A model generated the notes under the pieces. The model was given only the letters and a program-made list of their open reading frames with translations, did no database searches and was not told the DNA's origin. The translations under genes were made by a program, and so were the position numbers. Positions 1 through 64,000 of a DNA stretch of 64,000 bases are shown in pieces; within the stretch, counting starts at the first letter, position 1; each line of letters opens with the position of its first letter. The DNA comes from Flavobacteriaceae bacterium (GTDB lineage Bacteria > Bacteroidota > Bacteroidia > Flavobacteriales > Flavobacteriaceae): positions 1 through 64,000 of the forward strand of contig JABSPM010000110.1 in the NCBI GenBank assembly GCA_013215095.1, written 5' to 3'.

Positions 1-102
1 TGATTGTATGCGTAAAAGATTTTTTGGATTCTCTTGTTTACGTAATAAGGTCTTTAGTTCTGAAAGACTCTCTGAAATAATTAAAGTCGATTGTTTTGGC
101 AT
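1..102 (-). CDS. Partial N-terminus of an IS630-like transposase (helix-turn-helix part)
   Basis: An open frame begins with ATG at 102 on the minus strand, after an AAGG ribosome-binding motif, and runs off the left edge after 34 codons. The peptide starts MPKQSTLIISESLSELKTLL and continues with a basic RKQENPKNLLRIQS stretch. This resembles the N-terminal helix-turn-helix region of IS630-type transposases. A decayed IS630 C-terminus lies at 4610-4909, so this family is present nearby. The identification rests on a short, low-complexity stretch. Whether the gene is intact cannot be told from this window. Confidence 0.45.
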   Translation of the reverse strand, partial: MPKQSTLIISESLSELKTLLRKQENPKNLLRIQS

Positions 103-176
103 CCTTAAATATACGAAATATTTATGTTAAATTCGTATAATAGATGATGTATTCAGTATATGTTTAAGATAAGATT

Positions 177-716
177 TTAATTTTTTAGGCTGTTCAACTT
201 ACAAAACAAATCCCAAAGTACGACGCCGCAGCTTACAGATATATTTAGAGAATGTTTTGTGCCATATTGAGGGATTTCAATAACGGTATCGCTTGCACTA
301 ACGACATCTTGCTGTACGCCTTTTACTTCATTGCCCATTATAATAGCATACGTTGTGTCAGGTTCTGGGATAAAATCGTTAAGCATAATAGCAGCTTCAG
401 TTTGTTCAATAGCGGTTAATTTTACACCTTCATTTTGTAATTTTTTGACCAATGAAAGCGTGTCTTCTGCATATTCCCAATCTACAGTGTCTGTGCTTCC
501 AAGTGCAGTTTTGTGAATGTCTTTATGAGGCGGTGTTGCAGTAATACCACATAAGTAGATTTTTTTAATTAAAAATGCATCAGAAGTTCTAAACACGCTA
601 CCAATATTATTAAGACTTCGTATATTATCCAATACAATGATTAAGGGTGTTTTTTTTGCCGATTTAAAATCTTCAAGAGATAATCTGTCTAGTTCGCTGT
701 TTTTTAGTTTTCGCAT
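177..716 (-). CDS. TrmH/SpoU family RNA 2'-O-ribose methyltransferase
   Basis: A 179-residue SPOUT-class methyltransferase predicted to transfer a methyl group from S-adenosylmethionine to a ribose 2'-OH in tRNA or rRNA. The three SpoU motifs are visible: DNIRSLNNIGSVFRTSDAF near residue 30, IMGNEVKGV near 126, and IEIPQYGTKHSLNISVSCG near 147, which together build the trefoil-knot cofactor site. The conserved Asn and Arg of motif 1 are present. It is short and lacks an extra N-terminal substrate-binding domain. It is transcribed away from mutS across a 312-bp gap. The exact RNA target cannot be read from the sequence. Confidence 0.9.
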   Translation of the reverse strand: MRKLKNSELDRLSLEDFKSAKKTPLIIVLDNIRSLNNIGSVFRTSDAFLIKKIYLCGITATPPHKDIHKTALGSTDTVDWEYAEDTLSLVKKLQNEGVKLTAIEQTEAAIMLNDFIPEPDTTYAIIMGNEVKGVQQDVVSASDTVIEIPQYGTKHSLNISVSCGVVLWDLFCKLNSLKN

Positions 717-1028
717 TGCAATTTTTGGATTTGTGATTTCCGTAAAAAAAGAAATCTCTTTAGTGATTCATTCAAATAACATATTATAGTTCTAAAACAA
801 TCATTGATTCCATCTCATTAAGATAAAATAATTCATGTCGCATCATTACAAAAGAGATGAAGCAATCTGAGGTCTAATCAAAATAGTACTTCGGTAATAC
901 TGGTTTTGTAATGTGGTGTAAAAGTTGTAAATAACTTATGGATTTTCAGTTTTAAAAACCCTCAAATAATAAGTACATTAGCATCCTTACAACATGAGCA
1001 AAAGTACGATTTAAAAAGTAATTAATAC
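717..1028. other. Intergenic region between trmH-like gene and mutS
   Basis: This 312-bp divergent gap must hold the promoters of both flanking genes. No open frame, RNA gene or strong hairpin was recognised. The sequence is AT-rich and no clean TANNTTTG element stands out immediately before mutS. Confidence 0.5.
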
Positions 1029-3668
1029 GTGGCAAAAAAAGTAAAAAAAACAAAAAAGGTAACGCCGTTAATGCAGCAATATAATGCAATCAAAGATAAA
1101 TATCCAGATGCATTATTATTATTTCGTGTAGGTGATTTTTATGAGACTTTTGGTACTGATGCAGTAAAAGCAGCAAAGATATTAGATATAGTTTTGACCA
1201 AAAGGGGTGCTGGAAGTGAAAGCGAAACGGAGTTAGCGGGGTTTCCACATCATTCGTTAAACACCTATTTGCCTAAATTGGTTAAGGCTGGCGAGCGCGT
1301 TGCTATTTGTGACCAACTCGAAGCCCCTAAGCAAACAAAAAAAATTGTAAAGCGTGGTGTTACAGAGCTAGTAACTCCTGGAGTAGCCCTGAATGATGAA
1401 GTCTTAAGTTCTAAGTCTAATAATTTCTTAGCGTCTGTTTACTTTGGTTCAGCCAAACGCTCATCCGCTGTTCATATTGGATTATCACTGTTAGATGTGT
1501 CTACTGGAGAGTTTTTAACGTCTCAAGGAAATGCCGAGTATATAGATAAGTTACTTCAGAATTTTAACCCAAGTGAAGTATTAGTGTCTAAGCAAAATCG
1601 GAAGCTGTTTTCAGAGACCTTTGGTGAGGAGTTTCATACTTTTTATTTGCAAGATTGGGTTTATAAAGAAGACTATGCCAATGAAACCCTTCAAAAGCAT
1701 TTTGATACAGTATCTTTAAAAGGTTTTGGTATAGAAGACTTGGTTGAAGGTATTGTGGCTTCAGGTGCAATTTTACATTATCTAGGAGAAACACAGCACA
1801 ATCAGTTAGAGCATATTACTGCGATTCATCGTATTGCAGAAGACGCCTATGTATGGATGGATAAATTTACTATTCGAAATTTGGAATTGTACCATTCAAG
1901 CCATAACAATGCAGTGACCTTACTCCACGTTATTGATCATACGATTTCTCCCATGGGAGGACGTTTGCTCAAGCGTTGGTTGGCATTACCGCTAAAAAAT
2001 GTAGAAAAAATAAAACGTAGACATGATGTCGTTCAGTATTTGTTAGAGCATGAAGAGATGCTGCAAAAAGTACAGCATCATATCAGTCATGTTGGAGATA
2101 TAGAACGTTTGATTTCTAAGGTAGCTGCCGGAAAAGTGAGTCCGCGTGAAGTAATTTTACTCAAAAATTCCTTAGAAGCAATTGTACCAATAAAAGCACT
2201 GGCAAGTCATGCTAATAATGAAGCCTTAAAAGTTATTGGCGATAAGATTCAAAGTTGTGATGTGCTTCGTGAGAAAATAAAAGAAGCGCTTAACGAAGAT
2301 GCGCCTGTAAACATTTTAAAAGGCGGCACAATTGCTTCTGAGTTTTCTCAAGAACTCAAAGAATTGCGTGATTTGGCATTTTCTGGTAAGGATTATCTAG
2401 ACAAAATGCTTGATAGAGAATCTGAACGCACAGGAATTCCTTCCTTAAAAATAGCCTCTAATAATGTGTTTGGATATTATATCGAAGTACGAAATACACA
2501 TAGAGATAAAGTCCCAGAAAACTGGATACGCAAACAGACATTAGTTAATGCAGAGCGCTATATTACAGAAGAATTAAAGGAATACGAATCTAAAATTTTG
2601 GGAGCTGAAGAGCGCATTTTAGCTATAGAGCAGCAGCTGTTTACAGAATTGGTGCAATGGATGGCCCAATATATAAAACCCGTGCAATTGAATGCACATT
2701 TGGTAGGGCAGTTGGATTGCTTATGCGGTTTTGCTACCTTGGCAATGCAAAACAATTATAGCTATCCAACCATTGACGATTCTTTTGACTTGGAGATAAA
2801 AGATGGTCGTCATCCTGTTATTGAAAAGCAATTGCCATTAGGGGAGAGTTATGTTGCTAATGACGTCTTCTTAGATAGAACAACACAGCAAATAATTATG
2901 ATTACAGGGCCAAACATGTCTGGTAAGTCGGCAATCTTAAGGCAAACTGCCTTAATTGTACTCTTAGCACAAATAGGCAGTTTTGTGCCTGCAACAAATG
3001 CCCGAATAGGATTGGTAGATAAAATATTTACAAGAGTTGGAGCAAGTGATAATATTTCTATGGGAGAGTCTACATTTATGGTTGAAATGAATGAAACGGC
3101 TTCTATTTTAAATAATATTACTGAGCGAAGTTTGGTATTGTTAGACGAAATTGGACGCGGTACAAGTACTTATGATGGTATTTCCATTGCTTGGGCTATT
3201 AGTGAGTATCTTCATGAGCACCCAAGCAAAGCGAAAACTTTATTTGCTACACATTATCACGAACTAAATGCTATGAATGAAACCTTTGAGCGTATTAAAA
3301 ATTTTAATGTTGCTGTAAAGGAATTAAAGAACACTGTACTTTTTGTTAGAAAATTGGTAGAGGGCGGAAGCCATCATAGTTTTGGTATTCATGTGGCAAA
3401 AATGGCAGGAATGCCACAACAGGTTATAAAACGTGCGAATAAAATCCTTAAGAAGCTTGAAAAATCACATTCGAGCGAAGAATTGACAACGAAAGTAAAA
3501 TCATTTAAAAATGACATGCAATTGAGTTTTTTCAATTTGGATGACCCGCTTTTAGAAGAGATTAAAGCGGAAATACTTCATACTGATATAGATACGTTAA
3601 CGCCAGTTGAAGCCTTGATGAAGCTAAATGAAATAAAGCGCATGCTTTTGAAAAAGAAAAATGCATAA
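1029..3668 (+). CDS. mutS: DNA mismatch repair protein MutS
   Basis: An 879-residue MutS, the mismatch-recognition ATPase of post-replicative repair. The N-terminal mismatch-reading loop has the Phe-X-Glu motif (FYE, residues 37-39, in GDFYETF). The core and clamp domains follow. The C-terminal ABC ATPase has the Walker A GPNMSGKS at 627-634 and Walker B LLDE at about 704-707, followed by [10 protein letters not shown] and the FATHYHEL switch region. Length is usual for the family. Translation starts with GTG at 1029, because the frame before it contains no better start and the [10 protein letters not shown] beginning is a typical basic lead. mutL is not in the window. Confidence 0.97.
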
Positions 3669-3694
3669 ATTTTATTTTTTTTTCAAAAAAGGCT

Positions 3695-3723
3695 TTGTCA
3701 ATCTAAGAAATGTTTTAAATTTG
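3695..3723 (+). promoter_or_regulatory. Bacteroidota-type promoter of the tRNA-Gly/tRNA-Leu pair
   Basis: TTG at 3695-3697 and TAAATTTG at 3716-3723 match the -33 TTTG and -7 TANNTTTG elements used by the Bacteroidota primary sigma factor, with 18 bp between them. The tRNA-Gly starts 41 bp downstream. The promoter overlaps nothing else and is just after the mutS stop. Confidence 0.6.
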
Positions 3724-3763
3724 CATCCGCAATCTACAGGTTGCACGTTCATTAAACTACTAC

Positions 3764-3835
3764 GCGAAAGTAGCTCAGGGGTAGAGCATCACCTTGCCAA
3801 GGTGAGGGTCGCGGGTTCAAATCCCGTCTTTCGCT
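3764..3835 (+). tRNA. tRNA-Gly (anticodon GCC)
   Basis: A 72-nt cloverleaf: acceptor GCGAAAG at 3764-3770 pairs with CTTTCGC at 3828-3834, discriminator T, anticodon arm CCTTGCCAAGG with GCC, and T-arm GCGGGTTCAAATCCCGT. The 3' CCA is not encoded. It forms a transcription unit with the tRNA-Leu 25 nt downstream. Confidence 0.95.
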
Positions 3836-3859
3836 CTGCATACCAAAAAATATTAAGTT

Positions 3860-3944
3860 GCTGAAGTGGTGGAATTGGTAGACACGTTGGACTTAAAATC
3901 CAATGGCCATTATGGCCGTGCGGGTTCAAGTCCCGCCTTCAGTA
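3860..3944 (+). tRNA. tRNA-Leu (anticodon TAA)
   Basis: An 85-nt class II tRNA. Acceptor GCTGAAG (3860-3866) pairs with CTTCAGT (3937-3943) with one G-U pair. The anticodon loop ACTTAAAAT reads TAA. A long variable arm (TGGCCATTATGGCC) identifies the leucine class. The T-arm is GCGGGTTCAAGTCCCGC. CCA is not encoded. Confidence 0.95.
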
Positions 3945-3951
3945 CTAGAAT

Positions 3952-3980
3952 AGCCGAGATTTTACAGTCTCGGCTTTTTT
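3952..3980 (+). terminator. Rho-independent terminator of the tRNA pair
   Basis: AGCCGAGA (3952-3959) and TCTCGGCT (3968-3975) form a perfect 8-bp stem with an 8-nt loop, followed by an uninterrupted T run. It lies 7 nt after the tRNA-Leu. Confidence 0.9.
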
Positions 3981-4101
3981 GTTGGGTACAATATAGGTGC
4001 AACAAATAGCGGTTTATTTTATCACTTTCTGACACCATTTAACACTAAAAAAGTCATCTCAGTTTCCCAAGACAGCTTTTAAAATTATCTAAAATCAGAG
4101 A

Positions 4102-4503
4102 TTACAGCTCAAAAGCTAAAATCTGACCCTCTAACTCTTTTTTACGCGCTTCCAAAGGTTTGTAATTTTTCAGAAACCAACGCAATTAAATTACTGTTTG
4201 TGGTCTTAAATTCTTTCCAGACGAATCACGCAGAAAGAATGTACTAGTGCTATCGTTGTTGTAATTAAAACGTTGAATGTCCGTAAGGATAGCATTTAAG
4301 CGCTCACCCTGGTTAGCCAAGCCTCTAAGCTTCTCGAAACATTGAATTTTTCAGCAAATTGCACCATAGGTGTAATAGGATTCGCTTTTACAGACTGAGG
4401 TGTTTTGGCTCGTAGCCTCCTCAGCTAATTTTTGCTACACTGCTTTTTTAGCTGTTGTAGTTTCTTTTGTGCTACTTTCATTTTTTAGTTTTGTCATTGC
4501 CAT
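4102..4503 (-). pseudogene. Decayed small accessory gene with coiled-coil character
   Basis: Reading from ATG at 4503 on the minus strand gives MAMTKLKNESSTKETTTAKK, then an in-frame stop. Sense continues in shifted frames: FEKLRGLANQGERLNAILTD, later FLRDSSGKNLRP, and finally KPLEARKKELEGQILAFEL ending at a stop at 4102. The pieces have the order and style of one protein of about 130 residues, with charged helices and a short middle strand, broken by at least two frameshifts and a stop. I recall similar unnamed proteins in flavobacterial genomes but assign no function. It lies between tRNA-Leu and IS630 debris. Confidence 0.55.
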
Positions 4504-4562
4504 ATTGTTTTTATCCAAAATGTTTAACATTTCAATTAGGGATATGACAAAACTAAAAAATG
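4479..4562. repeat. Perfect 19-bp inverted repeat
   Basis: Positions 4479-4497 and 4544-4562 are exact reverse complements (ATGACAAAACTAAAAAATG in the second arm), with 46 bp between. The first arm is the start of the decayed minus-strand gene (codons MTKLKN). The second arm repeats that start on the plus strand, towards the IS630 remnant. It has no T run typical of a terminator, so an inverted duplication from a rearrangement seems more likely. Confidence 0.7.
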
Positions 4563-4609
4563 GTCGTCACAAATGATATCAGTGTTAGAAAATACAGTAG
4601 TAATATCAA

Positions 4610-4909
4610 ACAAGAAATGGTATTAGTGCTTTTAATCCCTCTGAACTCAAAATTATTATAATTGATAATGTTACTTTTCACTCTACTAAAACTGTACAAA
4701 TATCTGATAATATTATTACTAATCCCACCATATTGCCCAGAACTAAACCCAGCTAAGAAAATATGGCAATATCTAAAAAGTAAAATCGCTATGAAATATA
4801 TGACACTTTAGATATACTTGAGTCTAAAATAGGATAACCTATTGATAATATGAGTCAAGATATGACTAGGTCAATAACTGGATATGAATTTTATTTAAAA
4901 TTACGGTAG
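4610..4909 (+). pseudogene. Remnant of IS630-family transposase, C-terminal part
   Basis: Plus-strand sense FNPSELKIIIIDNVTFHSTK is the second-aspartate strand of the DDE fold of IS630 transposases. After a frameshift near 4722 comes PPYCPELNPAKKIWQYLKSK, the hallmark block with the last catalytic acid. A second shift and a stop follow, then MTRSITGYEFYLKLR, the usual C-terminal end. The N-terminal half is missing. It is a dead fragment. Similar elements may be the source of the partial gene at the left edge. Confidence 0.8.
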
Positions 4910-4928
4910 TTTCAATGTTTAAATGGTA

Positions 4929-6077
4929 TTACTTTGGCATTTTTATAAGATTAATGCGTTTTGTTGGTGTTGATAATGTTTCTAAAAATGCAATGATTGA
5001 ATTAATTTCTTCTTTTGATAACTCTAATCGCTTTAATAATGGTGATGTTTTTGGAACAAGCGAATCCCTTGGTGTACCTAAATAGCGTTTTTGAATTGGC
5101 GCAGGATTTCCCAAATTGTAAAACTGAACCACATCTAATAACGATGGAAAGTGTCCATGGTGCATCCAAGGGCCGGTTTTACCAACTTCGCGCAATGTAG
5201 GTGTTTTAAACTTGCCAACGTCTTCAATGTTTTTGGTAAAATAATAACGTCCTAAATCTTCATGTTTTGAACCAAATAGTGTCTGCCCATCATTGTGAAA
5301 TTGATTGTCACTAAAATAAGGTGTGTTATGACAATTAATACATCGTGCTTTAGTTCTAAATAGATGTAAGCCCATAACCTCTTCATCAGTAAATAGCTCT
5401 GTATTCCCTTTTATAAAATAATCAAATTTACTATTTCTACTTACCAAACTGCGTTCAAAGGTCGCTATGGCTTTAAGAATTCTATCCAAATTTATGAAAT
5501 CGGTACCAAAGGCAGCTTTAAAAAGTGGCTTGTAATCTTTTATTATAGAAATGTTTTTAACCGCAATATGATGAGGTGTATTCATTTCTATACTATCTGC
5601 TATTGGAAATGCGGCTTGATGTTCAAGACTATTGGAACGCCCTGACCAGAATAGTGTTTTGGCATACCCCACATTTTTAATAGTCATAGAGTTACGATTG
5701 TTAGTTTGCCTATTATGACCAAAAGATCGTGTGATGTTATCTGTCCAAGCTAGTTCTGGGTTGTGGCAACTGGCACAGGCTATTTGTCCTGTAGCTGATA
5801 ATCGGGCATCAAAAAATAAAAATTTACCCAACTGTTTTTTAGCTTTACTATATGGATTATTTTCAGGGTAAATAACATCGCCTAGAAGACCAATATCTTC
5901 AAACGTCGTTGTATCAATACGCGAATCTAAATGTGGTTTTGGCCATTTTGAAGCATCGGGTTGACTGTATAATGTTCTGAGCTCAGAGATAGAGTCATAG
6001 GTGTTTTTACTTTTGAAATTATAACATAATACACTTAAGAGTAGTACTATGGCTAATGGATAAATCTTCTGCATCAT
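4929..6077 (-). CDS. Di-haem cytochrome c peroxidase (CcpA/MauG family)
   Basis: A 382-residue exported protein with two c-type haem sites, CASCH at 101-105 and CINCH at 246-250, in the arrangement of bacterial di-haem peroxidases and MauG-like enzymes. Trp111 follows the first haem motif, at the place of the inter-haem electron-relay tryptophan. The N-terminus (MMQKIYPLAIVLLLSVLCY) is a secretion signal without a good lipobox. The enzyme would act in the periplasm, reducing hydrogen peroxide or oxidising a partner protein. It is the last gene of the SusCD locus, 6 bp after the upstream lipoprotein gene, so it is probably co-transcribed. Peroxidase and MauG-like roles cannot be told apart from this sequence. 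Confidence 0.9.
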   Translation of the reverse strand: MMQKIYPLAIVLLLSVLCYNFKSKNTYDSISELRTLYSQPDASKWPKPHLDSRIDTTTFEDIGLLGDVIYPENNPYSKAKKQLGKFLFFDARLSATGQIACASCHNPELAWTDNITRSFGHNRQTNNRNSMTIKNVGYAKTLFWSGRSNSLEHQAAFPIADSIEMNTPHHIAVKNISIIKDYKPLFKAAFGTDFINLDRILKAIATFERSLVSRNSKFDYFIKGNTELFTDEEVMGLHLFRTKARCINCHNTPYFSDNQFHNDGQTLFGSKHEDLGRYYFTKNIEDVGKFKTPTLREVGKTGPWMHHGHFPSLLDVVQFYNLGNPAPIQKRYLGTPRDSLVPKTSPLLKRLELSKEEINSIIAFLETLSTPTKRINLIKMPK

Positions 6078-6083
6078 ACAAAG

Positions 6084-7580
6084 TTATAAAGAAATGGGTA
6101 CAAAACAATCCTCTGTTAAATCATTAGGTTCTGGAAAACTAGGTGTATTATAAATGACGTATTTAGCGACTCGGGTACCGCCAAAAAGCTGTTGATTAGT
6201 AGCTTGTAGTTCTAATTGGATTTCAAAAATTCCTGAGGATGTTTCTTGGTATGTGCCTTCTCCAGTTATAGCAATGGTATAGCTGTTTCCATTGGTATCC
6301 GCAATAATGATATCTTGTGCTACAACTTGTACAAATCCATTAGTAGTACTTGTACCATTTTCTGGAAAAAAGTCTAAAGCTTCAAGAATATTAAAGCCAG
6401 GTGAGTTTGTAGCAGAAATAGATTCGTTATTGAACCAACGTTTTAAATTAAAAGAGTTGGTAGTGTTACCTGCATTGGGTGAGTCAAAACCTATTCTAAA
6501 AGCATGGTGGTAAATATCATCAGATGGATCTGTAGTTTCTAAATCATCTAAAACCGCGTTTGGGTGATTGGCATTCACAACAACAGGATAGGTGAAGGCA
6601 TGAAAAGCTTGCCAAGAGCAAATACCGTCTTCATTAAAGTCCATCCAGTTTTCTCCATACGTTCTGTAATACGGGTCATCAAGATTATAGAAATTAGCCG
6701 CAGTATTTACACTATTATCTCGTGGTGTTATTAGAGGTTTTCTAATAGTAATCTCAGTAATACCACCTATAGTATAGCCTGGGATATCTGCCAATTGAAA
6801 TTTAGTTTCATATAAAAACTCATCATTCAAATCTTCGCTAATGGTGTATTTATAAAATACAGTAGAAGACGCTTCGTCGACTGAAAATACTTCTAAGTCA
6901 TAGCTAATAGCAAGAGCATCAATATTATCGGTCGCAACTTCGTTGAGTAAATCAATTCCATTTATGTCATCTTCAAAAAAGCCATTGGGAAAGCTAATAC
7001 CTATTAGGGCTTCTTCATCTTGCAAACCAATAATTTCTTCAAGACTGTTTTGCAACGTATAATTGAATTCAACATCTTCAAGATTAATAGTTAATATATC
7101 ATTGGGCAAATTAGTATTTGGCATTCCTATGTAAATATTGGAATCACTGATATCTGTTAAGCTAAATTTAATAGATGGATTATTTAACCCATTCCAGATG
7201 TTTTCAAAATTAACAGATATAGTGTCTGTAAGTTTTGTACTATTAAAACTTAAGGTTTTTTCTGGCTCGATACTTACTCCTTGTAAATTACCCAAAAATT
7301 CGGTTGCAAAATTAACCGTTATTTCATTTTCAAAATTAATTGCAGATAGTACCACAGGAATTTTTAAAACTCCTAACTTATCTTTTGTGTATGTGTCAAC
7401 AGGAATCAAACCACCACTTACTTGTGGATATTCCAATACGTTATTATCATTATCTACCAGCATAAAAAAACGTACAAACTCACCATCGGCTTTTGTAAAT
7501 GTTCTATCAATATCATCATTGCAAGACCATAATAGACATGCAAACATCAACAATCCTAAAATATGTTTAATACCCTTCAT
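6084..7580 (-). CDS. SusCD-linked surface lipoprotein of unknown function
   Basis: The start chosen is ATG at 7580 (MKGIKHILGLLMFACLLWSC), which gives a lipoprotein signal with Cys20 as the lipidated residue. An earlier in-frame ATG at 7673 would bury this signal. The 498-residue protein is rich in beta-type sequence, with Ig-like stretches in the first third and Asn/Asp/Thr-rich loops. I recognise no catalytic motif or named domain. It overlaps the end of susD by 14 nt and precedes the di-haem peroxidase gene by 6 nt, so it is translationally tied to the uptake pair. By position it could be an accessory substrate-binding (SusE/F-like) lipoprotein. That is inference only. Confidence 0.8.
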   Translation of the reverse strand: MKGIKHILGLLMFACLLWSCNDDIDRTFTKADGEFVRFFMLVDNDNNVLEYPQVSGGLIPVDTYTKDKLGVLKIPVVLSAINFENEITVNFATEFLGNLQGVSIEPEKTLSFNSTKLTDTISVNFENIWNGLNNPSIKFSLTDISDSNIYIGMPNTNLPNDILTINLEDVEFNYTLQNSLEEIIGLQDEEALIGISFPNGFFEDDINGIDLLNEVATDNIDALAISYDLEVFSVDEASSTVFYKYTISEDLNDEFLYETKFQLADIPGYTIGGITEITIRKPLITPRDNSVNTAANFYNLDDPYYRTYGENWMDFNEDGICSWQAFHAFTYPVVVNANHPNAVLDDLETTDPSDDIYHHAFRIGFDSPNAGNTTNSFNLKRWFNNESISATNSPGFNILEALDFFPENGTSTTNGFVQVVAQDIIIADTNGNSYTIAITGEGTYQETSSGIFEIQLELQATNQQLFGGTRVAKYVIYNTPSFPEPNDLTEDCFVPISL

Positions 7581-9015
7581 TTTGCTGTATATTTTCATTT
7601 TGTAATACATTATCTTCAGGAATTGGTAAAATAAAAAAGTTGGATGGATAACTGAGATTACAGAGTGCTGCAATACATCCTAAATTTCGCTCAACATCTT
7701 TTTTATACCTCACGATATCAAATAGTAAATGTCCTTCAAAAGCGAGTTCTCGTCTACGTTCCACAAAGATATCATTTAATAAAGTGCTTGTACTATTTAA
7801 AGGTGCTAGATTGGCGCGCGTTCTTATAGTATTTAAATCTGAAAGTGCTTCAGTATCCGATCCTAATCTAGCATTAGCTTCGGCACGTATTAAATAGAGT
7901 TCTGAGAGCCTCATAAATAAAGTGCCTGCATTATCCTGAAATTTTTTAGTAAAATGGTAATCTACATTGGTATCCACGCCATTAATTTGTGTGGAAATAG
8001 TAACTTCTAAAAATAGATTTTGCCGAATATCTGATACTTCGTACAATGCTAATAGATCGCCAGAGGCAACATAGTCTGCATAGTTACTCAATGACGAAAA
8101 TTGAAAATTTGCAGCTAAAGTTGATGAGACATTACCTTCTGGATTTCTTGAAGCCGAAAATTCTAAAATCACTTCATTTACAGGCAATTCTGGTGCTTCC
8201 CATTCTACTATGTAATTATTTTGAGAGGTAAGACTTATGCCAGAATTATTAATAACAGTACTAGAAAGATCTCTAGCCACCTGCCAATCATCCATTTGTA
8301 ATGCTATTCTAGCATAAAGTGCTGTTGTGCTGATAGTGTTAAAATACGAATAACCTGGACCACTTTGTAATGGCGTGTTACTATATAGGTTTAAAGCACT
8401 ATCTAAATCTGCCTTAATAAAGATATAGGTTTCTGCCATAGTTTTTCGGGATGGAAAATCTACACCAGCAGTTAAAACAGCGGTGTTATATACCACGCCT
8501 AGATGTGACCCGTCTGGTGTAAATCCGTTGTGTTGTGAAAACAACAGACTTACTTGATAATGTGCTAAGGCCCTAATGGTTAACAGTTCGGCTTGAAGTT
8601 GATTTAATTCTGAAGTCGAAAAAAAGGTGTAGTTACCTATCCTGCTCAGTATGAGATTTACTTGATTTATAACTGCGTACCATTCATCATAATACTCATC
8701 AAAATTGAGTTCTTGTGGATTAGCATTGAAGTTATAAGCAAAAAAGACTTCGTCTGGAATGGTCACTATAGCATCACCAAGCGTTGAAGGTGTAAAGGTA
8801 ATATTACCTCCTAAGGCATCTGCATAGACGGCAAATTTGGATGAAAAAATATCTTCTGTATCATAGTAAATTCCATTATAAGCTTGTAAAACTCCTTCTC
8901 GTGTGGATAATTGCTCATTAATAGAGATCTGTAAATCTGGTTCCTGATATAAAAAATCATTACAACTTACTGCAAGTAAAATAATAGCGCTTATATAAAT
9001 TAGTTTTTTTAACAT
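7567..9015 (-). CDS. SusD/RagB family nutrient-binding outer-membrane lipoprotein
   Basis: A 482-residue SusD-like lipoprotein. The signal MLKKLIYISAIILLAVSCND places the lipidated Cys at 18. The N-terminal helical (TPR-like) region includes NEQLSTREGVLQAYNGIY. The C-terminal part has the family block LFMRLSELYLIRAEANARLG followed by LNTIRTRANL and VERRRELAFEGHLLFDIVRY, typical of SusD. It would form the lid over the SusC barrel and bind substrate at the cell surface. It lies 6 bp after susC and overlaps the next lipoprotein gene by 14 nt. The substrate is not evident, as no polysaccharide-degrading enzyme is present. Confidence 0.95.
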   Translation of the reverse strand: MLKKLIYISAIILLAVSCNDFLYQEPDLQISINEQLSTREGVLQAYNGIYYDTEDIFSSKFAVYADALGGNITFTPSTLGDAIVTIPDEVFFAYNFNANPQELNFDEYYDEWYAVINQVNLILSRIGNYTFFSTSELNQLQAELLTIRALAHYQVSLLFSQHNGFTPDGSHLGVVYNTAVLTAGVDFPSRKTMAETYIFIKADLDSALNLYSNTPLQSGPGYSYFNTISTTALYARIALQMDDWQVARDLSSTVINNSGISLTSQNNYIVEWEAPELPVNEVILEFSASRNPEGNVSSTLAANFQFSSLSNYADYVASGDLLALYEVSDIRQNLFLEVTISTQINGVDTNVDYHFTKKFQDNAGTLFMRLSELYLIRAEANARLGSDTEALSDLNTIRTRANLAPLNSTSTLLNDIFVERRRELAFEGHLLFDIVRYKKDVERNLGCIAALCNLSYPSNFFILPIPEDNVLQNENIQQNEGY

Positions 9016-9021
9016 AATTGT

Positions 9022-12000
9022 TTAAAATGTGGCATTGAGTCCTAACGAAAATGTACGCATTTCTGGATATACATTTCTCAATTCTGCAATACCATTTCCA
9101 AAATCATTTACTGGATTAAAGAACCAATAAAAAAGATTTGATCCATTGGTGAAAACATTTAAGGATTTTAAGGATAATCTTAATTTATTTACTGGAACGT
9201 TATATCCTAAATTTATGGTGCGTAATCGAAAGTGGGATTCATCGAATACATATTTTGATGAGTTAGCAATAATTCTGTTACTATTGGAAATGATAGGATA
9301 TTGCGCAAGATCACCTTGTTGTTGCCAAGCCTGTTGCCATAAATTTACACTTAGATTCCGATTGAATAACACCCGATAATTATCCACCAAATTTCTGTCA
9401 ATCAGGGCATCCTGTCCAATGGCATAAGACCAAATCATGCTAAAGGTGAAATTTTTATAGTTAATTGTATTTCTAAAACCACCATACATGTCGGGTTGTC
9501 TGTCGCCTATAGGTGTCCAATTAGACTCGTTAAAGTTTTCGGCGACGTAACTTGCATCATAGGTTTCCCCATTTAGATCGAACAACTCACGTCCTGTAGC
9601 AGGATCTATTCCTATAAAGTTAAATCCCCAAATGGTAGATTGTGCAAATCCTACTTGACGTGATAAGGCATTTTCTGCCAATGAAAATTGAGAGCCCAAA
9701 CCTTGTAAATCTGTAATTTTATTTTGTAGTGTTGAAATATTGAAATTGGTAGTCCACGAAAAATTTTCATTGTTGAACCATTTGGCTTGCAATGAAAGTT
9801 CAAACCCTTGGTTATACATGGATGCTCCGTTGATTTGCACTTCATTGAATCCTACTTCTGAAATAGTAGGTCTTGAGGTAATTAAATCATCAATAGTATC
9901 TCTAAAGTATTCTGCGGTTAAATTAAATTTATCAAGAAACTTAATATCTATCCCAATATTGAATTTAGTGTTTTGCTCCCAACCCAGGTTAGGATTTGGT
10001 GCACTTGAAGGGTTTGCATAATTATGATCATTATATCCTGTTCCATTATCAGATACAGTGTATAAACCGAGTGCTCTGTAGGATCCTATACGAGAATTAC
10101 CTGTAGTTCCTAAACTTAATCGCAGCCTTAAAAAATCAATAAAACTATTACCGTTTGGATCAAAAAAGTCTTCATTACTTATATTCCAGCTAGCACCTGC
10201 GCCCGCGTTAAAAGCAGTATTCCTATCATTGCCAAATGCTGAGCTTTGATCTATACGTGCGTTGAACAGTAAGAAATACTTTTTTTTGAAGTTGTAATTA
10301 ATTTGAGAAAAGAAAGAACGCCCTGTATTTTCAAAACTATCATTTTGGTAATCATTATCGGTAGCTAGTGCTATGGGTTGTGGTGTAGCAAAATTTGTAA
10401 AATTATTACCTCTTGCATATGATAATTCAACATGTTCTTGTCGTGTTTCAATACCAGCTAGTGCATCAAAATTATGGTGATCATTAAAGGTAGTATTATA
10501 AAATAGGTTAGCACTCCAGTTCCACCGATTGGTATCCCTATCTCTTAAGATACGTCGTCCTAGGTCGCCATCATTAAACTGTCCACTGCCATTAAGACCA
10601 GAAAAAAAACGATCTTCATCTTTATTAGAATAGTCCATACCAAATAGTGTAGTAAATCTTAATTTATCATTAAATTGATAATTAAGATTAATACTCGTTA
10701 ATAAGGCAAAAGTTTTAATTTGTCGCCTGTTTTGATTAGCCACGGCTACTGGATTACCATAAGAGGGAAAATTAGTATAGTTCCCATCGTCATCAAAAAC
10801 TGATATGGTTGGGTCTACAGCAAAATTGTATAAGGTGTTAGGGTCATTTTTTTCAGTAAGTGCTGGAGATATATTTAAAACTACATTAAATTTTTTATTG
10901 TTATAATCTAGTGCAAGTGTACTATTGAGATTATCAAAGGTATTAGCTACTTGGGTTTCATTATTTATTTGATAGGTGGTATTAAAACGATATCGTAAGC
11001 GTTCTCCGCCGCCATTAACTCCCAAAGTGTAGCGATAAAATGTGCCAATATCATTTAATAAATCAAACCAATTGGTATTAACCCCATTCCATTCTTCAAT
11101 GTTTTCAAAATCACCATTATTAAGATAGTATTGGTTGAGAATGGTTCGATATTGTTCTCCATCAAGATATTGAAATTGATTCATAGGATTTTGAAATCCT
11201 GCTTGAATTGAAGCATTAAATACGGGTTTACCAAGTTTCCCTTTTTTTGAGGTAATTAAAATAACACCATTAGCAGCATCGGCACCATAAATACCAACAG
11301 CGGCAGCATCTTTGAGCACTTGAAAATTTTCAATATCGTGGATGCCAACTCGGGCCAGGGGATTTAAAATATTTTCTGAGATATTTCCTGTGCCTACATC
11401 AAAAAGGTTACTTCCGTCTATACCAACTTCTTCAGATAGAATAATACCATCTATAATAATTAAAGGCTGGGTGGAAGTGCCTACAATATTTTGTTCGAGA
11501 GGTGTTAATGAGCCTTGACCTCTTATATCAATACTTACTTCTTCTCCTAATCTAGGATTAGTTTCTATATATACACCTGCTAGTTGACCCTCAAGTAATT
11601 CATCAAATGTGGTTGCGTTTTGCTCAGTAACAATATCTTTTGATCTTACGCTGACAATACTCCCTACCAATTCTTCTTTTCGTTTTTTCGTACCATAGGA
11701 TGAGGTGATAATGACTTCATCTAGAGCTTCTAAATCTTCTACAAGTGCTATTTCAAAATAGGTTTTGTCTTCTATTTTAACTTCTTGATTTTGATAGCCT
11801 AAGTAAGATACAATAAGATTGTTTTCGCTTGAAGAATTTAGCGTTAGTGTTAATGAAAAATTTCCATTAAAATCTGTGGATGTCCCTTTTGATGTGTTTT
11901 TCACAAGGATTAATGCTCCAAATAGGGGAGCATTACTTTGAGCATCTTTAACCACACCAGAAATTTGGATATCTGTTTGCGACCAAATTACAGTGTTTGT

Positions 12001-12036
12001 AAACACAATTAGAATTACCTTTAGATATCTATTCAT
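9022..12036 (-). CDS. SusC/RagA family TonB-linked outer-membrane transporter
   Basis: A 1004-residue TonB-dependent transporter with a signal peptide ending near WSQ (residues 18-20). A carboxypeptidase-like regulatory domain covers about 24-105. The TonB-box/plug region contains LDEVIITSSYGTKKRKE and the SusC signature IENFQVLKDAAAVGIYGADA with NGVILITSKKG. A long barrel follows, ending with an aromatic residue (LGLNATF). It would import a ligand captured by the neighbouring SusD, using TonB energy. There is no STN domain, and no anti-sigma/ECF regulator gene is nearby. It is preceded by an ELWxxDGT/T9SS gene 89 bp upstream. Confidence 0.96.
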   Translation of the reverse strand: MNRYLKVILIVFTNTVIWSQTDIQISGVVKDAQSNAPLFGALILVKNTSKGTSTDFNGNFSLTLTLNSSSENNLIVSYLGYQNQEVKIEDKTYFEIALVEDLEALDEVIITSSYGTKKRKEELVGSIVSVRSKDIVTEQNATTFDELLEGQLAGVYIETNPRLGEEVSIDIRGQGSLTPLEQNIVGTSTQPLIIIDGIILSEEVGIDGSNLFDVGTGNISENILNPLARVGIHDIENFQVLKDAAAVGIYGADAANGVILITSKKGKLGKPVFNASIQAGFQNPMNQFQYLDGEQYRTILNQYYLNNGDFENIEEWNGVNTNWFDLLNDIGTFYRYTLGVNGGGERLRYRFNTTYQINNETQVANTFDNLNSTLALDYNNKKFNVVLNISPALTEKNDPNTLYNFAVDPTISVFDDDGNYTNFPSYGNPVAVANQNRRQIKTFALLTSINLNYQFNDKLRFTTLFGMDYSNKDEDRFFSGLNGSGQFNDGDLGRRILRDRDTNRWNWSANLFYNTTFNDHHNFDALAGIETRQEHVELSYARGNNFTNFATPQPIALATDNDYQNDSFENTGRSFFSQINYNFKKKYFLLFNARIDQSSAFGNDRNTAFNAGAGASWNISNEDFFDPNGNSFIDFLRLRLSLGTTGNSRIGSYRALGLYTVSDNGTGYNDHNYANPSSAPNPNLGWEQNTKFNIGIDIKFLDKFNLTAEYFRDTIDDLITSRPTISEVGFNEVQINGASMYNQGFELSLQAKWFNNENFSWTTNFNISTLQNKITDLQGLGSQFSLAENALSRQVGFAQSTIWGFNFIGIDPATGRELFDLNGETYDASYVAENFNESNWTPIGDRQPDMYGGFRNTINYKNFTFSMIWSYAIGQDALIDRNLVDNYRVLFNRNLSVNLWQQAWQQQGDLAQYPIISNSNRIIANSSKYVFDESHFRLRTINLGYNVPVNKLRLSLKSLNVFTNGSNLFYWFFNPVNDFGNGIAELRNVYPEMRTFSLGLNATF

Positions 12037-12125
12037 ACTTATACTGCAGTTAGCGGTATAATTTCAAATGAAATATACACCGCTAAAATATAATTTGTTT
12101 TAACGTTAGATAAATAGTGAGATGT

Positions 12126-13550
12126 TTATTCCACTATTATCTTTTTACTAACTGTAATTGAATTTTCAGACCTTAGTTTTAAAACATACATACCTGATGC
12201 TAGTTGGTGTTGTATTTGATCATTTAATAATACCCCGTTTAATATTTGTCTTCCATTAATATCATAGATAGTATAATCTAAATCTATTTGATTGTTAGTT
12301 TTGATATTGATAGTACCTCTTGATGGATTAGGGTAGACTTTAACTATATTATTTAAATCTAAAGATGTAATACTCAATGTTGCATCATCAAAAGAGTAAA
12401 GCTCATTACCAGTAGTACCATCGTCACCTTCAAAATAAAGCTTATTATTAAATACTACAATGTCATCGATGTCTTTTATAGTGCTGTCTATCTGTTCTAC
12501 TGTAGTACCATTGGTTCTAAATAAATGACCATCTGTGTCATTGGCATCTTCGCCTCTGTAATACAACCATCCATTATATTCTGCATAATCTGATGGATCG
12601 TGATTGGTGTTGGTTCCCGTAAGATTACTTAAATTGGTAACGGTATCTGCGATAGGATCATACTTCCATAGTTGATCGCCATTACCATCATCTCCTTCAA
12701 AATATAAATTCCCGTTCCAAACATAAAATTCTGTTACACTACCAATACCTGCTGCATCTACAACAGATACTAAAATTGTACCCATTTCTGTACCATCAGT
12801 TTGCCATAGCGCATTATCAGCTTCAAAATATACAGTGGAATTAATTTTTGCCATGTAGTTAATACTCGAGTCGCCTGTACCAGTATCTACATCTTTCACC
12901 AAAGTATAGGTTTGTGCAGCAATATCATATTTGTAAAGCTCTCTACCTATGGTGGGCTCATCTGTACTATAATCCATATAAATCAGAATGGTGTTTGGGT
13001 CAAATTCAATATAGATACCACCAATTGGAGTTGCTGTACAATTACCAACATCTGTAACTTGTTGAAAGGTTGTGCCATCAAACTCATAGAATACATTGCC
13101 CAATGTTGTTGCTGTCATGTAAGCTTTTGATCCTACAATAATAGGTTGCAGATTTGAAAATCCGTTATTGGTATTTATGGTACCCGCCTCTGTACCATCA
13201 GTTTGCCATATTCTACTTCCTCCGCCATCATTCGCAGAAAAATATAATGTACTACCTAATTCAAAAAACGCAAATGGAGAGCTATTACTAGACCCTATTT
13301 GGATATCTTTTAATAAAGATGTACCCACAGCTGTACCATCTGTAATCCATAATTCCTGCCCTAAATCTGACCCCCCAGAGTTTACCCCACTAGAGTCGTC
13401 TGCATTAAAGTAGATATTACCGTTAAAAATGTATAGATTTCTTGGGTTGGAATTATTTGAACCATCATTAATATCTAAAACCTGAGTAACCTGAGCAAAG
13501 CCAAAGTTTAGACATAAACATAAAAAAGTAAAAAAGTAAAATTGTTTCAT
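12126..13550 (-). CDS. Secreted ELWxxDGT-repeat protein with T9SS type A sorting domain
   Basis: A 474-residue secreted protein. The signal peptide is MKQFYFFTFLCLCLNFGFAQ. Several repeats of about 45-50 residues each carry the ELWxxDGT motif: ELWITDGTAVGTSLLKDI, RIWQTDGTEAGT, ALWQTDGTEMGT and weaker copies, a pattern expected to form a beta-propeller-like fold. The last 80 residues are a Por secretion system sorting domain beginning VKVYPNPSRGTINIKT and ending with a basic strand (SKKIIVE). It should cross the outer membrane by T9SS and be anchored or released there. It is the first gene of the minus-strand SusCD locus, but a common transcript is not proven because of the 89-bp gap. Confidence 0.9.
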   Translation of the reverse strand: MKQFYFFTFLCLCLNFGFAQVTQVLDINDGSNNSNPRNLYIFNGNIYFNADDSSGVNSGGSDLGQELWITDGTAVGTSLLKDIQIGSSNSSPFAFFELGSTLYFSANDGGGSRIWQTDGTEAGTINTNNGFSNLQPIIVGSKAYMTATTLGNVFYEFDGTTFQQVTDVGNCTATPIGGIYIEFDPNTILIYMDYSTDEPTIGRELYKYDIAAQTYTLVKDVDTGTGDSSINYMAKINSTVYFEADNALWQTDGTEMGTILVSVVDAAGIGSVTEFYVWNGNLYFEGDDGNGDQLWKYDPIADTVTNLSNLTGTNTNHDPSDYAEYNGWLYYRGEDANDTDGHLFRTNGTTVEQIDSTIKDIDDIVVFNNKLYFEGDDGTTGNELYSFDDATLSITSLDLNNIVKVYPNPSRGTINIKTNNQIDLDYTIYDINGRQILNGVLLNDQIQHQLASGMYVLKLRSENSITVSKKIIVE

Positions 13551-13829
13551 AAGTTATTATTTTTATTTGTTCTAAATAAATTTAAAACAAAAATACGAAC
13601 AATGTTTTACGACACAAGGTTAAATTATTGTAAATTTTATTTTCAAGCTATACATAGGTAGACAAAATTAATCTAATATCTTGCTTTAAAAGTTAGAACT
13701 TTGTCGCTTTGAGGCACAGTATTGATGCATATGTTTTCTAATTTATCTTCATATTAGTTGTATGGATTAGATGATAATAGCTAAGTTCTAATACAGGTAT
13801 GAATTATCTTTACTAAAAATTAAGATATA
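13551..13829. other. Intergenic region upstream of the ELWxxDGT gene
   Basis: About 280 bp between the minus-strand secreted-protein gene and the transposase debris. It should hold the promoter of the SusCD locus. I see no gene, hairpin or repeat in it. Confidence 0.5.
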
Positions 13830-14148
13830 TATAATTCCATCAGATTTTAGAGATTATTTGGTTAGTAGTTCATCTGATATTCAGCAAGAGATTTTGTCTT
13901 CTTTGCTGTCCTTGTCTATAGAGTCAAATGATATTAGAGATACCAAAGAGGACAAAGCTATTAGTTGCCCCCAATTGTTCATAAAAATGTATTTGATCCA
14001 ATGGAAGACTTAAAGGTGTTCAGCGTTATTTTTGTAATGATTGTCATAAGAATTTTAGTGAGACTACGGGTGAGTTTTGGTATGGTATTAAGAAAAAAGA
14101 TAAATTGAGCCAGTAATTATATTGTCTTTTGTCTGGTTATAGTGCCGT
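13830..14148 (+). pseudogene. Remnant of a zinc-ribbon transposase (IS1595-like), N-terminal part
   Basis: The plus strand first reads IIPSDFRDYLVSSSSDIQQE and, after CPQ and a frameshift, NGRLKGVQRYFCNDCHKNFS followed by ETTGEFWYGIKKKDKLSQ and a stop, then LYCLLSGYS. Paired cysteines (CNDC) with the RYFCNDCHKNFSETTG context are typical of zinc-ribbon heads of IS1595/IS1-type transposases. Everything downstream of GYS is absent and replaced by IS1182-type sequence. Naming the family from this head alone is uncertain. Confidence 0.6.
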
Positions 14149-15425
14149 AGAAGAAAGCATAAATTATATGTGGTTATCAGCCAAACAAGTTTTCGACCAT
14201 AATACCATTGCTCATTTTCGAGGTCATAAATTTAAAACCATTTTAAGGATTTTTTCAAGCAAGTGGTATTATTATTAGCTGATGAAGGTTTGGTACCACT
14301 AAAGGAAGTTTATACCGATGGCGCTAAAATAGAATCCATTTTAGGAAGATATACCTTTGTATGGGGCAATGCCATCAAGACTCGCAAAGAAAAAATATCC
14401 TAGCAATTGGAAGAACTTTGGCAGTACGACTAAAGTATCGCCAAAGAAGGCTATAAAGACTCAACACACCAGATTTTAAGAAAATAGATAAAAAGATAAA
14501 GTCGCTAAAACAGCAGCAAAGATTAACAACATACAACATACTTAAAGGCAATCCTAAAGCAACACCTAAACAAAAAGCCAAAGCACTTTATATTGAAAAG
14601 AATTTTCCAGCTAATCTTGAAAATACGAACAACAAGAAAAGCTACTCGCAGGATTCAATAGTTACAGCAAAACTGATCCTGATGCCACTTTTAAGCGTAT
14701 GAAAGAAGATCACATGCTTAGCGGTCAGCTAAAACTAGGCTATACTGTACGAATAAGTTCTGATTACCAATTTGTTATTCATTATAGCATACACCAAATC
14801 ACTAAAGATATATATACCTTAAAACCTCATATAACATCTTTTGAGTATCAGTATGAAACGCTAACTGATTACCTCACTGGAGATGCAGGTTATGGTAGTG
14901 AAAAAAACTATGATTTATTAGAACAAAAAGGTGTCGAAGCCTATGTAAAATACAACACCTTTGACAAAGAACAACAGACCTATAAATCAAAGAAAAAGAA
15001 AAAATTCAAAGATGACTTCTATAGAGTTAACTTACACTATAACCTAGATAAAGACTGTTACATCTGTCTGATGGGGCAAGAAATAGCCAAAGTCTGATTA
15101 TGAGCAAACTTATAGAATCTACCAAGCTCAAAACTGCAATGGTTCTCCATTGCAGGGAGTATGTCATAGTTCTAAATACAATAGAAAAATAGAACGAACC
15201 CACAATCTGGAACGCCATAAACAAATCATCCGTGCAAGATTAACCAGTGATCAAGGCCTAAAGCGACGTAAAAAACGAACTGCTGATGTAGAACCTGTTT
15301 TTGGACATATGAATCAAATAGAAACTTCGAACGGTTTACCCATTACCCATAAAGGCATTGGAAAAGTATAATTAGAGTTCAGATTATACGCTTTAGCACA
15401 TAATATGCGCAAAAAAGTGGCTTAA
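14149..15425 (+). pseudogene. Decayed IS1182-family transposase
   Basis: Sense begins inside the N-terminal domain (YMWLSAKQVFDHNTIAHFRG), continues through LADEGLVPLKEVYTDGAKIE with the first catalytic Asp, and GRYTFVWGNAIKTRKEK, then a stop. It resumes at 14699 with a long frame containing the second Asp region TDYLTGDAGYGSEKNYDLLE. It ends with TADVEPVFGHMNQIET carrying the catalytic Glu and LALAHN-type C-terminus LYALAHNMRKKVA stopping at 15425. At least three stops or frameshifts interrupt it. The order matches IS1182 transposases of about 450-500 residues. The first about 80 residues are missing. Confidence 0.85.
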
Positions 15426-15490
15426 ACTAGCATTTAATCAATTAACCCAATACAAAATTAGAATTTATCAAATCTATTACTAAATAAAAT

Positions 15491-15532
15491 AAAAAAACCG
15501 AATCATTTTATTAATGAGACGGCTTTTTTTTT
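15491..15532. terminator. Bidirectional hairpin terminator
   Basis: A run of A, then ACCG, two unpaired bases, TCATT/AATGA arms around a short loop, two unpaired bases, CGGC and a run of T. The imperfect stem has A and T tracts on the two sides, so it can end transcripts in both directions. It lies just beyond the stop of the minus-strand repeat lipoprotein gene and beyond the transposase remnant. Confidence 0.65.
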
Positions 15533-15554
15533 GTGGTATTAAAAGAAAACGTGT

Positions 15555-15941
15555 TTAGTGACCTTTTAATTTGTCAGCAGCATTATTAGCAGCATCTTTA
15601 GCGTCATTCACAGCATCTTTAGCAGCGTCTTTAGCGTCATTCACAGCGTTATTAGCAGCATCTTTAGCGTCGTTTACAGCATCTTCTGCTGCTTCTTTAG
15701 CGTCGTTTACAACATCTTCTGTTGCTTCTTTAGCATCGTTTGCAGCATCTTCAACAGCATCTGCAGCTTCTTTAACAGCCTCTTCTGTTGCTTCTTTAGC
15801 GTCATTAGCAGCGTCTTTAACTTCTTGAGCAGCATTTTCAACAGCATCGTTTACCGTATCTTCTGCTTTTTTCTCTCTACAAGATGTGACAGACACTATA
15901 AGTGCCATAACCATTACTAAGCTTAGAATTGATTTTTTCAT
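15555..15941 (-). CDS. Lipoprotein with tandem 11-residue amphipathic repeats
   Basis: A 128-residue lipoprotein: signal MKKSILSLVMVMALIVSVTSC with the lipidated Cys at 21, then an almost uninterrupted series of 11-mers of the type VNDAKDAANNA, EDAANDAKEAT and KEAADAVEDAA. The composition is almost wholly Ala, Asp, Glu, Lys, Asn and Val. The 11-residue period resembles group 3 LEA proteins and YtxH-type or apolipoprotein-like helices, which form long amphipathic helices. The DNA shows the matching 33-bp repeats. It would be tethered in the periplasm or at the outer membrane. Stress protection is a family-level analogy, not shown here. Confidence 0.85.
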   Translation of the reverse strand: MKKSILSLVMVMALIVSVTSCREKKAEDTVNDAVENAAQEVKDAANDAKEATEEAVKEAADAVEDAANDAKEATEDVVNDAKEAAEDAVNDAKDAANNAVNDAKDAAKDAVNDAKDAANNAADKLKGH

Positions 15942-16033
15942 TTTTAGTGTTTTTTGTTAATTATCATGCAATTAAATACATATATACAACTATTACAATG
16001 TTTTTTTAACATTTTTTATGAAATTAAAATTCC

Positions 16034-17302
16034 TTAAGCATTGTTTTGCAAATAATTGATAATTTTTATGACGGCTCCTTGGTTTGATTTGATGTAATTT
16101 TCATTATGTTTTCCAGATGCAGTACGAAGCGATTTATCAGAGATAAGTTCTTGTATTTTATGGTAAAAGGCCTCGCTTGTATCTACCGAAAACATGCCGC
16201 CAAGTGTAATCATTTCTGAAGCTTCAGGGAATTTTGTGTACTTAGAACCAATAATTATGGGTACACCAAAGGTTGCGGGTTCTAGAGTGTTGTGCAATCC
16301 TGTATGACCAACACCACCACCAACATAAGCGATATCGGCATAGTGATATATTTTAGAAAGCAAACCTATCGTGTCTATAATTAAAACATTAGCTTTAGCT
16401 AAATCACAATGGTCGCGTTCTGAAAATAATACGGTTGGTTTGTGGCATGCAGATTTTAGTGCCACAATTTGTTTTGGCTTAATATTGTGCGGTGCAATAA
16501 CGAGTTTTAGGTCATCTTTTGCATAGTTATTGATGTAATTTAGCAAATACGCTTCGTCTTCGGGCCATGTACTACCAGCAACTATACAGGTTTTATTTTG
16601 TTTAAATTCAGAAATAAACTCTAAAGTATTGTCAATATTTAGTTGATTGGAAACACGGTCAAAACGCGTGTCTCCAGAAACACTAACATTATCAAATCCG
16701 TTGGCTTTTAATAAAGTTAAAGCACTTGTGTTTTGAACAAAAATATGGTCGAAAGCACCGAGATACTTTTGCATCCATTTGCCGTGCCATTTAAAAAATG
16801 TTTGATTAGCTCGAAATAATGCCGAAATTAAAACTGCTTTAATTTGACGTTGTTTGATTTCCTTAAGATAATTTGGCCAAAGCTCATATTTAACAAATAC
16901 AACGAGTTCTGGATGTACGATATTCATAAAGCTTTTGGCGTTAGAAACTGTGTCCAAAGGTAAATAGGTAACACTATTTGCAATGGGTGTGTTTTTTTTA
17001 ATTTCGTATCCAGATGGCGAAAAAAAAGTGAGTACAATGTGATGCTTCGGATAATCCTTTAGTAGAATTTCAAAAACAGGTAAGCCTTGTTCATATTCAC
17101 CCAATGACGCACAGTGAAACCAAATGGTTTTGTGCTGAGACAAGTTGGCATTTTTTAAAATATCAAGCGCAACAGCCCTTCCTTTATTGCCTTTGTTTAT
17201 TTTAGAATTAAAAAGCGCAGCTATTTTCATTATAAGACCTGCAATAAGAATGAGTATGTCGTAAAGGGGTTTCAATAGGTTATCTTTTGTGCTAAAATAC
17301 AT
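16034..17302 (-). CDS. waaA: 3-deoxy-D-manno-octulosonic acid (Kdo) transferase
   Basis: A 422-residue GT-B fold glycosyltransferase of the WaaA/KdtA family, which transfers Kdo from CMP-Kdo to lipid A precursors at the inner face of the inner membrane. A hydrophobic N-terminal anchor covers about residues 10-32. The acceptor-side block FHCASLGEYEQGLPVFEIL holds the catalytic Glu region (GEYEQG). The donor-side region includes VAGSTWPEDEAYLL, VIAPHNIKP and the C-terminal block YVGGGVGHTGLHNTLEPATFG. It diverges from the DegT/galE operon and is a single-gene unit. Confidence 0.95.
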   Translation of the reverse strand: MYFSTKDNLLKPLYDILILIAGLIMKIAALFNSKINKGNKGRAVALDILKNANLSQHKTIWFHCASLGEYEQGLPVFEILLKDYPKHHIVLTFFSPSGYEIKKNTPIANSVTYLPLDTVSNAKSFMNIVHPELVVFVKYELWPNYLKEIKQRQIKAVLISALFRANQTFFKWHGKWMQKYLGAFDHIFVQNTSALTLLKANGFDNVSVSGDTRFDRVSNQLNIDNTLEFISEFKQNKTCIVAGSTWPEDEAYLLNYINNYAKDDLKLVIAPHNIKPKQIVALKSACHKPTVLFSERDHCDLAKANVLIIDTIGLLSKIYHYADIAYVGGGVGHTGLHNTLEPATFGVPIIIGSKYTKFPEASEMITLGGMFSVDTSEAFYHKIQELISDKSLRTASGKHNENYIKSNQGAVIKIINYLQNNA

Positions 17303-17335
17303 TCTTATATCTAAAAATCATTGTCTTGAACTTTC

Positions 17336-17343
17336 TAATTTTG
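17336..17343 (+). promoter_or_regulatory. Candidate -7 element for the aminotransferase/galE operon
   Basis: TAATTTTG matches the Bacteroidota -7 consensus TANNTTTG, 32 bp before the chosen ATG at 17376. A -33 TTTG at the right spacing is not clear. The site supports starting the aminotransferase at 17376 and not at 17289, which would lie upstream of this promoter. Confidence 0.45.
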
Positions 17344-17375
17344 TATTTTCGCTGTTATCGAAATTAAATCTCCAA

Positions 17376-18509
17376 ATGAAAAAAATACAAATGGTTGACC
17401 TTAAAGGTCAATATGAAGATATAAAAGCGACTGTAAATTCTTCTGTTTTAGAAGTTTTAGAATCTACAGCTTATATTAATGGCCCAAAAGTTCATGAGTT
17501 TCAAAAAAATCTAGAGGATTATCTAGGTGTAAAACATGTAATTCCATGCGCCAATGGAACAGATGCTTTACAAATCGCAATGATGGGACTTGGTTTAAAG
17601 CCAGGAGATGAGGTTATCACAGCAGATTTTACTTTTGCTGCAACTGTTGAGGTGATTGCTCTACTTGGGTTAACTCCAGTTTTGGTTGATGTGAATCCAG
17701 ATACGTTTAATATTGATGTTGATGCTATAAAAAAAGCAATTACACCCAATACAAAAGCTATAGTTCCAGTTCATTTATTTGGCCAATGTGCTCCTATGGA
17801 TGCCATTATGGAAATTGCTAATGCGCATAATTTGTATGTTATCGAAGATAATGCACAAGCTATTGGAGCAACTTACACCTTTAAGGATGGCACTAAGAAA
17901 AAAACAGGAACGATTGGTCATGTGGCTTCAACATCATTTTTTCCTTCTAAAAATTTGGGATGTTATGGTGATGGTGGTGCTATTTTCACCAATGATGATG
18001 CATTAGCACTTGTTATAAGAGGTGTGGTTAATCATGGAATGTACAGACGTTATTATCATGATGTTGTTGGGGTTAATTCTAGATTAGATTCTATTCAAGC
18101 TGCAGTTTTAAATGCGAAGTTACCAAAACTTGATGATTACAATAATAGAAGAAAGGCGGCCGCTAATGCGTATGATAAAGCTTTTGAAGGTCATAATAAT
18201 ATTGTAACACCATTTAGAGATGGAGTTCAAGATAATCATGTGTTTCATCAATACACACTGAAGGTTAAGAATACAGATAGAGATGCCTTAGTAAAACATT
18301 TGAATGACAAAGGAATCCCTTGCGGGGTGTATTATCCTGTGCCATTGCATAGCCAAACAGCCTATGCAGATGAGCGTTATAATGAAGCCGATTTTACAGT
18401 TACCAACCAGTTGATACAAGAGGTTATATCTTTACCTATGCATACAGAATTAGATGCAGATCAAATAGCATATATTAGCAATACTATAATTCAATTTGTA
18501 AATGGATAA
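17376..18509 (+). CDS. DegT/DnrJ/EryC1/StrS family PLP-dependent sugar aminotransferase
   Basis: A 377-residue fold-type I aminotransferase acting on nucleotide-activated keto-sugars. Visible features are MVDLKGQYEDI at the N-terminus, the ANGTDALQIAM phosphate-cup region, VIEDNAQAIGA, and the PLP-binding lysine at about 192 in FFPSKNLGCYGDGG. The C-terminal half has the GVYYPVPLHSQ block of WecE/DesV-type enzymes. The start at 17376 (MKKIQMVDL) matches the family; an upstream ATG at 17289 adds 29 residues without likeness and overlaps waaA. The stop overlaps the galE start by 8 nt, so the pair is translationally coupled and probably makes an amino-sugar for surface glycans. Confidence 0.93.
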   Translation: MKKIQMVDLKGQYEDIKATVNSSVLEVLESTAYINGPKVHEFQKNLEDYLGVKHVIPCANGTDALQIAMMGLGLKPGDEVITADFTFAATVEVIALLGLTPVLVDVNPDTFNIDVDAIKKAITPNTKAIVPVHLFGQCAPMDAIMEIANAHNLYVIEDNAQAIGATYTFKDGTKKKTGTIGHVASTSFFPSKNLGCYGDGGAIFTNDDALALVIRGVVNHGMYRRYYHDVVGVNSRLDSIQAAVLNAKLPKLDDYNNRRKAAANAYDKAFEGHNNIVTPFRDGVQDNHVFHQYTLKVKNTDRDALVKHLNDKGIPCGVYYPVPLHSQTAYADERYNEADFTVTNQLIQEVISLPMHTELDADQIAYISNTIIQFVNG

Positions 18510-19527
18510 AGTTGTAGTAACAGGTGGTTTAGGGTTTATTGGTTCTCATACTGTGGTAGAATTACAAAACGAAGGATTTGAAGTTGTTATTATAGATGAT
18601 TTGTCTAATTCTACGCTAGAAACCTTAGATAGAATTACTTCTATAACTGGCAAAAAACCACAATTTGAAGAATTAGATCTTAAGAATAAATCAAAGGTAG
18701 AAGCCTTTTTTAAAACGCATTCAGATGTAAAAGGTGTTATTCATTTTGCGGCGAGTAAAGCGGTTGGTGAAAGTGTAGAAAAGCCATTGTTGTATTACGA
18801 AAATAATATTACTACTTTGGTTTATCTCCTAAAAACAATAGGGCAGTTGGAAAGTTCTAATTTTATTTTCAGTTCTTCTTGTACGGTTTATGGCCAGGCA
18901 GATGAGCTTCCAATTACAGAAAATGCACCAGTTAAAAAAGCAGAATCTCCTTATGGTAACACCAAACAAATTGGAGAAGAAATCATTAAAGATACTTGTC
19001 ATGTAGATGCAGATTTTAATGCGATATCATTACGATATTTTAATCCTATAGGTGCACATCCGAGTGCGAAGATTGGGGAGCTTCCTATAGGAGTGCCTCA
19101 AAATTTAGTGCCATTTATTACGCAAACAGCTATTGGACTTCGAGACCAATTATCTGTTTTTGGAGATGATTATCCTACCGATGATGGCACCTGTATCAGA
19201 GATTATATTCATGTAGTAGATTTGGCAAAAGCACATGTAGTGGCATTACAACGTTTATTGGTTAAAAGGAATACTACGAATTGTGAAACTTTTAATTTGG
19301 GTACAGGAACAGGAAGCTCTGTATTGGAGGTAATTCATGCCTTTGAGCGCGTTTCTGGAGAGAAGCTAAACTATGAAATTGCCCAACGTAGAGCTGGAGA
19401 TATTGTGTCTGCATATGCAGACACCACCAAAGCTAATGAGGTTTTGGGTTGGAAAGCAAAATCTACATTGGATGATGCCATGCGTTCTGCTTGGAAATGG
19501 GAACAGTTTATTAGAAAAAAAATATAG
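18502..19527 (+). CDS. galE: UDP-glucose 4-epimerase
   Basis: A 341-residue short-chain dehydrogenase/reductase of the extended type, interconverting UDP-glucose and UDP-galactose (or the N-acetyl forms). The NAD-binding GGLGFIG lies at 8-14. The catalytic triad is visible as SSSCTVYG (Ser near 125) and Tyr151/Lys155 in YGNTK. The GalE blocks ISLRYFNPIGAHPS, GTCIRDYIHVVDLAKAH and RRAGDIVSAYADTTKA are present. It overlaps the upstream aminotransferase gene by 8 nt. Length is normal for the family. Confidence 0.95.
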   Translation: MDKVVVTGGLGFIGSHTVVELQNEGFEVVIIDDLSNSTLETLDRITSITGKKPQFEELDLKNKSKVEAFFKTHSDVKGVIHFAASKAVGESVEKPLLYYENNITTLVYLLKTIGQLESSNFIFSSSCTVYGQADELPITENAPVKKAESPYGNTKQIGEEIIKDTCHVDADFNAISLRYFNPIGAHPSAKIGELPIGVPQNLVPFITQTAIGLRDQLSVFGDDYPTDDGTCIRDYIHVVDLAKAHVVALQRLLVKRNTTNCETFNLGTGTGSSVLEVIHAFERVSGEKLNYEIAQRRAGDIVSAYADTTKANEVLGWKAKSTLDDAMRSAWKWEQFIRKKI

Positions 19528-19712
19528 CACAACGAACATAAATATTGTACTTTAGCGTTGCTGTGCTATTTTGCAACGTATGACGTGTTTAAACTTTTGG
19601 GTCTAAACAAAGGTAAAAACAAATCTAGCCCCTTAGTGTTGTGATAAGAGTCAATAGATTATAAAGGAAAAATCATCTTTTCTTTTACAGCACTTTTAAA
19701 TGGAAAATAGTA

Positions 19713-20228
19713 TTAGAGGCTTTCTTTTAGGTTTGGTTTTTGCTTTTTATAGTTGAGTATTGAAGCAATTAAGAGCAATATCATTCCAGAACTTACAGAA
19801 ATATCAGCACTATTAAAAATGCCGGTTCTGAGCACTCCGCCAAAATCTATATGCAAGAAATCTGTAACTTCTCCATATAAAAATCGGTCAAGTAAGTTTG
19901 CCAAGCCACCACCTATAATACAGCAGAATCCAATTAGAGATAACTGGTCCATGGCTTTATCTTTAAAGATATTCCTTAGGACAATACCTAGTACAATTAT
20001 AGGGACAATAAGAAGAAAAATTAATCTCGTAGTCCCGCTCAACTCACTTCCCATACCTAAAAAAGCACCAGTATTTTTGACATGATGTAGTGTGAAAACG
20101 TCTCCAATAATTGAAGATTCACTACCTATAATAACTTTTGCTTCAATCCATTTTTTAGAAATTTGGTCTAAAATAAAGTTAATTACAATAAGTGTTATTA
20201 TAAAAACACTGCGTTTAGAAAGTTTCAT
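19713..20228 (-). CDS. lspA: Prolipoprotein signal peptidase (signal peptidase II)
   Basis: A 171-residue inner-membrane aspartyl protease that removes signal peptides from diacylated prolipoproteins. Four hydrophobic segments are visible. The catalytic aspartates are in GGGLANLLDRF and FNSADISVS, matching the conserved family blocks, and NTGAFLGMG is the third conserved block. It follows fabD with a one-base stop/start overlap (TAATG), suggesting coupled translation. It has clear clients here, such as the SusD-like and other lipoproteins. Confidence 0.95.
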   Translation of the reverse strand: MKLSKRSVFIITLIVINFILDQISKKWIEAKVIIGSESSIIGDVFTLHHVKNTGAFLGMGSELSGTTRLIFLLIVPIIVLGIVLRNIFKDKAMDQLSLIGFCCIIGGGLANLLDRFLYGEVTDFLHIDFGGVLRTGIFNSADISVSSGMILLLIASILNYKKQKPNLKESL

Positions 20229-21121
20229 TATGCTTCAGCTTGAAAGGTTGCAGAAGCGGTTTGTGCTTCTCTGTTAATTTTCCTTACCAGTCCTTGCAAT
20301 ACTTTACCTGGACCAACCTCGGTAAATAAGGTAGCGCCATCAGTAATCATTTTTTGTACAGACTGTGTCCATCGCACAGGCGCAGTTAATTGTGAGATTA
20401 AGTTTGTCTTAATTTCAGTTTCATCTACAATTGCACTTGCAGTCACGTTTTGGTAAATAGGACAGTTAGGTTTGCTAAAATGAGTGGCTTCTATAGCGGC
20501 TGCCAGTTCTTCTCTTGCAGGTTCCATTAAGGGCGAATGGAAAGCACCACCAACAGGCAGCACTAATGCACGGCGCGCACCTTCAGCTTTTAATGTTTCG
20601 CAAGCCGCATTAATGGCTTCAACTTCCCCAGAAATCACCAATTGTCCAGGGCAATTATAATTTGCAGCAACAACAATACCTTTAGTGGATTCACATACAT
20701 GTTCTACAAGAGCGTCTTCTAATCCTAAAACCGCAGCCATTGTGCTAGCTTCCAGCTCACAGGCTTTTTGCATGGCTAGAGCTCTTTGAGAAACCAATTT
20801 TAAGCCGTCTTCAAAAGACAAAGTGCCATTGGCAACTAAGGCTGAAAATTCTCCTAAAGAATGCCCAGCAACCATATCTGGTTTGAAAGTGTCACCTAAG
20901 GTTTTAGCTAAAATAACAGAATGTAAGAAAATTGCAGGTTGTGTAACTTTAGTTTGTTTTAAAGCTTCGGCAGACCCTTCGAACATAGTGTCTGTAATAG
21001 AGAATCCTAAGATGTCATTGGCATTTTCGAAGAGTTCTTGCGCCAAACTTGAATTTTCATAAAGGTCTAATCCCATTCCTGAAAATTGAGCACCTTGGCC
21101 TGGAAAAATATATGCGTTCAT
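20228..21121 (-). CDS. fabD: Malonyl-CoA:acyl carrier protein transacylase
   Basis: A 297-residue enzyme that loads malonate onto acyl carrier protein for fatty-acid synthesis. The N-terminal FPGQGAQFSGMG oxyanion region, the nucleophile Ser88 in GHSLGE, and the histidine in GGAFHSPLM are all visible, with NCPGQLVISG in between. It has the usual length and no fused domains. On the minus strand it is followed directly by lspA. A likely -7 element TATTTTTG lies 23-30 bp upstream of its start (21144-21151 on the complementary strand). Confidence 0.96.
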   Translation of the reverse strand: MNAYIFPGQGAQFSGMGLDLYENSSLAQELFENANDILGFSITDTMFEGSAEALKQTKVTQPAIFLHSVILAKTLGDTFKPDMVAGHSLGEFSALVANGTLSFEDGLKLVSQRALAMQKACELEASTMAAVLGLEDALVEHVCESTKGIVVAANYNCPGQLVISGEVEAINAACETLKAEGARRALVLPVGGAFHSPLMEPAREELAAAIEATHFSKPNCPIYQNVTASAIVDETEIKTNLISQLTAPVRWTQSVQKMITDGATLFTEVGPGKVLQGLVRKINREAQTASATFQAEA

Positions 21122-21226
21122 GTGGTTTTAAATTTTAATGTGGCAAAAATAGGGATTATTTTTTACTATTTGGATGCTAATAAAAAGTGAAAGCATTTAT
21201 CCTATTTACAACATCTCTCATGCATT

Positions 21227-22019
21227 TTATTGGCTGCCATTTTTGTAGATAAAAATCATTTTGTTTTCAAAGGTTGTATTGCCCGCAATATTGCTAATGT
21301 CTCCGTTTTTGGATATATTAAATCTTGTACCTGTTGAGAAAAGCACTGAGTATTCTAGAATATATGCAAAGGTTTCTAGAAACTCACTGTGCATTTGTAT
21401 GTAAAACGCATCATATTCAAAGCTTAATAAATTTTGAATTGTGCCATGAATTACGTTCGTCTCGTGTAAATGTTCTGGATTGTTCTTATGAAATACCTGA
21501 TAAGCTTCTTCTAGAATTGAATTTTTAAAGTCTACACCATATTTCTTTATCTATCTTTTTATTTAGATATCAGCACATTCATTATCGTGACATTTGAGAC
21601 AAACAGAACCTAAATATTCCTCTACCGAAATATTGTCTTTTTTAAAATTTCAGCAACATCATAAGTGAAAAATTGATGATGGTCGATGCCGTTTTGATAA
21701 AATAAGGTTAGTTTGTTTTTGTTGATGTCAAAAATAGTGCTGTTAGTTTCGTTTAAACAAATGGCTTCTTGAGTTAAATTTTTATGAGTTATACCTTTTT
21801 CCATTTGAAAGTACCGCAAAAGAAAATATGATTTTATTCTTTATACTGAAAGAGAAAGGAAAAAAGGGCGTTTTATTCAAGTAATTTCAAATGGAAAAGG
21901 GTATTAGGATTGAATGTGTCTTGATTCTTGCAGTTAGTAAAGAGTAGTAAACTAACTAAAGATAGAAGTGTAAGTTTTATTACACTGAACGGTATTGATC
22001 TATTATTTGTTCTTAGCAA
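21227..22019 (-). pseudogene. Decayed lipoprotein-like gene region with frameshifts and stops
   Basis: On the minus strand a short frame from TTG at 22019 encodes a lipoprotein signal (IKLTLLSLVSLLLFTNCKNQ) and stops at 21873. From 21819 a frame reads MEKGITHKNLTQEAICLNET and ends with DVAEILKKTIFR. Moving one base at an A-run continues sense as NISVEEYLGSVCLKCHDNEC and ADI, then two stops, then in the same frame YGVDFKNSILEEAYQVFHKN to FENKMIFIYKNGSQ at 21227. The last part has no start codon. These fit one decayed exported protein of about 200 residues, or two. No known family was recognised. Confidence 0.5.
21791..21904. repeat. Imperfect 24-bp inverted repeat inside a decayed gene
   Basis: Positions 21791-21814 and 21881-21904 are reverse complements with 22 of 24 matches; the shared core is TTTCAAATGGAAAA. 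The first arm covers the ATG of the MEKGITHK frame and the second lies at the end of the lipoprotein-signal frame. It may reflect the rearrangement that broke this gene. Confidence 0.6.
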
Positions 22020-22027
22020 GATTGTTG

Positions 22028-22512
22028 CTACAAGCCAATAATTGAGGCTTCAGCACAACGTTCTCCGTCCATAGCAGCAGAAATGATTCCGCCTGCATAT
22101 CCACCACCTTCACCACAAGGGAAAAGATTGTGTATTTCGGGATGTTCTAATCTTTCATTCCTAGGAATGTTTACAGGAGAAGATGTACGAGATTCTACAC
22201 CAATTATATTGGCTTCTTCCGTATAGAAACCTCTCATTTTTTGGTCAAAAGCAGTAAAGCCTTTTCGTAATCGACTTCCAATAAAATTTGGAAATAAGGA
22301 GTGTAATGGCGCCGATTTTAAACCTGGTTGATATGATGTGTCATTAAGCGAAGTCGACAAATCGCCTTCAACAAAATCTGTTAAGCGTTGTGCAGGAGCA
22401 ATTTGACGTCTTCCACCAGCAGTAAATGCCAAACGCTCAAAGCTTTTTTGAGAAGAATATCGTTTCCCTTTTCTTCTTTAAGTGTTATACGTAGCTGAAT
22501 CTCTTTTACCAT
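22028..22512 (-). pseudogene. Internally deleted FAD-dependent dehydrogenase
   Basis: ATG at 22510-22512 on the minus strand begins MVKEIQLRITLKEEKGNDIL, which is the normal beginning of the flavobacterial NAD(FAD)-utilising dehydrogenase family of about 520 residues. After about 25 codons the frame breaks near 22440. The next sense, FERLAFTAGGRRQIAPAQRL, is already in the last quarter of that family and runs to its usual end with FPCGEGGGYAGGIISAAMDG and a stop at 22028. The whole FAD-binding N-terminal half and middle are missing. This is a deletion of roughly 1.1 kb with a frameshift at the join. Confidence 0.8.
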
Positions 22513-22560
22513 AATGCGAAATTAGACAATATTTAAGTGAAAGTTATTGTAAACTTAACT

Positions 22561-23481
22561 TTATCGTCGTTCGTAAGTGATAAAGGAATAGGCGTAGTTA
22601 TGTTTATCGTCTTTTTCGTGAAGTACATTTTCTGTTTCTTTCCAAACAGACATGTCTATTTTAGGGAAGAAGGTGTCTGCTTCAAATTCGTGATGCACAC
22701 GAGTCAATTCAATTTTATCAGCAAATGTCATGGCTTCTCTGTAGATTTCTCCACCACCAATAATAAAAGGCTGTTTGTCGCTTTTAGCAGCATCAAGGGC
22801 GTCAGCTAAAGTATTAACAATAATCACGCCTTCTGGTGCTTTGTAATTTTCTTGACGGGTAATTACAATATGAGTTCTATTGGGTAGAGGTTTTGGGAAG
22901 CTTTCAAACGTCTTACGCCCCATAATGATGTGGTGATTAGAGGTTAAGGTTTTAAAGCGTTTCAGGTCATTACTCAAATGCCAAATTAATTGATTATCCT
23001 TGCCTATCGCATCGTTTTCCGCAGCGGCAACTATAAGGGTCAATTCAAAGTGTTTGTTTTGCTTGTTATTACTGTATTTTCTGTTCTTTGCTTCATTTTG
23101 TGCAATTTGTGTTTCTTCTTTGATAAGGTTTTGTTTGAGTTGCTCTATACGCTCATGTTGCTTAGCAACGAGTTTAGCGAGTTGGGCTTTTTCCCAGTCT
23201 TTTCCCATAAATTTATGTGTAACAAAGACATTAAAAAAATGATAAATAAATAAGAATAACCATCCAAGTATGGCAAAAACAAACCAATCGGTTTCTAAAA
23301 TTTTAAAATCGTTGCCAAAACCTAGTCCTATATTAAACAGTATGAAGAAAAGACTACCGATAAGAAATATTACAAAGTGGATGTAAAGTCTTTTTTTCTG
23401 CTTAATACGCTGCTGCGCATGCTCTATGAGTGCCAGTTGGTCTTTGTCAATTTGTGGTGTTTTTTTTTTTCTTTCAAACAT
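22561..23481 (-). CDS. folA: Dihydrofolate reductase with N-terminal 2TM domain
   Basis: A 306-residue fusion. Residues 1-92 form a 2TM domain: basic start, membrane helices at about 33-51 and 64-88, and the VFVTHKFMGKDW block. A charged, probably coiled-coil linker covers about 93-140. Residues 145-306 are a full dihydrofolate reductase: IVAAAENDAIGKDNQLIWHL, catalytic Asp172 in SNDLKRFK, IIMGRKTFESFPKPLPNR and FIIGGGEIYREAM. It makes tetrahydrofolate, needed by the thymidylate synthase encoded just upstream. The linker and both parts are in one uninterrupted frame, so DHFR would be tethered at the membrane. Confidence 0.93.
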   Translation of the reverse strand: MFERKKKTPQIDKDQLALIEHAQQRIKQKKRLYIHFVIFLIGSLFFILFNIGLGFGNDFKILETDWFVFAILGWLFLFIYHFFNVFVTHKFMGKDWEKAQLAKLVAKQHERIEQLKQNLIKEETQIAQNEAKNRKYSNNKQNKHFELTLIVAAAENDAIGKDNQLIWHLSNDLKRFKTLTSNHHIIMGRKTFESFPKPLPNRTHIVITRQENYKAPEGVIIVNTLADALDAAKSDKQPFIIGGGEIYREAMTFADKIELTRVHHEFEADTFFPKIDMSVWKETENVLHEKDDKHNYAYSFITYERR

Positions 23482-23642
23482 ATTTTAAATATCAGTAGTG
23501 GTAAAGTTACTATTTTTCGCAAAGGTAATAGCGTTATTTTGATAATGAAATCCTATAATTCTAAATTTGCCTGTAGTGGACATTTAAAACACAACGCATA
23601 ATTGTTCTCCGTTTGCAGAGCTACCAAGTATTTTTTAAGATA

Positions 23643-24479
23643 TTAAACAGCTACAGCACCTTTAATATGTGGGTGTGATTTATAGTTGTCTAAAGTAAAA
23701 TCTTCAAATTTGAAATCAAAAATATTTTTAATATCTGGATTTAAAATCATTTGTGGTAGCGGATGCGGTGCTCTTGAGAGTTGTAATTCTAGTTGTTCTA
23801 AATGATTGTTGTAAATATGTGCATCTCCAAAAGTGTGGATGAATTCACCAGGTTGATATCCACAAACTTGTGCCATCATCATAGTTAATAAAGCATAAGA
23901 AGCAATGTTAAAAGGAACGCCTAAAAAGATATCAGCACTACGTTGATAGAGTTGACAAGACAGTTTGCCATCGGCAACATAGAATTGAAAAAAGGCATGG
24001 CAAGGCGGTAAAGCAGCTTTACTGTTAGCTACGTTTTGGCTAAAGGATATTGAAGTATCAGGGAGTACTGAGGGATTCCAAGCAGAAACAAGCATACGCC
24101 TACTGTTTGGATTATGCTTTAAGCTATCTATAACGTCTTTTATTTGATCAATCTCATCATCGTTCCAATTGCGCCATTGCTTACCATAAACTGGTCCTAA
24201 GTCGCCGTTTTCATCTGCCCAGTCGTTCCAAATTTTTACACCATTTTTAGTGAGGTAATTTATATTGGTATCGCCTTTTAAGAACCATAATAATTCATAT
24301 ATGATAGACTTAAGGTGTAACTTTTTTGTAGTTACCATTGGGAAACCTTCACTTAGGTCAAATCGCATTTGATAGCCAAAAACACTTTTGGTTCCTGTTC
24401 CTGTTCTATCGCCTTTTTCATTTCCGTTGTCTAAAACGTGTTGTACTAAATCTAAATATTGTTTCATGTCATATTTCAA
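23643..24479 (-). CDS. thyA: Thymidylate synthase
   Basis: A 278-residue ThyA that converts dUMP to dTMP with methylene-tetrahydrofolate. The nucleophile Cys160 lies in [13 protein letters not shown]. Other blocks are [32 protein letters not shown] and [15 protein letters not shown], and the C-terminus HIKGAVAV closes the active site. It has about 14 residues more than the E. coli enzyme, between the WNPS block and the catalytic Cys. folA follows 161 bp downstream on the same strand, pairing the enzyme that makes dihydrofolate with the one that recycles it. Confidence 0.97.
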
Positions 24480-24591
24480 ATAATGAGGGACTCATTAAAT
24501 TAAACGTTCAATTTTAATGGAATTAAAAGTAAAAAAAAGCTCCCTACCAAAAGGCTTGATGCTGAGGTATTATTTAAAAGTTATTAACGGT

Positions 24592-25986
24592 TTATCCTAT
24601 AATCATCCCTGCAATGGTGGCAGACATTAAAGAGGCAATGGTTCCGCCAATAAGCGCTTTCATTCCAAACTCGGATAAAGTTTTTCTTTGTGATGGGGCT
24701 AATGAGCCTATCCCTCCAATTTGTATACCGATCGAAGCAAAGTTTGCAAATCCACATAACATATAGGTTGCCATTATGATAGATTTTTCGCAGTTGAGAT
24801 GAATAGCATTTGTAGCATTTTTGAGTTCCGCCAATTGAATATAACCTACAAACTCACTTGCAGCTAATTTAATTCCGAGTAATTGTCCCATAAGTGCCAT
24901 GTCTTCAATTGCAATGCCAATAAGCCACATCAACGGTGCAAAAATATAGCCCAAAATAAATTCGAGAGATAGCTCTGTGTAAACAGTGTTTGAGGCAATC
25001 CAAGTGTTAATGCCAGTAATGCTTCCCACTTTGAGGAAACCATAATTTATCATCGCAATAAATGCTACAAATACTAAAAGCATGGCACCAACATTTACAG
25101 CAAGGCGTAGGCCTTCTGTAGTACCGTTGGCAATAGCATCCAAGATGTTAGAACCGATTTTTTCTGTAGAAACATTAACATCGGTATTTATAGCTTCGGT
25201 TTGTGGGTATAACATTTTTGAAATTACAATCGCACCAGGAGCTGCCATTACCGAAGCGGCTAATAAATGCTTGGCATATTGTAAGCGTAAAACAGGGTCG
25301 TCACCACCTAAAAAACCTATATATGCAGCTAAAACAGCACCAGCTACAGTTGCCATACCACCAATCATAACTAAGAGCATTTCGGATTTATTCATTTTCT
25401 CCAAATATGCTTTGATTAATAGCGGTGCTTCGGTTTGTCCCAAAAAAATATTACCAGCAACACTTAAGCTTTCTGCGCCAGAAATTTTGAGAAGTTTGGA
25501 CAAGAGCCACCCGAAAGCTTTAACTAATTTTTGTATGATACCTAAATAAAATAAAACCGACGTTAATGCAGAGAAAAAGATAATTGTAGGTAGAACTTGA
25601 AATGCAAAAATAAAACCAAAGGTGTCCATGTCAACGACTAGCCCCTCAAACAAGAACTTACTTCCTGCTCTTGTAAAATCTAAGACTTTGACAAATAAAC
25701 TACCTACAATTTCAAAGGCTTTTTGTACAAAAGTAACTTTTAAAACACCAATAGCTATAATCAGTTGAAATCCTAATCCAATACCCACTGTTTTCCAATT
25801 TATTGCTTTTTTATTGCTGCTAAATAGGTAAGCGATTGCTACAAGAGTTATCATTCCGAGAAAACCACGTCCAAAGCTTTCTAATGAAAAACCTTGACTG
25901 GGTAAAATATCTGAAGCGACCTCTTGAGCGTATGATGTGGTAATTCCTGAAAAAAGAGCTGCAATACCGAAGATTGTTTTTTTCAT
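24592..25986 (-). CDS. Concentrative nucleoside transporter (NupC/CNT family)
   Basis: A 464-residue inner-membrane nucleoside/cation symporter. About ten hydrophobic segments are visible, with family blocks SLSVAGNIFLGQTEAPLLIK and EDMALMGQLLGIKLAASEFV. It has an N-terminal signal-like segment ending TTSYAQ followed by about 20 polar residues before the first transporter helix, which gives an exported N-terminus not seen in NupC of E. coli. It sits between thyA and a nuclease gene, and 11 bp after the latter, so it belongs to the same minus-strand unit and fits nucleoside salvage. Confidence 0.93.
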   Translation of the reverse strand: MKKTIFGIAALFSGITTSYAQEVASDILPSQGFSLESFGRGFLGMITLVAIAYLFSSNKKAINWKTVGIGLGFQLIIAIGVLKVTFVQKAFEIVGSLFVKVLDFTRAGSKFLFEGLVVDMDTFGFIFAFQVLPTIIFFSALTSVLFYLGIIQKLVKAFGWLLSKLLKISGAESLSVAGNIFLGQTEAPLLIKAYLEKMNKSEMLLVMIGGMATVAGAVLAAYIGFLGGDDPVLRLQYAKHLLAASVMAAPGAIVISKMLYPQTEAINTDVNVSTEKIGSNILDAIANGTTEGLRLAVNVGAMLLVFVAFIAMINYGFLKVGSITGINTWIASNTVYTELSLEFILGYIFAPLMWLIGIAIEDMALMGQLLGIKLAASEFVGYIQLAELKNATNAIHLNCEKSIIMATYMLCGFANFASIGIQIGGIGSLAPSQRKTLSEFGMKALIGGTIASLMSATIAGMIIG

Positions 25987-25997
25987 AACGAAATGTT

Positions 25998-26612
25998 TTA
26001 TCGTTTAGAGATTTCGTCTCTGATTTTGGCTGCTGTTTCGTAGTCTTCATCAGCAACCGCTTGGTCGAGTTTAAGGTTGAGTTCTTCCAAGGTTTTGTTT
26101 GCGTAATCATCAGCTTCGTCCGAAATAGTTTCAACCGTATCATCAACTGCGTCATCTAAAATTAAATTGTCCTCAGAAACATTCTCTTGTTCTGGATTGA
26201 CTTTTAAATATATTCCGGCCTTATCTAATATGTTTTTGTAAGTAAAAATAGGTGAGTCAAACCGAAGTGCTAAAGCGATAGCGTCACTAGTTCGAGCGTC
26301 AATAATTTCTTCAATTTTATCGGATTCGCAGATTAAACTCGAGTAAAATACACCATCTACCAATTTGTGAATGATTACTTGTTTGATAACAATATCAAAA
26401 CGGTCTGCGAAGTTTTTAAATAAGTCGTGTGTAAGTGGTCTTGGGGGTTTAATTTCTTTTTCTAAAGCAATAGCAATAGCTTGAGCTTCAAATGCCCCAA
26501 TGACGATAGGTAATTTTCTGTCTCCATCAACTTCACTAAGTATAAGTGCATAAGCACCATTTTGGGTTTGGCTATAGGAAATACCTTTTATATTTAGACG
26601 AACTAGACTCAT
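25998..26612 (-). CDS. Bifunctional nuclease family (DUF151) protein with UVR tail
   Basis: A 204-residue protein. Residues 1-140 are the BFN/DUF151 domain, with GAFEAQAIAIALEKEIKPPR and the block ICESDKIEEIIDARTSDAIALALR. An acidic linker follows, and residues 172-204 match a UVR motif (LEELNLKLDQAVADEDYETA), the helical hairpin used by UvrB to touch UvrC. Nuclease activity is known for plant homologues of the domain, while bacterial members are mostly uncharacterised. It is placed between etfA and the nucleoside transporter. Confidence 0.88.
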   Translation of the reverse strand: MSLVRLNIKGISYSQTQNGAYALILSEVDGDRKLPIVIGAFEAQAIAIALEKEIKPPRPLTHDLFKNFADRFDIVIKQVIIHKLVDGVFYSSLICESDKIEEIIDARTSDAIALALRFDSPIFTYKNILDKAGIYLKVNPEQENVSEDNLILDDAVDDTVETISDEADDYANKTLEELNLKLDQAVADEDYETAAKIRDEISKR

Positions 26613-26723
26613 AATAATTAAAACACAAAGAACTGTTTAAATTTGGACTTTACCAAACTACTATTGGTAGTTTTTAAGATAGAGTAATTTAAACAGTCCT
26701 TTTCTAACTACAAGTTAAAAAAA

Positions 26724-27680
26724 TTATGCGTTTTGAGCCTTAAAGGCCTTTAATTTTTCTATTAATTGTGGAACTACTTCAAAAGCATCACCAACAATGC
26801 CGTAATCGGCAGACTTAAAGAAAGGTGCTTCTGGGTCTGTATTTATGACTACTTTTACCTTAGAGGCATTAACACCAGCCAAATGCTGAATTGCTCCAGA
26901 AATTCCAATAGCAATATAAAGGTTAGATGCTACGGGTTTACCTGTTTGCCCAACGTGCTCACCATGAGGACGCCATCCTAAGTCAGACACGGGTTTAGAA
27001 CATGCTGTTGCAGCTCCTAAAACGTCTGCTAATTCTTCTACCAACCCCCAATTTTCTGGGCCTTTTAATCCTCTACCACCAGACACGACAACATCGGCAT
27101 CTGCAATAGTTACCTTATCTGTTGCCTTATCTACAGACTGTACTGTAACATTAGATGTAGTAATTGCAGGTGAAAAGTCTTCTTTTGTAGCGCTCGCTGG
27201 ATGTTCTACAAGTCCAAATGCATTGCTAGAAACTCCAACGATTTTTACATCTGTAGTAATTTCGGTATGGTTGAATGCTTTGTTGGTAAAGGCTGTACGT
27301 TTTACAGTAAATGGCGCAATACTTTCTGGTATTGCCACCACGTTAGAGGCGAATCCTGCGTTTAGGTTCACTGCTAACATTGGCGCTATATATTTACTGT
27401 CTGCAGAAGAACTTAATACCACCACTTGGGCACCTTCTTTTTCTGTTGCTTGTTTTACGATATCTGCATAAACGTTAGCATCAAAACCTTCTGAATGCGC
27501 AACGTTTAATACTTTATCTACACCATATTTTCCTAGTTCAGAAACATCAGAAGCATTAAACGCTACTGCTGTTACTGTTGTATTCATTTGATTTGCTAAG
27601 GCTTTTGCATAAGAAGCAACTTCAAGTGCCCCTTTTTTAAATGTGCCATTATCGGATTCTGTATAAACTAAAACTGACAT
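26724..27680 (-). CDS. etfA: Electron transfer flavoprotein subunit alpha
   Basis: A 318-residue ETF alpha subunit. The N-terminal domain pairs with EtfB. The C-terminal FAD domain has VVSGGRGLKGPENWGLVEEL, VGQTGKPVASNLYIAIGISG and the end block INTDPEAPFFKSADYGIVGD. The heterodimer takes electrons from acyl-CoA dehydrogenases and passes them towards the quinone pool. It follows etfB by 23 bp in an operon. Confidence 0.97.
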   Translation of the reverse strand: MSVLVYTESDNGTFKKGALEVASYAKALANQMNTTVTAVAFNASDVSELGKYGVDKVLNVAHSEGFDANVYADIVKQATEKEGAQVVVLSSSADSKYIAPMLAVNLNAGFASNVVAIPESIAPFTVKRTAFTNKAFNHTEITTDVKIVGVSSNAFGLVEHPASATKEDFSPAITTSNVTVQSVDKATDKVTIADADVVVSGGRGLKGPENWGLVEELADVLGAATACSKPVSDLGWRPHGEHVGQTGKPVASNLYIAIGISGAIQHLAGVNASKVKVVINTDPEAPFFKSADYGIVGDAFEVVPQLIEKLKAFKAQNA

Positions 27681-27703
27681 GTTTTTCTTTTTTAATACGT
27701 TAA

Positions 27704-28450
27704 TTAAATCACCTTTGCTTCGTTATGAAGAAGGTTTACTAATTCATCAATGTTATCTGGAGAAACTAATTTTACAGCGCCTTTAGCAGCTGGTTTTTCA
27801 AATTTTACAGCAGCAGTAGTGGCATTAGCATCTACAGCTTCTACAACAGATAATGGTTTTTTTCTAGCCATCATAATCCCTCTCATGTTCGGAATCCTTA
27901 AGTCGCTTTCTTCAACAAGACCTTTTTGTCCTCCAATAACTAAGGGAAGAGATGTAGTTACCGTTTCTTTACCTCCATCAATTTCTCTAGTAGCTGTTGC
28001 TTGAGTGCCATAAATTTCTAAACCAATACAAGTGTTAACAAAATTAGCACCTGAAAGCGAAGCTAACATTCCCGGAACCATACCGCCATTGTAGTCAATA
28101 GATTCTCTGCCAGCAATTACCAAATCATAACCGCCATTAGCAACTACGTTTGCCAATTGTTTTGCTACTGCAAATCCATCAGTTGCTTCAGTATTTACTC
28201 TAATTGCAGTGTCTGCTCCAATAGCTAAAGCTTTACGAAGTGTAGCTTCAGTTTCTCGGCCTCCAACATTTACAACATCTACAGATGCACCTTGTTTTTC
28301 TTTGAACCACATCGCTCTTGTTAATCCAAATTCATCATTTGGATTGATTACATATTGTACACCATTGGTGTCGAATTTCGTGTCACCTTCAGTGAAATTA
28401 ATCTTTGAAGTTGTGTCTGGTACGTGACTAATACACACTAATATTTTCAT
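27704..28450 (-). CDS. etfB: Electron transfer flavoprotein subunit beta
   Basis: A 248-residue ETF beta subunit, which binds AMP. The start is placed at ATG 28450 (MKILVCISHVPDTTSKINF), the normal family N-terminus; an ATG 54 bp earlier adds a non-homologous leader. Family blocks are NPNDEFGLTRAMWFKEKQGA, DLVIAGRESIDYNGGMVPGM and the signature ESDLRIPNMRGIMMARKKPL. It is the first gene of etfBA and probably expressed from the site at 28492-28499 next to a 32-bp palindrome. Confidence 0.97.
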   Translation of the reverse strand: MKILVCISHVPDTTSKINFTEGDTKFDTNGVQYVINPNDEFGLTRAMWFKEKQGASVDVVNVGGRETEATLRKALAIGADTAIRVNTEATDGFAVAKQLANVVANGGYDLVIAGRESIDYNGGMVPGMLASLSGANFVNTCIGLEIYGTQATATREIDGGKETVTTSLPLVIGGQKGLVEESDLRIPNMRGIMMARKKPLSVVEAVDANATTAAVKFEKPAAKGAVKLVSPDNIDELVNLLHNEAKVI

Positions 28451-28491
28451 GATATAATATGTTTTATATGTATATATAAATTTTAAGGTTA

Positions 28492-28499
28492 CGAAGGTA
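28492..28499 (-). promoter_or_regulatory. Candidate -7 element of etfBA
   Basis: On the minus strand TACCTTCG departs from TANNTTTG by one base and lies 41 bp before the etfB ATG. A -33 contact at normal spacing would fall within the 32-bp palindrome at 28511-28542. Confidence 0.4.
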
Positions 28500-28510
28500 A
28501 TCAAAATAAA

Positions 28511-28542
28511 AATAATTTCCTATGCATGCATAGGAAATTATT
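28511..28542. repeat. Perfect 32-bp palindrome upstream of etfB
   Basis: The two 16-bp arms, AATAATTTCCTATGCA and its exact complement, meet without a loop, centred on TGCATGCA. There is no following T run on the gene side. It sits where the -33 region of the etfBA promoter would be, which suggests a binding site for a dimeric regulator. No regulator gene is adjacent. Confidence 0.8.
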
Positions 28543-29004
28543 GTATTGTATTTGAGCTATTTGCCTGTTTTTTGTAATCTTAATCGCGTCGAATTACCAC
28601 TAATATAGTCTTTTTTTTTAAGCCTTATTAGGTCTTGGATGGTTTAAATTGATCTGAAAAATGGGATTGTATTCAGCAGTATTTTAACTTTGAAGAGTAA
28701 CGTAAAACAATAAGGATGTAATTATAAACCTCAAGAATTTTATGGTTAACTATACCAAATGCATGTATATTGTGTTGTGGGTTATACACTTATAAAATAA
28801 ACTATACCTTTTTTTGGGTTCTTTAAAATGTGACAACTAAATTTGAAAACAACTTTTAAAAGAGTCTTTACGTTTGAATTGCATTGGCTAAGGACGGTAC
28901 AAGTGAGCTTTGTTTTTCTAAGGAAACATTATTTTACGCTAATGTTTTAATGAATAATGCTAAATATTACTATTTTTGCGATGATTAATAATTTATAGTA
29001 CACA
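28543..29004. promoter_or_regulatory. Intergenic region with pdhB promoter
   Basis: An AT-rich divergent gap of about 460 bp holding no recognisable gene. At its right end TATTTTTG (28971-28978) fits the -7 consensus, and TTTT at 28945-28948 could serve as -33 with 22 bp between. The ATG of pdhB follows 26 bp later. Nothing else was recognised. Confidence 0.55.
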
Positions 29005-29982
29005 ATGAAAACGATTCAGTTTAGAGAAGCAGTCTGTGAAGCCATGAGCGAAGAAATGCGCAGAGATGATAGCATCTATTTAATGGGTGAAGAAGTTGCA
29101 GAATATAATGGAGCGTATAAAGCTTCTAAAGGTATGTTAGATGAGTTTGGTCCAAAACGAGTGATTGATACCCCGATTGCCGAGCTTGGTTTTGCTGGTA
29201 TTGCTGTAGGATCTACCATGACTGGAAATAGACCAATTGTAGAGTTTATGACCTTTAATTTCTCGTTAGTTGGAATTGATCAAATTATTAATAATGCAGC
29301 AAAAATAAGACAAATGTCTGGAGGACAATTTAAATGTCCAATCGTGTTTAGGGGACCAACAGCTTCTGCTGGGCAATTAGCAGCAACACATTCACAAGCA
29401 TTTGAAAGTTGGTATGCAAACTGTCCTGGATTAAAAGTTGTGGTGCCTTCAAATCCTTATGACGCAAAAGGCTTATTGAAAGCAGCGATACGAGATGACG
29501 ATCCAGTTATTTTTATGGAGTCTGAGCAAATGTACGGCGATAAAGGCGAAGTTCCAGAAGGCGAATACATTCTTCCAATAGGTGTTGCTGATGTTAAAAA
29601 AGAGGGCAAAGATGTCACTATTGTTTCTTTTGGAAAAATTATTAAAGAAGCCTTTAAAGCATCAGATGAGTTAGAAAAAGAAGGAATATCTTGTGAGATT
29701 ATAGATTTGAGAACGGTAAGACCAATGGACCATGAGACCATTTTAAATTCTGTAAAGAAGACAAATCGTTTGGTTGTTTTGGAAGAAGCATGGCCATTTG
29801 GAAATGTTGCTTCAGAAATCACATATCAAGTGCAAGATAAAGCTTTTGATTATTTAGATGCTCCAATTCAACGTATTAATACCGCAGATACTCCTGCACC
29901 ATATTCACCTGTTTTATTGGCAAATTGGTTACCAAACAGTAATGATGTTATCAAAGCTGTGAAGAAGGTAATGTATAAATAA
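29005..29982 (+). CDS. pdhB: Pyruvate dehydrogenase E1 component, beta subunit
   Basis: A 325-residue E1-beta subunit of a 2-oxoacid dehydrogenase complex. It helps bind thiamine diphosphate and decarboxylates pyruvate. Visible family blocks are MGEEVAEYNGAYKASKGML, the thiamine-contact Glu region DTPIAELGFAGIAVG, VFRGPTASAGQLAATHSQAF, and the C-terminal LEEAWPFGNVASEI. It begins a plus-strand run after a strong -7 box. The alpha and E2 subunit genes are not in the window, so they are encoded elsewhere. Assignment to pyruvate rather than branched-chain acids rests on overall resemblance. Confidence 0.9.
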   Translation: MKTIQFREAVCEAMSEEMRRDDSIYLMGEEVAEYNGAYKASKGMLDEFGPKRVIDTPIAELGFAGIAVGSTMTGNRPIVEFMTFNFSLVGIDQIINNAAKIRQMSGGQFKCPIVFRGPTASAGQLAATHSQAFESWYANCPGLKVVVPSNPYDAKGLLKAAIRDDDPVIFMESEQMYGDKGEVPEGEYILPIGVADVKKEGKDVTIVSFGKIIKEAFKASDELEKEGISCEIIDLRTVRPMDHETILNSVKKTNRLVVLEEAWPFGNVASEITYQVQDKAFDYLDAPIQRINTADTPAPYSPVLLANWLPNSNDVIKAVKKVMYK

Positions 29983-30038
29983 AATTATTATTTTGACTTT
30001 TAGGCTTTATTAGCATGATTGTTGATGAAGTTTTACTT

Positions 30039-32531
30039 ATGAGAAAATATTTATTCCTATATCTAACATTGCTATGTTGTGCGGTAGCGTTTGCTCAAAC
30101 TAAAGTTAGTGGGTATGTATATGATGAAAATAATGAACCTGTAGCTTTTGCTAATGTTGTTTTTAAAGGCTCTTCGGAAGGTGCTATTACTAATGAAAAT
30201 GGGCGTTTTTACTTAGAGTCTAATAAAACTTGGAAGACCATTGTAGTCTCCTTTGTTGGTTATGAAACGATAAGCTTAGATTTGCCTAAACGGGTCAACT
30301 ACGAATTAAATATTAGATTAAAAGAAGAAGCCGCGCAATTGGATGCGGTTGTTTTGGTGTCTGGTAAACAACCTAAAAAGAACAATCCTGCTATTGATAT
30401 TCTTAGAAAAATCTGGAAATACAAACGTAGGAATGGTGTAAAACAATTTAAACAATACGAATACGATAAATACGAAAAATTAGAATTTGACCTTAACACT
30501 ATAGATAGCGCTTTAATGAAAAGTCGCTTGTTTAAAGGTATGGAATTTGTGTTTGAGGAAGTTGATACATCACGAGTGACTGGAAAGACCTATTTGCCGA
30601 TGTTTATCAATGAAGCAGTTTCAAAAGTTTATGGAGATAATGAAATAAATAAAGAGAAAATTGTCTTAAGAGGGAATAAGAACTCTGGATTTAGTGATAA
30701 TCAGACAATTATTGATTTTATACAGGACTTGTACTCCGATTATAATATTTATGATAATTATTTAAAGTTTTTTGATAAGAGTTTTGTGAGTCCTCTATCA
30801 CGCACCGGAATTAATACCTATAACTACGTACTAGCAGATAGTACATTTATAGATAATAAATGGTGTTATAATATTATTTATTATCCTAGGCGAAAAAATG
30901 AATTGACATTTAAAGGCGATTTTTGGGTTGCAGATACCACATTCGCTATTAAGGATATAAATTTGCAAGCCTCTAAAAGTGCGAATATTAATTGGGTAAA
31001 AGAAATTTATATCGAACAAGAGTTTGAAGTGCTCAATGATTCGTTATTCCTTGTCAAACGTGATTATATGATGTCTGATTTTGCTTTTAATAAAAAAGAA
31101 AAATCGAGAGGTATTTATGGAAAACGTACCACTTTATATGACAATTATAAGTTTAATAAACAAAAACCACTTAAATTCTATGAAAAGGAGGTTTATAATT
31201 ATGATAAGGACGTTTATGATAGGGATGCCAATTTTTGGGAAGAAAATCGTTTAGAAAAACTCAATAAAGACGAAAAAGGCGTTTATAAAATGTTAGACAC
31301 GCTCAAAACTGTAAAGAAATTTAAGCGGCTTTATAACCTCGGTAGTATATTGTCATCTGGATATATTGAGTTTAATACCTTGCCATTAGATTACGGACCA
31401 ATTTTTTCAACTTTTGGGTATAACGAAGTTGAAGATATACGATTACGAGTAGGTGGTCGTACCTATTTTGGACGCAATGACTTATGGCGCATAGAGGGGT
31501 TTTTGGCTTATGGGTTTGGCGACGATAAGTTCAAATACGGCATCACAGGAAAAATTTTGTTAGATAAAAAACGACGCCTTATCATTTCGGGAGGTAATCG
31601 TAGAGATATAGAGCAAATTGGTGCAAGTTTGACAACCTCAACTGATGTTTTGGGACGTAGCTTAGCATCGTCTTCCATTGCTGGAACTGGTAATAATGAT
31701 AAACTTACTAATATTAATTTAACAACATTGGCGATAGAAGCAGAGCCATGGCGTAATCTAGTGTTTAGATTGGGCGGAAATTATAGGACCTTAGCCTCTG
31801 CATCTCCAACGTTTAGTTTAAACTACTACGATGATGATGAGCTAAATGGAGTCGCTTCTGAAATTAAACAATTTGAATCGACATTATCATTGTTTTATTT
31901 TCCAAAACGAAAAATGAGTGGATTTGGTGTTGAAAGACTTGAAGTTAATGATGATTTTGCTCGAATTTTTGCTCAAATTAGTAGGGGTGATAAAAACATA
32001 TTGAATAGCGATTTTGATTACACCAAATTACAGTTCTCATATTTGCAACCGTGGCAAATTGGCGGATTTGGGAGACTTTACTCTACTATCGAAGCGGGTA
32101 AAACTTTTGGAGAAGTACCTTTGGGTTTATTGAGCGTAGTGCCTGGTAACCAATCTTATTTTTCTATTTATAATACCTTCTCGCAACTTGATTTTTACGA
32201 ATTTGTTACAGATACCTATACATCACTACACTTAGAACATAATTTTAATGGGCGTTTATTTTCTCGTATACCATTGTTAAGGAAACTTAACTTAAGAGAA
32301 ATTTTAAGCTTTAGAGGAGTTTGGGGAGAAATATCGGATGCCAATAGGGATTTAAATGCCTCAGGATTAATATATAATGCTCCAGATGATAAGATTTACT
32401 GGGAATACGGTTTTGGCATTGGAAATATATTTAAAGTCTTTAGATTAGACTTTAATTTTAGAGGAAATTACCTCGAGAATCCCGATGCTCGAAAATTTGG
32501 AGTTACAGGCGCATTCGGGTTCTATTTTTAG
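30039..32531 (+). CDS. DUF5686 and carboxypeptidase-like regulatory domain outer-membrane protein
   Basis: An 830-residue predicted outer-membrane protein. The start is placed at 30039 so that the signal peptide MRKYLFLYLTLLCCAVAFAQ is N-terminal; an ATG 24 bp upstream is less likely. Residues about 21-105 are a carboxypeptidase-regulatory-like beta-sandwich (KVSGYVYDENNEPVAFANVV). The rest is the DUF5686 family with a C-terminal barrel ending FGVTGAFGFYF, whose last residue is aromatic as expected for BAM substrates. Function of the family is unknown. The gene follows pdhB by 56 bp. Confidence 0.88.
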   Translation: MRKYLFLYLTLLCCAVAFAQTKVSGYVYDENNEPVAFANVVFKGSSEGAITNENGRFYLESNKTWKTIVVSFVGYETISLDLPKRVNYELNIRLKEEAAQLDAVVLVSGKQPKKNNPAIDILRKIWKYKRRNGVKQFKQYEYDKYEKLEFDLNTIDSALMKSRLFKGMEFVFEEVDTSRVTGKTYLPMFINEAVSKVYGDNEINKEKIVLRGNKNSGFSDNQTIIDFIQDLYSDYNIYDNYLKFFDKSFVSPLSRTGINTYNYVLADSTFIDNKWCYNIIYYPRRKNELTFKGDFWVADTTFAIKDINLQASKSANINWVKEIYIEQEFEVLNDSLFLVKRDYMMSDFAFNKKEKSRGIYGKRTTLYDNYKFNKQKPLKFYEKEVYNYDKDVYDRDANFWEENRLEKLNKDEKGVYKMLDTLKTVKKFKRLYNLGSILSSGYIEFNTLPLDYGPIFSTFGYNEVEDIRLRVGGRTYFGRNDLWRIEGFLAYGFGDDKFKYGITGKILLDKKRRLIISGGNRRDIEQIGASLTTSTDVLGRSLASSSIAGTGNNDKLTNINLTTLAIEAEPWRNLVFRLGGNYRTLASASPTFSLNYYDDDELNGVASEIKQFESTLSLFYFPKRKMSGFGVERLEVNDDFARIFAQISRGDKNILNSDFDYTKLQFSYLQPWQIGGFGRLYSTIEAGKTFGEVPLGLLSVVPGNQSYFSIYNTFSQLDFYEFVTDTYTSLHLEHNFNGRLFSRIPLLRKLNLREILSFRGVWGEISDANRDLNASGLIYNAPDDKIYWEYGFGIGNIFKVFRLDFNFRGNYLENPDARKFGVTGAFGFYF

Positions 32532-32568
32532 TATATAAAAAATACTTACAAACTGAAAGTCAATTTAG

Positions 32569-32599
32569 TTGCTCAAACTTATAGTGTTTCTTACCTTTG
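32569..32599 (+). promoter_or_regulatory. Promoter of ppa
   Basis: TTG at 32569-32571 and TACCTTTG at 32592-32599 fit the Bacteroidota -33/-7 pattern with 20 bp between. The ATG of ppa follows 27 bp later. Confidence 0.65.
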
Positions 32600-32626
32600 C
32601 GCACCTTAAATTTTTGAAAAGAATAA

Positions 32627-33154
32627 ATGATTATGAAGAATACAGAGACTTTTGATGTATTAATAGAAATTCCAAAAGGAAGTAGAAACAAGTATGAATA
32701 TGATTTTGAGTTAAATAAAATACGTTTTGACCGTATGTTGTTTTCTTCAATGATGTATCCTGGAGATTACGGTTTTATCCCTGAAACTTTGGCCTTGGAT
32801 GGGGATCCATTAGATGTTTTGGTGCTAGGTTCAGAGCCAACATTTCCAATGTGTGTGATGGAAGTTAAGCCTATTGGAGTATTTCATATGGCAGATGAAA
32901 AAGGACCAGATGAGAAATTAGTTTGTGTGCCTGTATCTGATCCTATTTGGAACAAAGTGAATGATCTGATGGATATTAATCCGCATAGAATTGAAGAAAT
33001 TACACATTTTTTTCAGGTATATAAAGATTTAGAAAAAAAGAAAGTTGATGTTGGTGGCTGGGGTGATGCAAAAGAAGCTATTGATATTTTTAAGAAGTGT
33101 ACAGAGCGCTATGAGAATAGTGCACATAAACTTACAGATAGTTTTAAAATTTAA
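32627..33154 (+). CDS. ppa: Inorganic pyrophosphatase (soluble, family I)
   Basis: A 175-residue cytoplasmic enzyme hydrolysing pyrophosphate to phosphate. The signature DGDPLDVLVL lies at 58-67 with the metal-binding aspartates. EIPKGSRNKYEYD and YPGDYGFIPETLA are the other active-site blocks. Two in-frame ATGs (32627 and 32633) are possible starts; the first is used. A strong promoter precedes it and a terminator follows, so it is its own unit, next to the membrane pyrophosphatase gene. The two together imply both soluble and energy-conserving PPi hydrolysis. Confidence 0.97.
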   Translation: MIMKNTETFDVLIEIPKGSRNKYEYDFELNKIRFDRMLFSSMMYPGDYGFIPETLALDGDPLDVLVLGSEPTFPMCVMEVKPIGVFHMADEKGPDEKLVCVPVSDPIWNKVNDLMDINPHRIEEITHFFQVYKDLEKKKVDVGGWGDAKEAIDIFKKCTERYENSAHKLTDSFKI

Positions 33155-33182
33155 GCTTTTTTTTAGAATGAAAATAAATAAG

Positions 33183-33214
33183 CCCTTCAGATAGCCTTCT
33201 GAAGGGTTTTTTTT
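33183..33214 (+). terminator. Rho-independent terminator of ppa
   Basis: CCCTTCAG (33183-33190) and CTGAAGGG (33199-33206) form a perfect 8-bp stem with an 8-nt loop, followed by eight T. Confidence 0.92.
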
Positions 33215-33266
33215 GTGCATTGTTTTTGTTACTTTAGCCCAGCTAAAAAACAAAACCAATTTTAAT

Positions 33267-35558
33267 ATGGAATCAAATATGATTTATATGCCAATAATTT
33301 TGGCAGTATTAGGACTAGTATATATGCTAGTTAAAAAGTCTTGGGTCATGAAACAAGATGCTGGAGATGGGAAAATGAAAGAGATTTCCGATCACATTTA
33401 TGAAGGTGCCCTAGCGTTTTTAAATGCAGAATATAGGCTTTTGGCAATTTTCGTTGTTATAGTAAGTGTGCTTTTGGCTATTGTATCTTATGTCGTTGAA
33501 ACAACACATTGGTTAATAGTTGTTGCTTTTATATTTGGAGCTGTTTTTTCTGCTTTTGCAGGGAATATTGGAATGAAGATAGCAACAAAAACGAATGTAA
33601 GAACTACACAGGCAGCGCGTACGAGCTTACCTATGGCGTTAAAAATATCCTTTGGTGGTGGAACCGTCATGGGACTTGGCGTAGCCGGATTAGCTGTACT
33701 TGGTCTAACAGGATTTTTTATTATTTTTTATCAAGTTTTTATGGGAGGAACTTGGTCTTCTACAGGAGATATGACTGTTGTTCTTGAGACGTTAGCAGGA
33801 TTCTCATTAGGTGCGGAGTCTATTGCATTATTTGCCCGTGTTGGTGGAGGTATCTATACCAAAGCTGCAGATGTTGGTGCTGACCTTGTAGGGAAAGTAG
33901 AAGCTGGAATTCCAGAAGATGATCCTCGTAATCCAGCTACTAATGCGGATAACGTAGGTGATAATGTTGGGGATGTTGCAGGTATGGGAGCAGATCTGTT
34001 TGGATCTTATGTAGCTACAGTATTAGCCGCAATGGTGTTAGGTAACTATGTGATCAAAGATATGGGTGGAAGTATTGAAGATGTCTTTGGAGGTATTGGT
34101 CCAATATTATTACCAATGGCAATTGCTGGTGCTGGGATTATTATTTCAATCATTGGTACCATGTTAGTGAAAATAAAAAGTAACGCGGCAAAAGAAGCGC
34201 AAGTTATGGGGGCGTTAAATATTGGTAACTGGACATCTATTATATTGGTTGCAGTGTCGTGTTTTGCTTTATGCTACTATATGTTGCCAGAAACAATGCG
34301 TATGGAATTTTTTGGAGAAGGATTAAAATACGTTACTAGAATGGATGTATTTTATGCTACTTTAGTAGGCTTAGTTGTAGGGGCTTTTATTTCTTCTATT
34401 ACAGAGTATTACACAGGATTAGGCAAGAAACCAATCTTAAAGATTGTACAACAATCTTCAACAGGAGCAGGAACTAATATTATTTCAGGTTTGGCAACAG
34501 GTATGATTTCTACATTCCCGTCGGTAATATTATTTGCTTTAGCAATTTGGGCATCATATGCATTTGCTGGCTTTTATGGCGTTGCTTTAGCAGCTTCTGC
34601 AATGATGGCTACAACCGCCATGCAGTTGGCGATTGATGCGTTTGGACCAATTGCAGATAATGCAGGAGGTATTGCAGAGATGAGTGAACAAGACCCAATT
34701 GTAAGAGAACGTACAGATATATTAGATTCAGTAGGAAATACAACAGCAGCTACAGGTAAAGGGTTTGCTATTGCTTCTGCGGCATTAACCTCATTAGCGT
34801 TATTTGCAGCTTATGTTACATTTACAGATATTGAAGGAATTAATATTTTTAAAGCGCCTGTTTTGGCAATGCTTTTTGTTGGAGGTATGATTCCTGTAGT
34901 ATTCTCTGCATTAGCAATGAATGCAGTAGGTAAAGCTGCTATGGAAATGGTACATGAAGTACGTCGTCAGTTTAAGTCTATTCCTGGTATTATGGAAGGT
35001 ACTGGCAAACCAGAATATGATAAATGTGTTGCTATTTCTACCCAGGCATCTTTAAAAGAAATGATGTTACCAGGTTTATTAACTATTGGTTTCCCTTTGG
35101 TTATTGCTTTTGTTCCAATGCTATTTGGAATGGATAATAAGGCTATTGCTGAAATGTTAGGAGGCTACATGGCAGGTGTAACTGTGAGTGGTGTTTTATG
35201 GGCAATTTTCCAAAACAATGCTGGTGGAGCTTGGGATAATGCTAAAAAATCTTTTGAAGCTGGTGTCGAGATTGATGGAGAAATGACATATAAAGGTTCA
35301 GATGCACATAAAGCCGCAGTAACAGGCGATACAGTGGGTGATCCATTTAAAGATACTTCTGGACCTTCAATGAACATCTTAATTAAGTTAACGTGTTTGA
35401 TAGGTTTAGTGGTTGCACCAATTTTGGGAGGACATACCTCTGAGGAGGCTCATGCTACAATAGAAGAAACTCAAGAAGCTAAAACGATATTAGTGGATGA
35501 GCAGATTGTAGAAATAGAAAAGGAAGGGACTTTAGAAATTTCTGAAGTTACCAAATAA
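33267..35558 (+). CDS. hppA: Membrane-bound ion-pumping pyrophosphatase
   Basis: A 763-residue integral pyrophosphatase coupling PPi hydrolysis to ion pumping. The start at 33267 (MESNMIYMPIILAVLG) is preferred to ATG 33213, which lies in the terminator of ppa. Catalytic blocks are the DVGADLVGKVEAGIPEDDPRN loop, NPATNADNVGDNVGDVAGMG and the C-terminal GDTVGDPFKDTSGPSMNILI. The segment GNTTAATGKG has Ala where potassium-independent pumps have Lys, which indicates the potassium-dependent class. Members of that class pump H+, Na+ or both; the ion cannot be decided here. A short acidic tail follows the last membrane helix. Confidence 0.96.
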   Translation: MESNMIYMPIILAVLGLVYMLVKKSWVMKQDAGDGKMKEISDHIYEGALAFLNAEYRLLAIFVVIVSVLLAIVSYVVETTHWLIVVAFIFGAVFSAFAGNIGMKIATKTNVRTTQAARTSLPMALKISFGGGTVMGLGVAGLAVLGLTGFFIIFYQVFMGGTWSSTGDMTVVLETLAGFSLGAESIALFARVGGGIYTKAADVGADLVGKVEAGIPEDDPRNPATNADNVGDNVGDVAGMGADLFGSYVATVLAAMVLGNYVIKDMGGSIEDVFGGIGPILLPMAIAGAGIIISIIGTMLVKIKSNAAKEAQVMGALNIGNWTSIILVAVSCFALCYYMLPETMRMEFFGEGLKYVTRMDVFYATLVGLVVGAFISSITEYYTGLGKKPILKIVQQSSTGAGTNIISGLATGMISTFPSVILFALAIWASYAFAGFYGVALAASAMMATTAMQLAIDAFGPIADNAGGIAEMSEQDPIVRERTDILDSVGNTTAATGKGFAIASAALTSLALFAAYVTFTDIEGINIFKAPVLAMLFVGGMIPVVFSALAMNAVGKAAMEMVHEVRRQFKSIPGIMEGTGKPEYDKCVAISTQASLKEMMLPGLLTIGFPLVIAFVPMLFGMDNKAIAEMLGGYMAGVTVSGVLWAIFQNNAGGAWDNAKKSFEAGVEIDGEMTYKGSDAHKAAVTGDTVGDPFKDTSGPSMNILIKLTCLIGLVVAPILGGHTSEEAHATIEETQEAKTILVDEQIVEIEKEGTLEISEVTK

Positions 35559-35576
35559 GTCAATATGCAATAGTAT

Positions 35577-35606
35577 AAAAAACCACGTTATCTAACGTGG
35601 TTTTTT
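35577..35606 (+). terminator. Rho-independent terminator of hppA
   Basis: ACCACGTTA (35582-35590) and TAACGTGGT (35593-35601) form a 9-bp stem with a very short loop, flanked by A and T runs. It may act in both directions, although the minus-strand kinase gene ends more than 100 bp away. Confidence 0.88.
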
Positions 35607-35718
35607 ATGTTTTATACGAGTTCTTCTGTTAAATTGCATATTAGAAAAATGATGATTTTTTATCTAAGACAAAAAAGCGCATTTTAATTGAATAATTTAG
35701 GAGTAGAGATGGTATTAA

Positions 35719-36333
35719 TTAAAATAGACCATTGATTTCAGCGTCTATTTTATTAATGATGCTTCCAAGATCTTCAGGATTATCTACAAAATCTAAATGA
35801 TCTACATCAATAATCAAGAGCTTGCCTTTGTTGTAGCCATGAATCCAAGCCTCATAACGTTCGTTTAGGCGACTCAAATAATCAATACTAATAGAGTTTT
35901 CATAGTCACGCCCTCGTTTATGAATTTGATTTACCAAATTGGGGATAGAACTTCTAAGATATATTAATAAATCTGGACCTTTAACCAATTCTTCCATCAA
36001 TTGAAATAGTGAGGAATAGTTTTCAAAATCTCTATTGGTCATTAAGCCCATGGCGTGCAAGTTAGGCGCAAAAATATGGGCGTCTTCATAGATTGTTCTG
36101 TCTTGAATAATCTCTTTGCCGCTTTCTCTGATTTTTAAAACTTGTCTAAATCGACTATTAAGAAAATACACTTGAAGATTAAAACTCCAGCGTTCCATTT
36201 GGTTGTAAAAATCGTCTAGATAAGGATTGTCAACTACATCTTCTAGTTGTGCTTCCCATTTATAATGCTTAGCTAATAGTTTGGTAAGCGTTGTTTTTCC
36301 TGCACCAATGTTTCCTGCGATGGCTACATGCAT
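35719..36333 (-). CDS. Deoxynucleoside kinase
   Basis: A 204-residue kinase of the deoxyguanosine/deoxyadenosine kinase family, which phosphorylates deoxynucleosides in salvage. The P-loop GNIGAGKT lies at 7-14. EDVVDNPYLDDFY is the substrate-side acidic region, IIQDRTIYEDAHIF holds the Asp-Arg pair for base recognition and catalysis, and the C-terminal RGRDYENSISIDYLSRLN is the lid. The substrate preference cannot be read. It lies 5 bp downstream of a secreted unknown gene and is last of a minus-strand run that starts with the sensor kinase. Confidence 0.93.
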   Translation of the reverse strand: MHVAIAGNIGAGKTTLTKLLAKHYKWEAQLEDVVDNPYLDDFYNQMERWSFNLQVYFLNSRFRQVLKIRESGKEIIQDRTIYEDAHIFAPNLHAMGLMTNRDFENYSSLFQLMEELVKGPDLLIYLRSSIPNLVNQIHKRGRDYENSISIDYLSRLNERYEAWIHGYNKGKLLIIDVDHLDFVDNPEDLGSIINKIDAEINGLF

Positions 36334-36338
36334 AATTG

Positions 36339-37118
36339 TTAGTCATTTATGAGTTGAAATTGGTAGGTATTATTACCATCGTAAATATACAAGGTTTCAT
36401 CAACTACAAAAAACTGTTTTATTAACAATTTTGGAAGCGCTATGACTTTTGTTTTAAAGTTGGATTTTTTAGTGACATATAAGTTATTTTCTCGTTTCAA
36501 AATTAATTGGTCTTTGTATTCTAGAATTTCCGTAAACCCTGAATTAACATCTTTTAGGATAAGACTTCCAAAATAATTGAAAATGTAAAAATGAGTAGCT
36601 GTCAATAGCCAACAATAATTGTAGTTGCTCTTTAGGTCTAGAGGTTTGCCTGTTATGGGGAAGGTATTTAAAATGGTTTTGTTATTAAGATAATCGAAGA
36701 GCTCTAGCTGTAAGGTGTTGTCATTAAAAAGCCATACGCGATTGTCATTTGCTGTTGTAAGATGCGTAGGTAGTCTAAAAGGCTCTAAGGTGTTAAAGTC
36801 AGTTTTTGTAATTTCTGACAAGCGGTTATCGAGTATGACAAGGGTATTAAAATCTTTGTAAAACAGATTTATTTTTAAAGGATTAAAGGCATTAGCACTT
36901 GTAATAGTTCCAAGCTGAACATTACTATATTCTAGCTTCCCTTTGGTTCCAATAGTATAAAACGTATTGCCCTGAAAACTGTAAGTCGTCCCAAAGTTAT
37001 CGACTTTAATAATGTTTTGATGTTTATATGAATGTTTTGAAATTAACTTCGCGGTCATGGTTTCTTGTCCAAAGCAAGCCCAAGTAAAACAAAATAGTAT
37101 AATTTTTATAGCATTCAT
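36339..37118 (-). CDS. Secreted protein of unknown function, propeller-like
   Basis: A 259-residue protein with a signal peptide (MNAIKIILFCFTWACFGQ). The rest is a series of short strands with alternating hydrophobic residues and repeated aromatic turns (TTYSFQGNTFYTIG, DNRVWLFNDNTLQLELFDYL, NYCWLLTATHFYIFNYFG), suggesting a small beta-propeller. No catalytic motif is recognised. It lies 33 bp after the response-regulator gene and 5 bp before the deoxynucleoside kinase gene. The pairing with the kinase does not suggest an obvious function. Confidence 0.75.
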   Translation of the reverse strand: MNAIKIILFCFTWACFGQETMTAKLISKHSYKHQNIIKVDNFGTTYSFQGNTFYTIGTKGKLEYSNVQLGTITSANAFNPLKINLFYKDFNTLVILDNRLSEITKTDFNTLEPFRLPTHLTTANDNRVWLFNDNTLQLELFDYLNNKTILNTFPITGKPLDLKSNYNYCWLLTATHFYIFNYFGSLILKDVNSGFTEILEYKDQLILKRENNLYVTKKSNFKTKVIALPKLLIKQFFVVDETLYIYDGNNTYQFQLIND

Positions 37119-37151
37119 AAAGCACTGTAAAGTACAAAAATCAATTTAATT

Positions 37152-37838
37152 TTAGTAAATTAATTTGTACCCGAAACCTCTAACATTTACAATTTGAATA
37201 TTGTGGTCTTGCTTTAGTTTTTTCCTTAACTTCGTGATATACACATCCATGCTTCTGGCGGTAAAAAAATCATCATTTCCCCATAGTTTTCTTAGAATTA
37301 TGCTGCGTTCCAAAACGTTATTTCTGTTTTTGAAGAGGTGAAATAAAAGATGGGCTTCTCTGTGTGTGAGTTGTATTTTTTCTTCGTCTTTGTATTGTAA
37401 AGTTTGTTTAGGAAAGTTAAATATAAAATTACCAATGCTGCATATTTCAGCAGTTTTTTGAATTTTAGTACGATCCAACAAATTATGAATGCGAACAATC
37501 AGTTCTTCCATACTAAAAGGTTTTTTTAGGTAGTCATTACCACCTATGGTAAAGCCTTCTAGAACATCTTGCGTTTGGGATTTTGCAGTTAAGAAAATAA
37601 TAGGAATATGTTCATCTTCCAATCGAATTTCTTTAGCTAATGTAAATCCATCTTTTTTAGGCATCATGACATCCAGTACTAAGATTTGAGGTTTGTGAGA
37701 AGTGTATACTTCAAAGGCTTTTTCACCATTCTCACATAAGAGCACTTTAAAGTTTCGAGTCTCTAAGCTTTCTTTTATAATTTGAGCTAAAGCAGGTTCG
37801 TCTTCTGCCAATAGTATTGTTATAAGATCATTTGTCAT
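37152..37838 (-). CDS. OmpR/PhoB family response regulator
   Basis: A 228-residue two-domain regulator. The receiver domain has the acidic pocket AEDE near residue 12, phospho-acceptor Asp56 in LVLDVMMP, the switch Thr in FLTAKSQ and Lys in LKKPFS. The C-terminal winged-helix DNA-binding domain runs from about 130 to 228 (LTHREAHLLFHLF, RSMDVYITKLRKKLK, VNVRGFGYKLIY). It overlaps the upstream sensor kinase gene by 11 nt. The 10-bp direct repeats at 39374-39403 in the divergent promoter region are the obvious candidate for its operator, since OmpR-type regulators bind tandem half-sites. Confidence 0.96.
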   Translation of the reverse strand: MTNDLITILLAEDEPALAQIIKESLETRNFKVLLCENGEKAFEVYTSHKPQILVLDVMMPKKDGFTLAKEIRLEDEHIPIIFLTAKSQTQDVLEGFTIGGNDYLKKPFSMEELIVRIHNLLDRTKIQKTAEICSIGNFIFNFPKQTLQYKDEEKIQLTHREAHLLFHLFKNRNNVLERSIILRKLWGNDDFFTARSMDVYITKLRKKLKQDHNIQIVNVRGFGYKLIY

Positions 37839-39333
37839 AGGGTAATTGTGTTTTAAAAGTGGTTAGGTTGCGAGATAGCTCTAAGGCGATAGTTCCGTTG
37901 TGTTTCTCCACGATGGTTTTTGTATAATAGAGTCCAATTCCAAAACCTTTAATATCATGAGTATTTCCCTTGGGTACACGATAAAATTTTTCAAATATAC
38001 GGTCTTTATGAGCTTTGGTTAAAGTGTTTCCATTATCTGAAATTGTTAAAACTAATCTATCAGAAGCCTCTTTGAGATGTATTGTAATGATTGAGCCGCC
38101 ATATTTTATGGCATTATCAATAATATTATTTAGCGCATTTTCAAAATGAAATATATCAACATCTACGTCATGTTTAGGTTTGTCTGTTTCAAATGAAATC
38201 AATTTATCATTGTTGAATGTGTGTTTTTTTAAAAGACCTTCTATGAGATCAACGAGATTAACGGTTGTTTTGTCGAGCTGAAGATTTTGACTGTTTAGTG
38301 TTGCTGTTTCTAATATTTTTTCAACCATAATGTTAAGCTTGTTTAATTGGATACTTGACATGCTGAGATAGGATTTGGTCTTGACTTTGTCATTAATCAT
38401 GTCAAAATCCTTGATGCTTTCTAGGGCAACTCCAATAGTTGCTATTGGTGTTTTAAACTCGTGAGTAATATTACTTATGAGGTCATTTTTGAGTTCAGCT
38501 AACTGTTTTTGGTGTTTAATAATAATGAGTAAGTAGAACAAACAACTGATCACTGTTAGTACTAAAAAAGTAGAGATTATAATTCCTGTGAGGCTGCGTT
38601 TTAAAATTTCTTTAGTGGTATCAGAGAAACTTGCATAGATAGTGCTGTTATCTGGTAAAAAAGTAGATTGCGATTGTACCAATAGTTCTGATTTTTGCGC
38701 TATTAATTCTTCTATGGAGTCTTTACTGTGTTTAGCATGTGACAGATGTAATTGATGTTTGATTCCTAATTTTTTTTGTTCAATTTCGTCTCTGAAGAAA
38801 GGCTCTATGTTTTCGATGTTTATCGTATTGTTAATCATAGATATGGCAACTGTGGCGCTCAAATTTTTTAAATGATTAATGAGAGTAGAATCTGCTTTTT
38901 CATTCAAAATATGTCCTGTGATGTTATTGATTCTATTGGCGGCATTATTCTCATGTATATGTTGAATATGTTGGTCTAAATAATCGGTATCTAAGTTCTT
39001 TGAAAAGGAGATGTTTCCATCTCCTATATCTATTACAACAGGGTTTAAAGAACTGTTTTTATTTGATTTATAATTTAATATGTTGCTGCTATTATTAAAC
39101 ATAACCTCACCTGGAAAAATGTTGTTTTCTTGGGTGGTAGTAATAAACGATATTTCCGAAAGTTTTGCGAAATAATTGTTAATAGCCTTATCTAAACTAT
39201 TTTGAACTTCAACGATGAGATGCTGTTTGTTAACTTGATAATTCTTATAGTTCCAATACCATTGAATTGCAATTGTACTTAGTATTACGGCAACAATAAG
39301 GTATAACGTCCATTTGTATTTTGAGTTATTCAT
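37828..39333 (-). CDS. Membrane sensor histidine kinase
   Basis: A 501-residue kinase. A membrane helix near 10-26, a periplasmic sensor region of about 215 residues (approximately 30-245) without a recognised domain, and a second membrane helix near 250-272. The HisKA dimerisation domain has the phospho-acceptor His291 in NITHEFKTPIA. The ATPase domain has FENALNNIIDNAIKYGG and GFGIGLYYTKTIVEKHNG. The periplasmic region means it senses something outside the inner membrane. It is divergent from the GLPGLI genes, its most likely targets, and co-encoded with its regulator by an 11-nt overlap. Confidence 0.95.
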   Translation of the reverse strand: MNNSKYKWTLYLIVAVILSTIAIQWYWNYKNYQVNKQHLIVEVQNSLDKAINNYFAKLSEISFITTTQENNIFPGEVMFNNSSNILNYKSNKNSSLNPVVIDIGDGNISFSKNLDTDYLDQHIQHIHENNAANRINNITGHILNEKADSTLINHLKNLSATVAISMINNTINIENIEPFFRDEIEQKKLGIKHQLHLSHAKHSKDSIEELIAQKSELLVQSQSTFLPDNSTIYASFSDTTKEILKRSLTGIIISTFLVLTVISCLFYLLIIIKHQKQLAELKNDLISNITHEFKTPIATIGVALESIKDFDMINDKVKTKSYLSMSSIQLNKLNIMVEKILETATLNSQNLQLDKTTVNLVDLIEGLLKKHTFNNDKLISFETDKPKHDVDVDIFHFENALNNIIDNAIKYGGSIITIHLKEASDRLVLTISDNGNTLTKAHKDRIFEKFYRVPKGNTHDIKGFGIGLYYTKTIVEKHNGTIALELSRNLTTFKTQLPYDK

Positions 39334-39337
39334 AATT

Positions 39338-39345
39338 CAAAAGTA
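39338..39345 (-). promoter_or_regulatory. Candidate -7 element of the sensor kinase operon
   Basis: On the minus strand TACTTTTG fits TANNTTTG. It ends only 4 bp before the ATG at 39333, so if used, the mRNA would have almost no leader, or translation would begin at a later start. Confidence 0.35.
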
Positions 39346-39373
39346 AGTGTTTAAACAACATGTAACTAGTGGC

Positions 39374-39403
39374 TTAACACTAGTTAACACTAGTTAACAG
39401 GAA
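39374..39403. promoter_or_regulatory. Three 10-bp direct repeats, candidate regulator binding site
   Basis: TTAACACTAG, TTAACACTAG and TTAACAGGAA follow each other without a gap at 39374, 39384 and 39394. The spacing of exactly one helical turn is what OmpR-family dimers or multimers need. A likely -7 element of the GLPGLI operon (CATATTTG, 39421-39428, one base off consensus) begins 17 bp after the last repeat unit, so a bound regulator would touch the -33 region as an activator. The region is shared with the sensor-kinase promoter, allowing autoregulation. Confidence 0.7.
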
Positions 39404-39468
39404 TTACTGAGTTTATTATTCATATTTGCAACTGTTAAGAATGAATAATAAAATAAAAATAAACAATT

Positions 39469-40323
39469 ATGATTACAGTAACAAAGAGCATAGTGCTAGG
39501 TCTATTAATGTTTGGAATTACCCTAAATGCGCAAGATTTTCATGGTGAAGCCATCTATAAGACCCATTCGGAAATTGATATAATAAAACGTGATAGTACC
39601 CAACGTGGTGATATTTCGAAGTCACATGGAGACATACAGTCGGAATTCGAAGCTATTCTTCAAAAGCAGTTTCAGAAAACCTTTAAACTAAGCTTTAATA
39701 AACAGGAGTCTTTGTATAAAGAAGAAGAGCAATTAGAATCGCCAATGCCACAATCTCAAAATATGGAGGTCATGTTTATTGGAGGTACTAGTAGCAATGT
39801 GTTTTATAAGAATCTTACAGAAAAACGATTTAGCAAACAGAGTGAAACCATGGGGAAGCTGTTTTTAATTCAAGGCGCATTAGAAAAATATGATTGGGAG
39901 TTAGGAAGTGAAACTAAGAATATTGGAAATTATACTTGTTTTAAAGCGACCTTAAAGCAAAGTTCAGAAAAAAATTCGCTAGTTATGATGAAGGATGATA
40001 ATCTAGATGATAGTTTGAATGAGGGCGAAACTGAAATTGTAGCATGGTATACGCCTCAAATACCTGTAAATACAGGCCCAGATGATTATCATGGTTTACC
40101 AGGTTTAATCTTAGAGGTTAATGATGGATTCCAAACAATATTATGTAGCAAGATTGTATTGAATCCCAAGAATAACACTGAAATTATTGCGCCTACGAAA
40201 GGTAAGAAAGTTACCCCAGAAAGGTATAATGAAATTATGGAAAAGAAATTTAAGGAGATGGAAGATCGTTATTCGCCAAATGATAAAGATGGGGAGACCT
40301 TTGAAATTCGTATTGGAGGGTAG
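39469..40323 (+). CDS. GLPGLI family protein, first of three
   Basis: A 284-residue exported protein with a signal peptide ending near LNAQ (residue 22). It has the conserved family layout: N-terminal strand DFHGEAIYKTHSEID, a middle block FKLSFNKQESLYKEEEQLE, the TCFKA cysteine region, and the motif AWYTPQIPVNTGPDDYHGLP with GLPGLI at about 209-214. The C-terminus is basic and lacks a sorting domain. The family is widespread in Bacteroidota and has no established function. It opens the operon facing the sensor kinase. Confidence 0.93.
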   Translation: MITVTKSIVLGLLMFGITLNAQDFHGEAIYKTHSEIDIIKRDSTQRGDISKSHGDIQSEFEAILQKQFQKTFKLSFNKQESLYKEEEQLESPMPQSQNMEVMFIGGTSSNVFYKNLTEKRFSKQSETMGKLFLIQGALEKYDWELGSETKNIGNYTCFKATLKQSSEKNSLVMMKDDNLDDSLNEGETEIVAWYTPQIPVNTGPDDYHGLPGLILEVNDGFQTILCSKIVLNPKNNTEIIAPTKGKKVTPERYNEIMEKKFKEMEDRYSPNDKDGETFEIRIGG

Positions 40324-40441
40324 CGCAATAGCAAAGTCTTTATAGAACATTTTTATTGGGTTTTCAATGTTAATGTTTTTAAAATACTATATATTGTTTA
40401 ATATTTTTGTAAATTGTGTTAAACAAAAATATAACGGTATT

Positions 40442-41278
40442 ATGAAATCAATTTCAATAGTTTTGCTCTCGGTTGTTTTAATGTTTGTGCTGTCTTCTCA
40501 TAGGTCTTATGAGAACTATTATCAAGAGTTTAAGGGAGAGGCAATCTATGTCTCAAAGTCTAAAATGGAACTTGGAAAATGGGGTTCAACATTGCCAGAA
40601 GCGCGAAAAAAGGAAATTGCTAATCGATTAAAAAACCGTTTAAATAAAACATACGTTCTTACTTTTAATAGGGAAGCTTCAATGTTTAAAGAAGATGAGA
40701 GGCTCGATGCAATTTCTGGTGCGACAGATTCTTGGGGTGCGTATTTTACACCTGGAGATCAGTATAAAAATGTTAAAACCAAAACACAAGTGCAAGATCA
40801 AGAATTTTACGGTAAACGTTTTTTGGTAAAAGATAATTTACAACCGATACAATGGCAGATGGGTAATGAAAGCAAAACAATAGGGAAGTATAATTGCTTT
40901 AAAGCGATGGCTTTAATTCCTACTGAAGAGCTTAAGTGGTATGATTTTTCCTGGAGTCAGTTGCGTAATTCAGAAAAGAAAGCAGAAGAAAATCAAGAGG
41001 ACAAAATCATAGACATGACTCAAGTAGAGGCATGGTATACGCCTCAAATACCAGTGAGTCATGGACCTTTAGAGTACTGGGGTTTACCTGGCTTAATCTT
41101 GGAAGTTAGTACTGGAAATACAACCTTGCTATGTTCAAAGATTACTGTAAATCCTAAGGAAACTATAGAAATAGAAGCGCCTAGACGCGGAACTCAAGTT
41201 ACAAAAAAGGAATATAAAAATATCGTATTTGATAAAATGAAAATGTTTAGAGCGAGTCGCACAGGGCGCAGTCATTAG
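40442..41278 (+). CDS. GLPGLI family protein, second of three
   Basis: A 278-residue paralogue. ATG 40442 is preferred because it gives the membrane-targeting segment MKSISIVLLSVVLMFVLSS; an ATG 75 bp earlier adds a hydrophobic leader without family likeness. Blocks shared with the third copy are FKGEAIYVSKSKMELGKWG, NRLKNRLNKTYVLTFNREA and AWYTPQIPVSHGPLEYWGLP followed by GLILEV. The signal ends without a clear AXA site, so it may remain anchored. It is 118 bp after the first copy, which leaves room for another promoter. Confidence 0.92.
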   Translation: MKSISIVLLSVVLMFVLSSHRSYENYYQEFKGEAIYVSKSKMELGKWGSTLPEARKKEIANRLKNRLNKTYVLTFNREASMFKEDERLDAISGATDSWGAYFTPGDQYKNVKTKTQVQDQEFYGKRFLVKDNLQPIQWQMGNESKTIGKYNCFKAMALIPTEELKWYDFSWSQLRNSEKKAEENQEDKIIDMTQVEAWYTPQIPVSHGPLEYWGLPGLILEVSTGNTTLLCSKITVNPKETIEIEAPRRGTQVTKKEYKNIVFDKMKMFRASRTGRSH

Positions 41279-41379
41279 TTTAACATTATTTTAACGGTTT
41301 CTTGTTAAACTTAATTTTTGGACATTAGTCTTAACTCTATGTTACAGAATATATTAAGATTAATACTTAAAAATATACC

Positions 41380-42261
41380 ATGAAATCCTATTACAAGAGT
41401 TTAGTTGCGAGTTGCTTAGCCTTATTTTTTATAGAATTTACCTACGGACAGAGTTTTCAGGGTAAAGCATATTACTTTTCAAAGACCTCAGTAGATATGG
41501 GTGATTTTGGGCGAAAAGGTTTGAGTGAAGGTAAGAAAAAGCAGATTGCTGAGCGATTAAAAGATATGTTTGAAAAAACCTTTATACTAACGTTTAATCA
41601 GTCAGAATCCACCTATAAAGAAGACGAAAAACTAGAAGCGCCAGGTGGTGGAGGTATGTTTAAAATGATGATGGGAGGTTTTACCGATTCTGGGTTGCAG
41701 TATAAGAACGTGAAATCGAAAGAGTTTTTACAACAAAAAGAATTTTTTGGTAAACAATTTCTAATTACTGATAATTTAGAAAAACTAGATTGGAAGCTCT
41801 CAGGTGAAACTAAGAAAATAGGGCAATATTTGTGCATGAAAGCTACAGCAACCAAAGCACTAAATGAAACTGATTTTACTAGTATGCGTATGAAGCGTAA
41901 GGGGCATGACAAAGAGAATACTAAAGATACTGAAAAAGGAGATGATTTAGAACAGGAGGTAGAAATCCCAAAAGAAATAGAAATTACAGCATGGTACACC
42001 CTAGAAATCCCAGTTAATCAAGGCCCAGGAGAGTATTGGGGCTTACCAGGGTTAATCCTTGAGGTTAATGCAGATAGAACCACTATACTGTGCTCTAAGA
42101 TAGTAATGAACCCGAAAGATAAAACCACGATTAATAAACCAAAAAAAGGTAAAAAAGTTACCAAAGAGGCGTATAATACCATCGTTAAGAAAAAGACGAA
42201 AGAGATGCAAGAGATGTATCAAGGACGAGGACGTTCTGGTGGTATGAGACCACGAGGTTAA
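41380..42261 (+). CDS. GLPGLI family protein, third of three
   Basis: A 293-residue paralogue with signal peptide ending at TYGQ (residue 24). It is closest to the second copy: FQGKAYYFSKTSVDMGDFG, ERLKDMFEKTFILTFNQSE, and AWYTLEIPVNQGPGEYWGLP then GLILEV. It has a charged insertion (KRKGHDKENTKDTEKGDDLE) in the variable region and a C-terminal tail rich in Gly, Arg and Met. The 101-bp gap upstream contains TTAAC elements 11 bp apart (41280 and 41291), weakly resembling the repeats before the first copy. Confidence 0.92.
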   Translation: MKSYYKSLVASCLALFFIEFTYGQSFQGKAYYFSKTSVDMGDFGRKGLSEGKKKQIAERLKDMFEKTFILTFNQSESTYKEDEKLEAPGGGGMFKMMMGGFTDSGLQYKNVKSKEFLQQKEFFGKQFLITDNLEKLDWKLSGETKKIGQYLCMKATATKALNETDFTSMRMKRKGHDKENTKDTEKGDDLEQEVEIPKEIEITAWYTLEIPVNQGPGEYWGLPGLILEVNADRTTILCSKIVMNPKDKTTINKPKKGKKVTKEAYNTIVKKKTKEMQEMYQGRGRSGGMRPRG

Positions 42262-42324
42262 CGCCTAACTATTACTTAAATTATCCTAATAGGAGGATAG
42301 TCATTAACACCAAAATTTAGTTAC

Positions 42325-45021
42325 ATGAAACGTATAATAACCACAATGCTGCTCGTAGTGGCAAGCCTAAGCTTTGCTCAAGTTGAAGTCGTGGGTGTAG
42401 TAAAAGATAGCATCGGAAATCCATTAGAGTTGGCCAATGTTGTCGCAATTAATCAAGAGACAAAAGCATTGGATTCTTATGGGATTACCAATGATGATGG
42501 GCGTTATAAATTGAACCTAAATTCTAATTCAATATATAAGATTCAAATCAGTTATATTGGAATGAAATCTGCCAATGAAACTTTGGTGACCAAAACCACA
42601 AATATAATAAAGGATTTTACCCTAGAACAGGATAATTCTCTGGAGACTGTTGAGCTCACTTATGAGATGCCTGTATCTATTAAAGGGGATACCTTGGTTT
42701 ATAATGCAGATTCCTTTAAACGCGAATCTGACAAAAAATTAGAAGATGTACTCAAGCGACTACCAGGTATTGAAGTTACAGATGAGGGAAAGATAGAAGT
42801 TGAAGGAAAAGAAGTAGGCAAGGTTATGGTTGAAAATAAAGACTTCTTTGATGGCGACTCTAAGTTAGCAGTCCAAAATATTCCAGCCGATGCAATTGAT
42901 AAAGTTCAAGTTTTAAAAAATTATGATGAGGTTGGGCAATTAAGTAGTGTGCGCAATAATGAAGACAATATCGCTATAAATATCAAATTAAAAGAAGGAA
43001 AGAAGAATTTTTGGTTTGGAGAGGTAACTGCAGGAGCTGGACCAGACGAACGTTATTTAGTACACCCAAAGTTGTTTTATTACAGTCCAAAATACAGTAT
43101 AAATATTATCACAGATATGAATAATATTGGTGAAATACCATTTACTACATCTGATTATTTCAAGTTCACTGGAGGTTTTAAAGGTGTTAACAGAAACAGC
43201 GGAACAAGTTTTGACGTGTCTTCGGGTGATATGGGCTTTTTAACCATGCGTAACAATCGTGCAAAGGCCATTGATACCAAATTTGGAGCTGCAAACTTTA
43301 GTTATTCTCCAAAGAAAACTTGGGATTTAAGCGGATTTGCAATTTATTCGGCGACAAGAACAGATATGGAAGAAAATAGCAATAGGCAATATGTTGGAGA
43401 TGACGATGGTAATGTAACTATTGGTCAAAATGAAACTACAGAAAGTAATACCCATCAAAAAAGTAATCTAGGACTATTTAAATTAAGCTCAAGTTATAAG
43501 CCTAATGTTAATAACCATTTTGATTATGATATTCTTGGTCGCGTTTCAAAGCAGAGTGAATTTCAAGATTTTTACTCCTCTATTTTAGATAATATTGATG
43601 AAAATAAGACGCAAAATCCTTATAGTATTAACCAAAATATAAATTACTACTATACCCTCAATGAAAAGAATATTTTTGCCTTTGAAGCACAGCATTTATG
43701 GCAGGATGAAGATCCCTTTTACAATGCAGCATTGACTCAAAAGGAACAATTTCAATTTTCGGATGTTTTGGGTTTAGACTCTAACCAAGAGGGGTATAAT
43801 GTAGCACAAGACAAACGCATAAAAACCAATAAACTCGACGCTAAATTGGATTATTGGTATGTGCTTAATCAAAAAAGTAATATTAATTTCACGTTCGGAA
43901 CGATGTTTTCTAAACAAGATTTTAATTCAGAAATTTTTCAGATTTTAGATAATGGTACGAGATACGAGTTAGATAATGCGCAAAGCAATATAGAAAATGA
44001 TGTGAAGTATAGTTTTAGCGATATTTACTTAGGAGCTCACTATCGTTTGAAAGCAGGGAAATTTACAATTACACCTGGGTTTTCGATACACAGTTACACT
44101 ACTAATAACGAACAATTGGGTAGCGAACTTAAGGATGATTTCTTTAGAGTATTGCCAGATTTGAATGTGCGTGTTCAATTAAAGAAAAGTGAAAATGTGG
44201 CCTTCAGTTATAGCATGCAAACCAATTTTACAGACGTAAACCAATTGGCGGAAGGCTTAGTGTTTAATAACTACAATTCTTTATTTCAAGGAAATAGAAC
44301 CTTAGAAAACGCTTTGTCTCATAATTTAAATTTAAGTTATTTTAGTTTTAACATGTTTAACTATACCAATGTATTTGGATTTATAAATTATAGCAAACGA
44401 TTAGATCAGGTAAGGACCCAATTTAATCCAAGTAGTATTTTTCAAGTGTCGTCACCGTTCAATTCTAATTTTGCTGACGAAACCTTAATGGCTAATGGAC
44501 GTTTTGAGCGCACATTTGGAAAATTAAAAGCCTCTTTGGGAGGTACCTTTAATTACTCTAAGTTTAACCAGATTGTAAATGATGAGCGCAGTATTAACGA
44601 AAGTTTTACACAGGCATATAGAGCACGCTTTAGTACCAATTTTAAAACAGCACCAAACTTTGAGTTAGGATATAATTTATCGATAAATGATTATGAGCAG
44701 GGCGGGGGAAGTAATAAGTTTTACACGCATAACCCATTTGCAAATGTAAATATGTATTTCTTAAAGAGCTTTGTATTTAAAGCAGATTACTCCTATGTTA
44801 ATTATAGAAGCGAAACAGAAACCATTAACAATTATAGTTTCTTAGATGCGAGTTTAGCGTATCAGAAAAAAGACAGCAAATGGGAATATAAGCTTGGTTT
44901 AACGAATATTTTAGATACAAAATCACTTAATGAAGATAACTCCTCAGTGGGTTTAATTAGTACTAGTGAATATTTTGTACAACCGCGATATGCCGTATTT
45001 AGTATCAAATATGATTTGTAA
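42325..45021 (+). CDS. Outer-membrane beta-barrel protein with carboxypeptidase-like regulatory domain
   Basis: An 898-residue outer-membrane protein. The signal peptide ends at SFAQ (residue 19). A carboxypeptidase-regulatory-like domain (about 20-110: VVGVVKDSIGNPLELANVV) is followed by a plug-like domain with VLKRLPGIEVTDEGKIEVEG and NIPADAIDKVQVLKNYDEVG, related to TonB receptor plugs, and a barrel ending YAVFSIKYDL. It has no clear SusC signature. Proteins of this type often lie beside GLPGLI genes in Bacteroidota, as here, 63 bp after the third copy. It likely forms the surface pore or receptor of the GLPGLI system; the ligand is unknown. Confidence 0.9.
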   Translation: MKRIITTMLLVVASLSFAQVEVVGVVKDSIGNPLELANVVAINQETKALDSYGITNDDGRYKLNLNSNSIYKIQISYIGMKSANETLVTKTTNIIKDFTLEQDNSLETVELTYEMPVSIKGDTLVYNADSFKRESDKKLEDVLKRLPGIEVTDEGKIEVEGKEVGKVMVENKDFFDGDSKLAVQNIPADAIDKVQVLKNYDEVGQLSSVRNNEDNIAINIKLKEGKKNFWFGEVTAGAGPDERYLVHPKLFYYSPKYSINIITDMNNIGEIPFTTSDYFKFTGGFKGVNRNSGTSFDVSSGDMGFLTMRNNRAKAIDTKFGAANFSYSPKKTWDLSGFAIYSATRTDMEENSNRQYVGDDDGNVTIGQNETTESNTHQKSNLGLFKLSSSYKPNVNNHFDYDILGRVSKQSEFQDFYSSILDNIDENKTQNPYSINQNINYYYTLNEKNIFAFEAQHLWQDEDPFYNAALTQKEQFQFSDVLGLDSNQEGYNVAQDKRIKTNKLDAKLDYWYVLNQKSNINFTFGTMFSKQDFNSEIFQILDNGTRYELDNAQSNIENDVKYSFSDIYLGAHYRLKAGKFTITPGFSIHSYTTNNEQLGSELKDDFFRVLPDLNVRVQLKKSENVAFSYSMQTNFTDVNQLAEGLVFNNYNSLFQGNRTLENALSHNLNLSYFSFNMFNYTNVFGFINYSKRLDQVRTQFNPSSIFQVSSPFNSNFADETLMANGRFERTFGKLKASLGGTFNYSKFNQIVNDERSINESFTQAYRARFSTNFKTAPNFELGYNLSINDYEQGGGSNKFYTHNPFANVNMYFLKSFVFKADYSYVNYRSETETINNYSFLDASLAYQKKDSKWEYKLGLTNILDTKSLNEDNSSVGLISTSEYFVQPRYAVFSIKYDL

Positions 45022-45097
45022 AAGTTTGAAATATAGCATGCTGACAAAAAAGCGTAAAAAGTTCTGTTTTTTTCTTTAAAGAATGAAGAAACTATGA

Positions 45098-45105
45098 TAT
45101 ATTTG
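45098..45105 (+). promoter_or_regulatory. -7 element of tRNA-Tyr
   Basis: TATATTTG fits TANNTTTG and lies 11 bp before the tRNA. A weak CTTT at 45074-45077 is at -33 spacing. Confidence 0.5.
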
Positions 45106-45116
45106 CCGTCAGTTTT

Positions 45117-45199
45117 GGGGAGATACTCAAGCGGCCAACGAGGACAGACTGTAAATCTGTTGGTTTTTACCTTCGCAGGTTCGAATCCTGCTCTCCCCA
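45117..45199 (+). tRNA. tRNA-Tyr (anticodon GTA)
   Basis: An 83-nt class II tRNA. GGGGAGA (45117-45123) pairs with TCTCCCC (45192-45198), discriminator A. The anticodon arm CAGACTGTAAATCTG reads GTA. There is a long variable arm, and the T-arm is GCAGGTTCGAATCCTGC. CCA is not encoded. Confidence 0.95.
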
Positions 45200-45216
45200 C
45201 AAATGAACTTAAACTT

Positions 45217-45251
45217 AAAGCCTGCACAATAATCGTGCAGGCTTTGTTTTT
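45217..45251 (+). terminator. Rho-independent terminator of tRNA-Tyr
   Basis: AAAGCCTGCAC (45218-45228) pairs with GTGCAGGCTTT (45235-45245) around a 6-nt loop, followed by a broken T run. Confidence 0.88.
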
Positions 45252-45440
45252 ATATGATGAAAATATAAAAGGGTTTTACCGTTTTGATTAGTCCTAAAAA
45301 TGGAAGAGGTACATTTTTGGGGTTGATTATTGGTTTGCTAAACCTGTAGAGTTATATGTTTCTGTTTGAAAATTTTTTACATCTATTCAAAGTCAAAATT
45401 AAACTCCATATTTGGGTGTACAAAAAAAAGACATAGCTGT

Positions 45441-46136
45441 TTAGATATTGTCTAAAGCCGTTATGAAGTTATGAATAGGCATGGCATTTTCGACGTCAAA
45501 GTCGCCTATTTTGGTGCGGCGTAATGCAGATAAGTGGCTGCCAGAATTCATAGCCTTTCCAAAATCATGAGCCAAACTTCTAATGTAAGTGCCTTTGCTG
45601 CAAACGATCTTAAATTCTACTTCTAGGCCATTAATCTTAGTGATTTCAAATGCGTTAATGGTTATTTTTCGTGGATTTATGGACACTTCTTGCCCTGCTC
45701 TAGCAAACTCATATAAGCGTTTTCCGTCTTTTTTTATCGCGGAAAATACGGGTGGAAATTGTTCAATCTCACCAATGAATTGCTGTGTGGTTTGACGTAT
45801 AAGTGCCTCGGTAATATGAGTCGTAGGATAGTGGTGGTCTATTTCAGTTTCTAAATCAAAGGACGGGGTAGAGCTTCCTAAAACGATTGTGCCTGTATAG
45901 GTTTTCACTTGTGCCTGAAAACGCTCTATTCGTTTGGTCATTTTACCAGTGCATATTACCAATAAGCCTGTAGCTAAAGGGTCTAAAGTTCCTGCATGAC
46001 CAACTTTTATTTTTTTGACATTAAATGTTTTTCTAATCTTCCAGCGCAATTTGTTAACTACCTGAAAAGAGGTCCAGTTCAAAGGTTTGTCGATAAGCAA
46101 TACTTGCCCATCCATAAATGTTTCTAACGTATTCAT
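45441..46136 (-). CDS. truB: tRNA pseudouridine(55) synthase
   Basis: A 231-residue TruB making pseudouridine 55 in the T-loop of tRNAs. The catalytic Asp52 lies in GHAGTLDPLATGLLV. KPLNWTSFQVVNKLR and the C-terminal CSKGTYIRSLAHDFG are the RNA-contact blocks. It is about 70 residues shorter than the E. coli enzyme, lacking most of a C-terminal PUA domain, as usual in this phylum. It overlaps uppP by one base on the minus strand. Confidence 0.96.
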   Translation of the reverse strand: MNTLETFMDGQVLLIDKPLNWTSFQVVNKLRWKIRKTFNVKKIKVGHAGTLDPLATGLLVICTGKMTKRIERFQAQVKTYTGTIVLGSSTPSFDLETEIDHHYPTTHITEALIRQTTQQFIGEIEQFPPVFSAIKKDGKRLYEFARAGQEVSINPRKITINAFEITKINGLEVEFKIVCSKGTYIRSLAHDFGKAMNSGSHLSALRRTKIGDFDVENAMPIHNFITALDNI

Positions 46137-46930
46137 TACTTTATAAAAGATGCAATAATAGCAATTGTTCCAACAATCAAACAGTAGATTGAAAAATACT
46201 TTAATTTGCTTTTTTGTACAAGTTTAATCATCCAAGTACAGGCTAACAATCCTGCAAAAAAAGCGGAGATGAAACCTGCAGTTAGCGATATAGTGTGCGC
46301 TGTATTAAAGGTAAGATCACCACTCAAAATATCCTTTGCGATTTTGCCAAAAATTAAGGGCACTACCATTAAAAATGAAAAACGCGCAGCTTTACGCTTG
46401 TCATTACCCAATAATACCGAAGTAGAAATCGTTGCTCCAGATCTTGAAATTCCTGGTAGCATAGCAATAGCTTGAGATATTCCAATTACAAAAGCATTAG
46501 AAAAAGATACTTTTTTATCAGTATTTGTTGCTTTATCTGCCAAAAATAATAGCAATGCAGTGGCAATAAGCATGCAGCCAACTAAGGTGATATTACCACT
46601 AAATAAGGCTTCTAATTCAGATTCGAAGAATAAACCAAGAAAAACAGCTGGGAGCATTGATAATGCAATTTTAGCAACAAATTGGAGGTCATCGTTCCAT
46701 TGAAAAGTCAATGCACCTTTTAGAATTTCAAAAATATCTTTTCTAAAAATAACCAGGGTGCTCAATGCTGTAGCAAAGTGCAAGATGACAGTAAATAGAA
46801 GACGCTCTTCAGGAATACTATCGTCTCCTAAAATAGCTTTTCCTAATTCTAAATGACCGCTAGAAGATACAGGTAAAAATTCTGTAAGTCCTTGGATGAT
46901 GCCTAGAATAATTGAATCGATAAGTTCCAC
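46136..46930 (-). CDS. uppP: Undecaprenyl-diphosphatase
   Basis: A 264-residue inner-membrane BacA/UppP protein, which recycles undecaprenyl diphosphate for cell-wall and glycan synthesis. The two signature blocks are visible: GLTEFLPVSSSGHLELGK near residue 15 and PGISRSGATISTSVLLG near 160. Seven to eight membrane helices are predicted by eye. It lies between the DUF3098 gene (28-bp gap) and truB, in a run with ftsX. Confidence 0.96.
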   Translation of the reverse strand: MELIDSIILGIIQGLTEFLPVSSSGHLELGKAILGDDSIPEERLLFTVILHFATALSTLVIFRKDIFEILKGALTFQWNDDLQFVAKIALSMLPAVFLGLFFESELEALFSGNITLVGCMLIATALLLFLADKATNTDKKVSFSNAFVIGISQAIAMLPGISRSGATISTSVLLGNDKRKAARFSFLMVVPLIFGKIAKDILSGDLTFNTAHTISLTAGFISAFFAGLLACTWMIKLVQKSKLKYFSIYCLIVGTIAIIASFIK

Positions 46931-46958
46931 AGTGTCAAAGTATCAAAAATGAAACGTA

Positions 46959-47213
46959 CTATTTTTTGTCTAGATTTCCTAAAATGGCATAGATTTGAAC
47001 GCCAAAACCAATAAGTATAAGTGCTGGTGCTAAACGAATACGTTGCCAATGAAAAATTCCAGGATTAAACACATTAGGGTCGTCGCTTCCGCCGCCAGAC
47101 ATAAGTATAAATCCTAAGGCTATAATAGCCAACCCTATAAACATAAGTTTGTAATTCTTTTTTCCGAAAACGAAATTATGCTTAGTGTTTTGTTTGTGTT
47201 TTTGTTCTCCCAT
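46959..47213 (-). CDS. DUF3098 small membrane protein
   Basis: An 84-residue protein of the Bacteroidota family DUF3098. A basic N-terminus (about 25 residues) contains FVFGKKNYKLMFIGL, followed by two membrane helices around LMFIGLAIIALGFILMSGG and LAPALILIGFGVQIYAILG, with the GGGSDDPNVFNPGIFHWQR loop between. It is usually found between ftsX and uppP, as here. Function is unknown; the place suggests a link to cell-envelope synthesis. Confidence 0.9.
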   Translation of the reverse strand: MGEQKHKQNTKHNFVFGKKNYKLMFIGLAIIALGFILMSGGGSDDPNVFNPGIFHWQRIRLAPALILIGFGVQIYAILGNLDKK

Positions 47214-47363
47214 TTTTAATCAAATTCTGTAATAATAATTTTATATACAGTTTATTGCAAAATACACTAGGGGCTCATTATAGCGTTCCTAGGTATTTTG
47301 TAAGTGCAAAGTAACGGTTTTATTTAAAACAACAACGTTAAGATATTCTAAATTTTATCTTTG

Positions 47364-47626
47364 CTATCTACTCAAGCGTTGCATTAAAAAACATGATTCA
47401 ACGTCTTGTTGCTTAATTGTAGTTGTTAAACGTCCAATAGCTTCAATATGCGCTATGCCTTTAGGAGTTATCTGATCAATATTATTGAAACTACGGGTTT
47501 TCCAAAACGTGGGTTGTTGTGTTTTTGGATCTTTATACAGTTATATGTTTAATTTATTAAATAATTCAACTAATGCTGGGTTTGAAGCAGTGCAAAAGCA
47601 CTATAAAATATTAGTTTTTTTCTCAT
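47364..47626 (-). pseudogene. Broken small gene between ftsX and DUF3098
   Basis: On the minus strand ATG 47626 opens a short signal-like peptide, MRKKLIFYSAFALLQ. After a frameshift, sense continues as NPALVELFNKLNI, an in-frame TAA, then LYKDPKTQQPTFWKTRSFNN and ITPKGIAHIEAIGRLTTTIK to a stop at 47364. The last segment of about 58 codons looks like a true protein end. No family was recognised. It interrupts a gene order, ftsX-DUF3098-uppP-truB, that is normally tight. Confidence 0.45.
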
Positions 47627-47694
47627 AAAACGTTTATCTATAATCTGTTCATTGATTGCGTTATGCTATTTTTTATAGATGAACTGGTGCCAAA

Positions 47695-48573
47695 TTAATA
47701 ATACAACTGGTCTGTTTTAAGATTTAAGAAACGTTGTGTTGCAAAATGCGTACTCATCCATGTAATTAGTATTCCGATAAAGAAAACACCAGAAAACAGA
47801 CCAATAAGTAAGATTTGATGTCGTAATAGTTCTAATTCTGGGAAGGTTTTGTTTACGTAATATAGAACTACTACCATTCCAATCAATGCTAGGATAGCTC
47901 CAATAATACCCAATCGGATACTTCGATATACAAATGGACGTCTAATGAATCTCTTAGTTGCACCAACCATTTGCATGGTTTTAATTGTAAAACGTTTAGA
48001 GTATATAGCTAAGCGTATAGAACTGTTAATTAAAAGTACAGCAATCAATGTAAATATACCGCTAATAACTAATACCCAAACACTAATTCGTTTTACATTA
48101 CTGTTCATTATGGCAACTAAATCTTTGTCATACCTCACATCATCTACAAATTTTTTATTAAGTGTGACCTCAGAAATACTATCCAAACGTTGTCCAGTAA
48201 CGTAGTCTGCTTTTAAGTTTACATCAATAGAATTTTGTAATGGATTATAGCCCACATCATCTAAAAAGTCTTCTCCGTATTCACCTTTCATATAATCGGC
48301 TGCATCCTCTTTGGAAATGTAGTTAGCTTCTTTAACAAAGGTTGCCAAACTCAAACTTTTTTGCAATTGTTCAATCTCTACAGGTTTTGCAGAATCATCC
48401 AAGTAAATCGTTAGTACAACTTTTTCTTTGAAGTTGTCAGAAATAGTTTTTGCGTTTAATACCAGCATACCCAATATCCCTAGCAAAAATAAAACTAAGG
48501 CAATACTAATAACCACTGAAAAATATGAAGAAATTAAACGTCGTTTTTGATGTCTTTCAAAAGATGAACTCAT
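47695..48573 (-). CDS. ftsX: Cell division protein FtsX
   Basis: A 292-residue FtsX, the membrane part of the FtsEX ABC-like complex that controls peptidoglycan hydrolases at the septum. A short cytoplasmic N-terminus is followed by a membrane helix at about 20-42, a periplasmic domain of about 120 residues, and three more membrane helices. The block NSSIRLAIYSKRFTIKTMQM with VGATKRFIRRPF is the FtsX-type cytoplasmic coupling region. ftsE is not in the window, which is common in Bacteroidota. Confidence 0.94.
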   Translation of the reverse strand: MSSSFERHQKRRLISSYFSVVISIALVLFLLGILGMLVLNAKTISDNFKEKVVLTIYLDDSAKPVEIEQLQKSLSLATFVKEANYISKEDAADYMKGEYGEDFLDDVGYNPLQNSIDVNLKADYVTGQRLDSISEVTLNKKFVDDVRYDKDLVAIMNSNVKRISVWVLVISGIFTLIAVLLINSSIRLAIYSKRFTIKTMQMVGATKRFIRRPFVYRSIRLGIIGAILALIGMVVVLYYVNKTFPELELLRHQILLIGLFSGVFFIGILITWMSTHFATQRFLNLKTDQLYY

Positions 48574-48664
48574 AGTATGTGCTTGTAAGTGTAAAAATAT
48601 AAAAGTATATCTAAACTGTAAGGATTAATAACTAAAATCACAAAATATTGTTATAAATTGGAGA

Positions 48665-49579
48665 TTATGTGCTTTTGGTAGTAGGCGTTTTACCAATTAA
48701 ATATACCCCTATGAAAATGAGCAAACAACTCAATATTTTGATAAGGTTAATGTCTTGAGCATATGTACTATGTCTAAAAGCAAAAGCGTAAATAGAAACG
48801 ATTATAAATGTGATGGCAGGCTGAAAATAGACATAACTGCCATTTACAGATGGTGGTACATAATTAAGGGCGTAGATGTTAAATAAATAGGCTAAAAATG
48901 TTGTAAAGACGACCACAAAACCAACAGCGAAATAAGTGTTTGTGCTCCAGCTATAAAAGTCTGTTGCTATTACATCTCCGATGGCGACAGGAGCCACAAA
49001 GATTAGTCCAAATAAGAAGACCCAGCTAATTACTGTAATGGCATTGTATGTTTTCATGAGCGGTTTTACAATGACTAAATACAAGCCATAAGAACAGGCA
49101 TTTAAGAAAATATATACATTGCCCAAAATAGAACTAGTACCTCCAGATGTGTTGCCATAAGAAATAAGTAATATAGCTCCAATGCCACCAATGATAAGAC
49201 CTGAAATTTTATTGGAAGTGATTTTTTCTTTTAGAATAAAAGCGCTAAAAATTAAAACCATTACAGGTATCGAAGTAATGATAATTGAGGCATCAATAGG
49301 AGAGGTTAAATTTAAACCGTGAAAAAATAATAACTGATTGGTAGCAACGCCCAAAAGACCACATAAAATTAATCTAGGGTAATCTTTATGTTGTATCTGT
49401 TCTTTAATTCTTGATTTTAAAAGCCAGAACAATAGGAGTGCACCTAAAACACGTACAAAAATAAAAGCGGAAGGTCCAATTTTATCGGGCATTACATCTT
49501 TGGCAATAAGGTAGTTGGCACCGTAAATAATATTGGCGCCAAGTAGGGCTAAATGGGCTTTTAAAGTGTTGTTGTGCAA
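48665..49579 (-). CDS. EamA/DMT family transporter
   Basis: A 304-residue inner-membrane protein with ten hydrophobic helices in two EamA repeats, each of five helices (first from LALLGANIIYGANYLIAKDV, second from GLYLVIVKPLMKTYNAITVI). The family exports or exchanges small metabolites such as amino acids or nucleotides. The substrate cannot be predicted. It is a single-gene unit upstream of ftsX by about 90 bp. Confidence 0.92.
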   Translation of the reverse strand: MHNNTLKAHLALLGANIIYGANYLIAKDVMPDKIGPSAFIFVRVLGALLLFWLLKSRIKEQIQHKDYPRLILCGLLGVATNQLLFFHGLNLTSPIDASIIITSIPVMVLIFSAFILKEKITSNKISGLIIGGIGAILLISYGNTSGGTSSILGNVYIFLNACSYGLYLVIVKPLMKTYNAITVISWVFLFGLIFVAPVAIGDVIATDFYSWSTNTYFAVGFVVVFTTFLAYLFNIYALNYVPPSVNGSYVYFQPAITFIIVSIYAFAFRHSTYAQDINLIKILSCLLIFIGVYLIGKTPTTKST

Positions 49580-49905
49580 TAGGATTGGTTTAAGTCTTAG
49601 ATAATAAACATGCTAAAAGCGTTCAAAAGTAATTCTAAAATTTCACAAATGGCAGTTCTAGAAATATTAAATCTGAAATTGACGCTTACTTTGAGGATAA
49701 TCTTTAAAATAATTAGTGCTCAAAGAGAGATACAACTAGCAGTGCTAGCTTTGTAAGGCTTCATATAAAAAAAATAAATTTTTGATCAGTAATATCAGGG
49801 GTGTACCCCTCAAATTAAATGTGTTTTTTTGAATTCATGTTTTAAATATGTCCTATGGTTTTCCAGTTGAGAGAATAAACGTAAATTTGCAACTTCTTAA
49901 AAACG
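49580..49905. promoter_or_regulatory. Divergent intergenic region with leuS promoter
   Basis: This gap of 326 bp holds no gene. TTTT at 49859-49862 and TAAATTTG at 49882-49889, 19 bp apart, fit the promoter pattern for leuS, whose ATG follows 16 bp later. No T-box or other leader structure was recognised; the leader would be too short for one. Confidence 0.6.
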
Positions 49906-52779
49906 ATGAAAATGAAGTACAATTTCAATGAAATTGAAGCCAAGTGGCAAAAATATTGGGCAGAAAACCAAACGTTTAAAGCTAATAATGATTCAGATAA
50001 ACCAAAATATTATGTCTTAGATATGTTTCCTTATCCATCTGGAGCAGGATTGCATGTTGGACATCCACTAGGTTATATTGCTTCAGATATTTACGCACGT
50101 TATAAGCGCCATCAAGGATTCAATGTATTGCATCCGCAAGGTTATGATAGCTTTGGATTGCCAGCAGAACAATATGCGATTCAAACAGGGCAACATCCCG
50201 CAATAACCACCGAAACTAATATTGCAACATATCGTCGTCAATTAGATCAAATCGGTTTTTCATTTGATTGGTCGAGAGAAGTGCGGACAAGTGATCCTAA
50301 ATATTACAAATGGACGCAATGGATTTTTATACAATTGTTTAATTCATGGTACAATAATGATACAGATAAAGCCGCATCTATTTCTAGCTTGGTTTCAGTG
50401 TTTGAGACTGAAGGGAATGCTAAAGTAAATGCTGCTTGTGATGACGCGGTAAAAGTGTTTACTTCTGAAGATTGGAAGGGATATACTTCAGAACAACAAC
50501 AAGCCATTCTTCTGCAATATAGACTAACCTATTTGGCAGAAACGGAAGTTAATTGGTGTCCGAAACTAGGAACTGTTTTGGCTAACGACGAAATTGTTAA
50601 TGGCGTCTCTGAACGCGGAGGATACCCCGTAGTAAGAAAAAAAATGACCCAATGGTCTATGCGAATTTCGGCCTATGCTGAGCGTCTTTTGCAAGGCTTA
50701 GAAACTATTGATTGGACAGACTCATTAAAGGAAAGTCAGCGTAACTGGATTGGAAAATCTGTTGGAGCGTCGGTCGTTTTTAAGGTCATCGAAACTGAAG
50801 TAACTCCATCTTTGGATGTTAATGACACCCATTTGGAGGCTAACAGAAATTCTCATGATATTGAAGTCTTTACAACGCGTCCTGATACAATTTTTGGCGT
50901 GAGTTTTATGACATTAGCACCAGAGCATGACTTGGTTTCTAAAATTACAACTCAGGCACAAAAGGCTGAGGTAGATGCATATATTCAAGCGACCGCAAAA
51001 CGCAGTGAGCGAGAACGAATGGCAGATGTAAAGACGATTTCAGGAGTGTTTACAGGGGCTTATGTGGAACACCCTTTTACCAAAGCACCAATTCCAATTT
51101 GGATAGGAGATTACGTCCTAGCAAGCTACGGAACTGGAGCGGTAATGGCAGTACCTTGTGGTGACCAGCGTGATTATGATTTCGCAAAATATTTTAATAT
51201 CGAAATTCCAAACATCTTTGATGGCGCAGATATTTCTGAAATGGCATTTACCGATAAGAACAACACCAAAATTGCCAATAGTGATTTTATAAATGGAATG
51301 AACTATAAGAAAGCAACCCAGCGTGTAATTTATGAGTTAGAGCAATTAGGTCAAGGTAAAGGAAAGACCAATTACAGGTTAAGGGATGCCGTGTTTTCAC
51401 GCCAACGTTATTGGGGAGAACCATTTCCTGTATATTATAAGAATGGCATGCCCCAGATGATAGCAGATGAACATTTACCAATTCAATTGCCAGAAGTTGA
51501 AAAATATTTGCCAACAGAAACTGGAGAGCCACCATTAGGAAATGCTAAAACTTGGGCTTGGGATACTATTGCAAATGCCGTGGTTGAAAACATAAAGATA
51601 GATATGGAAACCGTGTTCCCATTAGAACTTAATACCATGCCAGGTTGGGCTGGAAGTTCACAGTATTTTAACAGATACATGGACGCACAAAACGATGATG
51701 CAATTTGTTCTAAAGAAGCAATGAACTATTGGGAACAAGTAGATTTATATATTGGTGGAAGTGAGCACGCTACAGGACATCTATTGTACGCGCGTTTTTG
51801 GCAGAAATTTATGTTTGATAAAGGTATGGTGAATCATGATGAATTTGCTAAAAAGCTCATCAATCAAGGGATGATTTTAGGAACCAGTGCCATTGTTTAT
51901 CGCGTAGCAGGAACCAATCAATATGTGTCCAAAGGCTTAAAAGAGAATTATGAGGTTGAAGCATTAAGAGTGGATGTTAATATGGTTAACGCCTCAGATG
52001 AAATTGATATCGAAGCCTTGAAAAACTGGCTGCCACAATTTAATGACGCTGAGTTTATTTTAGAAGATGGAAAGTATTTTGTTGGAAGAGAAGTTGAAAA
52101 GATGTCTAAGCGCTGGTTTAATGTTGTTAACCCAGATAACATTTGTAAAGAATATGGAGCAGATGCACTACGTCTATATGAAATGTTTTTAGGTCCATTA
52201 GAGCAATATAAGCCTTGGAATACGTCTGGTATAACTGGAGTGCATGGATTTCTTAAGAAATTGTGGAAGTTGTATTATGATGATAATGGATTAAAAGTTA
52301 CAGATGCTCAACCAACAAAAGACAACTTAAAGACCTTACATAAGACCATTAAAAAAGTGCAAGAAGATATTGAGAACTTCTCATTTAATACTTCGGTCTC
52401 TACCTTTATGATTGCTGTAAATGAGTTCAATACTCAAAAGTGTACAAGTAGAGATGTATTACAACCATTATTGGTGTTGATTTCACCTTATGCTCCTCAT
52501 ATTTCTGAAGAATTATGGCATGCTCTAGGTAATGAAGCCTCTATTTCTACGGCTGTATTTCCTGTGTTTGAAGCAAGTTATTTAGTAGAAAGTAGTAAAG
52601 AATATCCAATTTCGTTTAATGGTAAAATGCGTTTTAAAATGGAGTTACCATTAGATATGACTAAAGATGAAATTGAAAAAGCCGTATTGGCTAATGAAAA
52701 AACCCAGCAGCAATTACAAGGGCGCGAGCCTAAAAAAGTAATCGTAGTTCCAGGTAAAATTGTGAATATTGTAGGTTAA
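49906..52779 (+). CDS. leuS: Leucyl-tRNA synthetase
   Basis: A 957-residue class I synthetase. The HIGH-type block is FPYPSGAGLHVGHPLGY near residue 42-58. The CP1 editing domain includes TTRPDTIFGVSFMTLAPEH and YGTGAVMAVPCGDQRDYDF with the editing Asp. The KMSKR motif is EKMSKRWFNVV near 730. After about residue 140 there is an insert of some 50 residues (from NNDTDKAASISSLV) before the zinc-domain region, a feature of this phylum's LeuRS. The start ATG 49906 is followed by MKMKYNFNEIEAKWQKYW, the usual beginning. Confidence 0.97.
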   Translation: MKMKYNFNEIEAKWQKYWAENQTFKANNDSDKPKYYVLDMFPYPSGAGLHVGHPLGYIASDIYARYKRHQGFNVLHPQGYDSFGLPAEQYAIQTGQHPAITTETNIATYRRQLDQIGFSFDWSREVRTSDPKYYKWTQWIFIQLFNSWYNNDTDKAASISSLVSVFETEGNAKVNAACDDAVKVFTSEDWKGYTSEQQQAILLQYRLTYLAETEVNWCPKLGTVLANDEIVNGVSERGGYPVVRKKMTQWSMRISAYAERLLQGLETIDWTDSLKESQRNWIGKSVGASVVFKVIETEVTPSLDVNDTHLEANRNSHDIEVFTTRPDTIFGVSFMTLAPEHDLVSKITTQAQKAEVDAYIQATAKRSERERMADVKTISGVFTGAYVEHPFTKAPIPIWIGDYVLASYGTGAVMAVPCGDQRDYDFAKYFNIEIPNIFDGADISEMAFTDKNNTKIANSDFINGMNYKKATQRVIYELEQLGQGKGKTNYRLRDAVFSRQRYWGEPFPVYYKNGMPQMIADEHLPIQLPEVEKYLPTETGEPPLGNAKTWAWDTIANAVVENIKIDMETVFPLELNTMPGWAGSSQYFNRYMDAQNDDAICSKEAMNYWEQVDLYIGGSEHATGHLLYARFWQKFMFDKGMVNHDEFAKKLINQGMILGTSAIVYRVAGTNQYVSKGLKENYEVEALRVDVNMVNASDEIDIEALKNWLPQFNDAEFILEDGKYFVGREVEKMSKRWFNVVNPDNICKEYGADALRLYEMFLGPLEQYKPWNTSGITGVHGFLKKLWKLYYDDNGLKVTDAQPTKDNLKTLHKTIKKVQEDIENFSFNTSVSTFMIAVNEFNTQKCTSRDVLQPLLVLISPYAPHISEELWHALGNEASISTAVFPVFEASYLVESSKEYPISFNGKMRFKMELPLDMTKDEIEKAVLANEKTQQQLQGREPKKVIVVPGKIVNIVG

Positions 52780-52889
52780 GTTTAACTAAAGTTAGAGCCT
52801 TGGTCAAGGTGCAAATTGTTGTTTTTTATAGGCATTTGAATGCTGTTTTATGACGTCAATAGCATAGAGGTAACAAAATAATACGTTTA

Positions 52890-53171
52890 ATGGATAGACC
52901 ATTTTATATAGAGGTAATAGGTTTAATTGCTGCGGCACTTACCACAACGGCGTTTTTGCCACAGGTGTATAAAACGTGGAAAACCAAAGATGTATCAGCA
53001 CTGTCTTTGCCAATGTTATTATTGTTTTTTATAGGCATAGTATTGTGGTTAGTGTACGGTATTTATATGGAAAGTTTAGCCATGATTGTTGCCAATAGTG
53101 TTACAATTGTATCGTCCTTATTGCTACTGTATTTTAAAATAGCATATAGCAAAAGTATTACATCTTCTTAG
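52890..53171 (+). CDS. SemiSWEET sugar transporter
   Basis: A 93-residue protein with three membrane helices, a single MtN3/PQ-loop unit. The PQ motif is in TAFLPQVYKTWKTKDVSALS and the third helix ends LLLYFKI. Bacterial SemiSWEETs form homodimers that let sugars cross the inner membrane down a gradient. The gene lies 110 bp after leuS on the same strand. Confidence 0.92.
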   Translation: MDRPFYIEVIGLIAAALTTTAFLPQVYKTWKTKDVSALSLPMLLLFFIGIVLWLVYGIYMESLAMIVANSVTIVSSLLLLYFKIAYSKSITSS

Positions 53172-53408
53172 TCCAATAGAAACAATGAAAATTAATAGTT
53201 TAGGTTTACCTATTTTGACTCTGGTCGAAGTCTAATAATTACAAATACTGATTTTTGCTTATGTGTCATGTTTGCTTATATCACTATCTGAGGATAAAAA
53301 AGAGAGGTAAAGAAGAATTGACTTACGATTTTTAGTATATTAGAACAAATTTTAAAAACAATAGGGGTATATAACTTATCGTAATACCCCATAATAAACG
53401 ATAAAACA

Positions 53409-54134
53409 ATGAATGAGCCATTTGAAAATCCATTTGAGGAAAAAGGTGCCAATGTATTAGTTGCGCAATTAACAGAAGTTGAAAAAGCTGCATTTTACAG
53501 AAAAACATATACGCATGTTGCTGGTGGAGTCTTAGTGTTTATTTTGTTTGAATACATGTTGCTGCAAAGTGAAACTATAGTCAATTTTGCTATGTCTATG
53601 ATTGATGGTTGGCGTTGGTTATTAATGCTTGGCGGGTTTATGTTAGTGACAAGTTATGCCGAAAGCATGGCAATGAAGACAGGAGATAAGAATAAGCAAT
53701 ATTTGGCATACGGCTTATATATCTTTGCGCAGGCATTTATCTTTGTACCCCTTTTATATATTGCTCTATATTATATGGATTCTGGTATGGAAGTCTTAAA
53801 TCAAGCAGCTATTGTTACACTCTCCTTGTTTACAGGACTTTCTGCAGTAGTTTTAATCAGTAAAAAAGACTTTTCTTTTCTGAGGTCTATATTAACTATA
53901 GGGTTTTTTATAGCTCTTGGTTTAATCGTGGCAGGGATGCTTTTCGGTTTTGACCTAGGTTTATGGTTTTCTGTAGGGATGTGTGGTTTAGCAGCAGGTT
54001 CTATTTTGTATCAAACGTCTAATATGGTGCATAAATATACTATGGAAGATTACATTCCGGCTGCTATTGGATTGTTTGCTTCTTTAATGTTGCTGTTTTG
54101 GTATGTATTGCGTATTTTTATGTCAAGAGACTAA
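53409..54134 (+). CDS. Bax inhibitor-1/YccA family membrane protein
   Basis: A 241-residue protein with seven hydrophobic helices and a polar N-terminus of about 40 residues (EVEKAAFYRKTYTHVAGGVL). The family (BI-1, YccA, YetJ) includes pH-dependent calcium leak channels and modulators of the FtsH protease. The DYIPAAIGLFASLMLLFWYV end is typical. The substrate or partner is not evident. Confidence 0.92.
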   Translation: MNEPFENPFEEKGANVLVAQLTEVEKAAFYRKTYTHVAGGVLVFILFEYMLLQSETIVNFAMSMIDGWRWLLMLGGFMLVTSYAESMAMKTGDKNKQYLAYGLYIFAQAFIFVPLLYIALYYMDSGMEVLNQAAIVTLSLFTGLSAVVLISKKDFSFLRSILTIGFFIALGLIVAGMLFGFDLGLWFSVGMCGLAAGSILYQTSNMVHKYTMEDYIPAAIGLFASLMLLFWYVLRIFMSRD

Positions 54135-54276
54135 AAAAATGATAGGATAAAAGCAAGGGTTCTTGATGTAGTCAGGAGTTCTTACTTTTTAATGAACTGC
54201 CAAAATTTCACCTTGTTTATTTGGCTTTGTTTTTGATGGATATTTGTTAGATGTATAATTATAAATTAAAACATAT

Positions 54277-54978
54277 ATGGGACTAGGAATGGAGTATTAT
54301 ATCCTCATTGGAGGAATTATGTTAATAAGTTGGTTGGTTAGCAGTACACTAAAACGTAAGTTTGATACATATTCAAAAATTTACTTACGTAATGGTATGA
54401 CTGGTGCTGAGATTGCGGAGAAAATGTTAGCAGACCATGGAATTTATGATGTAAAAGTGGTGTCTACTTCTGGGCGGTTGACAGACCATTATAATCCAAA
54501 AGATAAAACAGTTAACTTAAGTGAGTCAGTCTATAATCAACGTAATGCCGCAGCAGCAGCTGTTGCAGCACATGAATGCGGGCATGCGGTGCAACATGCG
54601 CAAGCGTATAGTTGGTTGCAAATGCGTTCCCAACTAGTGCCCATCGTACAAGTGTCATCAGGAATGTCACAATGGTTGATTATTGGTGGTCTTGTTTTGG
54701 GAGCAGCTGCAGGTTTTGGTTTTGGGTATTGGGTGGCTATAGCTGGATTGGTGATGATGGGGTTTGCAACCTTATTTAGTTTTGTGACACTTCCAGTGGA
54801 GTATGATGCAAGTAACAGAGCTTTAGCATGGCTAAAACATAAACATATGCTGTCTCAAGAAGAGTATAGAGGTGCTGAAGATGCGTTAAAATGGGCAGCA
54901 CGAACCTATTTGGTTGCAGCTATTGGCGCTTTAGCATCATTAGTCTATTGGGCATATCAAGTGTTCGGTAGAGATTAA
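54277..54978 (+). CDS. Membrane zinc metallopeptidase of the YugP family
   Basis: A 233-residue membrane protein of the YugP-type neutral zinc peptidase family. An N-terminal membrane helix is followed by a catalytic part with H99-E100-x-x-H103 (AHECGHAVQH), then two membrane helices and LPVEYDASNRALAWL, whose Glu is the probable third zinc ligand. Two in-frame starts are possible (54277 and 54289). The natural substrate is unknown. It follows the BI-1 gene by 142 bp. Confidence 0.9.
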   Translation: MGLGMEYYILIGGIMLISWLVSSTLKRKFDTYSKIYLRNGMTGAEIAEKMLADHGIYDVKVVSTSGRLTDHYNPKDKTVNLSESVYNQRNAAAAAVAAHECGHAVQHAQAYSWLQMRSQLVPIVQVSSGMSQWLIIGGLVLGAAAGFGFGYWVAIAGLVMMGFATLFSFVTLPVEYDASNRALAWLKHKHMLSQEEYRGAEDALKWAARTYLVAAIGALASLVYWAYQVFGRD

Positions 54979-55195
54979 ACAGCTATGCGAAGAAATATAG
55001 TGTCATACTTAGTGTGTATTAAGTTCTTTTTATAGACTATGCAAACGAACAATTATATTAACTTACAAGTTATTTAATACAAGAAATTAAATGCCTAATT
55101 TGACATGATATTGGATAACAATTTCCAGCATATTATATAGAACTTATAATTTATCTTGTATTTAAGTAGTAATGGCATGTTAAATAAAGTAAAAT

Positions 55196-55830
55196 ATGAA
55201 TAACATAAGACTAGTGTTTCTTGCACTATTGATGGTTAACTTTTTAGACGCCCAAATAAAAGCAGTTACTGAAAATGGTGATGAAGTTGTTCTATATGAG
55301 GAAGGGACTTGGAGATATCTAAATGAAGATGACTTAGAAATAAAAGAAATTCCTCTAAATTCTAGAACATTTCAAAAGCCTAATACTTCAACGTTTTTAT
55401 TGAAAAGTAACAAGTTAAATATTGGGATTTATTTAAACCCAAAAAATGGTTGTTTAAAAAGGCAACGGAAAATATAGATGCAGAATACGAGTTTCAATTA
55501 AAAGAAGAAGATTTATATGGGATGGTCATTGCCGAAAAAGTTGAAATTCCTTTAGAAACATTAAAATCAATTGCGTTAGAAAATGGAAGGTCAGTTGCTC
55601 CTGATTTAACTATTGTAAAAGAAGAGTATAGAATTGTAAATGGTATAAAAGTTCTTTGTCTTCAGATGAGCGGAACCATGCAGGGTATTAAAGTAGTCTA
55701 TTACGGCTACTATTACTCCAATGCTAATGGGACAATTCAATTCATAACATATACTGCACAGAATTTGCTAGACCGCTATAGTCCAGAAAGCGAAAAATTT
55801 CTGAATGGACTTGTTGAAATCGTTGATTAA
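55196..55830 (+). pseudogene. Secreted protein gene split by a -1 frameshift
   Basis: The first part (from 55196) has a signal peptide MNNIRLVFLALLMVNFLDAQ and IKAVTENGDEVVLYEEGTWRY, a strand pattern common in secreted flavobacterial proteins. It stops at 55477. Sense continues one base back from about 55440: WLFKKATENIDAEYEFQLKE and on to 55830 with VYYGYYYSNANGTIQF. Joined, they make one protein of about 211 residues. The break is at C CCA AAA (55438-55444), which has the X XXY YYZ form of a -1 slippery site. It could be a mutation, a read error in an A-run or programmed frameshifting. No named family was recognised. Confidence 0.65.
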
Positions 55831-55976
55831 TTAAAATTCATATCACTATAATTAGAAATAACATAAGATATATGTGTTAATTTAAGTACCAATATAGTAA
55901 TAGAAAAGATTAAAGCAAATAGCCAATTCTATGTAACTGATAGCGATATGTAATTGAGGCTGTAAAATAATTCTAG

Positions 55977-56513
55977 ATGAAAACTATTTAATAATACTTA
56001 GTCTTATATATAGTGCGGTTTGTAGCACGCAAACACTATCTATTAATGTTTCATAAAATGAATTTGGAAAATATGAAACGCTGTCTATAATCGTATCTCG
56101 CATTCACTAATGGTATTACACAACAATATCTCTTTTTAAAAAATAATAAGGTTTATGAAAGAGAAGCATTGGTGTATTCAAATTATTCTTACGATAATCA
56201 AAGCTTAACTTATATGCTGAATTGGTTGGATAATCGGTTAACTTACTTAGATATTTATTTTGGAAACGCCCTCTCAATTAACGCGATTAAGAAGTCCAAT
56301 ACCTTTAGTGTTTACCCTAGTCTTGTAAAGGACGTAATTTGCATAAAATCTCTTGGAGAACTTGATGATAAAAACTACAAGATTTCTAATTAATTAGGAC
56401 GGCAAGTTGATAGTGGTATTACTACAAATGAATTCATTAGAGTGAGTAGGCTATCTAAAGGCATTTACGTTATTACTATAGAAGATATACTATTTAAATT
56501 GATTAAAAAGTAA
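55977..56513 (+). pseudogene. Decayed T9SS-secreted protein
   Basis: ATG 55977 is followed by a signal-like hydrophobic stretch NYLIILSLIYSAVCSTQT in a shifted frame. Several stops and shifts follow, then a frame from 56169 (VYSNYSYDNQSLTYMLNWLD). This enters a Por sorting domain: NTFSVYPSLVKDVICIKSLG, DKNYKISN, an in-frame TAA at 56392-56394, LGRQVDSGITTNEFIRVSRL, and KGIYVITIEDILFKLIKK ending at 56513. The motif order FSVYPS...GRQV...LSKGIYVI is that of T9SS type A domains. The short body suggests a large internal loss as well. Confidence 0.65.
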
Positions 56514-56867
56514 TCTGTTTGGCAAGTGTATTTGTTTTGGAAAACATAATACCATTTCTACTTCTAAATTACTCAATTAAAATGCGCTTTTTTGCGTTAT
56601 ATTTCAAAATGAAAATAATTCTTAACCAATATTAAGACTGATTTTTCTTACTTTTAACTTAACAGAAGAACTGGTATAAAAGCTAAAACCACATCAGAAA
56701 TATTGGAGTTTTTTAAGTTTGAATACAATGTTTATCCAGTTTTGATAGCTGTAATGAAAGTATGCGTCGTTATGCTGATATTGTTTGCATGGTAATGCTT
56801 GGTAAATTCAGGTTTTATGTTTACCCATTATTATATTGCACATTGTTTTTTAGAAATAGCCAAGGTG
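56514..56867. other. Gene-free stretch with one possible gene fragment
   Basis: About 350 bp between the decayed T9SS gene and the Lrp regulator. A plus-strand frame at 56658-56795 without a start reads KTTSEILEFFKFEYNVYPVL and a hydrophobic end (VMKVCVVMLILFAW). This may be the remainder of a small membrane protein, but the evidence is weak. No hairpin terminator stands out. Confidence 0.35.
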
Positions 56868-57338
56868 TTATATTCTGATTTGTCTGTCCAATTGTTGGTC
56901 CAAGGAAATAAAGGTTTCAGTTCGGGATACACCAGAAATCGTTTGAATATCTCTATTGAGTACTTGCATTAAATGAGCATTGTCTTTGCAAAGTATTTTT
57001 ATAAGTATGCTCCAATTTCCAGTAGTATAATGACATTCTAAAACTTCAGGTATTTTTTTGAGCTGCTTAACGGCATCAGGGTTGTTCATAGCCTTGTCTA
57101 AGAAAATCCCAACAAATGCCATTGTGGTATAACCCAAAACTTTTGGATTGATAATAAATTTAGAGCCAGAAATGAGTTGGGCTTTTTCAAGTTTGCGTAA
57201 ACGTTGATGAATGGCTGCTCCAGAAACACCAACGCTACGCGCAATTTCTAAAACAGGAGTACGAGCATCTTCCATTAATGCTCGTAGTATTTTTTTGTCT
57301 ATACCGTCAATCCGAACATTTTGGTTTATAAGCTTCAT
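56868..57338 (-). CDS. Lrp/AsnC family transcriptional regulator
   Basis: A 156-residue regulator. The N-terminal winged helix-turn-helix (about 10-60) has the typical DKKILRALMEDARTPVLEIA and RSVGVSGAAIHQRLRKLEKA. The C-terminal RAM domain (about 75-150) binds amino-acid effectors. It lies 57 bp downstream of the saccharopine dehydrogenase gene on the same strand, so it may respond to lysine or related amino acids; that is inference from position. Confidence 0.94.
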   Translation of the reverse strand: MKLINQNVRIDGIDKKILRALMEDARTPVLEIARSVGVSGAAIHQRLRKLEKAQLISGSKFIINPKVLGYTTMAFVGIFLDKAMNNPDAVKQLKKIPEVLECHYTTGNWSILIKILCKDNAHLMQVLNRDIQTISGVSRTETFISLDQQLDRQIRI

Positions 57339-57394
57339 TGAATATGGTTTTAAAGATTATAAACCAAATGTAACGAATTGATTTTAAATTGTAA

Positions 57395-58759
57395 TTAAGA
57401 GTTTAAAGGATTGTAGCTCAAGTAAGGCACTTCTTTTTCAGAAAATTCAATGCCAAATTGTTTTAGCTCCTTTAGTATTGGCGTGTAAACTTCTTTATGT
57501 ATTGGGATTTGAACCCCAGGTGTTGTGATTTTTCCATTTAGGATGTCCATAGTAGCAATAGCGACAGGTAAACCTACGGTTTTCGCCATTGCGGTATAGG
57601 TTTGGTCTTCTCCTTTACAAACCATTGTAGCGTCAATTTGATGCATTTTTCCATTTAAGCGATATCCAAATTTGTGATACATTACAATCATATCCTTGTC
57701 ATTAGCATCTAAAGACCAACTGTCCATTAATATTTTTTGCAGAATCTGCGCTGGTGTAGCTTTTTTGAGACCTACCTTTTTTGTTGGACTAAAAATATCT
57801 AATTCTTCTAGTTTGTCCCAGACAATATCATCTTGGTCAATCTTTAATTGATGTCTGAATTTTAATTCTACGGAGTCTGTTGGGCTATAAGGTAAAAATG
57901 CATTTACAAAATCGCGATAAGTCATGTTCTCGCTATCTTCAAGTGTATAATTGTCATCTGTCATTCCGAGAAGCACAAACATTTGCCAAGCACGGCTAAA
58001 ACCTACACGACGTATTGTTCCTCTATAAAGTGTCTTCGTGTTATCTAAACCATACACCTTTTGATAGGTTAGCGAGTCTCTGTTAGCGTAGGCTTCAAAG
58101 CGACCATATCCTTCTATTTCTAAAAATTCTGTACGTCTAAATAAACGATTATAAGGAATATACTTGTAAGTACCTTCTTGTAAAAATTTTGCAGCACCTC
58201 CTTGTCCAGCAACCACAACGTTTCTAGGATTCCAAGTAAACTTATAATTCCATAAGTTCGTGTCGCTTTCAGGGGCAACTAAGCCTCCAGTAAACGATTC
58301 AAACAAAAGAATTTCACCGCCTTTATTACGAATTTCATCTATAACTTTCATAGCGCTCATGTGGTCAATACCAGGGTCAACGCCAATTTCGTTCATAAAA
58401 ACTAATCCTTTTTCTTTTGCTGCCTCATCAAGGTTTTGCATTTCTTTACTTACATAGGAGGCAGTCACCATATTTTTACCATATGTTATGCAATCTTTTG
58501 CAACTTCAATATGGAAACGTGCTGGTAGCATGGATACTACAATATCTGCACTTTGAATTGCCTCCTTGCGAGAATCGCTGTCAAAAACATCTAGCGTTTT
58601 TGCTGTCGCATATGAAGAATTTCCAATGAGTGCTTTTGCATTATCTATATTAATATCTCCAACAATAATATGAAGATCTTCTGTTTTGGCTTTATCTAAA
58701 AAATATTTTATTAGGTATGATGAAGACTTTCCTGAACCTATTACTAAAATCTTTCGCAT
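57395..58759 (-). CDS. Saccharopine dehydrogenase family oxidoreductase
   Basis: A 454-residue NAD(P)-dependent oxidoreductase. The Rossmann motif is VIGSGKSSSYLIKYFL at the N-terminus. Family blocks are SMLPARFHIEVAKDCITYGK, MNEIGVDPGIDHMSAMKVID and SFTGGLVAPESDTNLWNYKF. This type either forms lysine from saccharopine or acts in its degradation through aminoadipate. Length agrees with stand-alone saccharopine dehydrogenase. The neighbouring Lrp gene could regulate it. It is divergent from the DUF423 gene with only 91 bp between starts. Confidence 0.9.
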   Translation of the reverse strand: MRKILVIGSGKSSSYLIKYFLDKAKTEDLHIIVGDINIDNAKALIGNSSYATAKTLDVFDSDSRKEAIQSADIVVSMLPARFHIEVAKDCITYGKNMVTASYVSKEMQNLDEAAKEKGLVFMNEIGVDPGIDHMSAMKVIDEIRNKGGEILLFESFTGGLVAPESDTNLWNYKFTWNPRNVVVAGQGGAAKFLQEGTYKYIPYNRLFRRTEFLEIEGYGRFEAYANRDSLTYQKVYGLDNTKTLYRGTIRRVGFSRAWQMFVLLGMTDDNYTLEDSENMTYRDFVNAFLPYSPTDSVELKFRHQLKIDQDDIVWDKLEELDIFSPTKKVGLKKATPAQILQKILMDSWSLDANDKDMIVMYHKFGYRLNGKMHQIDATMVCKGEDQTYTAMAKTVGLPVAIATMDILNGKITTPGVQIPIHKEVYTPILKELKQFGIEFSEKEVPYLSYNPLNS

Positions 58760-58850
58760 AGTACAAATTTGTTAAGTAATTTTGTATCAAAATTTGAAAT
58801 ACGAAAGTACTAAATTGTTAAGGTTATTAAAACAAATAAACATAATTTAT

Positions 58851-59246
58851 ATGAATAAAAAAATATTAGGAACAGCGGCATTTCTCGGAATGTTTTCAGT
58901 GATTTTAGGAGCTTATGGAGCTCATGGCTTAGAGAAAATTATTGATAGTGAGTCGGTTAAAAATTTCAACACCGCGGTAGAATATCAAATGTATCATGCT
59001 TTATTACTTATGATGGTAGGGCTTACAAATTTATTAAGTGCTAAAACCAAACAAATTATCTTATGTCTCGTAGTATTAGGTGTCTTATTTTTTTCGGGGT
59101 CTATTTATGGGTTATCTACCAATGAATTGTCTAGCTTTGATTTTAAAACGATTGCCTTTATAACTCCTATAGGTGGTTTATTGTTAATACTCTCGTGGGC
59201 ACTTTTGTTCATAAAATTCATTCAATTAAAAAAGAATAACTTATAA
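58851..59246 (+). CDS. DUF423 family membrane protein
   Basis: A 131-residue inner-membrane protein with four hydrophobic helices and the family block GAYGAHGLEKIIDSESVKNF followed by NTAVEYQMYHALLLM. ATG 58851 is chosen because it starts the first helix directly (MNKKILGTAAFLGMFSVILG); the frame extends 69 bp upstream without likeness. No function is established for this widespread family. Confidence 0.9.
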   Translation: MNKKILGTAAFLGMFSVILGAYGAHGLEKIIDSESVKNFNTAVEYQMYHALLLMMVGLTNLLSAKTKQIILCLVVLGVLFFSGSIYGLSTNELSSFDFKTIAFITPIGGLLLILSWALLFIKFIQLKKNNL

Positions 59247-59273
59247 TTAAATTCACACTTTCGCAAAAAATTA

Positions 59274-59281
59274 TATTTTTG
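59274..59281 (+). promoter_or_regulatory. -7 element of pckA
   Basis: TATTTTTG matches TANNTTTG, 25 bp before the ATG of pckA. A -33 at normal spacing is not obvious. Confidence 0.5.
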
Positions 59282-59306
59282 TATTCTAATAACAACACAA
59301 AATATT

Positions 59307-60911
59307 ATGGTGGAAGACACCCAAACTACAAAAACGATTTCGTTAGAACGTTACGGAATTAAAAACGCAACAGTTAATTATCAATTAACACCTGCGCAAT
59401 TGCAAGCTGCTGCTATTGGTAAAGGAATGGGAAGAGAGACCAAGAATGGTACCTTAGCAATTAACACTGGTAAGTTTACTGGTAGATCTCCAAAAGATCG
59501 TTTTTTAGTCAAAGATGATTATACTGCTGATAAGGTGTGGTGGGGAGATATTAACCAGCCTGTGTCGTCTGAGAACTTTGATAGATTACAGGATAATATA
59601 GTGGCTTATCTTTCAGAAAAAGAATTATATGTGAGAGATGGATATGTTTGTGCAGATCCAAAATATAAAATGAATGTGAGAACCATTGCGGAATACCCTT
59701 GGTCAAATATGTTTGTTTATAATATGTTTTTACGCTTAGAGGACTCGGAATTAAAAGATTTTAACGAAGAATGGTTGATTCTATGCGCGCCTGGATATGA
59801 GTGTCCAAACCCTGATGAATATGGTATTCGTCAAGGAAACTTTTCGATATTAAACTTTACAAAAAAAGTAGCATTAGTTGGGGGATCTGCTTATACAGGC
59901 GAAATGAAAAAAGGTATTTTTTCTGCCTTAAATATGATTTTACCAACAGATAAAAATGTATTGCCAATGCACTGTTCTGCAAATGTTGGAGAAGATGGAG
60001 ATACGTCTATTTTCTTTGGACTGTCAGGAACAGGAAAGACAACGCTATCTGCAGACCCTAATCGTAAGTTGATTGGAGATGATGAGCACGGTTGGACCGC
60101 AGAGAATACAATATTTAATTTTGAAGGTGGTTGCTATGCCAAGGTTATTGACTTGTCTGAAGAAAAGGAACCAGATATCTTTAGAGCAATTAAGCCAGGG
60201 GCGATTTTAGAAAATGTTATTTTTGATGAAAATGATGAAGTGGATTTTATGGATAGCACAATTACACCAAACACGCGTGTAAGTTATCCTATCTATCATA
60301 TAGAAAATATTAAAAAGCCATCTTATGCTGGTAATCCCAAAAATATTTTCTTTTTAACAGCAGATGCGTTTGGTGTATTACCTCCAATCTCAAAATTGAC
60401 ACCAGGACAAGCAGCATTCCATTTTATTTCTGGATATACAGCTAAAGTTGCAGGAACAGAGGCTGGAATTAATGAGCCTGTACCGAGTTTTTCAGCGTGT
60501 TTTGGTGCGCCTTTTATGCCGTTACACCCAACAAAATATGCAGAAATGTTAAGTAAGAAGATGCAAGAAGCAGGTGTAAATGTGTGGTTGGTAAATACGG
60601 GATGGACAGGTGGTCCTTACGGCGTTGGTACTAGAATGAAATTAAAATATACTAGAGCCATGATTACTGCTGCTATGAATGGAGAATTGGATAATGTAGA
60701 TTATAAAAATCACTCAATTTTTAAAGTGGCAATGCCAAAATCATGTCCAAATGTGCCAGATGAGGTGTTAAGCCCTAAAGGTACTTGGAACAATGATGAA
60801 GGTTATTATGAAAAAGCAGATATGCTTGCTAAATTCTTCCAAGACAATTTTAAGCAGTTTGAAGAATATGCAAATGACGAAATTATGGAAGGTGCTCCAG
60901 TAGTGAGATAG
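59307..60911 (+). CDS. pckA: Phosphoenolpyruvate carboxykinase (ATP)
   Basis: A 534-residue PckA converting oxaloacetate and ATP to phosphoenolpyruvate and CO2, the first committed step of gluconeogenesis. The kinase-type P-loop GLSGTGKTT lies at 238-246 followed by LSADPNRKLIGDDEHGW with the metal-binding Asp. NTGKFTGRSPKDRFLV, MHCSANVGEDGD and NTGWTGGPYGVGTRMKL are the other active-site blocks. Length is standard. It ends at a strong hairpin shared with the convergent hemD. Confidence 0.97.
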   Translation: MVEDTQTTKTISLERYGIKNATVNYQLTPAQLQAAAIGKGMGRETKNGTLAINTGKFTGRSPKDRFLVKDDYTADKVWWGDINQPVSSENFDRLQDNIVAYLSEKELYVRDGYVCADPKYKMNVRTIAEYPWSNMFVYNMFLRLEDSELKDFNEEWLILCAPGYECPNPDEYGIRQGNFSILNFTKKVALVGGSAYTGEMKKGIFSALNMILPTDKNVLPMHCSANVGEDGDTSIFFGLSGTGKTTLSADPNRKLIGDDEHGWTAENTIFNFEGGCYAKVIDLSEEKEPDIFRAIKPGAILENVIFDENDEVDFMDSTITPNTRVSYPIYHIENIKKPSYAGNPKNIFFLTADAFGVLPPISKLTPGQAAFHFISGYTAKVAGTEAGINEPVPSFSACFGAPFMPLHPTKYAEMLSKKMQEAGVNVWLVNTGWTGGPYGVGTRMKLKYTRAMITAAMNGELDNVDYKNHSIFKVAMPKSCPNVPDEVLSPKGTWNNDEGYYEKADMLAKFFQDNFKQFEEYANDEIMEGAPVVR

Positions 60912-60921
60912 ACCAACCTTA

Positions 60922-60979
60922 AAGCATATAAAAATAAAAAGCGCAATTTTAAAATTGCGCTTTTTATTTTTATATGCTT
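60922..60979. terminator. 58-bp perfect palindrome, shared terminator of pckA and hemD
   Basis: Positions 60922-60950 and 60951-60979 are exact reverse complements without a loop. The core AAAAAGCGCAATTTT and its complement gives a GC-clamped stem with T runs on both sides, so it can terminate transcripts from both strands. It is centred between the pckA stop (60911) and the hemD stop (61000). Confidence 0.92.
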
Positions 60980-60999
60980 ACCAATAATAATCCATCGGT

Positions 61000-61746
61000 T
61001 TATTTCTTATTAGCTTGTTCTATATATTTCTCCAATGCCATGGTCATTGAAGGATTTTCTTTTGACGGTGCAGAAATATCTACCCGCAACCCGCGCTCTT
61101 CTACGGCTTTAATCGTGGTATTTCCAAATACGGCAATACGAGTGTCATTCTGCTTAAAGTTTGGAAAATTATGAAATAAAGACTCTATGCCTGAAGGACT
61201 GAAAAACACTAAAATATCATAGGATACATTTGCCAAATCAGAAAGATCACTAATTACTGTCTTGTAGAACGTAGCTTGCTTCCATTGAACACCCAATTTG
61301 TCTAATGTTTCTGGTACAAGTGGCTTAACTTTGTCTGTTGTAGGTAATAAGAATTTCTCGTCTTTATACTTTTTAATTAAAGGCGAAAGTTCAGCGAAAT
61401 TACGTTTACCAACATAAATTTTTCGTTTTCTATAAACAACATATTTCTGAAGATAATAGGCAACAGCTTCGGACTGACAAAAATATTTCATAGAATCAGG
61501 TACTTTAAAGCGCATTTCTTCTGCTACTCTAAAGAAGTGGTCTACAGCATTTCTACTCGTTAAAATTATAGCCGTATAATTGCTTAAATCTACTTTTTGG
61601 AGTCTAATTTCCTTTGCAGAAACACCTTCTACATGAATGAAAGGTCTAAAGTCTATCTTTACACGTTGCTTATCTTGTAGATCAAAGTAAGGAGAATTTT
61701 CTACTTTAGGCTCTGGCTGAGAAACTAAAATTGTTTTCACTTTCAT
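61000..61746 (-). CDS. hemD: Uroporphyrinogen-III synthase
   Basis: A 248-residue HemD-family protein, closing and isomerising hydroxymethylbilane to uroporphyrinogen III for haem. Two-domain layout with KTILVSQPEP at the start, IILTSRNAVDHFFRVAEEM in the first half and DILVFFSPSGIESLFHNFPN with IAVFGNTTIKAVEERGLRV in the second. Sequence is poorly conserved in this family, but these blocks are diagnostic. Haem need is plausible given the c-type peroxidase elsewhere in the window. It lies 33 bp after the DUF4271 gene. Confidence 0.92.
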   Translation of the reverse strand: MKVKTILVSQPEPKVENSPYFDLQDKQRVKIDFRPFIHVEGVSAKEIRLQKVDLSNYTAIILTSRNAVDHFFRVAEEMRFKVPDSMKYFCQSEAVAYYLQKYVVYRKRKIYVGKRNFAELSPLIKKYKDEKFLLPTTDKVKPLVPETLDKLGVQWKQATFYKTVISDLSDLANVSYDILVFFSPSGIESLFHNFPNFKQNDTRIAVFGNTTIKAVEERGLRVDISAPSKENPSMTMALEKYIEQANKK

Positions 61747-61779
61747 AGGTCGACTTATCTTTTTCTTTTGTTATAAACC

Positions 61780-62421
61780 TTAGCTTAATAGCTTATATAA
61801 AATTATATAAGGTGCAATTTCAAGTGTGCAAAGATATAAAATAAAATACAAAAAGTTGTTTAAAATCAATTTTTGATGTGTTTTAAAAGATGTGATAAAA
61901 CTTATGAGATTAATGAAAATGAGTAAAATAAATATACTATAAATCCAATGGTCTGTGGGTTCTACAGCAAAGATAAGCGTAAGATTAATTGGAAATAAAA
62001 CTAATCCCGTATAGTTTTTGGAATTAATCTTTTGAAATAAATAAGGTGTAATTAAATCAGAAATGTCAAGAATATTAGCAATAAAGCGTTCTAGTAGAAC
62101 TTTAAGCCATATAAAACCAATAATGCCCAAACTTAATTTAAGAAACAATAGAATATCAAATACTATTGGAGTAAAAAACTGATTATAGACTATAAAAGTA
62201 AATGTCGAAAAGGCTATAATTTGGTTGATAAAGAGTAAGCTATTAAATTGATCTACAAATTTTGAATCCTTAGCATAGCGCTTTACGTACTGAGAATTCC
62301 CAATTACTGTTAAAAACGCAGCAAATCTGACAGAATAAAGGTATTTTGCCAGAGTTATTGCTATTAAACTCAAAACAAATAGAATAGTATACCAATCGTT
62401 AGAAATTAGTTCTCTTAGCAT
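61780..62421 (-). CDS. DUF4271 membrane protein
   Basis: A 213-residue protein with six hydrophobic helices and the Bacteroidota-specific layout of DUF4271, ending in LYFILYLCTLEIAPYIILYK. It is usually encoded next to hemD, as here. No function is known. On the minus strand TAATTTTG (62427-62434) fits a -7 element, only 5 bp from the ATG at 62421. Confidence 0.88.
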   Translation of the reverse strand: MLRELISNDWYTILFVLSLIAITLAKYLYSVRFAAFLTVIGNSQYVKRYAKDSKFVDQFNSLLFINQIIAFSTFTFIVYNQFFTPIVFDILLFLKLSLGIIGFIWLKVLLERFIANILDISDLITPYLFQKINSKNYTGLVLFPINLTLIFAVEPTDHWIYSIFILLIFINLISFITSFKTHQKLILNNFLYFILYLCTLEIAPYIILYKLLS

Positions 62422-62471
62422 GATTGCAAAATTAGGAAGAAAATTTCTATAATATTAATATTGCAAATAAG

Positions 62472-62479
62472 TACTTTTG
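62472..62479 (+). promoter_or_regulatory. -7 element of the glycosyltransferase/pyrC unit
   Basis: TACTTTTG matches TANNTTTG and lies 14 bp before the ATG at 62494. The -33 element is not clear. Confidence 0.45.
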
Positions 62480-62493
62480 CTAAAATTTAAATT

Positions 62494-63219
62494 TTGATGA
62501 GAGACGCCATAGTCATCATTCCCACATATAATGAAATAGAGAATATCGAGGCTATTGTCAGGGCGGTATTTGAGTTAGATAATGCCGTTGATATTTTAAT
62601 TGTTGATGATAATTCGCCAGATTTAACCGCATTGAAAGTTAAGGCGCTTCAGAATGAGTATAAAAATCGACTTTTTTTGGAAGTGAGAAAAGAAAAAGCA
62701 GGGTTAGGTACAGCTTATATTCATGGATTTAAATGGGCTTTAAAATCAGATTATCAATATATTTTTGAGATGGATGCTGATTTTTCGCATGATCCAAAGG
62801 ATGTACCGCGTTTATATGAAGCGTGCAAAAGCGGTGCAGATGTGGCTGTAGGTTCTAGGTATATCAAAGGTGTAAATGTGGTAAATTGGCCATTAAGTAG
62901 AGTGTTGCTGTCCTATTTAGCCTCTGTATATGTAAGAGTTATTACAGGAATGAAAATTCAAGATACAACAGCTGGTTTTGTATGTTATAGAAGAGCAGTC
63001 TTAGAACAAATAAATTTAGAAAGTATTAAATTTGTAGGCTATGCATTTCAGATTGAAATGAAATATAAAACCTATTTAAGGCGTTTTCAGATTGTGGAAA
63101 TTCCTGTGATTTTTACAGATAGAACAAAAGGTGAATCAAAGTTAAGTAGCGGAATCATATCCGAAGCTATTTTTGGAGTCATAGCAATGAAAATAAAGAG
63201 TGTATTTGGTAAAGTATAG
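62494..63219 (+). CDS. Polyprenol monophosphomannose synthase (GT2)
   Basis: A 241-residue GT-A glycosyltransferase of the dolichyl-phosphate mannose synthase type, moving mannose from GDP-mannose to a polyprenyl phosphate at the inner membrane. IIPTYNEIENIEAIVRAV begins the fold, DDNSPDLTALKVKAL has the nucleotide-binding aspartates (the usual Gly after DDNSPD is Leu), and MDADFSHDPKDVPRLYEA carries the metal-binding Asp-X-Asp. GLGTAYIHGFKWALK and DTTAGFVCYRRAVLE are typical. There is no C-terminal membrane part. Its product could feed protein or glycan mannosylation. pyrC starts 3 bp after its stop. Confidence 0.92.
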   Translation: MMRDAIVIIPTYNEIENIEAIVRAVFELDNAVDILIVDDNSPDLTALKVKALQNEYKNRLFLEVRKEKAGLGTAYIHGFKWALKSDYQYIFEMDADFSHDPKDVPRLYEACKSGADVAVGSRYIKGVNVVNWPLSRVLLSYLASVYVRVITGMKIQDTTAGFVCYRRAVLEQINLESIKFVGYAFQIEMKYKTYLRRFQIVEIPVIFTDRTKGESKLSSGIISEAIFGVIAMKIKSVFGKV

Positions 63220-63222
63220 TAA

Positions 63223-64000
63223 ATGAATCAGAAAATAAAATTAATTAAGAACGGAAGAATTGTTAATGAAGGACAAATCTTTAAAGGAGATATTTTAATT
63301 GAAGGAGAAATTATTAAAGAAATTGCGCCGTCAATAAGTCCAAAATCTCCAAATGTACATGTATTTGACGCTGAGAATAACTTCATTATTCCAGGAGCTA
63401 TTGATGATCAAGTACATTTTAGAGAACCTGGTTTAACGCACAAAGCAAATATTGAAACCGAATCTAGAGCCGCGGTAGCTGGAGGTATCACTACATTTAT
63501 AGAGATGCCTAATACTAACCCGCAAACGACAACAGTTGAGAAATTGGAAGAAAAATTTGAAATAGCATCCAAATCCTCTTATGCAAACTATTCGTTTATG
63601 TTTGGAGGAACAAATGATAATTTGGATGAAATTTTAAAATTAGACCCCAAAAAAGTAGCGGGATTAAAATTGTTCCTCGGATCTTCTACAGGAAATATGC
63701 TCGTAGATAATCCAGAAGTTTTAGAAAAAATATTCTCAAGTACAGATTTAGTTATTTCTGTACACTGCGAAGATGAAGGAACGATTAGAAAGAACACGCA
63801 AGATTATATAGCAAAGTATGGTGATGCTATTCCAGTAAAGTATCACCCAATTATTAGAAGCGAAGAGGCATGTTATTTGTCATCTTCAAAAGCTATTGAA
63901 TTGGCAAAAAAAACTGGGGCAAGGCTACATGTTTTTCACTTGTCAACTGGAAAGGAAACAGATTTATTCACCAATAAAATTCCCTTAAAAGATAAAAAGA
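63223..64000 (+). CDS. pyrC: Dihydroorotase, partial (runs off the window)
   Basis: ATG 63223 opens a frame of 259 codons that continues past the right edge. It is a dihydroorotase of the amidohydrolase superfamily, closing carbamoyl-aspartate to dihydroorotate in pyrimidine synthesis. The N-terminus is MNQKIKLIKNGRIVNEGQIF. The metal block reads IIPGAIDDQVHFREPGL, with Gln in place of the first His of the usual His-X-His. Also seen are MPNTNPQTTTVEKLEEKFE, the region GLKLFLGSSTGNMLVD with the probable carboxylated Lys, ISVHCEDEGT, and ARLHVFHLSTGKE. It is 3 bp after the glycosyltransferase gene. Confidence 0.93.
   Translation, partial: MNQKIKLIKNGRIVNEGQIFKGDILIEGEIIKEIAPSISPKSPNVHVFDAENNFIIPGAIDDQVHFREPGLTHKANIETESRAAVAGGITTFIEMPNTNPQTTTVEKLEEKFEIASKSSYANYSFMFGGTNDNLDEILKLDPKKVAGLKLFLGSSTGNMLVDNPEVLEKIFSSTDLVISVHCEDEGTIRKNTQDYIAKYGDAIPVKYHPIIRSEEACYLSSSKAIELAKKTGARLHVFHLSTGKETDLFTNKIPLKDKK

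Follow-up and report, generated by a model that had tools for sequence, protein, structure and literature searches.

We find that the SusC-SusD pair in this flavobacterial genome belongs to an operon whose last gene encodes a MauG-type di-haem c-type peroxidase, and that the order SusC-SusD-lipoprotein-peroxidase is retained in all 32 readable loci from Flavobacteriales and Cytophagales. The gene set is rare and sporadic in its distribution, yet it is inherited together in flavobacteria. The explanation that we favour, if tentatively, is a TonB-dependent operon that would import a non-glycan cargo, likely peptide- or protein-derived, which may be oxidised or cleaved in the periplasm by the enzyme encoded by the last gene.

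Within the window (the whole stretch of 64,000 nucleotides analysed), the operon runs on the minus strand in the order ELWxxDGT/T9SS protein, SusC, SusD, lipoprotein (LP) and peroxidase (CCP), with decayed transposase remnants on either side:

4680..4810, plus strand: decayed remnant downstream of the operon (PELNPAKKIWQYLKSK in translation), which we take from its motif to be a DDE-type transposase
4929..6077, minus strand: MauG-type di-haem c-type peroxidase (CCP), last operon gene (CCP_MauG, 174 bits; MauG alignment, family alignment and tree)
6084..7580, minus strand: unnamed lipoprotein of 498 aa (LP), SusCD-linked and predicted to lie at the surface (AlphaFold models, structure matches, family alignment)
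7567..9015, minus strand: SusD-type lipoprotein lid (PF07980, 90 bits; PF14322)
9022..12036, minus strand: TonB-linked SusC/RagA barrel of the outer membrane, in a short form that lacks the STN domain (TIGR04056, 644 bits, full length)
12037..12125, minus strand: predicted hairpin in the gap between the ELWxxDGT gene and susC, TTAGCGGTGTATATTTC...GAAATTATACCGCTAA (fold of -19.9 kcal/mol)
12126..13550, minus strand: ELWxxDGT repeat protein with a T9SS type A sorting tail (TIGR04534, six repeats; TIGR04183, tail)
13588..13617, minus strand: Bacteroidetes-type promoter-like match upstream of the ELWxxDGT gene, TTG-N19-TATTTTTG (pattern scan)
13800..15440, plus strand: transposase remnants, likewise decayed, upstream of the operon (DDE_Tnp_1 match, broken frames)

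The initial annotation had described SusC, SusD, a novel lipoprotein overlapping susD by 14 nt and the peroxidase as packed together behind the ELWxxDGT gene, and coordinates and domain searches bear this out in full: the susD stop lies at 7567 and the first good LP start (MKGIKH...) at 7580, an overlap of exactly 14 nt. In Pfam and NCBIfam searches SusD carries SusD_RagB and SusD-like_3 domains, and the ELWxxDGT protein matches ELWxxDGT_rpt (137 bits) and the T9SS tail; long relatives of SusC possess an STN domain, whereas the SusC of the window does not. A genome search showed the SusD at 7567..9015 to be the only one in the entire genome. The promoter pattern upstream of the operon is expected by chance 0.06 times per 250 nt, and the hairpin before susC is a possible attenuator or operator. 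A search for a Fur-type operator upstream returned weak palindromes only, and an Rfam search of the window returned two tRNAs and nothing else. Neighbouring genes within positions 1-30000, read from their translations, include an RNA methyltransferase, mutS, these two tRNAs and core-genome genes, with no CAZyme, lyase, sulfatase or regulator evident among them.

The linkage between importer and peroxidase, proposed in the initial annotation, proves to be real. LP and CCP (at >60% identity) are found in the identical 13 of 397 Flavobacteriaceae genomes (Fisher p ~1e-24, with the caveat that the 397 genomes are not independent), their distances are correlated (r = 0.90), and the locus peroxidases form a single clade in our tree (SH-aLRT 97), such that the CCP clade tracks LP rather than following a distribution of its own. 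The conserved order furthermore extends to a more divergent locus, G783 (LP 34%, CCP 59%). A separate promoter for CCP was considered, given a TTG-N19-TAACTTTG match 31 nt before its start, the -7 box of which almost abuts the start codon; however, this match is confined to the window and has no counterpart in 30 relatives, and we regard it as chance. Two of the original claims require qualification. The proposed five-gene order narrows to a four-gene core, since the ELWxxDGT gene, while frequent, is optional, lies upstream or downstream, and is missing from many CCP loci. The reported lack of regulators holds in the window and in five relatives, whereas ECF sigma and FecR genes accompany 25 of the 31 CCP-type loci.

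An auxiliary lipoprotein beside SusC-SusD is the usual core of a polysaccharide utilisation locus, and this core is present here; the operon could accordingly be read as an ordinary locus of that kind, with its enzymes encoded elsewhere in the genome and the peroxidase incidental. We consider this very improbable. Glycan enzymes (glycoside hydrolase, lyase or sulfatase) are conserved in 0 of 40 loci compared, in a survey of flanking genes that identified selected genes by HMM, which agrees with their reported absence from the locus itself, and close homologues show no conserved association with glycan-degrading genes. RGL11 (in L053) and GH16 with GH88 (in L010) do lie close to a few relatives, yet these neighbours are unconserved, the enzyme slot keeps only CCP or a protease, the genome has a single SusD, and the co-occurrence of LP and CCP is perfect over the 397 genomes.

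The protease occupies the peroxidase slot in 8 Bacteroidales loci and is a Met-zincin of the DUF4953/DUF5117/DUF5118 type; no CCP_MauG gene is present in the seven protease-type Bacteroidales genomes searched. Substitution of CCP by a Met-zincin protease favours a peptide-like rather than a sugar cargo. The Bacteroidales loci also encode a NapH/NosR-like ferredoxin membrane protein, and our literature searches on DUF5117, DUF4953 and Met-zincins returned general peptidase papers only.

CCP possesses CXXCH motifs at residues 101-105 and 246-250, together with Trp144, Gln154/Pro158/Glu164 and Tyr320, the last of which aligns with MauG chain position 294 (the Tyr294 equivalent) in a sequence alignment. 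The roles of the corresponding residues in MauG (Gln103/Pro107/Glu113, the Tyr ligand and the bridging Trp) have been described previously (PMC6405878), and these hallmarks are invariant across 31 CCP sequences. As judged by alignment, CCP is MauG-like, with predicted Tyr-His type haem ligation. The earlier designation as a MauG-type enzyme stands at the level of active-site residues, but not at that of named families: CCP scores 210.7 bits against the MauG equivalog TIGR03791 (cut-off 443.85) and 236.2 bits against the MbnH equivalog TIGR04039 (cut-off 362.85). The enzyme is probably periplasmic, and about one third of its relatives are predicted to be lipoproteins.

A simpler role for CCP would be that of a plain periplasmic peroxidase, reducing H2O2 to shield the cell during import of an iron- or haem-bearing (redox-active) cargo and modifying neither cargo nor partner. 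The intact Gln/Pro/Glu pocket is consistent with this, as is a bCCP-like distal-loop His (H121), retained in 30 of 31 CCPs and missing from the genome's own MbnH-like CCP; moreover, CCP is missing from Bacteroidales genomes that retain the importer. Nevertheless, we think this role unlikely. Classical bCCPs have a Met-His high-potential haem, whereas Tyr stands at the Met position in 31/31 sequences; Tyr in place of the axial Met is the ligation of MauG and BthA. Other CCP paralogues are also common in flavobacteria, so peroxide defence would need no CCP bound to a rare importer.

LP has no family match in Pfam or NCBIfam. AlphaFold models (pLDDT 85 and 90) predict a Calx-beta/DUF1735-like domain, an Ig-like domain and a C-terminal avidin/lipocalin-like barrel, and the structure matches are SusCD-linked Bacteroides proteins: 3n91 (Z 9.1 over 233 residues, rmsd 11.8), 4jx0 (Z 8.4 over 119 residues, rmsd 3.3) and 3sot. 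For the barrel, the best Z of 7.7 is tied with avidins and is at noise level, and Foldseek returned nothing below E 0.001; we therefore draw no ligand from it. The gene directly follows susD and its product bears N-terminal Ig-like domains, as expected by position of a SusE/SGBP-like protein, and the lipobox is mostly followed by acidic residues after the lipid Cys, which points to surface export, apart from a probably periplasmic enzyme. By position and predicted fold, LP is probably a surface capture or auxiliary subunit of SusCD.

Given that MauG acts on preMADH, and MbnH is thought to act on MbnP, CCP might instead act as a post-translational oxidase on one of the proteins encoded alongside it, whether LP, SusD, SusC or the ELWxxDGT protein, with the modified residue forming a metal or ligand site. 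The MauG-type Tyr-His residues are compatible with such a role, as are the co-inherited LP gene immediately upstream of CCP, the invariance within the LP family of W312, C321, W323, Y357 and H359 (as well as C492), and two SusC residues, W753 and Y826, conserved in 28/31 CCP-type and 0 protease-type sequences. However, neither LP nor SusD has any Trp, Tyr, Cys, Met or His specific to CCP-type loci, and the LP residues that never vary are just as constant in genomes devoid of CCP_MauG genes; LP is therefore not an obvious modification substrate, and its MauG-style modification is unsupported. As LP is probably exported to the surface, remote from a periplasmic CCP, and the ELWxxDGT protein is missing from many CCP loci, we judge oxidation of an own-operon partner to be improbable.

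The suggested analogy with MbnH/MbnP fails in its strict sense on the same persistence of LP residues without CCP_MauG, on the unmet family cut-offs, and because LP, with no match to PF20243 in Pfam/NCBIfam, is not MbnP. Copper uptake in the manner of the Mbn/MopE/CorA systems at the cell surface, with a di-haem enzyme as partner, is likewise hard to credit. Methanobactin loci do place di-haem enzymes beside TonB receptors (PMC3621798), and a gene for a P-type ATPase whose N-terminus is rich in His adjoins the locus in several Flavobacterium genomes, but the same genome already encodes a separate, genuine MbnP and MbnH-like pair elsewhere, and the locus CCP is distant from that MbnH-like CCP in our tree.

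The next-nearest CCPs are mostly located in flavobacterial operons of a TonB receptor, a DUF4876 lipoprotein and DUF6850, where the terminal CCP is of the same clade (44-56% identity). These operons resemble ours in combining a TonB-dependent receptor, a lipoprotein and then CCP with no carbohydrate enzyme, but their receptor is not SusC-type, SusD is missing, and the lipoprotein families differ. Comparable DUF4876/TonB loci are PG1019-22 in P. gingivalis and BT1933-39 and BT3625-33 in B. thetaiotaomicron. Iron depletion induces PG1019-22 by 20.8-214.5-fold and BT3631-33 by 112-128-fold, induction being documented only for these Porphyromonas/Bacteroides loci (PMC10434189), and a P. gingivalis DUF4876 gene ranks among those most altered by hemin supply (PMC10470040). 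By analogy with the next-nearest CCP relatives, and with what other species show for orthologues of the genes beside them, our operon may have a link to iron.

Under the non-glycan import that we favour, SusC-SusD would act as a pedal-bin transporter, with the ELWxxDGT/T9SS protein, where present, as an extra surface-exposed factor, and the last gene would supply a periplasmic cargo-handling enzyme: a Tyr-His MauG-type di-haem peroxidase in flavobacteria and Fulvivirga, and a Met-zincin protease in Bacteroidales without CCP_MauG genes. The most likely cargo would be peptide- or protein-derived and may bear iron or haem, and CCP would most likely use H2O2 on this cargo (a Trp/Tyr peptide, chelate or haem) rather than on LP. 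A narrower proposal, that an iron- or haem-bearing peptide or redox-active natural product is opened or modified by the periplasmic oxidase, with a protease serving instead in relatives without CCP_MauG, is conceivable although doubtful. The initial annotation, whose observation is confirmed, is partly supported in its interpretation: a peptide, metal-chelate or redox-processed ligand accords with the protease swap and with the TonB receptors, of an iron-responsive type, beside the next-nearest CCPs, but the strict MbnH/MbnP analogy is unsupported.

SusCD pairs are usually annotated as glycan importers, and this locus warns against automatic labelling as a polysaccharide locus. An invariant fourth-gene MauG-type oxidase whose place is taken by a protease in another order makes for a clean case in which probable non-glycan import through SusCD, and a role for a di-haem enzyme in nutrient uptake, can be put to the test. 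It also supplies a new partner system for MauG-like enzymes, many of which have no known substrate. Oxidative instead of hydrolytic processing within a SusCD locus would, if true, be the first known to us. In the literature searched, no paper combined SusD, cytochrome c peroxidase, TonB, Bacteroidetes and peptide, and none mentioned ELWxxDGT; a search for a solved homologue of that domain, such as a BtuG-like propeller, gave no convincing match outside the T9SS tail.

Among known systems, polysaccharide utilisation loci share the order SusC-SusD-auxiliary lipoprotein and the adjacency of susC and susD, but the glycan-degrading enzymes usual in them are lacking here. Oligopeptide import through SusCD is documented for RagAB of P. 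gingivalis and BT2261-64 of B. thetaiotaomicron (PMC7782687). These have the SusC/SusD architecture of our locus and a non-glycan cargo, but a different lipoprotein family; structures have been solved for RagA and BT2264, both SusC homologues, and the nearest solved SusC in our structure comparison, 8aa4, is labelled 'SusC homolog' and not named as a peptide transporter. To our knowledge, no redox enzyme or Met-zincin consistently occupies the last position in either system. For the peroxidase itself, the partner is neither MbnP nor methylamine dehydrogenase and a distal-loop His is added, but alignment indicates that CCP has in common with MauG and MbnH the two haems, the bridging Trp, the Gln/Pro/Glu distal pocket and the Tyr sixth ligand.

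Five genes lie on the minus strand of the window, at the positions assigned to them in the initial annotation:

4929-6077, minus strand: di-haem peroxidase (CCP), with a CCP_MauG match
6084-7580, minus strand: lipoprotein (LP), matching no family
7567-9015, minus strand: susD, with a SusD_RagB match
9022-12036, minus strand: susC, with a SusC/RagA match
12126-13550, minus strand: ELWxxDGT/T9SS protein, with ELWxxDGT repeats and a T9SS tail

The ELWxxDGT gene is separated from susC by 89 nt, susC from susD by 6 nt and LP from CCP by 6 nt, while the susD/LP spacing is -14 nt. A strong hairpin between the ELWxxDGT gene and susC (12037-12125, -19.9 kcal/mol) could be a putative attenuator or operator. 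A genome search finds the operon's susD to be the sole SusD of the 3.07-Mb genome. The operon is bordered to either side by broken transposase remnants, which differ in kind (3950-4928 and 13600-15440), tRNA-Gly and tRNA-Leu genes adjoin it, and loci of other genera mostly sit among different neighbours, which together suggest operon mobility. Nearby, at 15555-15941, a predicted lipoprotein of 128 aa is built of near-repeats (KEATEDAVNDAKDAA...) and is LEA/apolipoprotein-like by composition.

One scan of genome contigs recovered 23 LP loci from several Bacteroidota orders, and sampling of whole genomes added further loci; LP is rare: among 397 Flavobacteriaceae genomes 13 have it, and among 344 from the order to which Plebeiobacterium belongs only 3 do. 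The initial annotation called for a search for the same five-gene order elsewhere, and the order recurs in part: all readable flavobacterial and Fulvivirga loci have the order SusC-SusD-LP-CCP (two with one additional small gene ahead of CCP), as does the more divergent G783, a genome from another family of the same order (LP 34%, CCP 59%), but the ELWxxDGT gene may stand upstream or downstream, depending on the locus, and most Flavobacterium loci lack it, marking it as a companion rather than core. CCP and LP overlap or lie no more than 20 nt apart, start to stop, in most loci. Moreover, the 13 LP genomes are the same as those with a CCP >60% identical to the window's (p ~1e-24, kinship ignored), so that the peroxidase has no separate distribution. 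Distances correlate between LP and CCP (r = 0.90) and between SusC and CCP (0.74), which we read as co-inheritance rather than function, since shared history alone suffices to cause such correlations. The linkage of CCP to SusC-SusD-LP is conserved and real.

The reported lack of regulators is true of the window, which belongs to the smaller group of CCP-type loci (peroxidase gene after LP) without ECF sigma factor and FecR, but not of the system: in 25 of 31 CCP-type loci the sigma factor and the anti-sigma factor FecR are encoded ahead of a longer SusC, which bears an STN domain in the one tested. In several Flavobacterium genomes (L052, L057, L061, L062) the operon stands beside efflux-like genes and a P-type ATPase whose N-terminus is rich in His.

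Eight Bacteroidales loci (L008, L012, L019, L021, L022, L023, L129, L130) carry a DUF4953/DUF5117/DUF5118 Met-zincin protease directly after LP, assigned by HMM in L008 and L019 (whose contig ends within the gene) and by BLAST to L008 in the other six. No CCP_MauG gene was found in the seven protease-type genomes searched (two isolates, with MAGs among the others), an absence that incompleteness may partly explain. The switch between CCP and protease requires two changes on the LP tree. An AraC-type regulator is also present in the protease-type loci, most of which have in addition a ferredoxin membrane protein of 650 aa with 4Fe-4S domains, resembling NapH/MauN/NosR (L012:377-2326, L021, L022, L023, L129). 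In some loci, exported proteins of ~210-219 aa lacking a Pfam match lie between LP and CCP or follow the protease (L007:11530-12171, L018:11538-12170, L022:14406-15065). The protease's position, equivalent to that of CCP, favours a peptide- or protein-like cargo. Under the mechanism we propose, LP, with the ELWxxDGT protein where present, would capture the cargo, SusD and SusC would enclose it, and TonB would draw it into the periplasm, where CCP supplied with H2O2 would oxidise it, or, in Bacteroidales, the protease would cleave it instead. Competing with this mechanism are four other readings: CCP as a plain protective peroxidase, CCP acting on a protein of its own operon, a glycan locus in disguise, and copper uptake.

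AlphaFold models of LP are confident, with pLDDT 85 over the full length and 90 when the C-terminal part is modelled. In structure comparison, residues 32-170 match Calx-beta domains (Z ~11) and Bacteroides proteins, DUF1735 ones among them, residues 31 to 480 align with 3n91 (Z 9.1), and the C-terminal barrel resembles, at Z <=7.7, avidins and barrels of this sort in outer-membrane-associated proteins of Bacteroides. As modelled, LP resembles the auxiliary surface lipoproteins typical of SusCD systems. Alternatively, CCP might modify a protein of its own operon, yet comparison of CCP-type with protease-type loci revealed no CCP-type-specific Trp, Tyr, Cys, Met or His in LP or SusD. Since the invariant LP residues (W312, C321, W323, Y357, H359, C492) are common to both locus types, the alignments make it less likely that LP is a dedicated substrate of the MauG type. 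In SusC (9022-12036), residues 753 (Trp) and 826 (Tyr) are conserved in 28/31 CCP-type and 0/5 protease-type proteins.

All 31 enzymes fall into a single clade (SH-aLRT 97), which is nested with CCPs from DUF4876/DUF6850/TonB-receptor operons (clade support 100). DUF4876/TonB loci are among the strongest responders to iron depletion in P. gingivalis (PG1019-22, up 20.8-214.5-fold) and B. thetaiotaomicron (BT3631-33, up 112-128-fold; BT1933-39, up 3.5-7.4-fold) (PMC10434189). These iron-induced kin of the CCP's related operons point indirectly to a possible link with iron. Flavobacterial TonB receptor-DUF4876-DUF6850 operons with a di-haem CCP, seen in nine genomes (L085-L093), deserve study of their own.

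Invariant throughout the clade are both CXXCH motifs, the Trp that bridges the haems, a distal triad of Gln/Pro/Glu and the Tyr that falls on MauG Tyr294 in the alignment. The roles of these residues are described in the BthA paper (PMC6405878), and by them CCP is MauG-type in sequence. Elsewhere in the window's own genome, far from the SusCD operon (L094:7932-11019, contig C78), a genuine MbnP (PF20243, 137 bits) lies beside an MbnH-like di-haem enzyme, with a YHYH-domain T9SS protein at the same site. This enzyme is distant from the operon's CCP in the CCP tree and, unlike 30 of the 31 clade members, has no distal-loop His. The suggested kinship with MauG and MbnH is borne out by MauG-type residues but weakened by this extra His and by CCP scores below both the MauG and MbnH cut-offs: the system is a SusCD importer to which a redox enzyme is firmly tied, rather than a MauG or MbnH/MbnP system in the strict sense.
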